Source: Bacillota bacterium (lineage in GTDB: Bacteria; Bacillota; Clostridia; Oscillospirales; CAG-272). From it: 41,146 bases of DNA. Every line of letters begins with the position of its first letter. Position 1 is the first letter of the stretch. The translations under genes and the position numbers were made by a program. A model generated the notes under the pieces. That model searched no databases. It was not told where the DNA came from and saw only the letters and a program-made list of their open reading frames with translations. This document shows positions 1-41,146 of the stretch, one piece after another. The DNA lies in the NCBI GenBank assembly GCA_029219205.1, contig JAQXSY010000029.1, positions 1 to 41,146 on the forward strand, written 5' to 3'.

Positions 1-62
1 CGTTCCGCCACATAGACATCAAGTCTTTTTCCTATATCAGGACTTATTATTACCGGTTCCAT
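1..62 (-). CDS. rluD: RluD-family 23S rRNA pseudouridine synthase, N-terminal fragment
   Basis: Only the first 20 codons lie in the window; the gene continues past base 1. The frame opens with ATG at 62-60 and reads MEPVIISPDIGKRLDVYVAE. The G-K-R-L-D-V-Y-V-A-E stretch is typical of the S4-like N-terminus of RluD-type enzymes, which convert uridines in 23S rRNA helix 69 or related sites to pseudouridine. The start lies inside the 3' end of lspA, a 26-base overlap that suggests translational coupling. The lspA-rluD order matches lspA-ylyB in Bacillus subtilis. The call rests on a short fragment plus context, so the exact subfamily is uncertain. Confidence 0.72.
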   Translation of the reverse strand, partial: MEPVIISPDIGKRLDVYVAE

Positions 63-549
63 CAGATGAGCCCGATTCCTTTTTTTTCTTGGTTTTCCCG
101 AGATCTCCGAACAATATGAAGCATGCAAGCATAACGGCGCCGACGGTTACAAATGAATCCGCAATGTTGAACACCGGAAAATTAATAAAACCGAATTCCA
201 GAAAATCAACGACATAGCCGTTTACAAAGCGGTCGATTTGGTTTCCGACACCTCCTCCGGCTATCATGGCAAGCGCTATGCCTGGCACAACGGGAATTTC
301 TTTTCGCTTCCATATCATAAAAACGATAATCGCTGCAATCGCAAGCGTTGAAAACGTCAGAAACAGCCAACGCTGCCCTTTAAGCATACCGAACGCCGCC
401 CCCGTGTTTTCAACATAAGTAAACTGAAGCAGTCCGGGAATAAACTGCTGCGTCCCGGCTCCTCTTAATTTACTTACGGCTATCGCTTTTGTCCACTGAT
501 CGAGTCCGACCGACGTCACGGCTATAACAATCCAGACAATCCACATCAT
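37..549 (-). CDS. lspA: Signal peptidase II (prolipoprotein signal peptidase)
   Basis: The 170-residue protein is a normal-length LspA, the membrane aspartyl protease that cuts the signal peptide from diacylglyceryl-modified prolipoproteins. Four hydrophobic segments are visible. The two catalytic-aspartate motifs are present as GGGVGNQIDR and, further on, FNIADSFV. An early VENTGAAFG block is also family-typical. The C-terminus is a Lys/Ser/Gly-rich cytoplasmic tail. The start ATG is 3 bases after the ileS stop, so the gene is in the same operon. Its substrates in this window should include the lipoproteins at 18312, 21936, 22569 and 26586. Confidence 0.96.
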   Translation of the reverse strand: MMWIVWIVIAVTSVGLDQWTKAIAVSKLRGAGTQQFIPGLLQFTYVENTGAAFGMLKGQRWLFLTFSTLAIAAIIVFMIWKRKEIPVVPGIALAMIAGGGVGNQIDRFVNGYVVDFLEFGFINFPVFNIADSFVTVGAVMLACFILFGDLGKTKKKKESGSSDGTGNNKS

Positions 550-552
550 ATA

Positions 553-3333
553 TCAGAGGTTTTTTACGGTCTGTGCGCATCTTGCGCAGATATATCCGCC
601 GTCCGTCGTTTCGCCGTCGGAGGTATACTTCCAGCAGCGCACACATTTTTCTCCGTCTGCCGGTCTGACTTCAACTCCGTCTGCGTCCGACATAATAACG
701 TCGGTGTGTGAAACGATAAACACTGTGTCAAGCTCTTCTCCGAAGCTTCTGAGCAGTTCGTATTTGTCCTTATCCGCAGTTTTTACGGTTATGCTTGCGT
801 CAAGCGACTTTCCGATGAGCTTTTCCGCTCTTGCTTCTTCAAGCGCCTTCATAACGTCGTCGCGCATATCGAACAGCTTGTTGTAGTGCTCCTCTATGCC
901 GCCGAAATCAAATTTTTCATCGTATTCGGGTATATCGTTAAGCATAACGCTTTCCGCATTCTCGGACGAAGAATGCGGCATCATTGACCAAATCTCCTCC
1001 GCCGTAAACGTAAGTATCGGAGCGATAAGTCTCGTCAGAGAGCTGATAATAATATACATGGCCGTCTGAGCCGAGCGTCTTGCCTCGGATGACGGAGCCT
1101 CAACATACACTCTGTCCTTGGTTATGTCGATATAAAGCTTGGACATATCGACAGTGCAGAAATTGCTGACCGCATGGAAAACACCATGGAAAGCATAGTT
1201 TTCGTAAGCTTCTCTTGATTCCTTTATAAGACCGTTCAGTCTCGAAAGCGCCCACTTGTCGATCGCGCAGAGTCTGTCGAGGGCAACCATGTCCTTTTCC
1301 GGATCAAAATCGCCTATATTGGCCATTATTATGCGCGCCGTATTGCGGATTTTGCGGTATACCTCAGAAAGCTGCTTGAGTATTTCCTTTGATATACGCG
1401 CATCGACGGTATATTCTACGCTGGATACCCAGAGACGAAGTATATCGGCGCCGTATTCGTTGATTATATCGTGCGGAGAAACCGCGTTGCCGAGGCTTTT
1501 GTGCATAGCCTTGCCTTCGCCGTCGACAGTCCATCCGTGCGTTATTATGGTTTTGTAAGGCGCAACGCCCTTTGCCGCAATCGACGTCAGCATTGAGGAC
1601 TGGAACCAGCCTCTGTACTGGTCGCCGCCTTCAAGGTATATGTCGGCAGGGAACTGAAGCTCCGGCCTTGCGTCTACTACCGCCGCATGCGAAGATCCGG
1701 AGTCAAACCATACGTCCATAATATCTTTTTCTTTTGTGAAACGGGTGCAGCCGCAATCAGGGCATTTATAGCCCTCGGGCAGAAGCGCTTCGGCCTCATC
1801 CTCGTACCACGCGTTTGAGCCGCGCTCTGCAAATATTTCTGCGAGTCTGTTTATCGTTTCGTCATTGATAATCGGTTTGCCGCAATCCGCGCAGTAGAAT
1901 ATCGGAATCGGCACGCCCCAGTTGCGCTGACGTGAAATGCACCAGTCGTTACGTTCGTTTATCATTGAGACCATGCGTTCCTTGCCCCACTTCGGGAACC
2001 ACTCGATACCGTCGCACGATTTGACCGCCGCTTCCTTCAGAGCATCGACCGAAGCGAACCACTGCTCTGTCGCACGGTATATTATCGGGTTCTTGCATCT
2101 CCAGCAGTGCGGATACTGGTGAACGATAGTCTCGGACGCGAGCAGCGCGCCGGTTGACTTAATATGATCAAAAATAACCTGGTTTGCCTTGTTATAACGC
2201 AGTCCGGCAAACATACCCGCCTCGTCGGTAAGAACGCCCTTTGCGTCCACCGGAACAACTACGCCAATCGACGTACCCTTGTGTTCGTCGTAATACTTAC
2301 AAACATCAAAGTCCTCTGCGCCGTGACCCGGAGCGGTATGTACGCAGCCGGTACCGGCGTCAAGCGTAACATGTGCGCCGTTGATTACGAGGGATTTGCG
2401 GTCAAGGAAAGGATGGTAAGCGGTCATGAACTCAAAATCCGAGCCCTTGAGTGTACCGGCTATCTCATAGCTTTCGATTCCGGCAGCCTTCGCCACCTTG
2501 TCCGCCAATTCCTTTGCTACGATATACGTTTCTCCGCACGCCGTCTTCATAAGCACATATTCAAAATCGGCGTTAAGACAGATTGCGAGGTTTCCGGGAA
2601 GCGTCCATGTGGTTGTCGTCCAGATTACAAAATATGTCCGATCGAGATCGCAGAGTCCGGAAAGCTTGCCCTTGTCGTCTGCCACCTTGAATTTAACGTA
2701 TATAGATTCGCACTTGTCGTCCTGATACTCGATCTCCGCTTCCGCAAGAGCGGTTTCGTCGTCGGGGCACCAGTAAACGCTCTTAAATCCGCGATAAATA
2801 TAGCCTTTTTTTGCCATCTCGCCGAAGATTCGGATCTGCGCCGCTTCATACTCAGGCATAAGAGTTATATAAGGATGATCCCAGTCTCCGATAACACCGA
2901 GCCTGCAAAACTGCTCCTTCTGACGTTCAACAAACGAAAGCGCAAAATCCCGGCACTTGTTTCTGAATTCCGGCACCGACATTTTATTTCTGTCAAGCTT
3001 CGTCTGTTTGATTATCGCGCTTTCCGTAGGAAGTCCGTGACAGTCCCAGCCGGGAACGTAAGGCGAACGGAACCCGGTCATATTCTTGTACTTAACAATA
3101 AAATCCTTCAGAATCTTGTTCATCGAATGACCGATGTGAATGTCTCCGTTTGCATAGGGGGGACCGTCGTGAAGGATGAACGCAGGCTTTCCGGCATTGC
3201 GCTCAAGTATCTTTTCGTAAAGCTTCTCTTCTTTCCATTTTTCAAGCGTGACAGGCTCTTTCTGAGGGAGTCCCGCTCTCATGGGAAAGTCTGTCTTGGG
3301 TAGATTCAACGTCTTTGCGTAGTCCTGGGCCAT
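553..3333 (-). CDS. ileS: Isoleucine--tRNA ligase
   Basis: At 926 residues this is a full-length bacterial-type IleRS, a class I synthetase that charges tRNA-Ile. The HIGH signature is at residues 66-69 ([11 protein letters not shown]). The second signature is a variant, KAMHKSLGN, near residues 608-616, where KMSKSLGN is usual; the catalytic second lysine is kept. The CP1 editing region lies between ([23 protein letters not shown]). The C-terminus has the zinc-binding CxxC pairs of the bacterial form (CVRCW and CARC). It sits 24 bases after divIVA and just before lspA, as in B. subtilis. No T-box precedes it, unlike valS in this window. Confidence 0.97.
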
Positions 3334-3357
3334 AGCTTTTTATTTTACTCCTGATAA

Positions 3358-4584
3358 TTATTTCTTGTTCTTGTTGTTTTCTCCGTACACGATGTTGAAC
3401 TCATCCGTAACGGAGAACGGCTGGCTGCGTTTTTTGCGCATTCCGCCCTGCTGCTTCTGATCCTGACGCTTCTGAGCGTCCCGCGTTGCATTCTGTATCA
3501 TTTTCAGAAACTCACGGTCCGCCTCATCGTCGATCGCTTCCGAGTCGTTTTTCTTTTGTGTGTCTTCGCTTTCGCCTTCCTTATCGGAAAACTTGCGGTT
3601 AAGCGCGCGAATCGTGTCCTTCACTCCGGCGCTGCGGTATTTACCGTCGTCCGCAGCCGGAACGCGCTCAAGCTCTATCGTATCGGCAGTGTTGTCCAGG
3701 TCGTAGTCCGGGAGCGAGCCGTCCTCATATGCCTGTCCTGCCTCGTCGTAATAATATCCGTCGGCTTCATCCGCTTCGCCGCTCTCTTGTGCCTCATCCG
3801 GTTCGCCGTAATCAACATCTCCGTTGAAAACTCCGGTCTCGGCGTCAAGCTCTTCGTCGGTTATCGGCTCTTCTTCGGCAAAATCAGCCTCTTCTTCTAA
3901 GTATTCGTACTGTTCGCCGACGCCTTCCTGCTCCTCTTCAACGGTATCGGCATTTTCTGCTATCAGTCCGGCGTTGTTATCGGAGACATTTTCATCCGAA
4001 GCCTCAGAATCCGGGGTTTCGAGCTTCTCGTATGTCTCGTCCTCCCCGGAACCGCCTGCCGCTGCGTCGTCCTTAATCGCGCTTATCACACGGCGGACGT
4101 ATTTCTCGTCGGAAGCGTTCCATTCTCCGTTTTCGTCAAGCTCCGGAGCCAGATTTTCAAGCTGCTCTATATGCTTCTGATATTCTTCAAACACATGCGT
4201 CTTGAAATCGGCAGCCATACGCTGAAGCCTGTACAGCGTGTCGCGTTCCTTCGCGACCTTGTTCCTGAGTTCGGCTATCATACGGTCGCAGTTGGCCTTT
4301 GCAGAGCGCGCTATTGCGTCGGCGCGTTCGTTTGCCTCGGCAACTATTTTTGTGCCTGCCTTCTGAGCGTTGATAAGAGCCGAACGTATGGACTCTTCTT
4401 CGGTTTTATAAGCGTCTATCTGAGCAAGCGCGGTTCGGAGCTTGCGTTCAAGCTCGTCGTTTTGACGGTACAGCTCCGTATATTTTTCTATAATAAAATC
4501 AATATGCTCGTCTACCTCGTTTGCGGCATATCCGCGTACGGCTTTTGTAAAATTCTTTTTCTTCAGTTCATGCGGCGGAAGCAT
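3358..4584 (-). CDS. divIVA: DivIVA-domain cell-division/polarity protein with long acidic extension
   Basis: The N-terminal 60 residues carry the DivIVA lipid-binding domain (FTKAVRGYAANEVDEHIDF), which senses negatively curved membrane at septa and poles. A coiled coil of about 100 residues follows. Residues of roughly 170-300 form a very acidic, low-complexity segment rich in Glu, Asp, Ser and Tyr, and the end is basic (GGMRKKRSQ). At 408 residues it is about twice the usual DivIVA length. It lies in the expected place between yggT and ileS. A GAGGAGG ribosome-binding site precedes the ATG. The domain is clear; the role of the acidic part is unknown. Confidence 0.93.
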   Translation of the reverse strand: MLPPHELKKKNFTKAVRGYAANEVDEHIDFIIEKYTELYRQNDELERKLRTALAQIDAYKTEEESIRSALINAQKAGTKIVAEANERADAIARSAKANCDRMIAELRNKVAKERDTLYRLQRMAADFKTHVFEEYQKHIEQLENLAPELDENGEWNASDEKYVRRVISAIKDDAAAGGSGEDETYEKLETPDSEASDENVSDNNAGLIAENADTVEEEQEGVGEQYEYLEEEADFAEEEPITDEELDAETGVFNGDVDYGEPDEAQESGEADEADGYYYDEAGQAYEDGSLPDYDLDNTADTIELERVPAADDGKYRSAGVKDTIRALNRKFSDKEGESEDTQKKNDSEAIDDEADREFLKMIQNATRDAQKRQDQKQQGGMRKKRSQPFSVTDEFNIVYGENNKNKK

Positions 4585-4622
4585 CGTTTTTTATCCTCCT
4601 CGAATTTTTATTGGCACATCAT

Positions 4623-4889
4623 TTATAGCAGGCTCTGTACGACCGAAAGCAAAATGTAAGTCACCAAAAACGATATATCGATCGGCAAGCGGCGGATAAA
4701 TTCAAATCTGTCGAGCAGAAACCTGACGGGAACAATGACCGGCTCGGTCGTCATATACACGAAATTAAATAAAGCGTTGTCCTCGTCCGGCATTATCCAC
4801 GACATAATCGCTCTAACGAGCATCAAAAGCTGCAGCGCCATAAGCAAAATGCGTACGGCGTTTGAAATTACATACATTACTGCCTGCAA
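4623..4889 (-). CDS. YggT-family membrane protein
   Basis: This 88-residue protein has two hydrophobic segments separated by the family-typical stretch MSWIMPDEDNALFNFVYMTT and TEPVIVPVRFLLDR. YggT (YlmG in B. subtilis) proteins are small membrane proteins found next to sepF and divIVA; roles in division, nucleoid organisation or osmotic response have been suggested but the biochemical function is not settled. It sits 38 bases upstream of divIVA. In B. subtilis ylmH, an S4 RNA-binding protein, lies between these two genes; here there is no room for it. Confidence 0.92.
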   Translation of the reverse strand: MQAVMYVISNAVRILLMALQLLMLVRAIMSWIMPDEDNALFNFVYMTTEPVIVPVRFLLDRFEFIRRLPIDISFLVTYILLSVVQSLL

Positions 4890-4957
4890 AACTAATTAAC
4901 CACCAATCAGATTAAAGTCAACAAAGTCAAAGCGAAAACGCCTCGACTTAATCATTA

Positions 4958-5010
4958 TAGCCGCGACCGTCTATGAATAAGCACCGCCGCGGCTATTTTC
5001 CTTTTTTCGA
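4958..5010 (+). terminator. Inverted repeat with T-tract, terminator-like on the plus strand
   Basis: TAGCCGCG (4958-4965) pairs with CGCGGCTA (4988-4995), and a T-rich run follows on the plus strand (4996-5006). The surrounding genes are on the minus strand, so a T-tract here would serve plus-strand transcripts, not the sepF-yggT mRNA. On the minus strand no U-run follows the hairpin. It may instead be an mRNA processing or stability hairpin between sepF and yggT. The 22-base loop makes it weak. Confidence 0.35.
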
Positions 5011-5016
5011 TTAAAC

Positions 5017-5517
5017 TCAGTAAATATCGCCGGTATCGCGGACTGTCGACTGCTGCTGAGGCTGCTGAGCCTGTTCCGTTATCTGCTCGCCTGAGACGTC
5101 TACGTTATTCGGAACGATTACAAAAGTGTTGTTCGCGACGCGCTGGATATAGCCTTCGATCGAATATGCAACGCCGGTCAGAAAGTCTATGAGGCGCCGC
5201 TGCGACTCCTTGTTCGCAAGCTCAAGATTAAGCACCACGGTACGGCGGTTGAGCAGATGATCCGCAATCTTCTGCGCCGTTGCGGTGTCATATTTCTCGG
5301 GGCGGACAACTCTGAGCTCAAGCGTATTGGAATTAAGGCTTACGCCGCTCTGCTGCTGAGTCTGCCGGTTCTGCTGCTGCCCCTGCTGCGAATAGGCGCC
5401 GTCATCATAGCCGTAATCTCCGCCTTCGTCGTTTCCGTCGAATATATATTCGTCGTCGTAATTTTCGTCCACATTATCAGGGTTGACCATTCCCTTAATC
5501 TTGTCCATGAATCCCAT
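5017..5517 (-). CDS. sepF: Cell division protein SepF
   Basis: The 166-residue protein starts with a short amphipathic helix (MGFMDKIKGMV), the membrane-targeting element of SepF, followed by an acidic, Tyr- and Gln-rich linker. The SepF domain occupies about residues 60-145, with characteristic VVRPEKYDTATAQKIADHL, RRTVVLNLE and RRLIDFLTGVAYSIEG blocks. SepF anchors FtsZ to the membrane and forms rings that shape the septum. A Gln-rich tail follows. The ATG has an upstream GGAGG ribosome-binding site, and a promoter lies at 5607-5635, so it can be transcribed independently of yggS. Confidence 0.96.
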   Translation of the reverse strand: MGFMDKIKGMVNPDNVDENYDDEYIFDGNDEGGDYGYDDGAYSQQGQQQNRQTQQQSGVSLNSNTLELRVVRPEKYDTATAQKIADHLLNRRTVVLNLELANKESQRRLIDFLTGVAYSIEGYIQRVANNTFVIVPNNVDVSGEQITEQAQQPQQQSTVRDTGDIY

Positions 5518-5606
5518 GTTTTCCAGTCCTCCGTATATTTGTTAATTCTAATTATCCGAATAAATAATCGCACTCATCCATTATGTTGTAAGCATATCAT
5601 TGATAC

Positions 5607-5635
5607 AGTATATCACATATTACGCCGAAATGCAA
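5607..5635 (-). promoter_or_regulatory. Sigma-A promoter for sepF
   Basis: Read on the minus strand, TTGCAT (5635-5630) is followed after 17 bases by TATACT (5612-5607). It directly abuts the yggS stop and lies about 90 bases before the sepF start. It would give sepF, yggT, divIVA and ileS their own transcription start within the cluster. Confidence 0.75.
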
Positions 5636-6364
5636 TTATATTTGCAAATTTCCCGGCCTCTTTCCGAAAATCGCGCTGCCCGGACGTATAAGAGTCGCCC
5701 CGCATTCGACCGCAACGTCATAATTGTCGGACATACCCATAGATAAAACCGGCTCATTTATATTATGAAGTTTTTTTGTTGAAATGTCAATAAAAACTTT
5801 ATAAGTTTTTTCAAAAAATCTCTTATAATCCTCTTTTTTTTCGCAAAAAGGCGCAACCGTCATGACTCCGCAGAGTCTGATATGCGGGAAAGCGTCCGTT
5901 TCGTCCGCAAAAGACATTGCATCAGCGAGCATAACTCCGCCCTTTGCCGCTTCCTCTCCGGAATTCAGCTCTATAAGTGCATTGCAGATTTTGTCTGCGG
6001 CGGCGTACCTTTTCTCGATTTCAGCGCAGAGCCCGAGACTGTCAAGCGACTGTATCATATCGACTTTACCGACGATGTATTTGACTTTATTTGTCTGAAG
6101 CCGGCCTATGAAATCGAGTCTCATACCCTCATATGCGCCAATTTCGTATTTCTCGCAAAGCTCGTTTACGCGATTTTCGCCCGCCGCCTCAAGTCCGATC
6201 CCGTGCGCGTATCTGATAAGCTCGGCAGGTACGGTTTTTGTCGCTCCCATAACTGTTACATCACGTTTTGACACCGAACGATGCTTTGCTTCTTCAATTT
6301 TTTCGAATACCCTTTTCATTCCTTCGGATATCTGTCTTTCCCTATCCGATAATTTTTCCGTCAT
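5636..6364 (-). CDS. YggS/PLPBP-family pyridoxal 5'-phosphate homeostasis protein
   Basis: This 242-residue protein belongs to the YggS (YlmE, PLPBP) family, single-domain alanine-racemase-like barrels that bind PLP but show no known enzyme activity and help balance vitamin B6 and amino acid pools. The PLP lysine is in VMGATKTVPAELI. GENRVNEL and FIGRLQTNKVKYIVGKVDMI are family blocks, and the phosphate-binding end reads ECGATLIRPGSAIFGKR. The ATG overlaps the hlyD-like gene by 23 bases and has GAAAGG 11 bases upstream, supporting this start. Its position before sepF is the classical ylmE-ylmF arrangement. Confidence 0.94.
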   Translation of the reverse strand: MTEKLSDRERQISEGMKRVFEKIEEAKHRSVSKRDVTVMGATKTVPAELIRYAHGIGLEAAGENRVNELCEKYEIGAYEGMRLDFIGRLQTNKVKYIVGKVDMIQSLDSLGLCAEIEKRYAAADKICNALIELNSGEEAAKGGVMLADAMSFADETDAFPHIRLCGVMTVAPFCEKKEDYKRFFEKTYKVFIDISTKKLHNINEPVLSMGMSDNYDVAVECGATLIRPGSAIFGKRPGNLQI

Positions 6365-7592
6365 ACAGATTTTTACCTTTCACAATTATAAGGTCGTTCA
6401 GTTTTAGCATCTTAGAATAATTCTCGTCATCCGAACTCGGTTCCTTAACGATAAAATATCCGTTTTCTTCAAAAAGCGGCTCGATATATCGGAAACCGAC
6501 GACGTTTCCGCTCAGCGTATAAACCCCCTGCTTTCCGTCGACAACGCGGACGGCCGAAATCGGAACGCTGAAGCCGGTATACGATTCCCTGACAACCTCA
6601 ACGCTCTGCATACGCAGGTAATTGAAGTTTTCGGGAACTTTTCCGGTTTTAAAAATCAGAAGCGCATAATCAGAATCGTTTTGCGTAACGATACGGTCGA
6701 GCGTCATGTCAATGGCGATGTCGGAGCTGTACGGAAACATAACCGGATAGACCGTCCCCGTTTTAAAAAGCCTGAGCCTCTCGGTGTCGATCTCGCAGGC
6801 TATGTACCACACATAATCAAGCACTACCTTTCCGATCGCGTTCCCGCCGGTTTCACCGCTTTCAGGTCCCGACGCCTTCATGGCTTCAAAAGCCGAAATT
6901 GTCAGATCTTCCACCTTATCTCCGTCAAAAACATTTTCATACCCGTCGACAGTTGAGTAAAAATACCCGGATTTGTCGGTTATGACTGTTTCGCTTACGT
7001 TATCCAACCGTTTTGTCAGCGATTCGCGTTCGGCTTTCAGCTCGTTCAGCATGTCGGAATAGCCCTTAACGGAGCCGACAATTATGCTGCGTTTATTTAG
7101 AAGAATAAGCAGTTCGTCCTTTTTCTGAAGCGCGTAGCCTACGTCGCCGGAATCAATCCGGCTGCGGATTATATAGTAGAGCTGATTTATCTGACGGTCG
7201 ATAAGAGACGTGTTGAGAACGGTTTTGTTTTCGCCCGGATCGCTCCTCTCAAGTATATCGATGCGTTTATCGAGCGCAATAATCTGACTTCTGACCGACG
7301 ACGACCCGACCAGATATATATCCGCGACTTCCGTCCCGGCGCCGACCTTTTCCCCATCGCTGCAAAGATAGTTTACGTCCCCCTCAGAATCGGCGTATAG
7401 AATCTCCTCCTTGCGGAATATATACGCATTGAGCGAAAGCGTTTCCGAGCGCGTAACAAGCTCGGACCTGAGGGTCTTTGTCTCAACCTCAAATCCTCCG
7501 AGCAGATGATACATTATGTATATTATCAGAACAATCGATATAAGCGCGGACAAAATATATATACCGACGCTTTTAAGGTATTTCAGATCCAT
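6342..7592 (-). CDS. HlyD-like membrane-anchored periplasmic-adaptor-type protein
   Basis: The 416-residue protein has an N-terminal membrane segment at about residues 8-30, then a region resembling the barrel-sandwich of membrane-fusion proteins (AYIFRKEEILYADSEGDVNY, DGEKVGAGTEVADIY), a central coiled-coil hairpin (about 115-205) and a C-terminal beta-rich part (VPISAVRVVDGKQGVYTL, which resembles adaptor-type domains). No transporter partner is adjacent. In this position, first in the division cluster, it may act with the septal machinery, but that is inference. The promoter at 7654-7682 and the 23-base overlap with yggS make it the first gene of the operon. Confidence 0.75.
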   Translation of the reverse strand: MDLKYLKSVGIYILSALISIVLIIYIMYHLLGGFEVETKTLRSELVTRSETLSLNAYIFRKEEILYADSEGDVNYLCSDGEKVGAGTEVADIYLVGSSSVRSQIIALDKRIDILERSDPGENKTVLNTSLIDRQINQLYYIIRSRIDSGDVGYALQKKDELLILLNKRSIIVGSVKGYSDMLNELKAERESLTKRLDNVSETVITDKSGYFYSTVDGYENVFDGDKVEDLTISAFEAMKASGPESGETGGNAIGKVVLDYVWYIACEIDTERLRLFKTGTVYPVMFPYSSDIAIDMTLDRIVTQNDSDYALLIFKTGKVPENFNYLRMQSVEVVRESYTGFSVPISAVRVVDGKQGVYTLSGNVVGFRYIEPLFEENGYFIVKEPSSDDENYSKMLKLNDLIIVKGKNLYDGKIIG

Positions 7593-7653
7593 TTATCAGC
7601 CTCGCTGCATTGGCTTGACGGAATGCGCCACGCCTTGATTTATTTATAAATTA

Positions 7654-7682
7654 TTTATAAACAAGCGCATAAACCTTTGCAA
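7654..7682 (-). promoter_or_regulatory. Sigma-A promoter for the hlyD-like/division operon
   Basis: On the minus strand TTGCAA (7682-7677) is followed after 17 bases by TATAAA (7659-7654), about 60 bases before the hlyD-like start. It falls in the 121-base gap after miaA, where no clear terminator is seen, so read-through from miaA is also possible. Confidence 0.7.
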
Positions 7683-7713
7683 GCCCTATTTCAAAAATAA
7701 TTATACCGCGTTT

Positions 7714-8634
7714 TTATGAATTTTCCGTAATTTCAACAATATTGTTTACAATATCTTTATATTCTAAACGGTCGGCAAAAAATCGGTGGGCGTCCGTATA
7801 CCGTCTAAACCATGTTTCCTGACGTTTTACGTAATTTCGCGTCGCGCGCTTGATATTTTCAACGGCTTCCGCGTAGCTGCAGCATCCGTCGAAATACGAA
7901 TACAGCTCTTTATAGCCGATAGCCTGCGCCGCCGGTTTTTCCCGCGGAAGATCAAGACTTCTGACTTCCTCCTCAAGACCTTCTTTAATCATAAGATCAA
8001 CCCGTGAGTCGGTTCGGCTGTACAGCGTACCGCGGTCTTCGTACGAAAGCACTGCCGTGACGGAGGAGAAAAGCACCGGAGCCTCCTTTGAACGCCTGTC
8101 CCATTCGCTCTTTGTAATTCCCGTGCCGATATATATTTCCAAAGCTCTTATCACGCGCTTTATGTTGTTTTTGTGTATTGTCCGCGCAGAATCCGGATCG
8201 CATTCCGAAAGCCTGCCGTAAAGTTCGTCTGCTGAAAGTCCCTCAAGGCTCTCTCTTATTCCTTTCGGAACCGGCGGGCAATATACGTTCGTTCCCAAAA
8301 AAGAGTCGATATAAAGTCCGGTTCCGCCGCAGAGAATCGGGAGATGTCCGCGTCCGATTATTTCTCCGGCTGCTTCTCTTGCCGCCTCGGTATATTCGGC
8401 GCAGGAGTAATCGCAGCGCGGATCCGCCACGTCTATCATATGATGAGGAACGAGTTCCATGTCGGATTTTGACGGCTTTGCGGTGCCGATATCCATTCCG
8501 CGGTACACCTGCATGGAATCGCAGGAAATAATTTCTCCGTCCAGTCTAAGCGCAAGATCGATTGCAAGCGCGCTTTTTCCCGCCGCAGTCGGGCCGGTTA
8601 TCACAAGAATTTTATTTTTGTTCATCTTCTTCAC
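7714..8634 (-). CDS. miaA: tRNA dimethylallyltransferase MiaA
   Basis: MiaA adds a dimethylallyl group to the N6 of A37 in tRNAs reading codons that start with U. The P-loop is GPTAAGKS near the N-terminus, followed by the [16 protein letters not shown] block and [18 protein letters not shown] and the RNA-contacting QAIGYKEL and [13 protein letters not shown] blocks complete the family pattern. Length 306 is normal. Translation probably starts at GTG 8634, giving a GTGA overlap with the queA stop; an ATG three codons further (8625) is the alternative. It forms a tRNA-modification pair with queA. Confidence 0.96.
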
Positions 8635-9680
8635 TGAATAAACATCGCATCTCCGAACGAGAAGAAACGGTAACGCTCTTTTACCGCTTCGCCGTACGCG
8701 TGCATGATTGTTTCCCTCGACGAAAACGCGGAAACCAGCATCATAAGAGTGCTTTCGGGAAGGTGGAAATTCGTTATCAATGCGTCGACCGCTTTGAATT
8801 TATATCCGGGATATATAAAGATCGACGTGTCGTCGGACATTGCCCTGATCTTTCCGTTTTCGTCCGCAGCGCTTTCCAGAGTGCGGCACGAGGTCGTTCC
8901 GACGGCGATAATCCGTCCCTTGCGGTTGTTTATCATGTCCGCGCTTTCCTTTGAAACCGAAAAAAATTCGGAATGCATGACATGATCTTCGATTTTTTCA
9001 GTCTTCACCGGACGAAACGTCCCGAGTCCGACATGCAGCATGACCGGCGCTATCAAAACTCCCATTCCGCGTATCTTGTCGAGCAGCTGCTCGGTAAAGT
9101 GAAGACCGGCCGTCGGGGCTGCGGCGGAACCGTTTTCGCGCGCATAAACCGTCTGATATCGTTCCTTGTCCTCAAGCTTGGCGGTTATATAGGGAGGCAG
9201 AGGCATCTGTCCGACCCTGTCGAGCACTTCAAAAAAGCTGCCGCCCTTATAACTGAACTTCATCAGCCGGTTTCCGCCTTCTACCGTTTCGATAACTTCC
9301 GCACAAAGTTCTCCTTCTCCGAATACAATAACAGTACCGGGAACAGCTCTGCGTCCGGGCCGAACGAGCGTTTCCCAAACGTCAAGTCCGCGCGGACGAA
9401 GAAGCACTACCTCCATATTTATTCCGGAAGACTGCTTTATACCGTAAAGACGCGCGGGAATGACGCGCGAATCGTTGACAACGAGCACGTCTCCTTCGCG
9501 CAGATATTCGGTTATATCGTGAAAAACCCTGTGACTTATTTTACCGTCGCTGCGTCCGACCACCATAAGTCGGGATGAATCGCGCGGTTCGGCCGGAGTC
9601 TGCGCTATCAGTTCTTCCGGAAGGTCGTACCAGAAATCGTGCGTCGTCAGAGCTGTGTGTTGAAGTTCGTTTTTTATCAT
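8631..9680 (-). CDS. queA: S-adenosylmethionine:tRNA ribosyltransferase-isomerase QueA
   Basis: QueA transfers the ribosyl part of SAM to preQ1 in tRNA to make epoxyqueuosine. Family blocks are present in order: [70 protein letters not shown] and [21 protein letters not shown], ending in [13 protein letters not shown]. The 349-residue length fits. The first eleven residues before the usual start region are extra, but no better start with a ribosome-binding site was found. The queA and dapA genes diverge from a 340-base region; no confident queA promoter was seen. Confidence 0.96.
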
Positions 9681-9698
9681 AATTTAGCTGATACCTTA

Positions 9699-9727
9699 TT
9701 GACAATCAAATTGTTATATGTTAGAAT
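9699..9727 (+). promoter_or_regulatory. Sigma-A promoter for the lysine riboswitch and dapAB
   Basis: TTGACA (9699-9704), a 17-base spacer, then TAGAAT (9722-9727). A start site about seven bases downstream would place the first transcribed base at the 5' strand of riboswitch helix P1, which supports both calls. Confidence 0.88.
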
Positions 9728-9733
9728 AGTGAT

Positions 9734-9952
9734 GGATAGAGGCGCGGTTACTATTATTACCGCATGTCGAGGCTTCCGCAGCCGTTTGAGACATATGGGA
9801 AAGGAGTCGCCGCCGAAGAGAACGCTTTGCGGAAAAGTTTTGCTCTGGGGCCGCGGTTAACAGCCGCGGGACTGTCATCAATCACGTTGATGGAGTGCTA
9901 TCATGTAAGTTTGCCGGGAGTATCCCGACATATATTATATTACATGTATAGC
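9734..9952 (+). promoter_or_regulatory. Lysine riboswitch (L-box) controlling dapA-dapB
   Basis: The leader carries lysine-aptamer hallmarks: AGAGGCGCGG near the 5' end, AAAGGAGTCGCCGCCGAAG at 9800-9817 (matching the conserved GUCGCCGAAG region), ACTGTCATC with P5 hairpin arms CATCAA (9876-9881) and TTGATG (9887-9892), and GGAGTGCTATC at the 3' end. Helix P1 pairs GATAG (9735-9739) with CTATC (9898-9902). An antiterminator is readable: GCTATCATGTAA (9897-9908) pairs with TTACATGTATAGC (9940-9952) apart from one bulged base. It uses the P1 3' strand and the foot of the terminator, so lysine binding (P1 formed) should favour termination. Lysine feedback on lysine synthesis follows from the family. 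Confidence 0.95.
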
Positions 9953-9979
9953 CGGTTTTCAACCGGTTTTTCTTATTTT
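9951..9979 (+). terminator. Riboswitch-controlled intrinsic terminator before dapA
   Basis: CCGGTT (9952-9957) and AACCGG (9961-9966) form the stem with a three-base loop; a T-rich run (TTTTTCTTATTTT) follows. The 5' foot of the stem is shared with the antiterminator described for the riboswitch. Confidence 0.85.
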
Positions 9980-10023
9980 AGGCAAAAAACAACCAAAATA
10001 ATTTTGAAGGAGCTTTGCGCATC

Positions 10024-10914
10024 ATGAAAAAGCAAACGATTTTTTCCGGAGCAGCAGCGGCAGTAATAACGCCGTTTCTGAACGGACGCGTTGACTTTGT
10101 CAGTCTCGGACGTATTATTGAGTTTCAGATTGCAAACGGGACAGATGCTATAGTCATTTGCGGGACTACGGGCGAATCCTCGACTCTGACCGATAAAGAG
10201 CACCGCGAATGCATACGGTTCGCCGTTGAAAAAACAGCCGGACGCGTTCCCGTAATTGCCGGAACCGGTTCAAACGACACTGCTTACGCCATTGAACTTT
10301 CACGGTACGCCTGCGACGCCGGAGCGGACGCGCTTCTTCTTGTCACGCCGTATTACAATAAAGCGACGCCTTCCGGACTCGTCCGTAACTTCACCGCAGT
10401 CGCGGATGCCGTAAATAAACCGATCATCCTGTACAACGTGCCGTCACGCACCGGCGTAAATATAACTGTTCCGGTCTACCGCGAGCTTGCAAAGCACGAA
10501 AATATTTCAGCCGTCAAGGAAGCGTCCGGAAACATCTCGCAGATTGCTCAGCTGTTTGCGGAGTGCGGCGAGCTTCTCGACATTTACAGCGGGAACGATG
10601 ACCAGATAGTCCCGGTGATGTCGCTCGGCGGAAAAGGCGTAATCTCAGTTCTTTCAAACGTCATGCCCCGCGAAACGCATGATATATGCCGTCTGTTTCT
10701 CGAAGGAAAGGTGCGCGAAAGCGCCGCCCTTCAGCTCAGTCTGCTCGATCTGATAGACAGTCTTTTCTGCGAGGTAAATCCGATTCCGGTCAAAACCGCG
10801 ATGGCGGAACTCGGTTTCTGCTCGGAAGAGATGAGACTGCCGCTTTGTGAAATGGAACCTGAAAACCGCAAGCGGCTTACGGAATCGCTCAGACGTCATA
10901 AACTGCTTGACTGA
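10024..10914 (+). CDS. dapA: 4-hydroxy-tetrahydrodipicolinate synthase DapA
   Basis: DapA condenses pyruvate with aspartate semialdehyde, the first dedicated step to lysine and diaminopimelate. The Schiff-base lysine is K165 (AVKEASGN), the catalytic tyrosine is Y137 (LYNVPSRTG), and T48/T49 lie in CGTTGESSTLTDKEH. The start is ATG 10024, with AAGGAG at 10007-10012; a TTG at 10015 in frame is too close to that site. The 296-residue length is standard. It sits 26 bases before dapB and downstream of a lysine riboswitch, so expression should fall when lysine is plentiful. Confidence 0.98.
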   Translation: MKKQTIFSGAAAAVITPFLNGRVDFVSLGRIIEFQIANGTDAIVICGTTGESSTLTDKEHRECIRFAVEKTAGRVPVIAGTGSNDTAYAIELSRYACDAGADALLLVTPYYNKATPSGLVRNFTAVADAVNKPIILYNVPSRTGVNITVPVYRELAKHENISAVKEASGNISQIAQLFAECGELLDIYSGNDDQIVPVMSLGGKGVISVLSNVMPRETHDICRLFLEGKVRESAALQLSLLDLIDSLFCEVNPIPVKTAMAELGFCSEEMRLPLCEMEPENRKRLTESLRRHKLLD

Positions 10915-10940
10915 TATGATTAAATGAAAGGATTAAAAAA

Positions 10941-11714
10941 ATGGTAAATATTCTTCTTTCAGGCGCGCTCGGAAGAATGGGCTGCGCGGTAACATCTTCG
11001 TGCGCAGCTTCCGGAAGCTGCCGCATCATTGCCGGAATCGACATAAACGCAGCCGCCGGCGCGCTCGGCTGCACGTATCCGGTGTATGAAAAATTGTCGG
11101 ATTTTACCGGCAAGGCAGATGTTATCGTAGATTTCTCAAACCACACGGCAATATCGTCTCTGCTCGAATACGCAGTAAAAGAACGGACCCCTGTCGTCGC
11201 CGCTACGACAGGATACACTGCGGACGAGCTTGAGGTCATTTCAAAAGCCTCAAAATCCATACCGGTATTTCGCTCCGGAAACATGTCGCTGGGGATCAAT
11301 CTGCTTATTGAGCTTGCCAAGAAAGCTTCCGCCGTTCTCGGAACGGCATTTGACGTTGAAATTGTGGAAACCCATCACAGGAACAAGCTTGACGCGCCAA
11401 GCGGCACCGCGCTGATGATCGCGGACGCACTTTCCGAAACGCTCGGTTCCGAGGCGGACTATGTTTTTGACCGCAGCACAGAGCGCCGCGAGCGCAGAAG
11501 CGGCGAAATCGGCATACACTCTGTCAGAGGTGGCTCCGTAGTAGGAGATCATCAGGTAATGTTTTTAGGCGACACCGAAACGATCACGCTGTCCCACAGC
11601 GCGTCGTCAAGAAGCGTTTTCGCAGACGGAGCACTCAAGGCGGCTGAATTTATTTGCGGAAAACCCGCGGGCCTATACGACATGAGCGACCTCATAAACT
11701 CCGCATCGCGCTAA
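10941..11714 (+). CDS. dapB: 4-hydroxy-tetrahydrodipicolinate reductase DapB
   Basis: DapB reduces the DapA product with NAD(P)H. The N-terminal Rossmann motif is SGALGRMG, followed by DVIVDFSNHTA. The catalytic block ETHHRNKLDAPSGTA places His145, His146 and Lys149 as the active-site residues, and RGGSVVGDHQVMFLG is conserved further on. The 257-residue length is normal. An AAAGGA site precedes the ATG. It follows dapA in the riboswitch-controlled unit. Confidence 0.98.
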   Translation: MVNILLSGALGRMGCAVTSSCAASGSCRIIAGIDINAAAGALGCTYPVYEKLSDFTGKADVIVDFSNHTAISSLLEYAVKERTPVVAATTGYTADELEVISKASKSIPVFRSGNMSLGINLLIELAKKASAVLGTAFDVEIVETHHRNKLDAPSGTALMIADALSETLGSEADYVFDRSTERRERRSGEIGIHSVRGGSVVGDHQVMFLGDTETITLSHSASSRSVFADGALKAAEFICGKPAGLYDMSDLINSASR

Positions 11715-11718
11715 GGCA

Positions 11719-11747
11719 TTGACAAAAACCGAAAAATGTGTTAACAT
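11719..11747 (+). promoter_or_regulatory. Sigma-A promoter for the greA-family gene
   Basis: TTGACA (11719-11724), a 17-base spacer and TAACAT (11742-11747). It starts 5 bases after the dapB stop and ends about 36 bases before the next ATG. Confidence 0.82.
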
Positions 11748-11783
11748 TCGGATTAATAAAACCCGAAAGGAAAGTGACGCGCT

Positions 11784-12287
11784 ATGCATGACGAACTAAC
11801 AGAAGTTGATATAAAGAAAATGAAAGAGGAGATCGAATACCGCACGACGCAGCTCACTCCAAAGCTAAAGGCAGAGCTTCAGGCGGCGCGCGAGCTTGGA
11901 GACCTCAGCGAAAACGACGAATACCGTTCGGCAAAGCGCGAGCTTAACCGCAACTACTCACGTATACGCTATCTTAAAGCAATGATAGACACAGCGGTTG
12001 TAATTAAAGTCGATTCCGCAGAAGATAAAATCGGTCTTTTTGATAAAATCACGCTGTATTATGAAGAAGACGACGAAGAACAGACCGTTATGATCGTAAC
12101 TACGCTGCGAAATGACGTTTTAAATAATTACATTTCAAAGGAATCTCCGTTCGGAAAAGCGCTGCTCGGTCACAAAATCGGCGACCGCGTTGAAATCAAA
12201 GTCAGCGATTCATACGGTTACTTTGTCGTTGTGAAAGCCATTGAAAAAGGCGGCGACGACGAATCCCTCGAAATAAATCAGTACTGA
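11784..12287 (+). CDS. GreA/GreB-family transcription elongation factor
   Basis: The 167-residue protein has the GreA layout: an N-terminal antiparallel coiled coil (about residues 1-75) with the acidic tip in GDLSENDEYRSAKRE, then a C-terminal domain ending in the conserved SPFGKALLGHKIGDRVEIKV block. Gre factors enter the RNA polymerase secondary channel and promote cleavage of backtracked RNA. An AAAGGAAAG site precedes the ATG. It has its own promoter and terminator, so it is a single-gene unit. The C-terminal part contains an unusually acidic stretch (YYEEDDEEQ). It may be GreA itself or a paralogue. Confidence 0.9.
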   Translation: MHDELTEVDIKKMKEEIEYRTTQLTPKLKAELQAARELGDLSENDEYRSAKRELNRNYSRIRYLKAMIDTAVVIKVDSAEDKIGLFDKITLYYEEDDEEQTVMIVTTLRNDVLNNYISKESPFGKALLGHKIGDRVEIKVSDSYGYFVVVKAIEKGGDDESLEINQY

Positions 12288-12290
12288 AAA

Positions 12291-12340
12291 ACAAAACGAG
12301 CCGCGGGAACGCCCGTTTCCGCCGGCTCGTTTTGTTTATG
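12291..12340. terminator. Bidirectional intrinsic terminator between greA and the HAD gene
   Basis: ACAAAACGAGCCG (12291-12303) pairs with CGGCTCGTTTTGT (12323-12335). T-rich and A-rich flanks make it usable on both strands, fitting the convergent genes on either side. Confidence 0.88.
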
Positions 12341-12387
12341 TGCCAAAATCAGCTGAGTTTACGCAAATCCCGATGAGGACCGTTTTT

Positions 12388-13041
12388 TCAGGATCCCGAA
12401 AGGTATGAATAAAAGCTTTTGAAATCCTTGAAAACCAACTCTCCGCCCCTCGCTTTCAGAGTATCCAGGCTCTGATGACCTCCGCCCACAAGCGCACACT
12501 CCGCGCCTATCGCTTCGGCAGTTTCCGCGTCATGAACGGTGTCTCCGATAAGCAGCGCCGAAGCGGACGGATTTTTTTTGCGCCAATCTTCCGCAAGCGT
12601 AATCTTGCTGTGCGCGTTGACATTGTCAAGACCGAGAATATCGTCAAAATAATTTTCGATTCCGAGATGCCCTATCTGTTTTTTCAGCATCTCAAGTTCA
12701 GACATCGACACAACTACCTGTCTTATTCCGTTTTGGCGAAAGAAGTCGAGCAGGCATCGGACATCCTGCTTCAAGCCCGCGCTGAGAACGTTGAGCTTGT
12801 ACTCGTTTGCCCACTCAACAGCCGCGTCTTCATACCGCTCTTTGCTGAAATCAAAGCCCAGCCTCGTATAATAATCGCGTATGGGAAAACCGAAAACGCT
12901 GTAATAAAATTTGATGTCGCTGACTATCGGCAGTCCGCGGCGAAAAAGGAGCGTGTTTACACTCTTTATGCCCGCTTCAACATCGTCAACCAGCGTACCG
13001 TTGAAATCCCAGAGGACTGTGTCCCATCCGAAATCAATCAT
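12388..13041 (-). CDS. HAD-family hydrolase (phosphatase-like) with DxN motif I
   Basis: The 217-residue protein is a HAD-superfamily hydrolase resembling phosphoglycolate-phosphatase-type members. Motif I reads WDFNGTLVDD: the nucleophile Asp12 is present but the usual second aspartate, the general acid/base, is Asn14. The cap domain is helical; motif II is VVSMSE, and motif IV is IGDTVHDAETAEAIG. Substrate is unknown. The DxN form recurs in some Clostridia HAD proteins, so this may be a real subfamily with altered chemistry. The start overlaps the recR stop by four bases (ATGA), implying coupling. Confidence 0.85.
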   Translation of the reverse strand: MIDFGWDTVLWDFNGTLVDDVEAGIKSVNTLLFRRGLPIVSDIKFYYSVFGFPIRDYYTRLGFDFSKERYEDAAVEWANEYKLNVLSAGLKQDVRCLLDFFRQNGIRQVVVSMSELEMLKKQIGHLGIENYFDDILGLDNVNAHSKITLAEDWRKKNPSASALLIGDTVHDAETAEAIGAECALVGGGHQSLDTLKARGGELVFKDFKSFYSYLSGS

Positions 13042-13643
13042 AAAATACTTCTGCGCCCTTCCATTGCGCGCATGAGCGTCATTTCATCGGCGTATTCGAG
13101 ATCGCCGCCGACCGGTATGCCGTACGCAAGACGGCTCGTTTTTATGCCTGCCGGCTTTAAAAGCTTGGCTATGTACAATGCCGTCGTTTCACCGTCCGGA
13201 GTCGGATTTGTGGCAATTATAACTTCTTTTACATCGTTGTCGCGTATGCGTTCAAGCAGCTCCGCAAGCTTCAGCTGCTCGGGACCGATTCCGTCAAGAG
13301 GAGACAGAACTCCTCCGAGCACATGGTACAGTCCGTTATAATCACGCACTCTTTCCATCGCCATAACCGCGCGCACATCCTCAACGACGCATATAACGCT
13401 TTTGTCTCTGGAATCGTCTGAACAAATTCCGCAAAGCTTCCCCGCTTCGCATAAATTATTGCAGACCGGACACCTTCCGACACCGCTTTTGACTTCAAGG
13501 ACAGCCTCGGCAAACGCTTTCGCCTCCTCTTCGGTCATATCGACAAACGCCAGCGCCAGCCGCGCCGCAGTCTTTCTTCCTATACCCGGCAGGGTGCGAA
13601 ACCGGTCGGTCAGATTTTCGATGGGCGGAAGTACGGACGCCAT
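13038..13643 (-). CDS. recR: Recombination mediator protein RecR
   Basis: RecR works with RecO and RecF to load RecA onto gaps. The 201-residue protein has the N-terminal helix-hairpin-helix (FRTLPGIGRKTAARLA), the four-cysteine zinc motif (CPVCNNLCEAGKLCGICSD) and a Toprim domain starting with ICVVEDVRAVMAMER, followed by YHVLGGVLSPLDGIGPE and the AYGIPVGGDLEYADEMTL end. It starts three bases after ybaB. The dnaX-ybaB-recR order is conserved in Bacillota. Confidence 0.97.
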   Translation of the reverse strand: MASVLPPIENLTDRFRTLPGIGRKTAARLALAFVDMTEEEAKAFAEAVLEVKSGVGRCPVCNNLCEAGKLCGICSDDSRDKSVICVVEDVRAVMAMERVRDYNGLYHVLGGVLSPLDGIGPEQLKLAELLERIRDNDVKEVIIATNPTPDGETTALYIAKLLKPAGIKTSRLAYGIPVGGDLEYADEMTLMRAMEGRRSIL

Positions 13644-13646
13644 GGC

Positions 13647-14003
13647 TTAAAACAGACCCGGAATTCCCATTCCGCCGATGTTTCCGGTAATCTTTTCCAT
13701 TTCGGCGGAATTTGTCTCGTCAACCTTTTTAATTGCTTCGTTGAACGCGGCAACAAGTATATCGGAAAGAGTCTCGATATCGTCCGGATCGACAATTTCC
13801 GGCTTTATATCGATGGATTTTATTTCCTTTTTGCCGTTGATTTTTACAGTAACTACGCCGCCGCCTGCATTGATCTCGTATTCGCGTGCGTCAAGTTCCT
13901 CCTGAAGCTCGGCTATCTGCTCCTGCATCTTCTGAGCCTGTCTGATCATTCCCTGCATATTCTGCGGGCCGCCGCCCACTCCCTGCGGAAGTCTTGCTTT
14001 CAT
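13647..14003 (-). CDS. YbaB/EbfC-family nucleoid-associated protein
   Basis: This 118-residue protein has a Gly/Gln/Met-rich N-terminus and the YbaB fold: a long N-terminal helix (MIRQAQKMQEQIAELQEELD), the beta strands GGGVVTVKINGKKEIKSIDI and a C-terminal helix with EKITGNIGG. YbaB/EbfC proteins bind DNA as dimers and affect chromosome compaction and gene expression. It lies between dnaX and recR, the position of yaaK in B. subtilis. GAGGATAG precedes the ATG. Confidence 0.95.
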   Translation of the reverse strand: MKARLPQGVGGGPQNMQGMIRQAQKMQEQIAELQEELDAREYEINAGGGVVTVKINGKKEIKSIDIKPEIVDPDDIETLSDILVAAFNEAIKKVDETNSAEMEKITGNIGGMGIPGLF

Positions 14004-14062
14004 TGTTTTCTATCCTCACATTAACCAAAAAATATTAATTCAAATTTTTTATAATATTCCCG

Positions 14063-15652
14063 TCAAAGCTCCGTTAGCGGATCATCCGTCTCGATTTTTT
14101 CGGAAATTTCGACAATTATATCCTCCGCTGCAAACCCTGCACATCCGGCAAACGACGATACAATCGCCGCCGTTTCCTTTTTTGTCTCCTCCGCGCCGAG
14201 CAGCATCGACGAAAACGCATCGTTAACACGTATAACCAGTCTGCCGTTTTCGGCAAACAGCCCCGCCAGTCTGAGCATCGACGCCGCTGCCTCGTCAATC
14301 TCGCTTAATTTTTCACAAAGCTCCGGGGCATATTCAAACGGCGCAGACGCTATCGATGCCCGCATCATTTTCTCCGCGCCGGGGATTGTTTCGGCAGGCT
14401 TTTCCGTAAAGCCGTCGTCAGACGTCGCTTCACCCTCGCCCGGCGATTCATTCAGGCTTGCGCTTAAGCTTTTTTCTTTTTCGTGCGCCTTATGAACGAA
14501 GCTTCCGTTTTCAAGCGCCTCTTCAACTTTTGCCAAACGGGCCGCCAGAGCGTCGCAGGACGCCGCGGTTCTTTCGTCGCACAGTCTGACCAAAGCCATT
14601 TCGGCGATAACGCGCCTCGCGTCCGGAGAACGCTGCATTCCAGTATACGCGTCGTCAAAAACTTTTGCATACCAAAGCAGCTTATCCTTTGAAAACAGCT
14701 TCGCCGACGTCTTCATCGTTTCAAGCTCTTCCGGAGTTGCGTCTATGAACCCATCCGGCTCGGAAACGGTCTTTATAACTATCAGATCGCGGCAATATGA
14801 AATAAGCTCTCGCCAGAACGCCGCAATATCAATCGATGATTCGTATATTTCGCTTATGGTAAAAAATATTTTTTCATAATCCGCTTCCGCGGCGGCGCAA
14901 AAAAGCCGTCCCGCAAGCTCGCAGCCCCCGACGCCGACTTTTTCCCTCACGACGGTGGCGCTGATATGTCCCCCGGAGCCTGAACAAAGCTCAAGCAGAC
15001 TGATCGCGTCCCTCATGCCGCCTCTTGCAAGGCGCGCCATGAAGCGAAGCGATTCCTCGTCCGCGTCTATACCCTCTTTTCCGGATATATATTTCAGTCT
15101 CTCTGTTATAACCTGCGCAGGAATCCTTCTGAAATCAAACCTCTGACATCTCGACAGAATTGTTGCCGGTATCTTCTGAAGCTCGGTCGTCGCCAGTATG
15201 AAGACCACGTGGGGCGGCGGCTCCTCAAGCGTTTTCAGCAAAGCGTTAAACGCGCCCTGCGACAGCATATGCACCTCGTCGATAATGTACACGCGGTTTT
15301 TCAGCGACGACGGAGGATACGCGACCTCATCCTTGATATCCCTTATATAATCGACGCCGTTGTTTGACGCGGCATCCATTTCTACAACGTCGGTTGCCGC
15401 ACCGCTCTCAATCATCCGGCAGGCCCCGCACTTTCCGCACGGACTGCCTCCAACCGGAGCTTCGCAGTTAAGGGCCTTTGCCAAAATCTTTGCACAGCTT
15501 GTTTTTCCGGTTCCGCGAGAACCGCAGAAAAGGTATGCATGCGTGGTTTTTGCGTTTTCAACTTCATAAGAAAGAACGGAGGTTATATGCTCCTGCCCGA
15601 CAACGTCTCCGAAAACAGACGGTCTGTATTTTCGGTATAAAGTCTGATGCAC
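14063..15652 (-). CDS. dnaX: DNA polymerase III subunit gamma/tau
   Basis: DnaX is the clamp-loader ATPase. The start is GTG 15652 (VHQTLYRKYRPSVFGDVVGQ), with a GGAGG site seven bases upstream at 15660-15664; a frame extension to 15718 lacks one. Visible are the Walker A motif GSRGTGKTSCAK, the zinc-binding cysteines in SPCGKCGACRMIESG, the Walker B IIDEVHMLS, and ATTELQKIPATILSRCQRFDF. The protein is 529 residues, ending in an acidic, poorly conserved region, so the tau-type C-terminus is short. SRP RNA lies directly upstream, as scr-dnaX in B. subtilis. Confidence 0.96.
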   Translation of the reverse strand: MHQTLYRKYRPSVFGDVVGQEHITSVLSYEVENAKTTHAYLFCGSRGTGKTSCAKILAKALNCEAPVGGSPCGKCGACRMIESGAATDVVEMDAASNNGVDYIRDIKDEVAYPPSSLKNRVYIIDEVHMLSQGAFNALLKTLEEPPPHVVFILATTELQKIPATILSRCQRFDFRRIPAQVITERLKYISGKEGIDADEESLRFMARLARGGMRDAISLLELCSGSGGHISATVVREKVGVGGCELAGRLFCAAAEADYEKIFFTISEIYESSIDIAAFWRELISYCRDLIVIKTVSEPDGFIDATPEELETMKTSAKLFSKDKLLWYAKVFDDAYTGMQRSPDARRVIAEMALVRLCDERTAASCDALAARLAKVEEALENGSFVHKAHEKEKSLSASLNESPGEGEATSDDGFTEKPAETIPGAEKMMRASIASAPFEYAPELCEKLSEIDEAAASMLRLAGLFAENGRLVIRVNDAFSSMLLGAEETKKETAAIVSSFAGCAGFAAEDIIVEISEKIETDDPLTEL

Positions 15653-15735
15653 CGTATCACCTCCGCAATTAAAAACGGCAGAGCATATAACAAGACCATA
15701 CACCCGACTTCGAATCAATACCCATACGCGTTAAC

Positions 15736-15996
15736 CGAAGACGTCACTCGGAACAGGCAACCTCGCGGCGCATCAGACATTACTGCTTAATGCTGCTCGG
15801 TTCCCCGCCTGACATGGTTCACAGGCGCTGATCGCGCAAGACCCGCTCTTCAACGTGACATACGACGGCGCAGTACCGCACAGATACGACCCTCGGTTCG
15901 GGAAACCACCCCTGCTATAGCGGATTGCAGGTTACAGGACACCGCTGACTCCCCGGCCGGTATGGCCTTGTTATACGCCTTGCCGTTATTTGATTC
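15736..15996 (-). ncRNA. ffs: Signal recognition particle RNA, large bacterial type (with Alu domain)
   Basis: On the minus strand the 5' part carries the Alu-domain signature GGGGAGTCAGCGGTGTCCTG and CTGTAACCTGCAATCCGCTA (near 15918-15958). The apical helix 8 reads GTCAGGCGGGGAACCGAGCAGC, split here by its GGAA tetraloop at 15801-15804, closed by CGG/CCG; the symmetric loop (TGTCAGG against AGCAGCA) is the Ffh-binding site. GGCAA near the 5' end can pair with TTGCC near the 3' end. About 260 bases is the length of the B. subtilis-type RNA. The promoter at 16003-16031 sets the 5' end near 15996; the 3' end is approximate, and no clear terminator follows, so the transcript may run into dnaX. 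Confidence 0.93.
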
Positions 15997-16002
15997 ATAT
16001 AC

Positions 16003-16031
16003 AGTATAGCATATTTTTCTGATGATTACAA
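16003..16031 (-). promoter_or_regulatory. Sigma-A promoter for SRP RNA (and probably dnaX-ybaB-recR)
   Basis: On the minus strand TTGTAA (16031-16026), a 17-base spacer and TATACT (16008-16003). The predicted start near 15996 agrees with the 5' end of the SRP RNA. Confidence 0.8.
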
Positions 16032-16167
16032 GAGGGAATTGTTTTTTTTGCAAAATTCCTGTTTAAAACAGTTTATAACCAGGAACATAGTCAAAAAAAC
16101 GTCCGTCTTAAAAAAATGAACATACTTACATTAATATAAAGATTAACGTCTTGGAAACAAATTATCC

Positions 16168-16196
16168 TTGCAATATGTTTTTTTATGTTATATAAT
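16168..16196 (+). promoter_or_regulatory. Sigma-A promoter for the envelope gene cluster
   Basis: TTGCAA (16168-16173), 17 bases, then a perfect TATAAT (16191-16196). It leaves an untranslated leader of about 45 bases with AGGAG at 16232-16236. No other promoter of this quality was seen before 25728, so it may drive all eight genes. Confidence 0.85.
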
Positions 16197-16247
16197 GAAA
16201 CGTAGTATGTTTTATCCACCGAAATATATTCAGGAGCGTATTTTTCC

Positions 16248-18284
16248 ATGAGACATCAAAGTAAAACATTAACCGGATTTCAAATTTTGCTGATCATTGT
16301 CGGCGCGGTGCTTGCGGCACTGACCATTGCCATAGGAACTATTCACTATAACAAATATCTTTCGCCCGGCTGGCACGACGGCGGAACATATCATATGGAA
16401 AAGTTTTTAAAGCGCAGCACGGGACTTTGCAAAATCGGAGGAGAATACTATCTGTTTGACAATTCCGGGAAACTGCTATACGGTTGGAATTTCATCGGCA
16501 ATACCGGCTACTATTCCGACCGGGACGGGCTTATACTGCGCGGAGAACGCACTGTTGACGGAAAAACGTACAATTTTTCAGAGACCGACGGACACATAAC
16601 CGTAGGCATTGCGTATGAAAACGGCGTCGGACGCTGCTACGACGAATGCGGATACCCTGTTGCCGGCGGACTTGTCTCCGTTGACGGCAGCAATTACTAT
16701 TTTGACGAAAACGGCGAAATGCAAACCGGCATGATGATGCTCAACGGTTCGCTCTATTATTTCGGCGACGACGGAAAAGCCGCGTCAGGGTTTACATCAA
16801 TAGACGGAAAGACTTATTATTTCAGCGAATCCGAAGGAGCCGCAGTATGCGGAGCCGCAACAATCGAAGGCTCGCACTACCGTTTCGGAAGCGACGGAGT
16901 TATGGTAACCGGATGGTACGAGGAAGACGGAGCAAAATTCTACTATTACAGCGACGGAAAAGCCGCGTCAGGCGATACGGTTATCGACGGTACAAGCTAT
17001 AAATTCGCATCGAACGGAATGCTCGGATCGGGTTGGCTCGATCTTGACAGCGGAAGACTCTACATTTTACCGGACGGCGAATACGCCACAGGTAATGTCG
17101 AAATCGACGGAATTATTTATTCATTCGATGAGTCGGGACTTCTGATGACCGGCTGGAAAGATACCGAAAACGGGAAAAAGTACTACGGCAGCGACGGAAT
17201 CATGCGTTTGGGATGGGTTGATATTTCAGAAAACCGCCGTTATTACTTCGGCGACGACGGAATCCTCAGGACCGGAGTGTGCACGGTAGACGGAAACGAG
17301 CTTTATTTCGGCGACGACGGAGTTTTCACCTCCGGATGGATAAACGAAAACGACAATTCATATTATTATTACGAAAACGGAAAGATGGCAGCGGGACTGT
17401 GCGCCGTAGGCGAAAGCACATATTGTTTCGATTCATCGACCGGAGCGCTTTATAAGAGCGGCTGGTGCACGATAGACGGACTGCGCTGCTATGCGGACGC
17501 GGAGGGAAAAGCGCTCGACGGCGAGCAGACAATCAACGGTACAAAATATTATTTTACAAACCATGCTTTGATTGCCGAAGGCTGGGCAACAATTGACGGA
17601 GTACGCATGTATTTTGACAAAGACAGCAGGCCGCTGACCGGCGAACAGATAATCGACGGCGCAAAATACCGTTTCATGGAAGACGGACGTCTGCTTACCG
17701 GATGGTATACCGACGGCGAAAACAGGACATATTATCTCGGTGAAAACGGATATCCGCTTACCGGATGGCAGACAATATCAAAGAAACTCTATTACTTCAA
17801 GCTCGACGGCACAATGCTGACCGACACATATCTCGGTCTGTACTCAATAGGCAAAGACGGTGTCGCCGTATGGATTACTCCGACAAGGGAAAACTTCGAC
17901 TACTACATCTCAGAACTTGTAAAAGCCTACGCCTCGACTCCTGAAACTATCTTCCAATACATACGTTCAAACTATAAGTATAAGAAAACCGACAAGAGCG
18001 GCGACTCGATAGACGACGCGCTCCACATACTCAATTACCGAAAGGGCGCCTGCTACCATTTTGCTGCGCTGTCCTACCATATGCTCAAGGCTGCCGGATA
18101 CGAAACAATAATTATACACGGAGACGGACTGTACAATGCGCCGGAGCACTATTGGACCATGGTAAAAATTAACGGAAAATGGTATCATTACGACGCGCTC
18201 CAGAATCAGTATATGAAAACCGACAAGGAGCTCATTGCCGCCGGATACAACTGGAATTTCTCGGATTTTCCGTCAGCGGCATAA
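16248..18284 (+). CDS. Membrane-anchored cell-wall-binding-repeat protein with C-terminal transglutaminase-like domain
   Basis: The 678-residue protein has one N-terminal membrane segment (about residues 9-32) without a cleavage site, so most of it is outside the cell. Residues of about 45-540 are roughly twenty choline/glucan-binding type repeats (patterns such as YYFGDDGKAASG, KYYGSDGIMRLGW). The C-terminal 130 residues are a transglutaminase-like fold with a complete triad: Cys602 in RKGACYHFAALSYH, His634 in PEHYW and Asp649 in WYHYDAL. Such domains act as cysteine peptidases, crosslinkers or amidases; the substrate is not known, but a wall-peptide target is plausible. It heads the cluster. 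Confidence 0.88.
   Translation: MRHQSKTLTGFQILLIIVGAVLAALTIAIGTIHYNKYLSPGWHDGGTYHMEKFLKRSTGLCKIGGEYYLFDNSGKLLYGWNFIGNTGYYSDRDGLILRGERTVDGKTYNFSETDGHITVGIAYENGVGRCYDECGYPVAGGLVSVDGSNYYFDENGEMQTGMMMLNGSLYYFGDDGKAASGFTSIDGKTYYFSESEGAAVCGAATIEGSHYRFGSDGVMVTGWYEEDGAKFYYYSDGKAASGDTVIDGTSYKFASNGMLGSGWLDLDSGRLYILPDGEYATGNVEIDGIIYSFDESGLLMTGWKDTENGKKYYGSDGIMRLGWVDISENRRYYFGDDGILRTGVCTVDGNELYFGDDGVFTSGWINENDNSYYYYENGKMAAGLCAVGESTYCFDSSTGALYKSGWCTIDGLRCYADAEGKALDGEQTINGTKYYFTNHALIAEGWATIDGVRMYFDKDSRPLTGEQIIDGAKYRFMEDGRLLTGWYTDGENRTYYLGENGYPLTGWQTISKKLYYFKLDGTMLTDTYLGLYSIGKDGVAVWITPTRENFDYYISELVKAYASTPETIFQYIRSNYKYKKTDKSGDSIDDALHILNYRKGACYHFAALSYHMLKAAGYETIIIHGDGLYNAPEHYWTMVKINGKWYHYDALQNQYMKTDKELIAAGYNWNFSDFPSAA
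16761..17321 (+). repeat. Near-identical DNA repeats within the cell-wall-binding region
   Basis: TTCGGCGACGACGGA occurs at 16761-16775, 17247-17261 and 17307-17321, and a 21-base stretch is identical at 16769-16789 and 16952-16972. The protein repeats are thus partly identical at DNA level, consistent with recent duplication or recombination that can change repeat number. Confidence 0.8.
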
Positions 18285-18311
18285 AAGCAGCGTATAAACG
18301 GAGGGAATTTC

Positions 18312-18830
18312 ATGAAAGCGACCGCCAAAAGACTTTTCTCAGCAGTCATATTGATTTCAATGCTCTTTTCCTGCAGCTGTTCGTTCTGCGTCAAAGTGGC
18401 AAAACGTCTCGGACTGCCGCTCGATAATATAAATGAAAACTCTCTCGACGCAAGACTGGAGGATATTCTCAACAAAAACGGCAGAGATCTTGAAGATATT
18501 TACAATTTCGTACGTCAAAACATTACGTATAAGCGTATTGAAAAAGCGTCGGACGAAGAAATGGTCATATACGCTCTCAATTACAGAAGAGGCGCCTGCT
18601 ATCACTACGCGGCGCTCAGCCATTTTCTTCTCAAAGCCGCCGGATACGAGGTGCAAACCATCAAAGGCGCCGGACTCGACGTCAACGGCGACGGAATTCC
18701 CGACGCGGACGAGCACTACTGGAATCTGGTCATGGTCGACGGAAAATGGCTTCATTTTGACGCGCTTCAGGGACAGTTTTTAAAAAACGACGAGGAAATG
18801 AAAAAACTCGGTTATAACTGGGAGGACTGA
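18312..18830 (+). CDS. Transglutaminase-like lipoprotein
   Basis: The 172-residue protein begins with a lipoprotein-type signal; the lipid cysteine is probably Cys21 (ISMLFSCSCS), although Phe at -2 is unusual and Cys23 is an alternative. The rest matches the C-terminal domain of the preceding gene: Cys96 in RRGACYHYAALSH, His135 in DEHYW, Asp150 in LHFDAL, and a shared GYNW end. The pair looks like a tandem duplication in which one copy gained wall-binding repeats. GVDV-like DVNGDGIPDADEHY contains a calcium-loop-like Asp-rich turn not found in the first copy. GGAGGG precedes the ATG; the gap to the previous gene is 27 bases. Confidence 0.85.
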   Translation: MKATAKRLFSAVILISMLFSCSCSFCVKVAKRLGLPLDNINENSLDARLEDILNKNGRDLEDIYNFVRQNITYKRIEKASDEEMVIYALNYRRGACYHYAALSHFLLKAAGYEVQTIKGAGLDVNGDGIPDADEHYWNLVMVDGKWLHFDALQGQFLKNDEEMKKLGYNWED

Positions 18831-18836
18831 CCTGCC

Positions 18837-19130
18837 GTGAACCGTACAGCGGCTTATATTGCGCTTGCGTATTTTGCGGTAATCTCGATAGCCGCGGCGG
18901 CGGCGGTATGCTTTGATAAAACCGTCTCAAAGATTCCAGGGCATCGCCGCATTCCCGAAAAAACGCTGTTTATTCTTTCGTGCGCCGGAGGTTCAATCGC
19001 AATGCTGACCGCAATGCTTACAGTGCGGCACAAAACACGTCATAAGCGATTTATGATCGGTCTGCCCGTCATAATCGCGTTTCAGCTGACCGCTTTGTTT
19101 TGCATTCTCCGAATTTATAATTACATCTGA
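18837..19130 (+). CDS. DUF1294-family small membrane protein
   Basis: The 97-residue protein starts with GTG, with GGAGG eleven bases upstream inside the end of the previous gene. It has three hydrophobic segments. The DUF1294 pattern is clear: FDKTVSK, HRRIPEKTLFILSCAGGS and VRHKTRHKRF. The family is widespread and has no established function. It sits six bases after the lipoprotein and 14 before the MBOAT gene, so it should be co-transcribed with envelope genes. Confidence 0.87.
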   Translation: MNRTAAYIALAYFAVISIAAAAAVCFDKTVSKIPGHRRIPEKTLFILSCAGGSIAMLTAMLTVRHKTRHKRFMIGLPVIIAFQLTALFCILRIYNYI

Positions 19131-19144
19131 AACGGAAAATTGAT

Positions 19145-20536
19145 ATGGTATTTTCATCAACGGTTTTTTTATTCATCTTTTTACCGCTCGTATATCTGCT
19201 TAATCTGGTTATTCCGTCCGTGAAGGTAAAGAACATAATGCTGACGGCAGCGAGTCTGCTGTTCTACGCGTTCGGCGAACCGATCTATATTTTGCTGATG
19301 ATCTTTTCTATAACGCTCAATTACTTTCTCGGTCTTGCCGCCGGTTCGTCGGACAGAAAAAAAGCGAAAACCTCGCTTGTTTTTGCGATTGTAATAAATC
19401 TGCTCATGCTCGGCGTATTCAAATATGCCGGTTTTGCGGTTGAATCTTTCAACGCGCTGACGCGTCTTTCCGTTCCGGTTCCGCAGATCCGTCTGCCAAT
19501 CGGTATATCGTTCTTCACCTTTCAGGCTCTGTCCTACGTTATTGACGTCTATAAAGGAGACGCGCCACCTCAGAAAAGCTATCTCTGCGTTATGCTTTAT
19601 ATCTCCTTCTTCCCTCAGCTTATCGCAGGCCCCATACTCAAATACCACGACGTGGCCGCTCAGATTGAAAACCGGGTTATAACGCTTGACAAAACAGTAA
19701 TCGGCGTCCGCCGTTTCATCTGCGGGCTGGCCAAAAAGCTTTTAATCGCAAATACCGCCGGATTTATCACCGACACGCTTTTTGCCGCGGATCCCGGCAC
19801 GCTCGGAGCGGCGGCAGCCTGGCTCGGAGCCGTTTCCTACTGCCTTCAGATCTATTTCGATTTCTCGGGATATTCCGATATGGCAATCGGACTCGGACAC
19901 ATCTTCGGCTTTCAATTTCTTGAAAATTTCAACTATCCGTATGTATCCCAAAGCATACAGGAATTCTGGCGCCGCTGGCATATTTCCCTCTCGACATGGT
20001 TCAAGGAGTATCTTTACATTCCGCTCGGAGGCAACCGAAAGGGAAAGCTGCGCACCGGCTTAAACAAACTCATCGTATTCTTCTGTACCGGTCTGTGGCA
20101 CGGCGCAAGTCTGAATTTTATCGTATGGGGATTGTTCCACGGGCTTTTCATAATGCTTGAAAGCTACGGCGTTATACCGGTAGGCAAATGCCGTTTCCGT
20201 CCGCTTAGACATATTTATACATTGCTCGTCGTATGCGTAGGATTTGTAATTTTCCGCGCGGAAACAATGGAGCAAGCGCTCGTATACCTGCGTACTATGT
20301 TCACAGGCTTTTCGGGAGGCTCGGTTGCGCTTAATTCTTTCACTTCCCTGCTTTCGCCGTACAATTTGACGATTCTCGGCGCCGGTCTCGTACTCTCTGC
20401 CCCGGTCAAAAATTTGTTCAGAGACAACGCCGCAACAAGAGCCGTTTCTTACGCCGGCAGCTTGGTACTGCTCCTTATATGCATAATAACACTTTCCTCC
20501 ATGACTTATAATCCTTTTATTTATTTCCGGTTCTGA
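19145..20536 (+). CDS. MBOAT-family membrane O-acyltransferase (AlgI/DltB-like)
   Basis: The 463-residue protein has about ten membrane segments and the MBOAT signature: RYYF-type family blocks [44 protein letters not shown] and [24 protein letters not shown], then [18 protein letters not shown]. His319 and His332 are the conserved pair near the active centre. Members move acyl (usually acetyl) groups across the membrane onto exported glycans or teichoic acids. The DHHW gene right after it is the usual extracellular partner. No dlt genes are present, so acetylation of a secreted polysaccharide or wall glycan is more likely than D-alanylation. Confidence 0.94.
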   Translation: [463 protein letters not shown]

Positions 20537-20546
20537 GGACTAATTT

Positions 20547-21923
20547 ATGAATAAAAAACAGTTCAAGTCAATATACAAATTGATATACGTTATATTGTTT
20601 GTAGCGATATGCGCGCTGCCGGCACTTCTCATGCCGTTTGTCAAATCCGACGGCGGAGCCGAAAAACGCGAGCTTTCGGAATTTCCTTCCGTAATTAAAA
20701 AGGACGGCGGCTTAAACTTTGAATTCACTTCTCAGCTTGAGACTTATGTTTCCGAGCATTTTGCCTTCCGTTCCGGTCTGGTTTCGCTGAACAGTATGCT
20801 CAAATCCGGAATATTCAGGACGTCGTCAAACGAAAAAGTCATCGTCGGCAAAGACGGCTGGCTTTTCTTCAACGAAACACTCCCGGATTATACCGGAAAC
20901 GGCGCACCGGACGAAAATGCGCTTCGCCGAGTTGTCAAATCGTTGTCTCTCATGAATGAATATGCAGATGATTCCGGTATGAATTTCATTTTTGTTCCGG
21001 CACCGAATAAAAACACCGTTTACGGAGAATATATGCCCTCGAGGTATATAAAATCCGACTTTTCGGTTTTAGACACGCTTTTCGCTCTCATTGCCGAGGA
21101 CGGAAGTATAGCCTACGCAGATGTTCGCGGATTGTTTACGGAAAGTTCAGAGCTTCTTTACCACAAACGCGACACTCACTGGAACAACAAGGGCGCGCTG
21201 ACCGTCGTAAACTATGTGCTTGACATTCTTCAGAAAAGCCACAACGATTTTTCAAAAGCCTCTGCGAATATCGAGCGCACATGGGACGGCGATCTTGACA
21301 GTATGCTGTTTCCGTCGCTCGGATACAAGGACGATCAGGTTGTATACGACATTGATTATTCATACAGGTATTTAACCAAATACAAGGGCCCCGACGACAT
21401 AAGCATTAAGACCGCAAACGACAACGCAGAGGGTACGATGTACATGTTCCGTGACTCGTTCTGCAACTCGATGCTGCCGTTTCTGGCTGAAAATTTCGCG
21501 TCTGCGGAATTTACGCGCTCGGTTCCTTACCGTTTTGACAAAATCGAAGAAGGCACCGACGTCATAATATTTGAGATAGTTGAGCGTAATCTCACAAACA
21601 TCCTTCTCTACCCGCCGGTGCTTCCGGCGCCGGTACGCAATGTCCCGAATTTGTCGGAGGAAGATTTGCCCGAAGCAGAAGTCAAAGCCGAGCTGAAATT
21701 CGATATGCTCTGCATTTCTTCCGAATCGCTCTGCGAAGCAGACTCATACTACGTTATAATAAACGGGACGGCATATGAAGCATCGCCGTATAAAGACGAC
21801 GGCTTTATGATATACGTTTCCGGAATCGAAACTCTGCCGTCAGGCTCGACGGTTATGTGCATAAAAAGCAGCGGCTCCGAAAACGTAACCACAGAATACA
21901 GTTTAAAAATAATCGAAAATTAA
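20547..21923 (+). CDS. DHHW/AlgX-like SGNH-type protein, probable O-acetyltransfer partner
   Basis: The 458-residue protein has an N-terminal membrane anchor (about residues 9-28) and an extracellular AlgX/AlgJ-like domain. KDGWLFFNETLPDYTGNG is a family-typical block. The catalytic residues appear as Asp209 and His211 in RDTHWNNKGAL and Ser304 in MFRDSFCNSM, fitting an SGNH triad. Such proteins accept acetyl groups from an MBOAT partner and place them on glycans. GAGGA lies just before the ATG, 10 bases after the MBOAT stop. The last 110 residues form a beta-type module (VKAELKFDMLC onward), perhaps a glycan-binding part. Confidence 0.88.
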   Translation: MNKKQFKSIYKLIYVILFVAICALPALLMPFVKSDGGAEKRELSEFPSVIKKDGGLNFEFTSQLETYVSEHFAFRSGLVSLNSMLKSGIFRTSSNEKVIVGKDGWLFFNETLPDYTGNGAPDENALRRVVKSLSLMNEYADDSGMNFIFVPAPNKNTVYGEYMPSRYIKSDFSVLDTLFALIAEDGSIAYADVRGLFTESSELLYHKRDTHWNNKGALTVVNYVLDILQKSHNDFSKASANIERTWDGDLDSMLFPSLGYKDDQVVYDIDYSYRYLTKYKGPDDISIKTANDNAEGTMYMFRDSFCNSMLPFLAENFASAEFTRSVPYRFDKIEEGTDVIIFEIVERNLTNILLYPPVLPAPVRNVPNLSEEDLPEAEVKAELKFDMLCISSESLCEADSYYVIINGTAYEASPYKDDGFMIYVSGIETLPSGSTVMCIKSSGSENVTTEYSLKIIEN

Positions 21924-21935
21924 AGGAGAAAAAAC

Positions 21936-22493
21936 ATGAAAAAATTAATATTGGGTTCAACTGCGCTGCTTGCAGCCATAATACTTGCATCATGTTCAAA
22001 TCAGACTCAAACTGACGGAAAAGATTCAACCGAAAACGTCACTTCCGACCAGACTTCCTCAATACCTCAGACAACCCTTCCCGGTTTTTCTGCGTCCGAC
22101 TACCGCTTCAGCTACAACGGCACCGAGCTTATTCCCGGAATGAAAATGTCGGAGGTCAAAGATAAGCTCGGAGAAACCACAGACTACTCTGAAGCGCCCT
22201 CCTGTTACGCAGAAGGCAATGACAAGGTATTCGAATACAGCGGCGGACTTACCGTCTATACTTATCCTTCGGGCGAGGACGATATCATATCAATTATTGA
22301 GCTTTCGGATGATACTCTCTCCACTCCCAAAGGCGCGAAAACCGGAATGAGCTGGGACGAAATCACCGCGCTTTACGGCAGCGAATACACCGAGGAGGGA
22401 CTTACAAAGGTATACTATCTCGACGACGGCAGGTCTCTGTCATTCTCGGTTGAAAACGACAAGGTGGTACTTATAGAATACCTCAACAATTAA
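21936..22493 (+). CDS. Small lipoprotein of unknown function
   Basis: The 185-residue protein has a clear lipobox (IILASC, Cys20) followed by a Thr/Ser/Gln-rich linker of about 35 residues. The folded part appears to hold two similar halves: GMKMSEVKDKLGETTDY and GMSWDEITALYGSEY, each followed by strand-rich sequence (KVFEYSGGLTVYTY and KVYYLDDGRSLSFSV). This resembles BamE/SmpA-like small folds but no confident family can be named. A strong AAAGGAG site precedes the ATG, 12 bases after the DHHW gene. Confidence 0.8.
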   Translation: MKKLILGSTALLAAIILASCSNQTQTDGKDSTENVTSDQTSSIPQTTLPGFSASDYRFSYNGTELIPGMKMSEVKDKLGETTDYSEAPSCYAEGNDKVFEYSGGLTVYTYPSGEDDIISIIELSDDTLSTPKGAKTGMSWDEITALYGSEYTEEGLTKVYYLDDGRSLSFSVENDKVVLIEYLNN

Positions 22494-22568
22494 TTAAAGC
22501 AGCATTTTCCAGCAGTACGGCCGGTATTTTCCGCCGACCGGCAAAGAAAGGCATTGGTAAATAAATAA

Positions 22569-23642
22569 ATGAAATCGAACAGAATCAGGCTCGCCGCACT
22601 TTCTCTTTCGCTTGTTTTGTCGCTTTCTTCGTGCAGCATTGATATAGAACGTCTTGTTTTCGGCGAAAATGAAGGCGAGGTTACTCAGAATATCGAAACC
22701 CAGCCCGGCGAAATAACTCCCGACCCGCAAGACACCACTCCAAACAGAAACGATATTCTTGTCGTTGACGGAGACAAGACGATTCGTCTTACCGCAATGA
22801 CGGTTATTACGGAAACTATGCCGGTATACGCCGAGGGCAGCGTTGAATCCAAAACCGTACGGTCATATAAAAAAGGCACGACCGTAACCGTTGAGGTTAC
22901 CAACGATACAATGTGGCGCGTATACGACGGCAGCAATCACGTCGGATACTGCGAGATTGACAATGTTATATATGAGGATGCCGTATATTATGCGGAGCTT
23001 CCGGTCGAATACGGTACGTTTACGAACGGATACGACGCCACGTACAGCGCAAAATCTCATCTTGTCGACGTCCGCAAATACAACGATCTGCTTGAGACGC
23101 CGATGATAATCGACATGATCTGCCGCACCTACACACGCAAAGACGGCAAGCCGTTTTACAACAGAAATCTATGCCTGCTTCAGTATGACACATTAATGAA
23201 GCTTCTCAAAGCGCAGGCACAGTTCAACGCACACGGCTATACAATAAAAATATATGACGCCTACCGCCCCACAAGCGTTCAGTGGGCTTGGTATGAAATC
23301 GTAAATGTCCATAAATGGGTCGCCAACCCGAATCAGGGAAACGGCGGCGTTCATGACCGCGGAGTCGCGGTCGACATCTCGCTTGTCAATATCGAAACCG
23401 GTCAAGAGGTTGAGGTCCCGACGCCAATGCATACCTTCAGTGATCTTTCTGCAAGAAATTCTTCCGGAGAATGGAGCTACTGGGCAAAATACAATGTTGA
23501 GAATATACTGACCCCGATCATGGTTGAGTGCGGATTTGATATCATCAATTCGGAATGGTGGCATTTTCAGGATAAAAACCTGAACGACTATCTTCCGACT
23601 GACCATCCGATCGATGAGATTCCGCTTGTAATCGCTTATTGA
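22569..23642 (+). CDS. Lipoprotein with SH3-like domain and VanX-type D-Ala-D-Ala dipeptidase domain
   Basis: The 357-residue protein has a lipobox (LSLSSC, Cys18), a Pro/Thr-rich linker, a bacterial SH3-like region (about residues 70-140) and a C-terminal M15D peptidase. Zinc ligands and catalytic residues are all visible: His262 and Asp269 in GGVHDRGVAVDIS, Glu329 and His332 in SEWWHFQ, plus the YDAYRPTSVQ arginine block. VanX-type enzymes cut D-Ala-D-Ala. An exported, lipid-anchored form would act on peptidoglycan stems or released dipeptide, not inside the cell as VanX does in glycopeptide resistance. A 75-base gap precedes it. Confidence 0.92.
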   Translation: MKSNRIRLAALSLSLVLSLSSCSIDIERLVFGENEGEVTQNIETQPGEITPDPQDTTPNRNDILVVDGDKTIRLTAMTVITETMPVYAEGSVESKTVRSYKKGTTVTVEVTNDTMWRVYDGSNHVGYCEIDNVIYEDAVYYAELPVEYGTFTNGYDATYSAKSHLVDVRKYNDLLETPMIIDMICRTYTRKDGKPFYNRNLCLLQYDTLMKLLKAQAQFNAHGYTIKIYDAYRPTSVQWAWYEIVNVHKWVANPNQGNGGVHDRGVAVDISLVNIETGQEVEVPTPMHTFSDLSARNSSGEWSYWAKYNVENILTPIMVECGFDIINSEWWHFQDKNLNDYLPTDHPIDEIPLVIAY

Positions 23643-23676
23643 CATATGAAGATAGTAAAAAATCCGGAGGTGCGTA

Positions 23677-25728
23677 ATGGAAAACGGAAGATACCGTAAG
23701 GTCCGGGACATAACCTTGAATCTTGACTGTCCCGGCTGTCCCGTTAAGCCGAGACGCGCAACATTTTTATTTGACACTGCAAAAAATCTCCCGCTTCTTC
23801 AGGTGTTCCTCGAAAACACCGGCAGACGCGTAATAAAAGGAGTTTATCTAAAGCTTGTTTATTACGATAATTTCGGAAATGTCGTTCCCGACAACGGCAA
23901 AAGCTATAAAATCTGCGGCTTTCTGAATTTGGACTTTCACCCGGGCGCGACAGAAGGCGCTCATAAAGTTATTATTCTCCCGGGAGACGAAGTCGTTGAC
24001 TGCGACGTTTTTGTAACAAAGGTTATTTGTTCAAACAATGAAACTCTGCTGTTTAACGATTCCGATTATATACTTCCGTCGGAAATTAAGCCGAGGAAAA
24101 CCTCCTCAGGGTCGAAAAAGCGCAGCGGTAAGCTTGTGCTCGCCGGTCTTCTCGCCTCGGCGCTCCTTATATATATGTTGGTTGCGTTGGGAACTTATCT
24201 TTTCAAGGGCGCTTTTGTTTCCCCGGCAGACCGCTCAGCTATCAATAACCTTATTGAAACAAATAACTATGAAGACGCCATGAGCCGCGCGGAAAAAACG
24301 AAAAACTCTTCTCTTATAAGCGAAGTTGCGGAAAAAGCAGTCGATTATTATCTCGGTGAAAGCGACGCGGCTTCAGCTTCGCTATTTGTTTCAAAGCTTT
24401 CCGGAGACAAACGGAAAAGCGAGCTTGCCGCAAGTATAGCGGTAATGCTTAAAGAGGAAAAAGACTTTGTCTCGGCAAAAGAACTTGCCGAAAGCTGTGA
24501 AGAAGAAGAGCTCAAGGAAAAAATTATTTCCGAAGCTGTCGAATATTACTGCGGAAACTTCGACTACGACTCTGCGCTTGAGTTTGCGTCTGCATCCGAA
24601 GACGCTGAGCAGAAACGTCGGGTATACGACGAAGCCATCAAATACTTTGTAAGTCAGGAAAATTATTCCGAAGCGCTTGACTACGCAATAAAAACCGGCG
24701 ACGTGGACGCTCACGTTACGATATACGACGCCGCTATTCTTCAATACTATGAAAACGGAGACTATAACTCCGCGGCGCTTTACATCGCCAAAAGCGGAGA
24801 ATATGTCAGCGGGAAAATTACGTCATCGCTCATAGACCAGATCTTCGTTCTTGCGGATCCGGTTTATATAAGAACTCATCTCGATATTTTCTACGATTCC
24901 ATGTCGTTTGCACGCAAGCAGGCGCTTTTTGCATCGGTAATAGACGTATATAAAGAAGCGGTCGGCGTAACAAACAGCAAACGTGTCGCCGGAACGTCCG
25001 CGTTTACATTTACTAATATCTCTTCAATAGATACGAGCGAATTTCATACGGTCGGGCTGAAAAAGGACGGAACCGTTGTCGCTTCCGGAAACAACACATA
25101 TCGCCAGTGCGCAACGTCGGGATGGTCGAATATCGTTGCAATCGCAGCCGGAGAATGGCATACTGCTGCGGTGCGCAGCGACGGAACAGCGGTCGCAACC
25201 GGAAGCAACGAAAACCGTCAGTGCAACGTAACCGGCTGGCGCAAGCTTGTGGATATCGCCGCTGGCAGACGCCACACGGTTGGACTGAGAAGCGACGGCA
25301 CGGTCGTCGCTTGCGGCTCAAACGACTACGGTCAGTGCGACGTAAGCTCATGGACCGATATAATCGCCATTGCCTGCGGCGACACACATACAGTCGGACT
25401 GAAAAAGGACGGAACCGTCGTTGCAACCGGAAACGCGGCATTCGGAAGATGCAGCGTAAGCTCATGGACCGATATAGTCGCTATCTCCGCCGGTGACACG
25501 CATACCGTCGGGCTCCGTTCAAACGGAACGGTAGTTATGACGGGCCATCCGTACAGCGGCACATGCGGCGACGTATCGAGCTGGACAGACGTGGTCGCAA
25601 TCTCGGCAGGTTCTGTCTGCACAATGGGTTTGACCTCGTCCGGAACGATTCTGATAACCGGAGACGGCGCTCCAGATGTAAGCGGCATGCTGAATATCGC
25701 GGTGCCTGGCGCGGCATCCGATAACTGA
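23677..25728 (+). CDS. Membrane protein with helical-repeat region and C-terminal RCC1-type propeller
   Basis: The 683-residue protein starts with a cytoplasmic domain of about 150 residues of unknown type (a CPGCP pair, then beta-rich sequence), followed by a membrane segment (about 151-174). Residues 185-445 are helical, TPR-like pairs (for example NNYEDAMSRAEKT, NYSEALDYAIKTGD). Residues 448-683 are six repeats of about 39 residues of the bacterial RCC1 type (HTVGLKKDGTVVASG, SSWTDIVAISAG), likely a beta-propeller outside the cell. GGAGGT lies before the ATG. It ends the cluster. Function is unknown; a binding or scaffold role is inferred from the architecture. Confidence 0.85.
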   Translation: MENGRYRKVRDITLNLDCPGCPVKPRRATFLFDTAKNLPLLQVFLENTGRRVIKGVYLKLVYYDNFGNVVPDNGKSYKICGFLNLDFHPGATEGAHKVIILPGDEVVDCDVFVTKVICSNNETLLFNDSDYILPSEIKPRKTSSGSKKRSGKLVLAGLLASALLIYMLVALGTYLFKGAFVSPADRSAINNLIETNNYEDAMSRAEKTKNSSLISEVAEKAVDYYLGESDAASASLFVSKLSGDKRKSELAASIAVMLKEEKDFVSAKELAESCEEEELKEKIISEAVEYYCGNFDYDSALEFASASEDAEQKRRVYDEAIKYFVSQENYSEALDYAIKTGDVDAHVTIYDAAILQYYENGDYNSAALYIAKSGEYVSGKITSSLIDQIFVLADPVYIRTHLDIFYDSMSFARKQALFASVIDVYKEAVGVTNSKRVAGTSAFTFTNISSIDTSEFHTVGLKKDGTVVASGNNTYRQCATSGWSNIVAIAAGEWHTAAVRSDGTAVATGSNENRQCNVTGWRKLVDIAAGRRHTVGLRSDGTVVACGSNDYGQCDVSSWTDIIAIACGDTHTVGLKKDGTVVATGNAAFGRCSVSSWTDIVAISAGDTHTVGLRSNGTVVMTGHPYSGTCGDVSSWTDVVAISAGSVCTMGLTSSGTILITGDGAPDVSGMLNIAVPGAASDN

Positions 25729-25745
25729 GCTCATATAAAAGCAAC

Positions 25746-25788
25746 AAAAATCGGCAAAAGCCAAAAAAGATGGCTTTTGCCGATTTTT
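25746..25788. terminator. Bidirectional terminator ending the envelope cluster and the valS unit
   Basis: AAAAATCGGCAAAAGCCA (25746-25763) pairs with TGGCTTTTGCCGATTTTT (25771-25788), an 18-base nearly perfect stem with A and T flanks on both sides. It serves the plus-strand cluster and the convergent ymdB unit, whose stop codon touches it. Confidence 0.93.
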
Positions 25789-26576
25789 TATATTTCAATA
25801 CAAATGCGTTTCACAGATAAAGTTTTTCCTGTTCCGGTATCGATTCTGAACACAGCGCCGTTAAGCCTGATATTTCCCTTTGCGGTTTCAAATCTGACTG
25901 GTATGTGATTTTTCAGATACTCGATTATCCTTGCGGTTTCAACTCCGAGCACCGAATCAAGCGGTCCGGTCATACCGAGATCCGTAATATATCCTGTGCC
26001 TTTGGGAAGTATTCGTTCGTCAGCCGTCTGAACATGAGTATGCGTTCCGAACACAACGCTTACTCTTCCGTCAAGATAATTTGCAAGGGCGATTTTTTCG
26101 GAAGTTGCCTCCGCATGAAAATCCAGTACAGACACGTCATATTTTCCGCATGCAGTCTCAAGAATCCGATCCGACGTTTCAAACGGACAGGCAAGCGGAT
26201 TCATATAAACTGTTCCGGCCATATTGAACACAAGCACTCGAACTCCGTGAATTTCGTATATTCCCCATCCTCTGCCCGCAAGCTCGGCCCTGTAGTTTGC
26301 GGGGCGGAGGATGTCGGAATTGCCGTCAAGAAACTGCCTCAGATCGCGTTTCTGCCAAACGTGATTTCCGGTTGTTATAACATCCGCGCCGGACGCTTCA
26401 ATCTCCTCCGCCGTCGCACGGTCAAGACCGTTTCCCTCTGCGGCATTCTCGGCGTTGACTATTGCCATATCGGCGCCGTATTCACTTTTCAGGCCTTCAA
26501 GCCGCGCGCACAGAAGCCGTGCCGCCTCTTGTCCGACAACGTCTCCGATACATAGTATAACAAATTCTTTATTCAT
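25788..26576 (-). CDS. YmdB-family metallophosphoesterase
   Basis: The 262-residue protein matches the YmdB (TIGR00282) family, dinuclear metal phosphodiesterases that hydrolyse cyclic nucleotides and affect biofilm and motility decisions in B. subtilis. Metal-ligand blocks appear in order: ILCIGDVVG, NAENAAEGNG, TTGNHVW, DFHAEATSEK and GTHTHVQTAD, with TDLGMTGP after. Length is standard. It is the third gene after valS and the DUF4349 gene, so it may come under the valS T-box. Confidence 0.95.
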   Translation of the reverse strand: MNKEFVILCIGDVVGQEAARLLCARLEGLKSEYGADMAIVNAENAAEGNGLDRATAEEIEASGADVITTGNHVWQKRDLRQFLDGNSDILRPANYRAELAGRGWGIYEIHGVRVLVFNMAGTVYMNPLACPFETSDRILETACGKYDVSVLDFHAEATSEKIALANYLDGRVSVVFGTHTHVQTADERILPKGTGYITDLGMTGPLDSVLGVETARIIEYLKNHIPVRFETAKGNIRLNGAVFRIDTGTGKTLSVKRICIEI

Positions 26577-26585
26577 AAAGTCTTA

Positions 26586-27566
26586 TCACTTATTTTCGGC
26601 ATCCCCGTTTGAAGCATCCGCATTTATGTTTTTACGGAACTGCTCCGTGCGGAGCGCCGCCTTTCTGCGGCTGCGTTTAACCGCGCCCGCAATGATAAAC
26701 ACTATGCAAGCCGCTATGACCGCAAAAATTATTATCCCGGGAAGAGCGTATATAAATCCGATTGCAAAATTCTCGCATCCCGAAACAAAATTCTTCCAAG
26801 AAGCAGCAGCCGCCGATGAGAAGCGTTCTCCGAAGTTTTTCGGCGCTTGATTTATCTCGGTATACTCAACCACCTCGCTAAGCGAGATACTGACCGTCGC
26901 GTAGGTTACGCTGTTGTCATACCGCTTCATCTGCGAAGTCATTTTTTCGATCTGATACCTTACATCCGAAAGAGCCGAATTCAGCTCAAGCATATAATTT
27001 AGCTCATCCGCTTTTTCAAGCATTTCAAGAAGCCGTTTTTCCTGAATCTCAAGCGAGTTCAACCGCGCCTCAGTATCGTAATACTCATCGGAAATATCGA
27101 CAGATCCGGTCGTTTTTTTCAGCATGTTATACTTCGCCTCTATACCGGATACGTATTCGTCAAGCGAGTCCGCGGGAATTCTTACAGTATACGACGCCGT
27201 ACGCTGAACAACTCCGGAGTACACGCTTTTTCCGGTCACGCCGGAGCTTTCGATATAACCGCCGAGAACTTCGGCGGATGACTCTATATCGTTTAACGCT
27301 GAGTCGAAATCCTTTGTTTCAATGCTGAGCTGACAGGTGCGGACCAGCTTTCGGTTTTCGTTTTGCGCCGGTGCTTTAGCTTCATAATCCAAATCATATG
27401 AATATTCCGGAGCAACGTTCTCGCTGAAAACCCTGTTTCCGTCGTAATAATCTTCTTTAGGAGAGGCGCTGTCTCCGTTGAACGAAGAGCTGCATGATGT
27501 AAACAGAGCGGCGACAACAAGCAGCGCCGTAACTAGACAGATTAATCTGGTGTAGCTTTTTTTCAT
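26586..27566 (-). CDS. DUF4349-domain lipoprotein
   Basis: The 326-residue protein has a lipoprotein signal (ALFTSC, Cys26). The DUF4349 domain spans about residues 70-285: LVRTCQLSIETKDFDSAL, GGYIESSGVTG, TVRIPADSLDEYV, then a coiled coil around ARLNSLEIQEKRLLEMLEKA and VSISLSEV. A membrane segment follows (about 275-298), then a basic cytoplasmic tail, so the protein is held at both ends. The family function is unknown. It begins 47 bases after valS and ends 9 bases before ymdB. Confidence 0.9.
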   Translation of the reverse strand: MKKSYTRLICLVTALLVVAALFTSCSSSFNGDSASPKEDYYDGNRVFSENVAPEYSYDLDYEAKAPAQNENRKLVRTCQLSIETKDFDSALNDIESSAEVLGGYIESSGVTGKSVYSGVVQRTASYTVRIPADSLDEYVSGIEAKYNMLKKTTGSVDISDEYYDTEARLNSLEIQEKRLLEMLEKADELNYMLELNSALSDVRYQIEKMTSQMKRYDNSVTYATVSISLSEVVEYTEINQAPKNFGERFSSAAAASWKNFVSGCENFAIGFIYALPGIIIFAVIAACIVFIIAGAVKRSRRKAALRTEQFRKNINADASNGDAENK

Positions 27567-27613
27567 GTTTTTGACCCTTTCTGTTTTAAATCAGCCTCTT
27601 CGGAAACCATGCG

Positions 27614-30268
27614 TTATTTAAGCTGGGCAAGCGCAGCCTCGGTTGACGAGAGCGTATCCTGATACTTGCGCAGTTTTGCGCGCTCTCCTTCAACTACCTC
27701 CGCCGGCGCTTTTGAAACAAAGCTTTCGTTAGACAGCTTCTTTTCGAGCCTGATTATTTCATTAAGCAAGTCCTGCTTTTCCTTGGTCAGACGCGCAAGT
27801 TCTTTTTCGGTATCTATAATATCGGCTAACGGAATATAAATCGTCGCCGAATCGGTTATTATGCGAAGAGCGTTGTCTTCGTCAACGCTGTCGCATATTT
27901 CAACCGACGATGCCGAGGCAAGACGTGTGAAGAATGCCTTTGTTGCGTCGCAGAATACGTCTTTACGCTCGGTTACAATATAAACCGTCGCCTTCTTTGA
28001 CGGAGGAACGTTTTTATCCGCACGTGCTCTGCGTATCGCTTTTATTGCCTCGATTACGCAGGTCATTCTCGCTTCCTCGCAGGCATATTCAAACCGCTGA
28101 CTCTGCTCCGGATAAGCGCTTATCATTATGCTATCTCCTTCATGAGGCAGCGACTGCCAAATTTCCTCCGTTATGAACGGAAGGAACGGATGAAGCAGCT
28201 TCATTGTTCCGCCGAGAACGTAAACCAATACGTTCTGCGCGGTACGGCAGCCTTCGCTTTCCTTATCGGCAAGTCTGATCTTCGCAAGTTCAATATACCA
28301 ATCGCAGAATTCGTCCCAAATGAAATCGTACAGCTTCGACAGCGCAACTCCCAGCTCATAACTGTCGAGATTTGCTCTGACTTCTCCGACCAGACGGTTA
28401 TAACGTGATAGAATCCACTTATCCTCAAGCGAAAGCTTTTCATCGTCCGGCAGTTCAGCCTTCTCTATATCGAGATTCATAAGAACAAAGCGCGATGCGT
28501 TCCATATTTTGTTTGCGAAATTGCGCGCAGCTTCAATCTTTTCGTCAGAAAAACGCATATCATTTCCGGGTGAGTTACCGGTTGCAAGCGCAAAGCGGAG
28601 AGCGTCGGCGCCGTACTTTCCGATAATTTCAAGAGGATCAATACCGTTTCCGAGAGATTTCGACATCTTGCGTCCCTGCTCGTCTCTGACCAATCCGTGT
28701 ATAAAGACGTCGGGAAACGGAATTTGTTCCTTAATAGGACGATTTTTTTCTCCCATATTTTCAATTCCCATGAAAATCATCTTTGAAACCCAGAAAGTTA
28801 TGATATCATAGGCAGTAACCAGAACGCTTGTCGGATAAAAACGCTTGAGATCCTCCGTTTCGTCCGGCCAGCCGAGCGTTGAGAAAGGCCAAAGCGCCGA
28901 AGAAAACCACGTATCAAGCACGTCTTCGTCCTGACGCATCGGCTTGCCGCACTTCGGGCAGCATTCCGGAGCGTCTTCGGCAACAACAACCTCTCCGCAG
29001 CTGTCGCAGTAGTAAGCCGGTATGCGGTGTCCCCACCAAAGCTGACGGGAAATGCACCAGTCGTGTATATTCTCCATCCAATTAAGATATATTTTTGAGA
29101 AGCGTTCCGGTATATATCGGATATCGCCGTCCTTAACGACCTTGATCGCCGGTTCGGCAAGCGGCTTCATAAGCACAAACCACTGCTTCGACGCTATCGG
29201 CTCTACTATGCTTCCGCAGCGGTAGCAATGCGCAACGTTGTGCGAATGCTCCTCAACTTTTACAAGATATCCGAGCGCTTCAAGATCGGACACGATCGCT
29301 TTTCTTGCGTCGAATCTGTCCATACCGGCGTACTTGCCGCCGTTTTGGTTGATTTTTCCGCTGTTGTCTATAACGATTATCTGCTCAAGATTGTGGCGCT
29401 GACCCATTTCAAAGTCGTTGGGGTCATGGCACGGCGTTATCTTTACGCAGCCAGTACCGAATTCACGGTCAACATAGTCGTCGGCAATAACCGGAATCTC
29501 TCTGTTCATAAGCGGCAGTATCAGAGTTTTTCCTACAAGGTGCTTATATCTTTCGTCGTCGGGATGAACCGCAACGGCAGAGTCTCCGAGCATCGTTTCA
29601 GGACGCGTAGTCGCAACCGTAACATACTCGCCTTCGCTGCCCTTGACCGGATAGCGTATATGCCAGAAATGGCCGCTTACTTCCTTGTGCTCGACCTCAG
29701 CGTCGGACAGCGCCGTATTGCAGTGCGGACATATGTTCGTTATACGAAGTCCCTGATATATCAGTCCCTTGTCGTAAAGCGAAACAAAAACCTTCTTTAC
29801 GGCACGCGAAAGGTTTTCGTTCATAGTGAACGCCTCTCGAGACCAGTCGCAGGAGGAGCCCAGCTTTTTCAGCTGATTTATGATGCGTCCGCCGTATTTG
29901 TTTTTCCATTCCCAGACAAGCTTGAGGAACTCATCGCGCCCGATGTCGTGGCGTGAAAGTCCCTTCTCTTTGCGAAGCATTTCTTCAACCTTGATCTGCG
30001 TGGCGATTCCGGCGTGGTCGGTTCCGGGAATCCAAAGCGTTTCATAACCGCACATACGCTTATAACGTACCAATATATCCTGAAGCGTATTGTTAAGCGC
30101 GTGTCCCATATGAAGCTGTCCGGTTACGTTGGGAGGCGGAATAACGACAGAAAAAGCAGGTGAGTTTTTGTCGCCCGAGGGCTTAAAATACCCGTTTTCC
30201 TCCCAGAATTTGTATAAGCGGTCCTCAAAGTCCGCGGGATTATAGGTTTTTGGTAATTCGTAAGGCAT
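27614..30268 (-). CDS. valS: Valine--tRNA ligase
   Basis: At 884 residues this is a full-length ValRS. The HIGH motif is at residues 53-56 ([10 protein letters not shown]), the editing region includes [19 protein letters not shown], and KMSKS is at 534-538 ([14 protein letters not shown]). A zinc-finger-like CDSCGEV...CPKCGK pair lies in the middle, and the C-terminal tRNA-binding coiled coil ([20 protein letters not shown]) is intact. It starts downstream of a T-box leader at 30322-30600. Charging state of tRNA-Val should therefore control its transcription. Confidence 0.98.
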
Positions 30269-30321
30269 GTCTGATTCTCCTTATATAGATTATATTCATT
30301 TTATAGCATTTTTAACCGGGA

Positions 30322-30362
30322 TCAAAAAAACAAAAAGCCCCGAAATCAAATGATTTCGGGGC
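30322..30362 (-). terminator. T-box-controlled terminator before valS
   Basis: On the minus strand GCCCCGAAATCA (30362-30351) pairs with TGATTTCGGGGC (30348-30337), a 12-base stem followed by TTTTTGTTTTTTT. It is mutually exclusive with the antiterminator that contains the T-box core. Confidence 0.93.
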
Positions 30363-30600
30363 GCTGAAAGCGCGGTACCACCCGGTATTTATAACTTCAG
30401 CCGCCTGAAAAGCGGTGTCCGCCGTAACGCGCGGAACGCGTCGCCGCTTATCTCAAATTGAGTTCACCGGCGCGGGAACGGCGCATAACGCCGTATAAAA
30501 GACGACTTCAACGCTGCCGAATACCGTGCTTTCAGCCTGTGCACGGCTCTCTGTGAAACGGCTTCACGCCTACTGCTTCTTTTGCTCCATTTAAATTATA
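30322..30600 (-). promoter_or_regulatory. T-box riboswitch for valS (tRNA-Val sensing)
   Basis: On the minus strand the T-box core GGGTGGTACCGCG is at 30383-30371. In it, UGGU would pair with the acceptor end of a tRNA whose discriminator base is A, as in tRNA-Val. Stem I is readable: GGCG and GCCGT near the 5' end pair with ACGGC and CGCC, and an apical CCGTGC/GCACGG stem holds the loop with ACAGGCTGAAA. The specifier position falls in GTTGAAGTCGTC, giving a GUC valine codon (two adjacent GUC at 30506-30501). Binding of uncharged tRNA-Val should favour the antiterminator. The specifier register is inferred by eye. Confidence 0.93.
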
Positions 30601-30607
30601 TATGATA

Positions 30608-30636
30608 ATTATATAACGTGCAAAAAAATTTGTCAA
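30608..30636 (-). promoter_or_regulatory. Consensus sigma-A promoter for valS
   Basis: On the minus strand TTGACA (30636-30631), exactly 17 bases, then TATAAT (30613-30608): a perfect match in both boxes. It lies just after the asnA stop and about 10 bases before the T-box leader. Confidence 0.93.
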
Positions 30637-30644
30637 GCATTTTC

Positions 30645-31652
30645 TCAAAGCAGAGTAATATTATTTTCGCGGCATACTCGTACTGTCTCTTCATCCCAAA
30701 GCGACGCCTGAACTTCTCCGATATGCGCTTTTCTTAAGAAAAACATACACATTCTCGACTGACCGATGCCGCCGCCGACAGTAAACGGAAGCTCGCCGTT
30801 TAAAAGTGCTGACTGGAACGGGAGTTTCGCTCTCTCGGGGCATCCCCGAATCTCAAGCTGACGCATAAGCGACGCTTCGTCAACGCGTATTCCCATGCTT
30901 GAAAGCTCAAACGCAATATCGAGCACTGGATAATAAACGATTATATCTCCGTTCAGATTCCAGTCGTCATAGTCGGGCGCGCGACCGTCGTGGATAATGC
31001 CGCTTTTAAGCGCGCCGCCTATTTTCATTACAAATACCGCGCCGAATTCTCTGGCAGCCTTATATTCGCGCTCCTTTGGAGTAAGAGACGGATATTTGTC
31101 CTCAAGCTCCTGAGTCGTTATAAACTCGATTGTCTCCGGAAGAAGCGGATACGCAAACGAATAATCATCGGCGATATACTGCTGTGTATGCTTAATCGCA
31201 CGGTAAATACGGCGCACCATTGTTTTAAGAGTTTCCTCAGTGCGTTCCTCGCGGTTGATAATACGCTCCCAGTCCCACTGATCAACAAATACGGAATGAA
31301 TATTGTCGGTATCCTCGTCACGGCGGATTGCGTTCATATCGGTATAAAGACCTTCACCGTGACTGAACCCGTATTCTTTCAACGCATAACGCTTCCATTT
31401 TGCCAAAGACTGAACAATCTCGGCATCGGCGCACATGTCCTTAATATCAAATCCGACAGGACGTTCGATCCCGTTCAAAGTATCGTTCAGTCCGGACGAC
31501 GCGCGAACGAAAAGCGGCGCGGAAACACGCGTAAGATTGAGCTGGATCGCAAGATCACGCTCAAAAAAGTCTTTTACCTTTTTGATCGCATGCTGAGTCT
31601 GCTTGATATCAAGAATCGACTTATATCCTTCCGGAATTATTATCCTGTTCAT
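30645..31652 (-). CDS. asnA: Aspartate--ammonia ligase (asparagine synthetase A)
   Basis: AsnA makes asparagine from aspartate, ATP and ammonia; its fold is that of class II aminoacyl-tRNA synthetases. The 335-residue protein shows the family blocks VSAPLFVRASSGLNDTLNG, VQSLAKWKRYALKEYGF, GEGLYTDMNAIRRDED, SVFVDQWDWERI and the C-terminal LPFTVGGGIGQSRMCMFFL. The presence of the ammonia-dependent enzyme agrees with an anaerobe. Its promoter is at 31685-31713, and it precedes valS without a clear terminator between. Confidence 0.97.
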   Translation of the reverse strand: MNRIIIPEGYKSILDIKQTQHAIKKVKDFFERDLAIQLNLTRVSAPLFVRASSGLNDTLNGIERPVGFDIKDMCADAEIVQSLAKWKRYALKEYGFSHGEGLYTDMNAIRRDEDTDNIHSVFVDQWDWERIINREERTEETLKTMVRRIYRAIKHTQQYIADDYSFAYPLLPETIEFITTQELEDKYPSLTPKEREYKAAREFGAVFVMKIGGALKSGIIHDGRAPDYDDWNLNGDIIVYYPVLDIAFELSSMGIRVDEASLMRQLEIRGCPERAKLPFQSALLNGELPFTVGGGIGQSRMCMFFLRKAHIGEVQASLWDEETVRVCRENNITLL

Positions 31653-31684
31653 AAAAATATTCCTCTTAAAATATAATAATATAT

Positions 31685-31713
31685 ATAATACACCGTTTTA
31701 ACCTTTTTGTCTA
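31685..31713 (-). promoter_or_regulatory. Sigma-A promoter for asnA
   Basis: On the minus strand TAGACA (31713-31708), 17 bases, then TATTAT (31690-31685). It is in a very A/T-rich divergent region of 166 bases between asnA and galM. No confident galM promoter was identified on the other strand. Confidence 0.75.
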
Positions 31714-31818
31714 TACGTTTTTTTATTGTTTAAAATAAATTAATTATTTATAGATTTAATATGAAATAAAAATACGGTATTATTGTATACAGCAACACAA
31801 AACAAAGGAGCTGGAAAT

Positions 31819-32835
31819 ATGAGCATCATCAAGGAATTTTTTGGGAATATGCCCGAAGGACAGGCTGTCTATGCTTATAAAATGACAAACACAAGCGGGA
31901 TATCCGTTACGGTTCTGTCGCTCGGCGGTATTGTACAGCAGATTGTGACTCCGGACAAAAACGGTATATCCGGCGACATAGTATGCGGATTTGATACGGT
32001 CGAAGGCTATTTAACCGGCGGCGGATACCACGGCGCAATAATCGGGCGCTATGGAAATCGAATTGCGGACGGAAAATTTACTCTCGGCGGAAAAGAATAT
32101 ACTCTTTGCAAAAACGAAAACAATCTGACGCATCTGCACGGCGGCGCTTCCGGCTTCAACCTCAAGCTTTGGGACGTTGAATGCGTCAGAGGGGAAAACG
32201 CCGAATCGCTCGTCCTGCGAACGGTATCGGAAGACGGTGAAGAAGGCTATCCCGGCAGACTTGACGTTAAAGTCACATACACTCTCGGAAACGACAATTC
32301 GCTTTCGATCCGATATGAAGCGGATTCGAGCGCCGACACAATTTTTAATCCGACAAACCACACATATTATAATCTCAAGGGCTATGCGGGAGGCTCGATT
32401 CTCAATACCGAGCTTACGCTGAAATGCGAAAGCTACAACACAACCGACGACCGGCTCATTCCGACCGGTATCGCGCCGGTTGCGGGCACAGAGTTTGACT
32501 TCACTTCTCCTCGAATGATCGCACGCCCCTATGATCACAATTTTTTACGTACGGAAAGCGGCTTCGGTGAGACTGCTTATGCTTTCGACCGTTTTTCAGG
32601 CAGAACGCTCACGCTTTACACCGATATGCCCGCTGTACAGCTCTACACCGCAGGCTGTATGAACGAGCCGGTTCCTTTCAAAAAGGGCGTGCCTCAGAGA
32701 CCGCTTCATGCTTTCTGTCTTGAAACTCAGTTTTGTCCCGATTCGCCGAATCACCCCGATTTTCCCTCGTGCGTACTGCCGAAAGGCCGTCATTTCGATT
32801 CGCTGACGAAGTTTGTTTTCGGAGTGATCGGCTGA
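31819..32835 (+). CDS. galM: Aldose 1-epimerase (mutarotase)
   Basis: GalM interconverts the alpha and beta anomers of galactose and glucose. Start ATG 31819 has AAAGGAG at 31804-31810; an upstream in-frame start at 31783 is not supported. The 338-residue protein carries the family blocks GIVQQIVTPDKNG, GRYGNRIADGKFTL, LHGGASGFNLKLWDVE, NPTNHTYYNL (active-site His) and CLETQFCPDSPNHPDFP (active-site Glu). No Leloir genes are adjacent, so its sugar pathway cannot be read from context. Confidence 0.96.
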   Translation: MSIIKEFFGNMPEGQAVYAYKMTNTSGISVTVLSLGGIVQQIVTPDKNGISGDIVCGFDTVEGYLTGGGYHGAIIGRYGNRIADGKFTLGGKEYTLCKNENNLTHLHGGASGFNLKLWDVECVRGENAESLVLRTVSEDGEEGYPGRLDVKVTYTLGNDNSLSIRYEADSSADTIFNPTNHTYYNLKGYAGGSILNTELTLKCESYNTTDDRLIPTGIAPVAGTEFDFTSPRMIARPYDHNFLRTESGFGETAYAFDRFSGRTLTLYTDMPAVQLYTAGCMNEPVPFKKGVPQRPLHAFCLETQFCPDSPNHPDFPSCVLPKGRHFDSLTKFVFGVIG

Positions 32836-32846
32836 CCCGTTTCCTG

Positions 32847-32875
32847 TTGACAAGCATATGTTACTGTGATAAAAT
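32847..32875 (+). promoter_or_regulatory. Sigma-A promoter for the 106-residue protein
   Basis: TTGACA (32847-32852), 17 bases, then TAAAAT (32870-32875). It starts 12 bases after the galM stop, giving the small gene its own transcript. Confidence 0.85.
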
Positions 32876-32924
32876 ATTATAATGTAAGGAAATAAAAAAT
32901 TATTTATTCGGAGGAGTGGATAAA

Positions 32925-33245
32925 ATGGCTGCTAATACTGAAGATACCCTCATGATTCATAAAAACGAAATCGTTTTCTTCGACGAGGCTGAAAAGCGTC
33001 ATTACAGACTTACGCTGGACAACCTCAAGAAAATCGTTTTTGACAATATGGAAGTCAAGAAGTTTTTCGGTCTCAAGAAATACACCATTGAAGTCATAAG
33101 GTTCTACGTAAAAGACGACGACATCCCGGAAGTTCTTGAAATACGCGAAGATATGGATCCGAACTTCAGACGCTTTCTCGGCGGTCTGAGATCGTTTGCA
33201 GAGGATAATAAAATAGAACTTGAAATCAACCGTATCGGAAACTGA
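32925..33245 (+). CDS. Small protein of unknown function
   Basis: The 106-residue protein starts at ATG 32925, with GGAGG at 32910-32914; a GTG at 32916 is too close to that site. It has no signal or membrane segment. The sequence alternates strands and a C-terminal helix (KNEIVFFDEAEKRHYRLTL, YTIEVIRFYVKDDDIPEVLEI, RRFLGGLRSFAEDNKIELEI), giving a pattern that could be a small PH-like fold, though I recognise no family. With a strong promoter and a terminator, it is a well-expressed single-gene unit. Confidence 0.85.
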   Translation: MAANTEDTLMIHKNEIVFFDEAEKRHYRLTLDNLKKIVFDNMEVKKFFGLKKYTIEVIRFYVKDDDIPEVLEIREDMDPNFRRFLGGLRSFAEDNKIELEINRIGN

Positions 33246-33257
33246 AACAGCAAAAAA

Positions 33258-33295
33258 AGAGAGGGAAACATTTTGAATGTTCCCCTCTCTTTTTT
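33258..33295. terminator. Bidirectional terminator between the small gene and argS
   Basis: AGAGAGGGAAACATT (33258-33272) pairs with AATGTTCCCCTCTCT (33276-33290) with one mismatch; T-run on the plus side and A-run upstream make it work on both strands. It separates convergent genes. Confidence 0.92.
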
Positions 33296-33302
33296 ATTGA
33301 TT

Positions 33303-34994
33303 TTACATTGACTCTACTGTGTCGATTCCGAGAATATTAAGACCGCTCTTTATTACCTGGGCGGTTTTTGCGGAAAGCCACATCCGCGCGTTTGTCACGT
33401 CTTTGTCCCCGCTCGTAAGAATGGGATTGTCAAAATACCATTTTGAATAGTGCTGCGCAAGAGAGTAAAGATAGTTTGCAATATTTGCAACGGGATATCC
33501 GTTTTCCGGAAGCTCCGCCAGCATCTGTTTGAATGAATAAATATCCTTGAGCAAACTCCAGTCTGCGTCCGACGTCAGCTTGTCCGCACGCGGCAATTCA
33601 TACGATTCTCCCGGGAACTGTTCGGCGTATTTACGGCAAAGCGACATGATGCGCGCATAGTTATACTGAAGATACAGGCTTGAATCTCCCTGCATATTCA
33701 GCACCATATCCCAGTCGAACAGAACGTTTTTACCGTAGCCGCACTTAAGCATCGCATATTTCATCGCTCCGTATCCGATCGCTTTGGCTTTTTCTTCGTC
33801 GCGAACGCCGCTTCTCGATTCCATCTGGTCTCCCGCACGCAAAACGACCTGTTCCATAACGTCAGACAGCATAACGACATTTCCCTGTCTGGTAGACATT
33901 TTACCCGTAGACAACAGAACGAATGAATAATTTATAATCTGCGCGCCCTTGTAGCCGAGGATATCCAGCGCCGCATTGACCTGTCTGCCGTACATAGTCT
34001 GATCCTCGCCCAGGACAACAATATTGACGTCGCGTCCTCTCTCCGACTTGTCTATGCTGTAACAGATGTCGCGGAGCGGGTACAAAGACGTTTTGTCGCC
34101 TCTTGTAACGGGAAGAATTTTCTGTTCAAAGCCGTAAGCCTCCAAATCGAGAACCTCGCGGCCGTTTTCGTCCTCGCTCAGCTTTCCGGTCCCGCGAAGC
34201 TTTTCGATAACTTCGTCGGTTCTTCCGGAAAGTATATACTGCGATTCATAATCAAAATAGTCGTATTTAATACCTATTTCGGCAAAAAGCGACTTCTGAC
34301 CTTCCATGCATATATCGACGATCCGACGGAACTGCTTTATCATATCGACGTCGCCGGACTCAAGCTTTGCGAGCTGTGCAAAAACCTCCGTTTCAATCTC
34401 CGGATGCTCCTTAAGCTCGTCGTTTATACGGACGTACTCGGTAAGCAGCATATCAAACGTAATATCGGCGCGATCCTTTAGCGCGTAAACAAGCATCGAG
34501 ATCTGCTTGCCGATATCGTTGACAAAATAATGCACCTCTGTGTCGTAGCCGAGAAAACGCAGAAGGCGTGCGACCGAATCTCCGATAAACGCGTTGCGGG
34601 CGCGTCCGAGATGCGGAGACGCATTGGGATTTATGCTTGTATGCTCAATCAGCGCTTTTTTGCCGGAAAACGCGCCTGCGCCCCATACTTCGGCGGCGTT
34701 TATATCGTCCGTAAGACGCTGTGCAAACGCCTCGCGGTCAACGAAGAAATTAAGATATCCGCCGACGGTTTCGGTATGGTCGATAAAATCTGCGTTCACT
34801 TTTTCGGCAAGCAGATTTGCAATGAGCGGCGGCGCCTTGCGTAGCTGTTTTGCAAACGCAAAGCACGGAAGAGCAAAATCGCCGTGCGACGAATCCGAGG
34901 GAACGGCGACTGCAGCGTCGAGCAATTCGGGAGTTAGTCCGGGAATCTCATCCGCAATAAGCGGATACAGCATGGTCGAAAATATTTTTTTCAT
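33303..34994 (-). CDS. argS: Arginine--tRNA ligase
   Basis: The 563-residue protein is an ArgRS. The class I signature is a variant, SINPNASPHLGRARNAFIGD, where HxGH reads HLGR. The second signature is KMSTRQGN (LLSTGKMSTRQGNVVML), which fits known ArgRS variation. The N-terminal Add1-like domain (DSSHGDFALPCFAFAKQLR) and the C-terminal anticodon-binding domain (ANYLYSLAQHYSKWYFDNP) are present. HYFVNDIGKQISMLVYAL after the first signature is also typical. It is transcribed alone from a consensus promoter, divergently from iscS. Confidence 0.95.
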   Translation of the reverse strand: MKKIFSTMLYPLIADEIPGLTPELLDAAVAVPSDSSHGDFALPCFAFAKQLRKAPPLIANLLAEKVNADFIDHTETVGGYLNFFVDREAFAQRLTDDINAAEVWGAGAFSGKKALIEHTSINPNASPHLGRARNAFIGDSVARLLRFLGYDTEVHYFVNDIGKQISMLVYALKDRADITFDMLLTEYVRINDELKEHPEIETEVFAQLAKLESGDVDMIKQFRRIVDICMEGQKSLFAEIGIKYDYFDYESQYILSGRTDEVIEKLRGTGKLSEDENGREVLDLEAYGFEQKILPVTRGDKTSLYPLRDICYSIDKSERGRDVNIVVLGEDQTMYGRQVNAALDILGYKGAQIINYSFVLLSTGKMSTRQGNVVMLSDVMEQVVLRAGDQMESRSGVRDEEKAKAIGYGAMKYAMLKCGYGKNVLFDWDMVLNMQGDSSLYLQYNYARIMSLCRKYAEQFPGESYELPRADKLTSDADWSLLKDIYSFKQMLAELPENGYPVANIANYLYSLAQHYSKWYFDNPILTSGDKDVTNARMWLSAKTAQVIKSGLNILGIDTVESM

Positions 34995-35030
34995 CTTTAT
35001 CTATCCTGTATCGGTAATATTTAATACTTC

Positions 35031-35059
35031 ATTATATAATATCTCCCCGTGTTTGTCAA
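35031..35059 (-). promoter_or_regulatory. Consensus sigma-A promoter for argS
   Basis: On the minus strand TTGACA (35059-35054), 17 bases, then TATAAT (35036-35031): perfect in both boxes, about 36 bases before the argS start. Confidence 0.93.
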
Positions 35060-35160
35060 GTCCCGAATCCTATTGCACCGTTTTTTGTACACTTTCGGCG
35101 ACGGATTATAAAAATACAAATGCTTGTAACAATAAATTTACAAATTATTTTGCAAACGCA

Positions 35161-35189
35161 TTGAAAAAAACACTAAAATGGTATACAAT
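35161..35189 (+). promoter_or_regulatory. Sigma-A promoter for iscS-iscU-mnmA
   Basis: TTGAAA (35161-35166), 17 bases, then TACAAT (35184-35189), about 40 bases before the iscS start. No Rrf2-type regulator gene is in the window. Confidence 0.8.
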
Positions 35190-35230
35190 ATCAAAGTGTA
35201 AAGATAATGCAAAAAGAAGGTCTGAAAAAT

Positions 35231-36409
35231 ATGGAAAAAAGATTTGTATATGCCGACAACGCAGCGACCACGCAGGTGTCGAAGTCGGTTTTTGACGCGA
35301 TGGCTCCGGCATTCGGAGAACTTTACGGAAATCCGTCGTCGCTTTACAAATTAGGCCGTGACGCGTCTGACGCAGTTGCAGAAGCAAGAGCGAAGATCGC
35401 CGGGCTGCTCGGAGCAAAGGAAAACGAAATATATTTCACGGCATCCGGCTCTGAAGCCGACAACTGGGCGATAAAGGGCACGGCATACGCAAAAAAGAAA
35501 AAGGGAATGCACCTTATAACCACAAAAATCGAGCATCACGCGGTGCTTCATACAATGAAAGCGCTCGAAAAAGAAGGCTTTGAGGTCACGTACCTTCCGG
35601 TAGACAGCGACGGAATTGTCAGTCCTGACGTGCTTGAAAAGGCGATTCGCCCGGACACAACCCTCGTTGCGATAATGTTCGCAAACAATGAGATTGGTAC
35701 CATCGAACCCATAAAAGAGCTTTGCGACGTTGCACATTCACACGGAGTGCTGTTCTTCACCGATGCGGTGCAGGCTGTGGGAGCTATTCCGGTAAACGTC
35801 CGGGAGCTTGGAGTCGATATGCTGAGCCTTTCCGGTCATAAAATTCACGCGCCTAAAGGAATCGGAGCACTTTATATCAAAAGCAGCGTCAGAATCAACA
35901 ATCTGATTGAAGGCGGAGGTCAAGAGAGAGGACGCCGCGGAGGCACGGAAAATGTTCCTTATATAATCGGACTTGCAAAAGCGCTCGAGGACGCCGTAGC
36001 CGCGCTTCCCGATATGGAAAGAGTTAAAAAAATGCGCGACAGACTGATCAGAGAGATCTCAAAAATACCTTACTCACGTATAAACGGAAGCCTTACAAGC
36101 CGGCTTCCGGGAAATGTGAACGCCGCCTTTGAATGCATTGAGGGAGAAAGTATGCTTCTGCTTATGGATATGAACGGCATATGCTGTTCAACCGGCTCTG
36201 CCTGCTCGTCTGCGTCGCTTGAACCGTCGCATGTTCTGCTTGCGATCGGCGTTCCCACGGAAAACGCTCACGGCTCCCTGCGTCTTTCAATTTCTCACGA
36301 GACAACGGATGAGGATATAGATTATATTATTGAAAAGCTTCCGCCTATAGTTGAACGGCTTCGCAATATGAGTCCGCTTTGGGAAGAAAAAATGGCAAAA
36401 CTCAGATAA
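35231..36409 (+). CDS. iscS: Cysteine desulfurase (IscS/NifS type)
   Basis: This PLP enzyme takes sulfur from cysteine as a persulfide. ATG 35231 is chosen because AGAAGG (35215-35220) precedes it; an in-frame ATG at 35207 lies before that site. The 392-residue protein has the YADNAATTQ start, the [13 protein letters not shown] block, the PLP lysine in [34 protein letters not shown], and the active cysteine loop [19 protein letters not shown]. Its neighbours iscU and mnmA receive the sulfur for Fe-S clusters and tRNA thiolation. Confidence 0.96.
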
Positions 36410-36417
36410 CTCTTATA

Positions 36418-36450
36418 AAAATTCAAGTTAAAAAAGGAAAATTCAAGTTA
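36418..36450 (+). repeat. 13-bp direct repeat around the iscU ribosome-binding site
   Basis: AAAATTCAAGTTA occurs at 36418-36430 and 36438-36450, 20 bases apart, i.e. two helical turns. The second copy ends on the A of the iscU ATG, and AAAAAGGAAA lies between. Possible roles are a regulator site or a simple small duplication. Confidence 0.75.
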
Positions 36451-36932
36451 TGAAATACAGCGCAAAAGTAATGGATCATTTTGCAAATCCCCGCAACGTG
36501 GGAGAGATCGAAAATGCAGACGGAGTCGGTGAAGTCGGAAACGCCGTTTGCGGCGACATAATGAAAATGTATCTTAAGATAGACAACGGAATCATAACCG
36601 ACGTCAAATTCAAGACCTTCGGATGCGGTGCGGCAATAGCCACATCGTCAATGGCAACCGAGCTTATCAAAGGAAAGACAATCGAAGAAGCCGTACAGCT
36701 GACAAACAAAGCCGTCATTGAAGCGCTTGACGGGCTGCCTCCCGTTAAGGTACACTGCTCTGTTCTTGCAGAAGAAGCGGTTAAAGCGGCTCTCGGAGAC
36801 TATTACCGCAGGCAGGGCATTGAAAACGAGCTGACACAATACTGCAGCTCAATGTGTTCCGAGTGCTGCCATGCCGACGCCCATGAACACGCTCACACAG
36901 ACGGTGAGGAAACCGAGGAAGACGAACAGTAA
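36450..36932 (+). CDS. iscU: Fe-S cluster scaffold protein IscU/NifU type with Cys/His-rich tail
   Basis: The N-terminal 125 residues are an IscU-type scaffold: cluster ligands Cys34 with Asp36 (GNAVCGDIMKMY), Cys59 (FGCGAAIATSS) and Cys103 (VHCSVLAEEAVKAA). After the usual end, about 35 extra residues hold Cys132, 136, 139 and 140 and His141, 145, 147 and 149, then an acidic end (EETEEDEQ). This tail could bind metal, but its role is unknown. It sits 40 bases after iscS and 5 bases before mnmA. Confidence 0.94.
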   Translation: MKYSAKVMDHFANPRNVGEIENADGVGEVGNAVCGDIMKMYLKIDNGIITDVKFKTFGCGAAIATSSMATELIKGKTIEEAVQLTNKAVIEALDGLPPVKVHCSVLAEEAVKAALGDYYRRQGIENELTQYCSSMCSECCHADAHEHAHTDGEETEEDEQ

Positions 36933-36937
36933 CGCAA

Positions 36938-37963
36938 ATGAACGTTCTTATCGGATTAAGCGGCGGACTTGACAGCACCTATGCGGCATACAGGCTGAAA
37001 AATGAAGGACACAGCGTAACCGGAGCGTCGGTTGTCATGCATGATTACACCGATACGGGAGCTGCGGAAAAAGCGGCGCAGGAGGTCGGAATTCCGTTTG
37101 TCAAAATCGATATGCGCGGTACGTTCGAAAAAGAAGTAATTGACCCGTTCTGCCGCGCGTATATAAACGCATATACGCCGAATCCGTGTGTTATGTGTAA
37201 TCCGGCAGTTAAATTCGCCGCACTATACGATTACGCGCAGAAGCATAATTTTGACAGGATCGCCACCGGACATTACGCAAGAATCGGCTGCGAGAACGGA
37301 CGATTTTTCATCAGCACAGCCGATGACGACAGCCGCGACCAGAGTTATGTGCTTTGGGGGCTTTCTCAGGAGCAGCTCTCCATGCTTTTTTTCCCGCTTT
37401 CAAGCATGAAAAAGACCGACATACGCGCCGACGCCGAACGTCTGGGACTGAGCGCCGCCGAGGCAAAGGAAAGCCGCGAAATATGTTTCATACCTTCAAA
37501 CAATTATGCGGAATACATCGAAAAACGTATGAATACCTCGTTTCCGCCGGGCGATTTTATTGACGACAGCGGGAAAAAAGTCGGCGAACACAAAGGGATC
37601 ATTCATTATACGATAGGCCAGCGCAAAGGATTGGGGCTTGCCATGAACGGTCACGTTTTTGTGACGGATATTGACCCTGTTTCAAATACGGTCACAGTTT
37701 CCCGCGCCGGCAATGAGTATTCTGACAGAGCAATGCTCTGCGGACTGCGTTTTCAGAAGCTCGCTCCGGCAAACGAGACGTACCGCGCCGAAGTAAAGAT
37801 ACGATACGCCGCGCGCCCGGTGCCGGCTGAGGTCACGATACAAAATGACAGCGCCGAAGTTTTGTTTACCGAACCCGTTCGCGCCGTAACTCCCGGGCAA
37901 AGCGCCGTTTTCTACGACGGCGGCGATTTGCTCTTCGGCGGAATTATAACTAAAAACAAATAA
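36938..37963 (+). CDS. mnmA: tRNA 2-thiouridylase MnmA
   Basis: MnmA thiolates U34 in tRNAs for Lys, Glu and Gln. The PP-loop reads SGGLDSTYAAY, a conservative change from the common SGGVDS. The catalytic cysteines are in NPCVMCNPAVKF and ESREICFIPSNNY; IATGHYARI and IGQRKGLGLAMN are conserved. The 341-residue protein is slightly shorter than usual. Placed with iscS, it likely receives sulfur directly from that enzyme. Confidence 0.96.
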   Translation: MNVLIGLSGGLDSTYAAYRLKNEGHSVTGASVVMHDYTDTGAAEKAAQEVGIPFVKIDMRGTFEKEVIDPFCRAYINAYTPNPCVMCNPAVKFAALYDYAQKHNFDRIATGHYARIGCENGRFFISTADDDSRDQSYVLWGLSQEQLSMLFFPLSSMKKTDIRADAERLGLSAAEAKESREICFIPSNNYAEYIEKRMNTSFPPGDFIDDSGKKVGEHKGIIHYTIGQRKGLGLAMNGHVFVTDIDPVSNTVTVSRAGNEYSDRAMLCGLRFQKLAPANETYRAEVKIRYAARPVPAEVTIQNDSAEVLFTEPVRAVTPGQSAVFYDGGDLLFGGIITKNK

Positions 37964-38010
37964 AAATCGCCGGCACGCAGCATATTTTGCTGACTGTGCC
38001 GGCGATTTTT
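37962..38010. terminator. Bidirectional terminator between mnmA and the beta-helix gene
   Basis: AAAAATCGCCGGCAC (37962-37976) pairs perfectly with GTGCCGGCGATTTTT (37996-38010). The stem touches the mnmA stop codon, and A/T flanks allow use by both convergent units. Confidence 0.93.
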
Positions 38011-38011
38011 C

Positions 38012-40111
38012 TTATTCTGTTTTGTATCTGCCGATTTCATTAACCGGTATCGTTTCAAATTTAAACGGAATATCGATATCGTCTCTTATCTCGAAGGTGC
38101 CTTCTTTAAAAAGATCCTCCGGACGCTCATACTGATCAAGATTATTTTCAATAGTTGAATAATTGGGAATGGAATCCGACATGGGCATTTTTCCTCTGTT
38201 GGCGCCCATAAAAATGTTATTGCATATGATCGAACGTGCCGGGTTTGCCGGGAATCTTTCCGATTCGCACTCGGATTCGTCAAAAGTTGTATCAAAAGAT
38301 TTCGGATATCTTTCTTTCCACAGCTCACTTCTGAATGGGAATCTGCACATCTCATCGATCCAAGGCTGAATGCCCGCCTTACCCTTTTTATGGTATATAT
38401 CTCTGATGCGATCGTCATAGAAAACCGTATATTTGCAGTCTATAACAACATTATTTTCAATCGTTACATCTCTTCCGCCACCGATCAGAAAACCGTTTCC
38501 GGCTGCATTAATAATAATGTTTCCGTACGCAGTCTGACCGGACATGCCGTCGTCAAAATAGACTCCGGTTGCCGCAAAATCCTTTGAGATGCCTTCTTTC
38601 CCGATATTTTCAAATTTATTAAATTTAATCAGGTTTCCGTAGCAGGACCAACTGCCTCCGACATAGAGCGCGCCGGCATCGGCAGATTCGTAAACTGCAT
38701 CATGGACATAGTTGTATGCAACAAGTATGTCGTTTCCGTAATATGCAATTGCGGCGTGAGGACAGTCATAAATTTCGTTGTGAATTATTTTTGCGCCGAC
38801 TCCGCCGACCCATGCACCGTAATTATAGGTGCGGAATACATCTGCAAAATTGTGAATATTACAGTTTTCGATAGCGTTGCCGCACGGCGTCAAATTTTCA
38901 TAATCTCCCCTTGGACCATGCGTCAAACGAATTCCTCCTCTACCGACATAAGCAACCTCGCAGCCGTATGTACTGTTATACATGCCGTCGATTTCGATTC
39001 CGACTCCTTCAACGTTTCTGACAATACAGTTTCTTATATTTACATTATTTCCGCTGAGCTTTATGCCGTTTTCGCACACGCCCATAAGCGTTAAGCCTTC
39101 AAATACCGCATTTGATATCTCGCCGCTGATAAGCGAACCCTGAAATACAGATATTGAAACGCTGAAATCCGAAATGTTTTCGGGAACATAAACATAAAGA
39201 AGCATGTTTTCACGGTCGATATAGTACTCGCCTTCGCAGTCAAGCTCTTCAAGCACATTGAAAATGTAGAAATCTCTGTCGCTCTTTATTCCGTATGAGG
39301 ATGCGTGAGCAAGTTTTATCGTATTCTTTTCTGTGTCAACAGCCGCAATGGGGTTACTGTCCTCTGCCCAGTCGAAATTAAAATATCCGAATGCCCAAAC
39401 GTCCTTTACGGTCTTCCAAGACTTAATTTTGTCCGCCAAAGAAGATGTGATTGAGAATGTAGGTCCCTTTGGTCTGGGACTTTCCTCTCTGGTTTCTCCC
39501 GGATCCTCAATCGAACCTGTTTTAAGATATCCGGTATTCGGATATCTTGCAAGATTCAATCTGCTTCCGTTCAAATAAACGCCGCGATTCTTTCCGACGG
39601 TTCCGTCGTTATACTTTGACGCCAGCGATGCTACGCCTATTGCATATACCTCGCCTATCATTTCGCGAGTCAGTCCCTGTTTTAAAAGGTCACAAACAAA
39701 AATCCGATCCCTTGCATCCGGGTTCAGCCTTTCAAGAGTCTCTCTGTCGGGCTTCTTGAAATCCGCTCCTTTAATGATCTTTCCGCCGTTTAAAATGACT
39801 TCTCCGTCGCCAACCGCCTTATATGTCACAGGATACTCTTTTGTTCCGCTGTCCTTGTCCGTAAACACAATACCGGACATATTGTATTCACCGCCGTGCA
39901 GATAAACAGTAAGAGGTTTTGTAAGCCCCTTTTCGATCACCGCTCCGGCAGCCTCAACCGCTTTTTCAAGCGTTTTAAAGGGCTGCTCAGCCGTCCCCTC
40001 ATTTTTGTCGGAGCCGTTCGGAGATACGAAGAACTTCACTTCCTCATAAACCGGTCCAAAAGCATTTTCCGAAGCCAACTTCGCCGATGTCTGTTCTGTA
40101 ATCATAAACAT
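38012..40111 (-). CDS. Right-handed parallel beta-helix protein, glycosidase-like
   Basis: The 699-residue protein has no signal peptide. It starts with a DUF1565-like block (FFVSPNGSDKNEGTAEQPF and KTLEKAVEAAG), followed by TVYLHGGEYNMSG and RGVYLNGSRLNLARYPNTGY, then a long beta-helix of Asn/Ile-rich coils (VNIRNCIVRNVEGVGIEIDG, GNAIENCNIHNFADV). This layout resembles beta-helix glycoside hydrolases such as families GH120 and GH141 (the latter includes fucosidases), which fits the neighbouring GH29 gene, but the family is not proven. AAGG precedes the ATG. The next ATG two codons in is an alternative. Confidence 0.8.
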   Translation of the reverse strand: MFMITEQTSAKLASENAFGPVYEEVKFFVSPNGSDKNEGTAEQPFKTLEKAVEAAGAVIEKGLTKPLTVYLHGGEYNMSGIVFTDKDSGTKEYPVTYKAVGDGEVILNGGKIIKGADFKKPDRETLERLNPDARDRIFVCDLLKQGLTREMIGEVYAIGVASLASKYNDGTVGKNRGVYLNGSRLNLARYPNTGYLKTGSIEDPGETREESPRPKGPTFSITSSLADKIKSWKTVKDVWAFGYFNFDWAEDSNPIAAVDTEKNTIKLAHASSYGIKSDRDFYIFNVLEELDCEGEYYIDRENMLLYVYVPENISDFSVSISVFQGSLISGEISNAVFEGLTLMGVCENGIKLSGNNVNIRNCIVRNVEGVGIEIDGMYNSTYGCEVAYVGRGGIRLTHGPRGDYENLTPCGNAIENCNIHNFADVFRTYNYGAWVGGVGAKIIHNEIYDCPHAAIAYYGNDILVAYNYVHDAVYESADAGALYVGGSWSCYGNLIKFNKFENIGKEGISKDFAATGVYFDDGMSGQTAYGNIIINAAGNGFLIGGGRDVTIENNVVIDCKYTVFYDDRIRDIYHKKGKAGIQPWIDEMCRFPFRSELWKERYPKSFDTTFDESECESERFPANPARSIICNNIFMGANRGKMPMSDSIPNYSTIENNLDQYERPEDLFKEGTFEIRDDIDIPFKFETIPVNEIGRYKTE

Positions 40112-40237
40112 TACCGCCTTTTATTAACAATATAAACTGATTTTCGTATTTTTCCGAATTTTATTATAAAATTTGAAGAAAGCACTTTTTCGACATAAAT
40201 GGTTTAAAAATCCCGCCGAACGTCATGTTTTCCGAAG

Positions 40238-40267
40238 AAAACGGGTTGCCCGCTGTCAACCCGTTTT
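40238..40267. terminator. Hairpin between the fucosidase and the beta-helix gene
   Basis: AAAACGGGTTG (40238-40248) pairs with CAACCCGTTTT (40257-40267). It lies just past the fucosidase stop on the minus strand, where it could end that transcript. A T-rich stretch follows on the plus strand as well. The region 40112-40237 otherwise holds a TATAAT box on the minus strand (near the beta-helix gene) without a good -35 box. Confidence 0.7.
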
Positions 40268-40279
40268 ATATTTTTACAG

Positions 40280-41146
40280 TCAGAAAATTTTCCCGTTATA
40301 TATTTGAGGCGAACGCGCAGCCCAGATATATTCCGGCTCTTCGTCGAAAACAAATTTGAAAACGGTTACTCCCAGGGGATCGGGCGATTTAACGGGAAGA
40401 TCATGCAGCACGGTTCTGAAATCGCCGTTTTCGAACTCAACCTTTGTACCGTCGAGAAGCTCTACCGATTTCGGACCCTTTTTAAATCCTCCGAATCCCA
40501 TTTCGCCGTCTTTTGGCCAAATCCAGTTCCAGAAGTACACGGTTTTGCCATCGATGCCGATCGTCTGAGAGCACAGGCCGGATGAATCTCGTCCGATATT
40601 TGCCTGATTGCCCTTTGTCAGATAAAAAGCCTCTCCGTTTCTTTCGAGCCACTTTCCGACTTCGTTCAAAGGCTTAACTGCGTCGGCAGGAACCGAACCG
40701 TCTGCCTTCGGACCAATATTAAGCAACAGATTTCCTCCTCCGTGCGCCACTGTACGAAGCATACGAAGAATGCGGTGCGCATTGTAGGCATACGGCTGCG
40801 CCTCTTCCTCGTCAACATAACCCCACGAAATATCGTTGAAGGTCATGCAGGATTCCCAGTAACGTCCTCCGCCGTTCAGATGCCCCTCGGGCGTTCCGAG
40901 ATCCTCTGCCAAACGGCTTCTGTCGTTTATTACGATATGCGGCTGAAGCTCGCGGAGACGCTGGTTGCGCGCCAGGGAATCCCAGCCTTCCCAGCCTTCC
41001 ATCGGACACGGTACGTCGTACCAAAGCATATCTATCTTACCGTATTCAGTCAGAAGCTCGGTATTGAGCGCTTCGATATAGTCGAGAAAACGGCGGCGCG
41101 CCGCTTCATCATAAGCACAGGAGGCTCCGTCGGGATGATGCCAGTC
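40280..41146 (-). CDS. Alpha-L-fucosidase, GH29 family (5' part beyond the window)
   Basis: The frame is open from the window edge (41146) and reads DWHHPDG, then YIEALNTELLTEYGKIDMLW. The GH29 nucleophile region is GKIDMLWYDVPCP. RELQPHIVINDRSRL, WESCMTFNDISWGY and VAHGGGNLLLNIGPKADGS are family-typical. The C-terminal part is a beta-sandwich-like domain. GH29 enzymes release fucose from glycans. About 289 residues are seen; the N-terminus is missing, so secretion cannot be judged. The enzyme is upstream-oriented with respect to the beta-helix gene, and the pair suggests fucosylated glycan use. Confidence 0.93.
   Translation of the reverse strand, partial: DWHHPDGASCAYDEAARRRFLDYIEALNTELLTEYGKIDMLWYDVPCPMEGWEGWDSLARNQRLRELQPHIVINDRSRLAEDLGTPEGHLNGGGRYWESCMTFNDISWGYVDEEEAQPYAYNAHRILRMLRTVAHGGGNLLLNIGPKADGSVPADAVKPLNEVGKWLERNGEAFYLTKGNQANIGRDSSGLCSQTIGIDGKTVYFWNWIWPKDGEMGFGGFKKGPKSVELLDGTKVEFENGDFRTVLHDLPVKSPDPLGVTVFKFVFDEEPEYIWAARSPQIYNGKIF

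Follow-up and report, generated by a model that had tools for sequence, protein, structure and literature searches.

Tandem transglutaminase-like genes with different anchors in a putative polymer-acylation operon of Clostridia

Two neighbouring genes in a 41,146-nucleotide stretch of a draft clostridial genome (the window) encode transglutaminase-like proteins, here called TG1 and TG2, which differ in how they would be held at the cell surface. The locus raises the question of what such a pair does and in which company. We put at roughly 55% the reading that TG1 and TG2 are paralogous, surface-anchored Cys-His-Asp enzymes with an accessory role in an operon for extracytoplasmic polymer acylation; that they are part of such an operon at all is, judged by synteny, very probable.

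Two related domains and their anchors

TG1 carries an N-terminal hydrophobic anchor without a lipobox (residues ~12-34), followed by repeats (~60-540) and a transglutaminase-like domain (~545-670), and TG2 is a short predicted lipoprotein (Table 1) that fits the PROSITE lipobox pattern at C21. Both proteins match Transglut_core (PF01841; 50 bits for TG1 and 52.7 bits for TG2, Pfam cut-off 23) and have an intact Cys/His/Asp triad. Among 112 related domains (kept out of 123 after leaving out those shorter than 100 aa and the paralogues of the same genome) the Cys is present in 110, the His in 112 and the Asp in 112. The blocks that an earlier note on this DNA had listed as shared (GACYH, EHYW, WYHYDAL or WLHFDAL, and GYNW) are all there, and its coordinates were right, as was its description of the first protein as a membrane anchor with about twenty repeats (we count ~23) and of the second as a lipoprotein with an Asp-rich loop (D123-E134).

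The two domains are 42% identical over 128 aa (E 1e-40). The host genome contains seven PF01841 matches, and the next-best match to the TG1 domain within that genome reaches merely E 5e-5, placing the similarity of the pair far above chance and family background. Gene duplication is the natural reading of these sequences. In the trees both domains fall into one clade with repeat-fused homologues (nine rows, 100/100 in the 22-row tree described below), rather than into distant clades, and are each other's nearest rows. The wider tree, which took domains of at least 110 aa with E up to 1e-23 and was built without locus L066, has the paralogues of the same genome on long branches of unsure placement. 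In the 22-row tree on sisterhood (without L077 and most rows beyond the repeat-fused clade), holding TG1 and TG2 as exclusive sisters costs 1.5 log units (p-AU 0.22), so that the pair may or may not be exclusive sisters and the duplication may predate the split from the repeat-fused relatives. The earlier note's proposal of duplication followed by divergent anchoring is partly supported: the two are nearest rows, their anchors differ as it described, and neither outcome that it named as refuting, distant clades or a model without the transglutaminase fold, came up.

The AlphaFold model of TG2 (pLDDT 77.8, pTM 0.72) has the transglutaminase fold that had been expected, and as modelled this is a fold of the transglutaminase/NAT type. 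Its best solved match, among the matches listed, is 9crn, Streptococcus pyogenes TglA (Z 14.7, 2.3 Å over 126 aa, 21% identity), also the top profile match. The model further resembles the LapG protease (Z 11.1), acyl-transfer enzymes (GdmF amide synthase, Z 10.4; NAT, Z 10.2), the pseudomurein isopeptidases PeiW and PeiP (Z 10.0 and 9.8) and human transglutaminases (Z about 9). At the level of the model, the common fold leaves the chemistry unfixed, as LapG and PeiW match as well as the transferases do.

Directly before its catalytic His, TG2 contains a loop of the form D123-x-N-x-D-G-x-x-D-x-x-E134, which fits an EF-hand-like calcium loop pattern and of which residues 123-131 have a pLDDT below 50 in the model. 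A switch of TG2 by calcium through this loop is a doubtful proposition. As TG2 alone has the loop, 1 of 112 domains, we rejected it as a conserved family trait.

The arm of TG1, segmented by eye, consists of ~23 choline/glucan-type repeats of ~20 aa each. It scores above the Pfam cut-offs for Choline_bind_3 (194 bits) and Choline_bind_1 (79.5 bits), and at 181.6 bits against a cut-off of 147.7 for the NCBIfam glucan-binding repeat TIGR04035 (glucan_65_rpt). Choline as the ligand is not supported, because TG1 is the sole protein with choline-type repeats in its genome and no match to LicD was found in the host draft genome (95.6% complete). Rather than choline, the arm would probably bind a glucan or the polymer of the operon itself.

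Table 1. Positions of genes, motifs and putative signals in the window
Feature	Position	Strand	Remarks
Possible promoter, TTGCAA-17-TATAAT	16168..16196	+	upstream of TG1; pattern alone, site count at chance level
TG1	16248..18284	+	anchor, repeat arm and C-terminal transglutaminase-like domain
TG1 GACYH block	18045..18059	+	aa 600-604, catalytic Cys aa 602
TG2	18312..18830	+	predicted lipoprotein, 172 aa, little beyond the transglutaminase-like domain
TG2 EF-hand-like loop DVNGDGIPDADE	18678..18713	+	aa 123-134, directly before catalytic His135
DUF1294 small membrane protein	18837..19130	+	GTG start; PF06961, 62.5 bits
MBOAT O-acyltransferase, DltB/AlgI/PatA type	19145..20536	+	PF03062, 118.7 bits
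AlgX/DHHW-type SGNH O-acyltransferase	20547..21923	+	PF16822, 54.7 bits; PF14286, 28.7 bits
LIPO, small lipoprotein	21936..22493	+	CAP-associated-N/DUF4309-like fold
M15 (VanX/DdpX-like) D,D-peptidase	22569..23642	+	predicted lipoprotein; carries the metal and catalytic motifs
Membrane protein with C-terminal RCC1 propeller	23677..25728	+	one TM helix
Terminator-like hairpin, bidirectional	25746..25788	.	18 pairs, at operon end

Gene company in the window and among relatives

The earlier note saw the pair correctly but left out the operon-like run to which it belongs. TG1 and TG2 are the first two of eight genes on the + strand, ending at 25728 and separated by gaps of 27, 6, 14, 10, 12, 75 and 34 bp. 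With FWRRWH and WHG motifs in the MBOAT protein and DTHW and RDSF blocks in the DHHW protein, the run holds the PatA1/PatB1-type combination of an MBOAT gene and a DHHW/AlgX-type SGNH gene, both with their catalytic blocks. Distant fold kin of the LIPO protein include beta-lactamase inhibitor proteins (Z 6.5).

To what extent this company recurs can be read from 107 homologue loci of the same family; in 61 of them, one or more of six partner families lie within 8 kb. LIPO accompanies the transglutaminase-like gene most constantly (54 loci), before MBOAT (38), DHHW (28), M15 (24), RCC1 (23) and SGNH/GDSL (21), and every one of these partners lies on the same strand. In the stretches bearing a transglutaminase-like gene, all 48 separate MBOAT, 61 LIPO, 33 DHHW and 24 SGNH genes are at most 8 kb from such a gene on the same strand. 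A wider count gives 73 of 123 transglutaminase-like genes with MBOAT, LIPO, DHHW or M15; as it takes in loci picked for their proximity to MBOAT and the near-identical pair L065/L066, the 107-locus count is the fair one. In the wider count MBOAT, LIPO and DHHW each have a single neighbour on the opposite strand, and all three belong to the second transglutaminase-like gene of L069.

The same set of partners recurs in many gut-type relatives. The association of the transglutaminase-like gene with MBOAT and/or LIPO is found in 20 genera, most of them from a single family; as samples, genera are not independent of one another. Linkage is also seen in other families of the class and persists through gene reordering. 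In an independent check across the class, LIPO occurs in 26 of 196 genomes, with a transglutaminase-like match within 8 kb in 17 of the 26, on the same strand in 17 of 17 as judged by eye. A first linkage test in 59 diverse genomes, counted outside the own genome, reached no more than modest significance (6 pairs found, 1.69 expected, Poisson p 0.008), and it is the larger sets that carry the claim. One might still regard TG1 and TG2 as plain tandem copies of a transglutaminase-like protein with a general surface role, the acylation genes being nearby by chance or through a loose clustering of envelope genes: PF01841 is common (a match in 50 of 59 relatives), and for 46 of the 107 homologues no member of the six partner families lies within 8 kb. 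In 20 of these 46 the flanks were complete, which indicates that the domain occurs in other settings as well. The same-strand linkage in every case to six partner families, its spread over 20 genera, its recurrence across the class and its persistence through reordering make this explanation very improbable. Tandem copies recur among relatives, up to six, and the transglutaminase-like gene is one that has been duplicated several times within such operons. The divergent anchoring of the pair is a local detail inside a conserved MBOAT/SGNH acylation operon.

In a second layout, a DltA-like ligase, a carrier, MBOAT, SGNH, transglutaminase-like and LIPO genes form one run. The ligase, of the amino-acid adenylation/DltA kind, reaches 299 and 253 bits, short of the respective cut-offs. 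A carrier with a DGILDS-type motif was found in 14 of 19 such loci by a looser pattern, after a stricter first pattern had given 0 of 19; in the MBOAT/DHHW layout, pattern matches appeared in 3 of 30 rows, looked out of frame and included none that was carrier-like. Ligase and carrier together make an amino acid the likely cargo of the second layout. This layout has no M15 gene and keeps the transglutaminase-like and LIPO genes, which links the latter two to the handling of acyl groups regardless of where these come from. AsnB as a constant source of amide donors was rejected as a general rule, the gene being present in 4 loci and further AsnB-like matches in L193 and L194 being PurF-like.

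Possible chemistry of the pair

In a polymer-acylation operon, the MBOAT protein would accept acyl groups from a donor in the cytosol and hand them outwards, and the DHHW protein, by analogy with PatA1/PatB1, may attach them to a glycopolymer of the wall or envelope. TG1 and TG2 would then form a Cys acyl-enzyme acting on the acylated polymer or on the polymer-wall junction, TG1 extending into the wall via its repeat arm and TG2 being active at the membrane. As acyl transferases, their most likely role, they would form amide bonds or exchange them. Acyl transfer or cross-linking, as opposed to hydrolysis, is no more than a tentative assignment, and the M15 peptidase of the operon, suggestive of peptide cutting, counts against acyl transfer.

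It is indeed quite possible that the pair are hydrolases of the wall or of surface proteins (endopeptidases, isopeptidases or amidases) which, together with M15, shorten the stem peptides of peptidoglycan or cut a surface protein, and in this way create space for the acylated polymer or release it. Many bacterial transglutaminase-like proteins are thought to be proteases, the fold matches to LapG and to PeiW/PeiP point the same way, and so does the M15 gene, on the same strand wherever it accompanies the transglutaminase-like gene. However, as the second layout keeps the transglutaminase-like and LIPO genes and is without M15, peptide trimming is no common denominator of these loci. True cross-linkers, tying the polymer covalently to the wall or to proteins, would draw the primary amine from amino-acyl esters that the cassette has added to the polymer, and the acyl donor from amidated wall peptide or a surface-protein Gln. 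Fold and triad fit, as do the ligase and carrier of the second layout with an amino acid as likely cargo, but we consider it unlikely, given that the layout of the window is without ligase or carrier and that AsnB, which could amidate wall peptide, is so rare among the loci.

Taken furthest, this reading would give a widespread surface-acylation machine of Clostridia-like bacteria, one that our literature search did not turn up, with the transglutaminase-like and LIPO proteins as constant partners of MBOAT/SGNH, in which acylated polymer becomes amide-linked and covalently attached, tuned by lineage. This is a speculative and rather unlikely extension. The ligase-bearing form would handle amino-acylated polymer, and lineages would raise the copy number of the transglutaminase-like gene, to two here and as many as six elsewhere, and alter its anchor, one copy among the variants being calcium-switched.

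In many bacteria MBOAT/SGNH pairs decorate surface polymers such as alginate, peptidoglycan, secondary wall polysaccharide and teichoic acids, and the later use of the decorated polymer is often unclear. A recurrent third class of enzymes beside them, with a Cys nucleophile, would be a defined further step open to testing, and would give a functional context to surface transglutaminase-like proteins, a large group so far without one. We believe that same-strand linkage over 20 genera and in other families of the class makes this a guess worth testing at the bench.

Comparison with known systems

No published account of TglA or of structure 9crn, the closest solved fold to TG2 among the matches listed, was found in our literature search. 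Choline- and glucan-binding surface proteins have the same type of repeat as the TG1 arm, above profile cut-offs, whereas in TG1 the catalytic part is a transglutaminase-like domain and the protein is the lone one of its kind in the genome.

In Bacillus cereus, PatA1/PatB1 is an MBOAT and DHHW pair for O-acetylation of secondary wall polysaccharide, its MBOAT gene followed directly by a DHHW/AlgX-type SGNH gene as in the window; its published setting includes S-layer genes, whereas here transglutaminase-like, LIPO, M15 and RCC1 genes recur, and that review contains 0 occurrences of transglutaminase (PMC9487903). The clostridial cellulose acetylation genes ccsH/ccsI are likewise an MBOAT/DHHW pair in Clostridia, again with 0 mentions of transglutaminase in the paper (PMC7710045). 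Unlike in the ccsH/ccsI setting, there is no cellulose synthase gene among the annotated genes of the window. A literature search of limited coverage found no paper joining transglutaminase-like proteins with MBOAT, DHHW or Dlt genes, and within that coverage we know of no published description of the partnership.

Dlt D-alanylation employs the ligase DltA, the carrier DltC, the MBOAT protein DltB and DltD. The second layout also brings a ligase, a carrier, an MBOAT protein and an SGNH protein together in a single run, but is only Dlt-like: its ligase reaches 253 bits where the DltA cut-off is 559.85, and its MBOAT 161 where the cut-off is 375. A genuine Dlt operon was rejected for the window, whose run contains neither ligase nor carrier. 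What sets the second layout apart from Dlt in gene content is its additional transglutaminase-like and LIPO genes.

Paired transglutaminase-like proteins and their fold

The reading frames, Pfam profiles and catalytic residues of the window's two transglutaminase-like proteins, TG1 and TG2, bore out the earlier description of tandem genes with a catalytic triad, one fused to repeats: the genes lie 27 bp apart, and in both proteins the PF01841 domain exceeds its curated cut-off and the Cys-His-Asp triad is complete. TG1 consists of an N-terminal hydrophobic anchor, an arm of about 23 repeats of ~20 aa each (manual segmentation) and a C-terminal catalytic domain; TG2 is a predicted lipoprotein with hardly anything beyond the transglutaminase-like domain. 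The repeats pass both the Pfam choline-binding models and the NCBIfam glucan-binding repeat model. Since all 11 matches to choline-type repeats in the own genome (a 2.3-Mb draft in 191 contigs) lie inside the TG1 gene and LicD had no match in this draft, the repeats may bind a glucan or the polymer of the operon itself. In TG2, an EF-hand-like loop adjoins the catalytic His, the sole case among 112 domains, so that a calcium switch is possible, judging from this one sequence.

Features of the window
Feature	Position	Strand	Remarks
Lysine riboswitch (Rfam RF00168)	9729-9908		upstream of dapA/dapB genes
Large bacterial SRP RNA	15696-15965	-	immediately upstream of minus-strand dnaX-like gene
-10/-35-like site	16168-16196		upstream of TG1; pattern match, such sites being at chance frequency in the window (14 found, 13.9 expected)
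TG1, 678 aa	16248-18284	+	ORF, PF01841 domain
TG2, 172 aa	18312-18830	+	ORF, PF01841 domain
LIPO	21936-22493	+	lipoprotein, operon member
RCC1 propeller protein	23677-25728	+	TM helix, cytosolic N-terminal part, membrane-anchored
Bidirectional hairpin	25746-25788		ends the run
Right-handed beta-helix protein, 699 aa	38012-40111	-	possibly surface

An AlphaFold model of TG2 (mean pLDDT 77.8), for which only sequences from the window and from L065/L066, two loci of uncultured Clostridia MAGs, were used, was compared with solved structures using VIA-align. The closest was S. pyogenes TglA (9crn; Z 14.7, 2.3 A, 126 aa, 21% identity), followed by LapG (Z 11.1); a dynein-regulatory-complex chain of the sperm axoneme (Z 10.5), the amide synthase GdmF (10.4), arylamine N-acetyltransferases (10.2), the pseudomurein isopeptidase PeiW (10.0) and human transglutaminases (near 9) also matched. 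The matches to 9crn and the human enzymes indicate that the transglutaminase fold, whose absence would have spoken against the earlier note, is correct. It does not discriminate among a transferase, a cross-linker and a hydrolase.

Origin of the pair

The TG1 and TG2 domains share 42% identity across 128 aa, while the next-best own-genome paralogue matches at just E 5e-5. In trees of 73 and 22 rows, they are each other's nearest rows and, rather than falling into distant clades, share one clade with repeat-fused homologues (support 100/100 in the 22-row tree). Forcing exclusive sisterhood in that tree costs 1.5 log-likelihood units (p-AU 0.22). We consider the duplication proposed earlier likely, though not proven: the common clade agrees with it, and exclusive sisterhood is neither recovered nor rejected. 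As TG2 is repeat-free amid repeat-fused proteins, loss of its arm is the simplest reading.

L065/L066 carry a tandem pair at the same place, with repeats in both copies; these copies are mutual sisters (90/86, 22-row tree), which suggests that they arose by a separate duplication. The source organism of the window appears to be Clostridia-like, judging by L065/L066 and by the genes it contains. Further tandem copies were found at L111 and L208 (two each), L195 and L196 (three each), L194 (five) and L193 (six). The genes at L193 (3609-15402) and L194 (4563-14853) are interspersed with SGNH and LIPO genes, and no MBOAT rose above the local threshold at these arrays. Elsewhere in the class, L206 (9337-10410) has the inverted architecture, with the transglutaminase-like domain N-terminal and choline-type repeats C-terminal; no MBOAT was found near it.

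A conserved gene neighbourhood

Six same-strand genes follow TG2 at gaps of 6-75 bp, encoding in order DUF1294, an MBOAT O-acyltransferase, an AlgX/DHHW-type SGNH protein with DTHW and RDSF blocks, LIPO (a small lipoprotein), a VanX/DdpX-like M15 peptidase and an RCC1 propeller. We searched 395 same-family genomes for TG1-domain homologues (TG) and annotated the surroundings of 107 loci, own genome left out, with profiles built in this analysis; two listed places fall in one locus. Within 8 kb of TG, and always on its strand, lay LIPO in 54 loci, MBOAT in 38, DHHW in 28, M15 in 24, RCC1 in 23 and SGNH/GDSL in 21. An AMP-ligase-like gene was as close in 29 (same strand in 26). Setting the ligase aside, 61 of the 107 loci have one or more of the other six families; of the remaining 46, a contig or stretch end lay within 8 kb in 26 and not in 20. 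Although about 155 kb of the TG-bearing stretches lies farther than 8 kb away, none of their 48 MBOAT, 61 LIPO, 33 DHHW and 24 SGNH genes was found there, and only 1 of 26 M15 genes. The linkage spans 20 genera. An initial test on 59 diverse genomes gave 8 pairs, spread over 7 genomes, where 1.9 were expected (6 where 1.69 were expected once the own genome was removed, p 0.008), a weaker signal than in the larger sets. In a separate class-wide draw, LIPO was present in 26 of 196 genomes, at least 17 of which had a same-strand TG match within 8 kb, across at least nine families including the own (counted by eye).

LIPO, the neighbour most constantly present, matched no Pfam family above its cut-off. 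Its model (pLDDT 71) resembles DUF4309 and the extra domain of an SCP/CAP-domain protein, which we take to be the 'CAP-associated N-terminal domain' (4ifa, Z 11.9; 4h0a, Z 11.2; YjgB 4ygt, Z 9.9).

Two layouts and a putative acylation operon

Layout I runs MBOAT-DHHW-M15-RCC1-TG-LIPO (e.g. L072, L088, L104, L110, L119, L155, L184), the RCC1 gene being kept in these operons; it is reordered in the window and partly so in five genus g94 genomes (L067-L071) whose TG bears repeats. Layout II comprises TG and an AMP-forming ligase akin to amino-acid adenylation/DltA enzymes (299 and 253 bits, under curated cut-offs), together with a carrier (~75 aa, DGILDS-type motif, in 14/19 loci), MBOAT, SGNH and LIPO. 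Common to both are MBOAT, an SGNH-type protein, TG and LIPO.

We infer that the MBOAT and DHHW proteins of the window add acyl groups to an envelope polymer; TG1 and TG2 would work on this polymer or on its junction with the wall through Cys acyl-enzyme chemistry. We lean slightly towards acyl transfer, because TG is kept in layout II, which lacks a peptidase and has a ligase and carrier to handle the cargo; hydrolysis is close behind. The earlier picture of a duplicated pair with divergent anchoring holds in that the anchors differ (a membrane anchor with repeats in TG1, a predicted lipoprotein in TG2), and the conserved gene neighbourhood extends it to a putative acylation operon.

In B. cereus, an MBOAT plus a DHHW protein acetylates the secondary wall polysaccharide (PMC9487903), and a Clostridial cellulose locus contains an MBOAT/DHHW pair (PMC7710045); the window shares this pairing with both. 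The run is probably an acylation operon of the MBOAT/SGNH kind, joined by transglutaminase-like partners.
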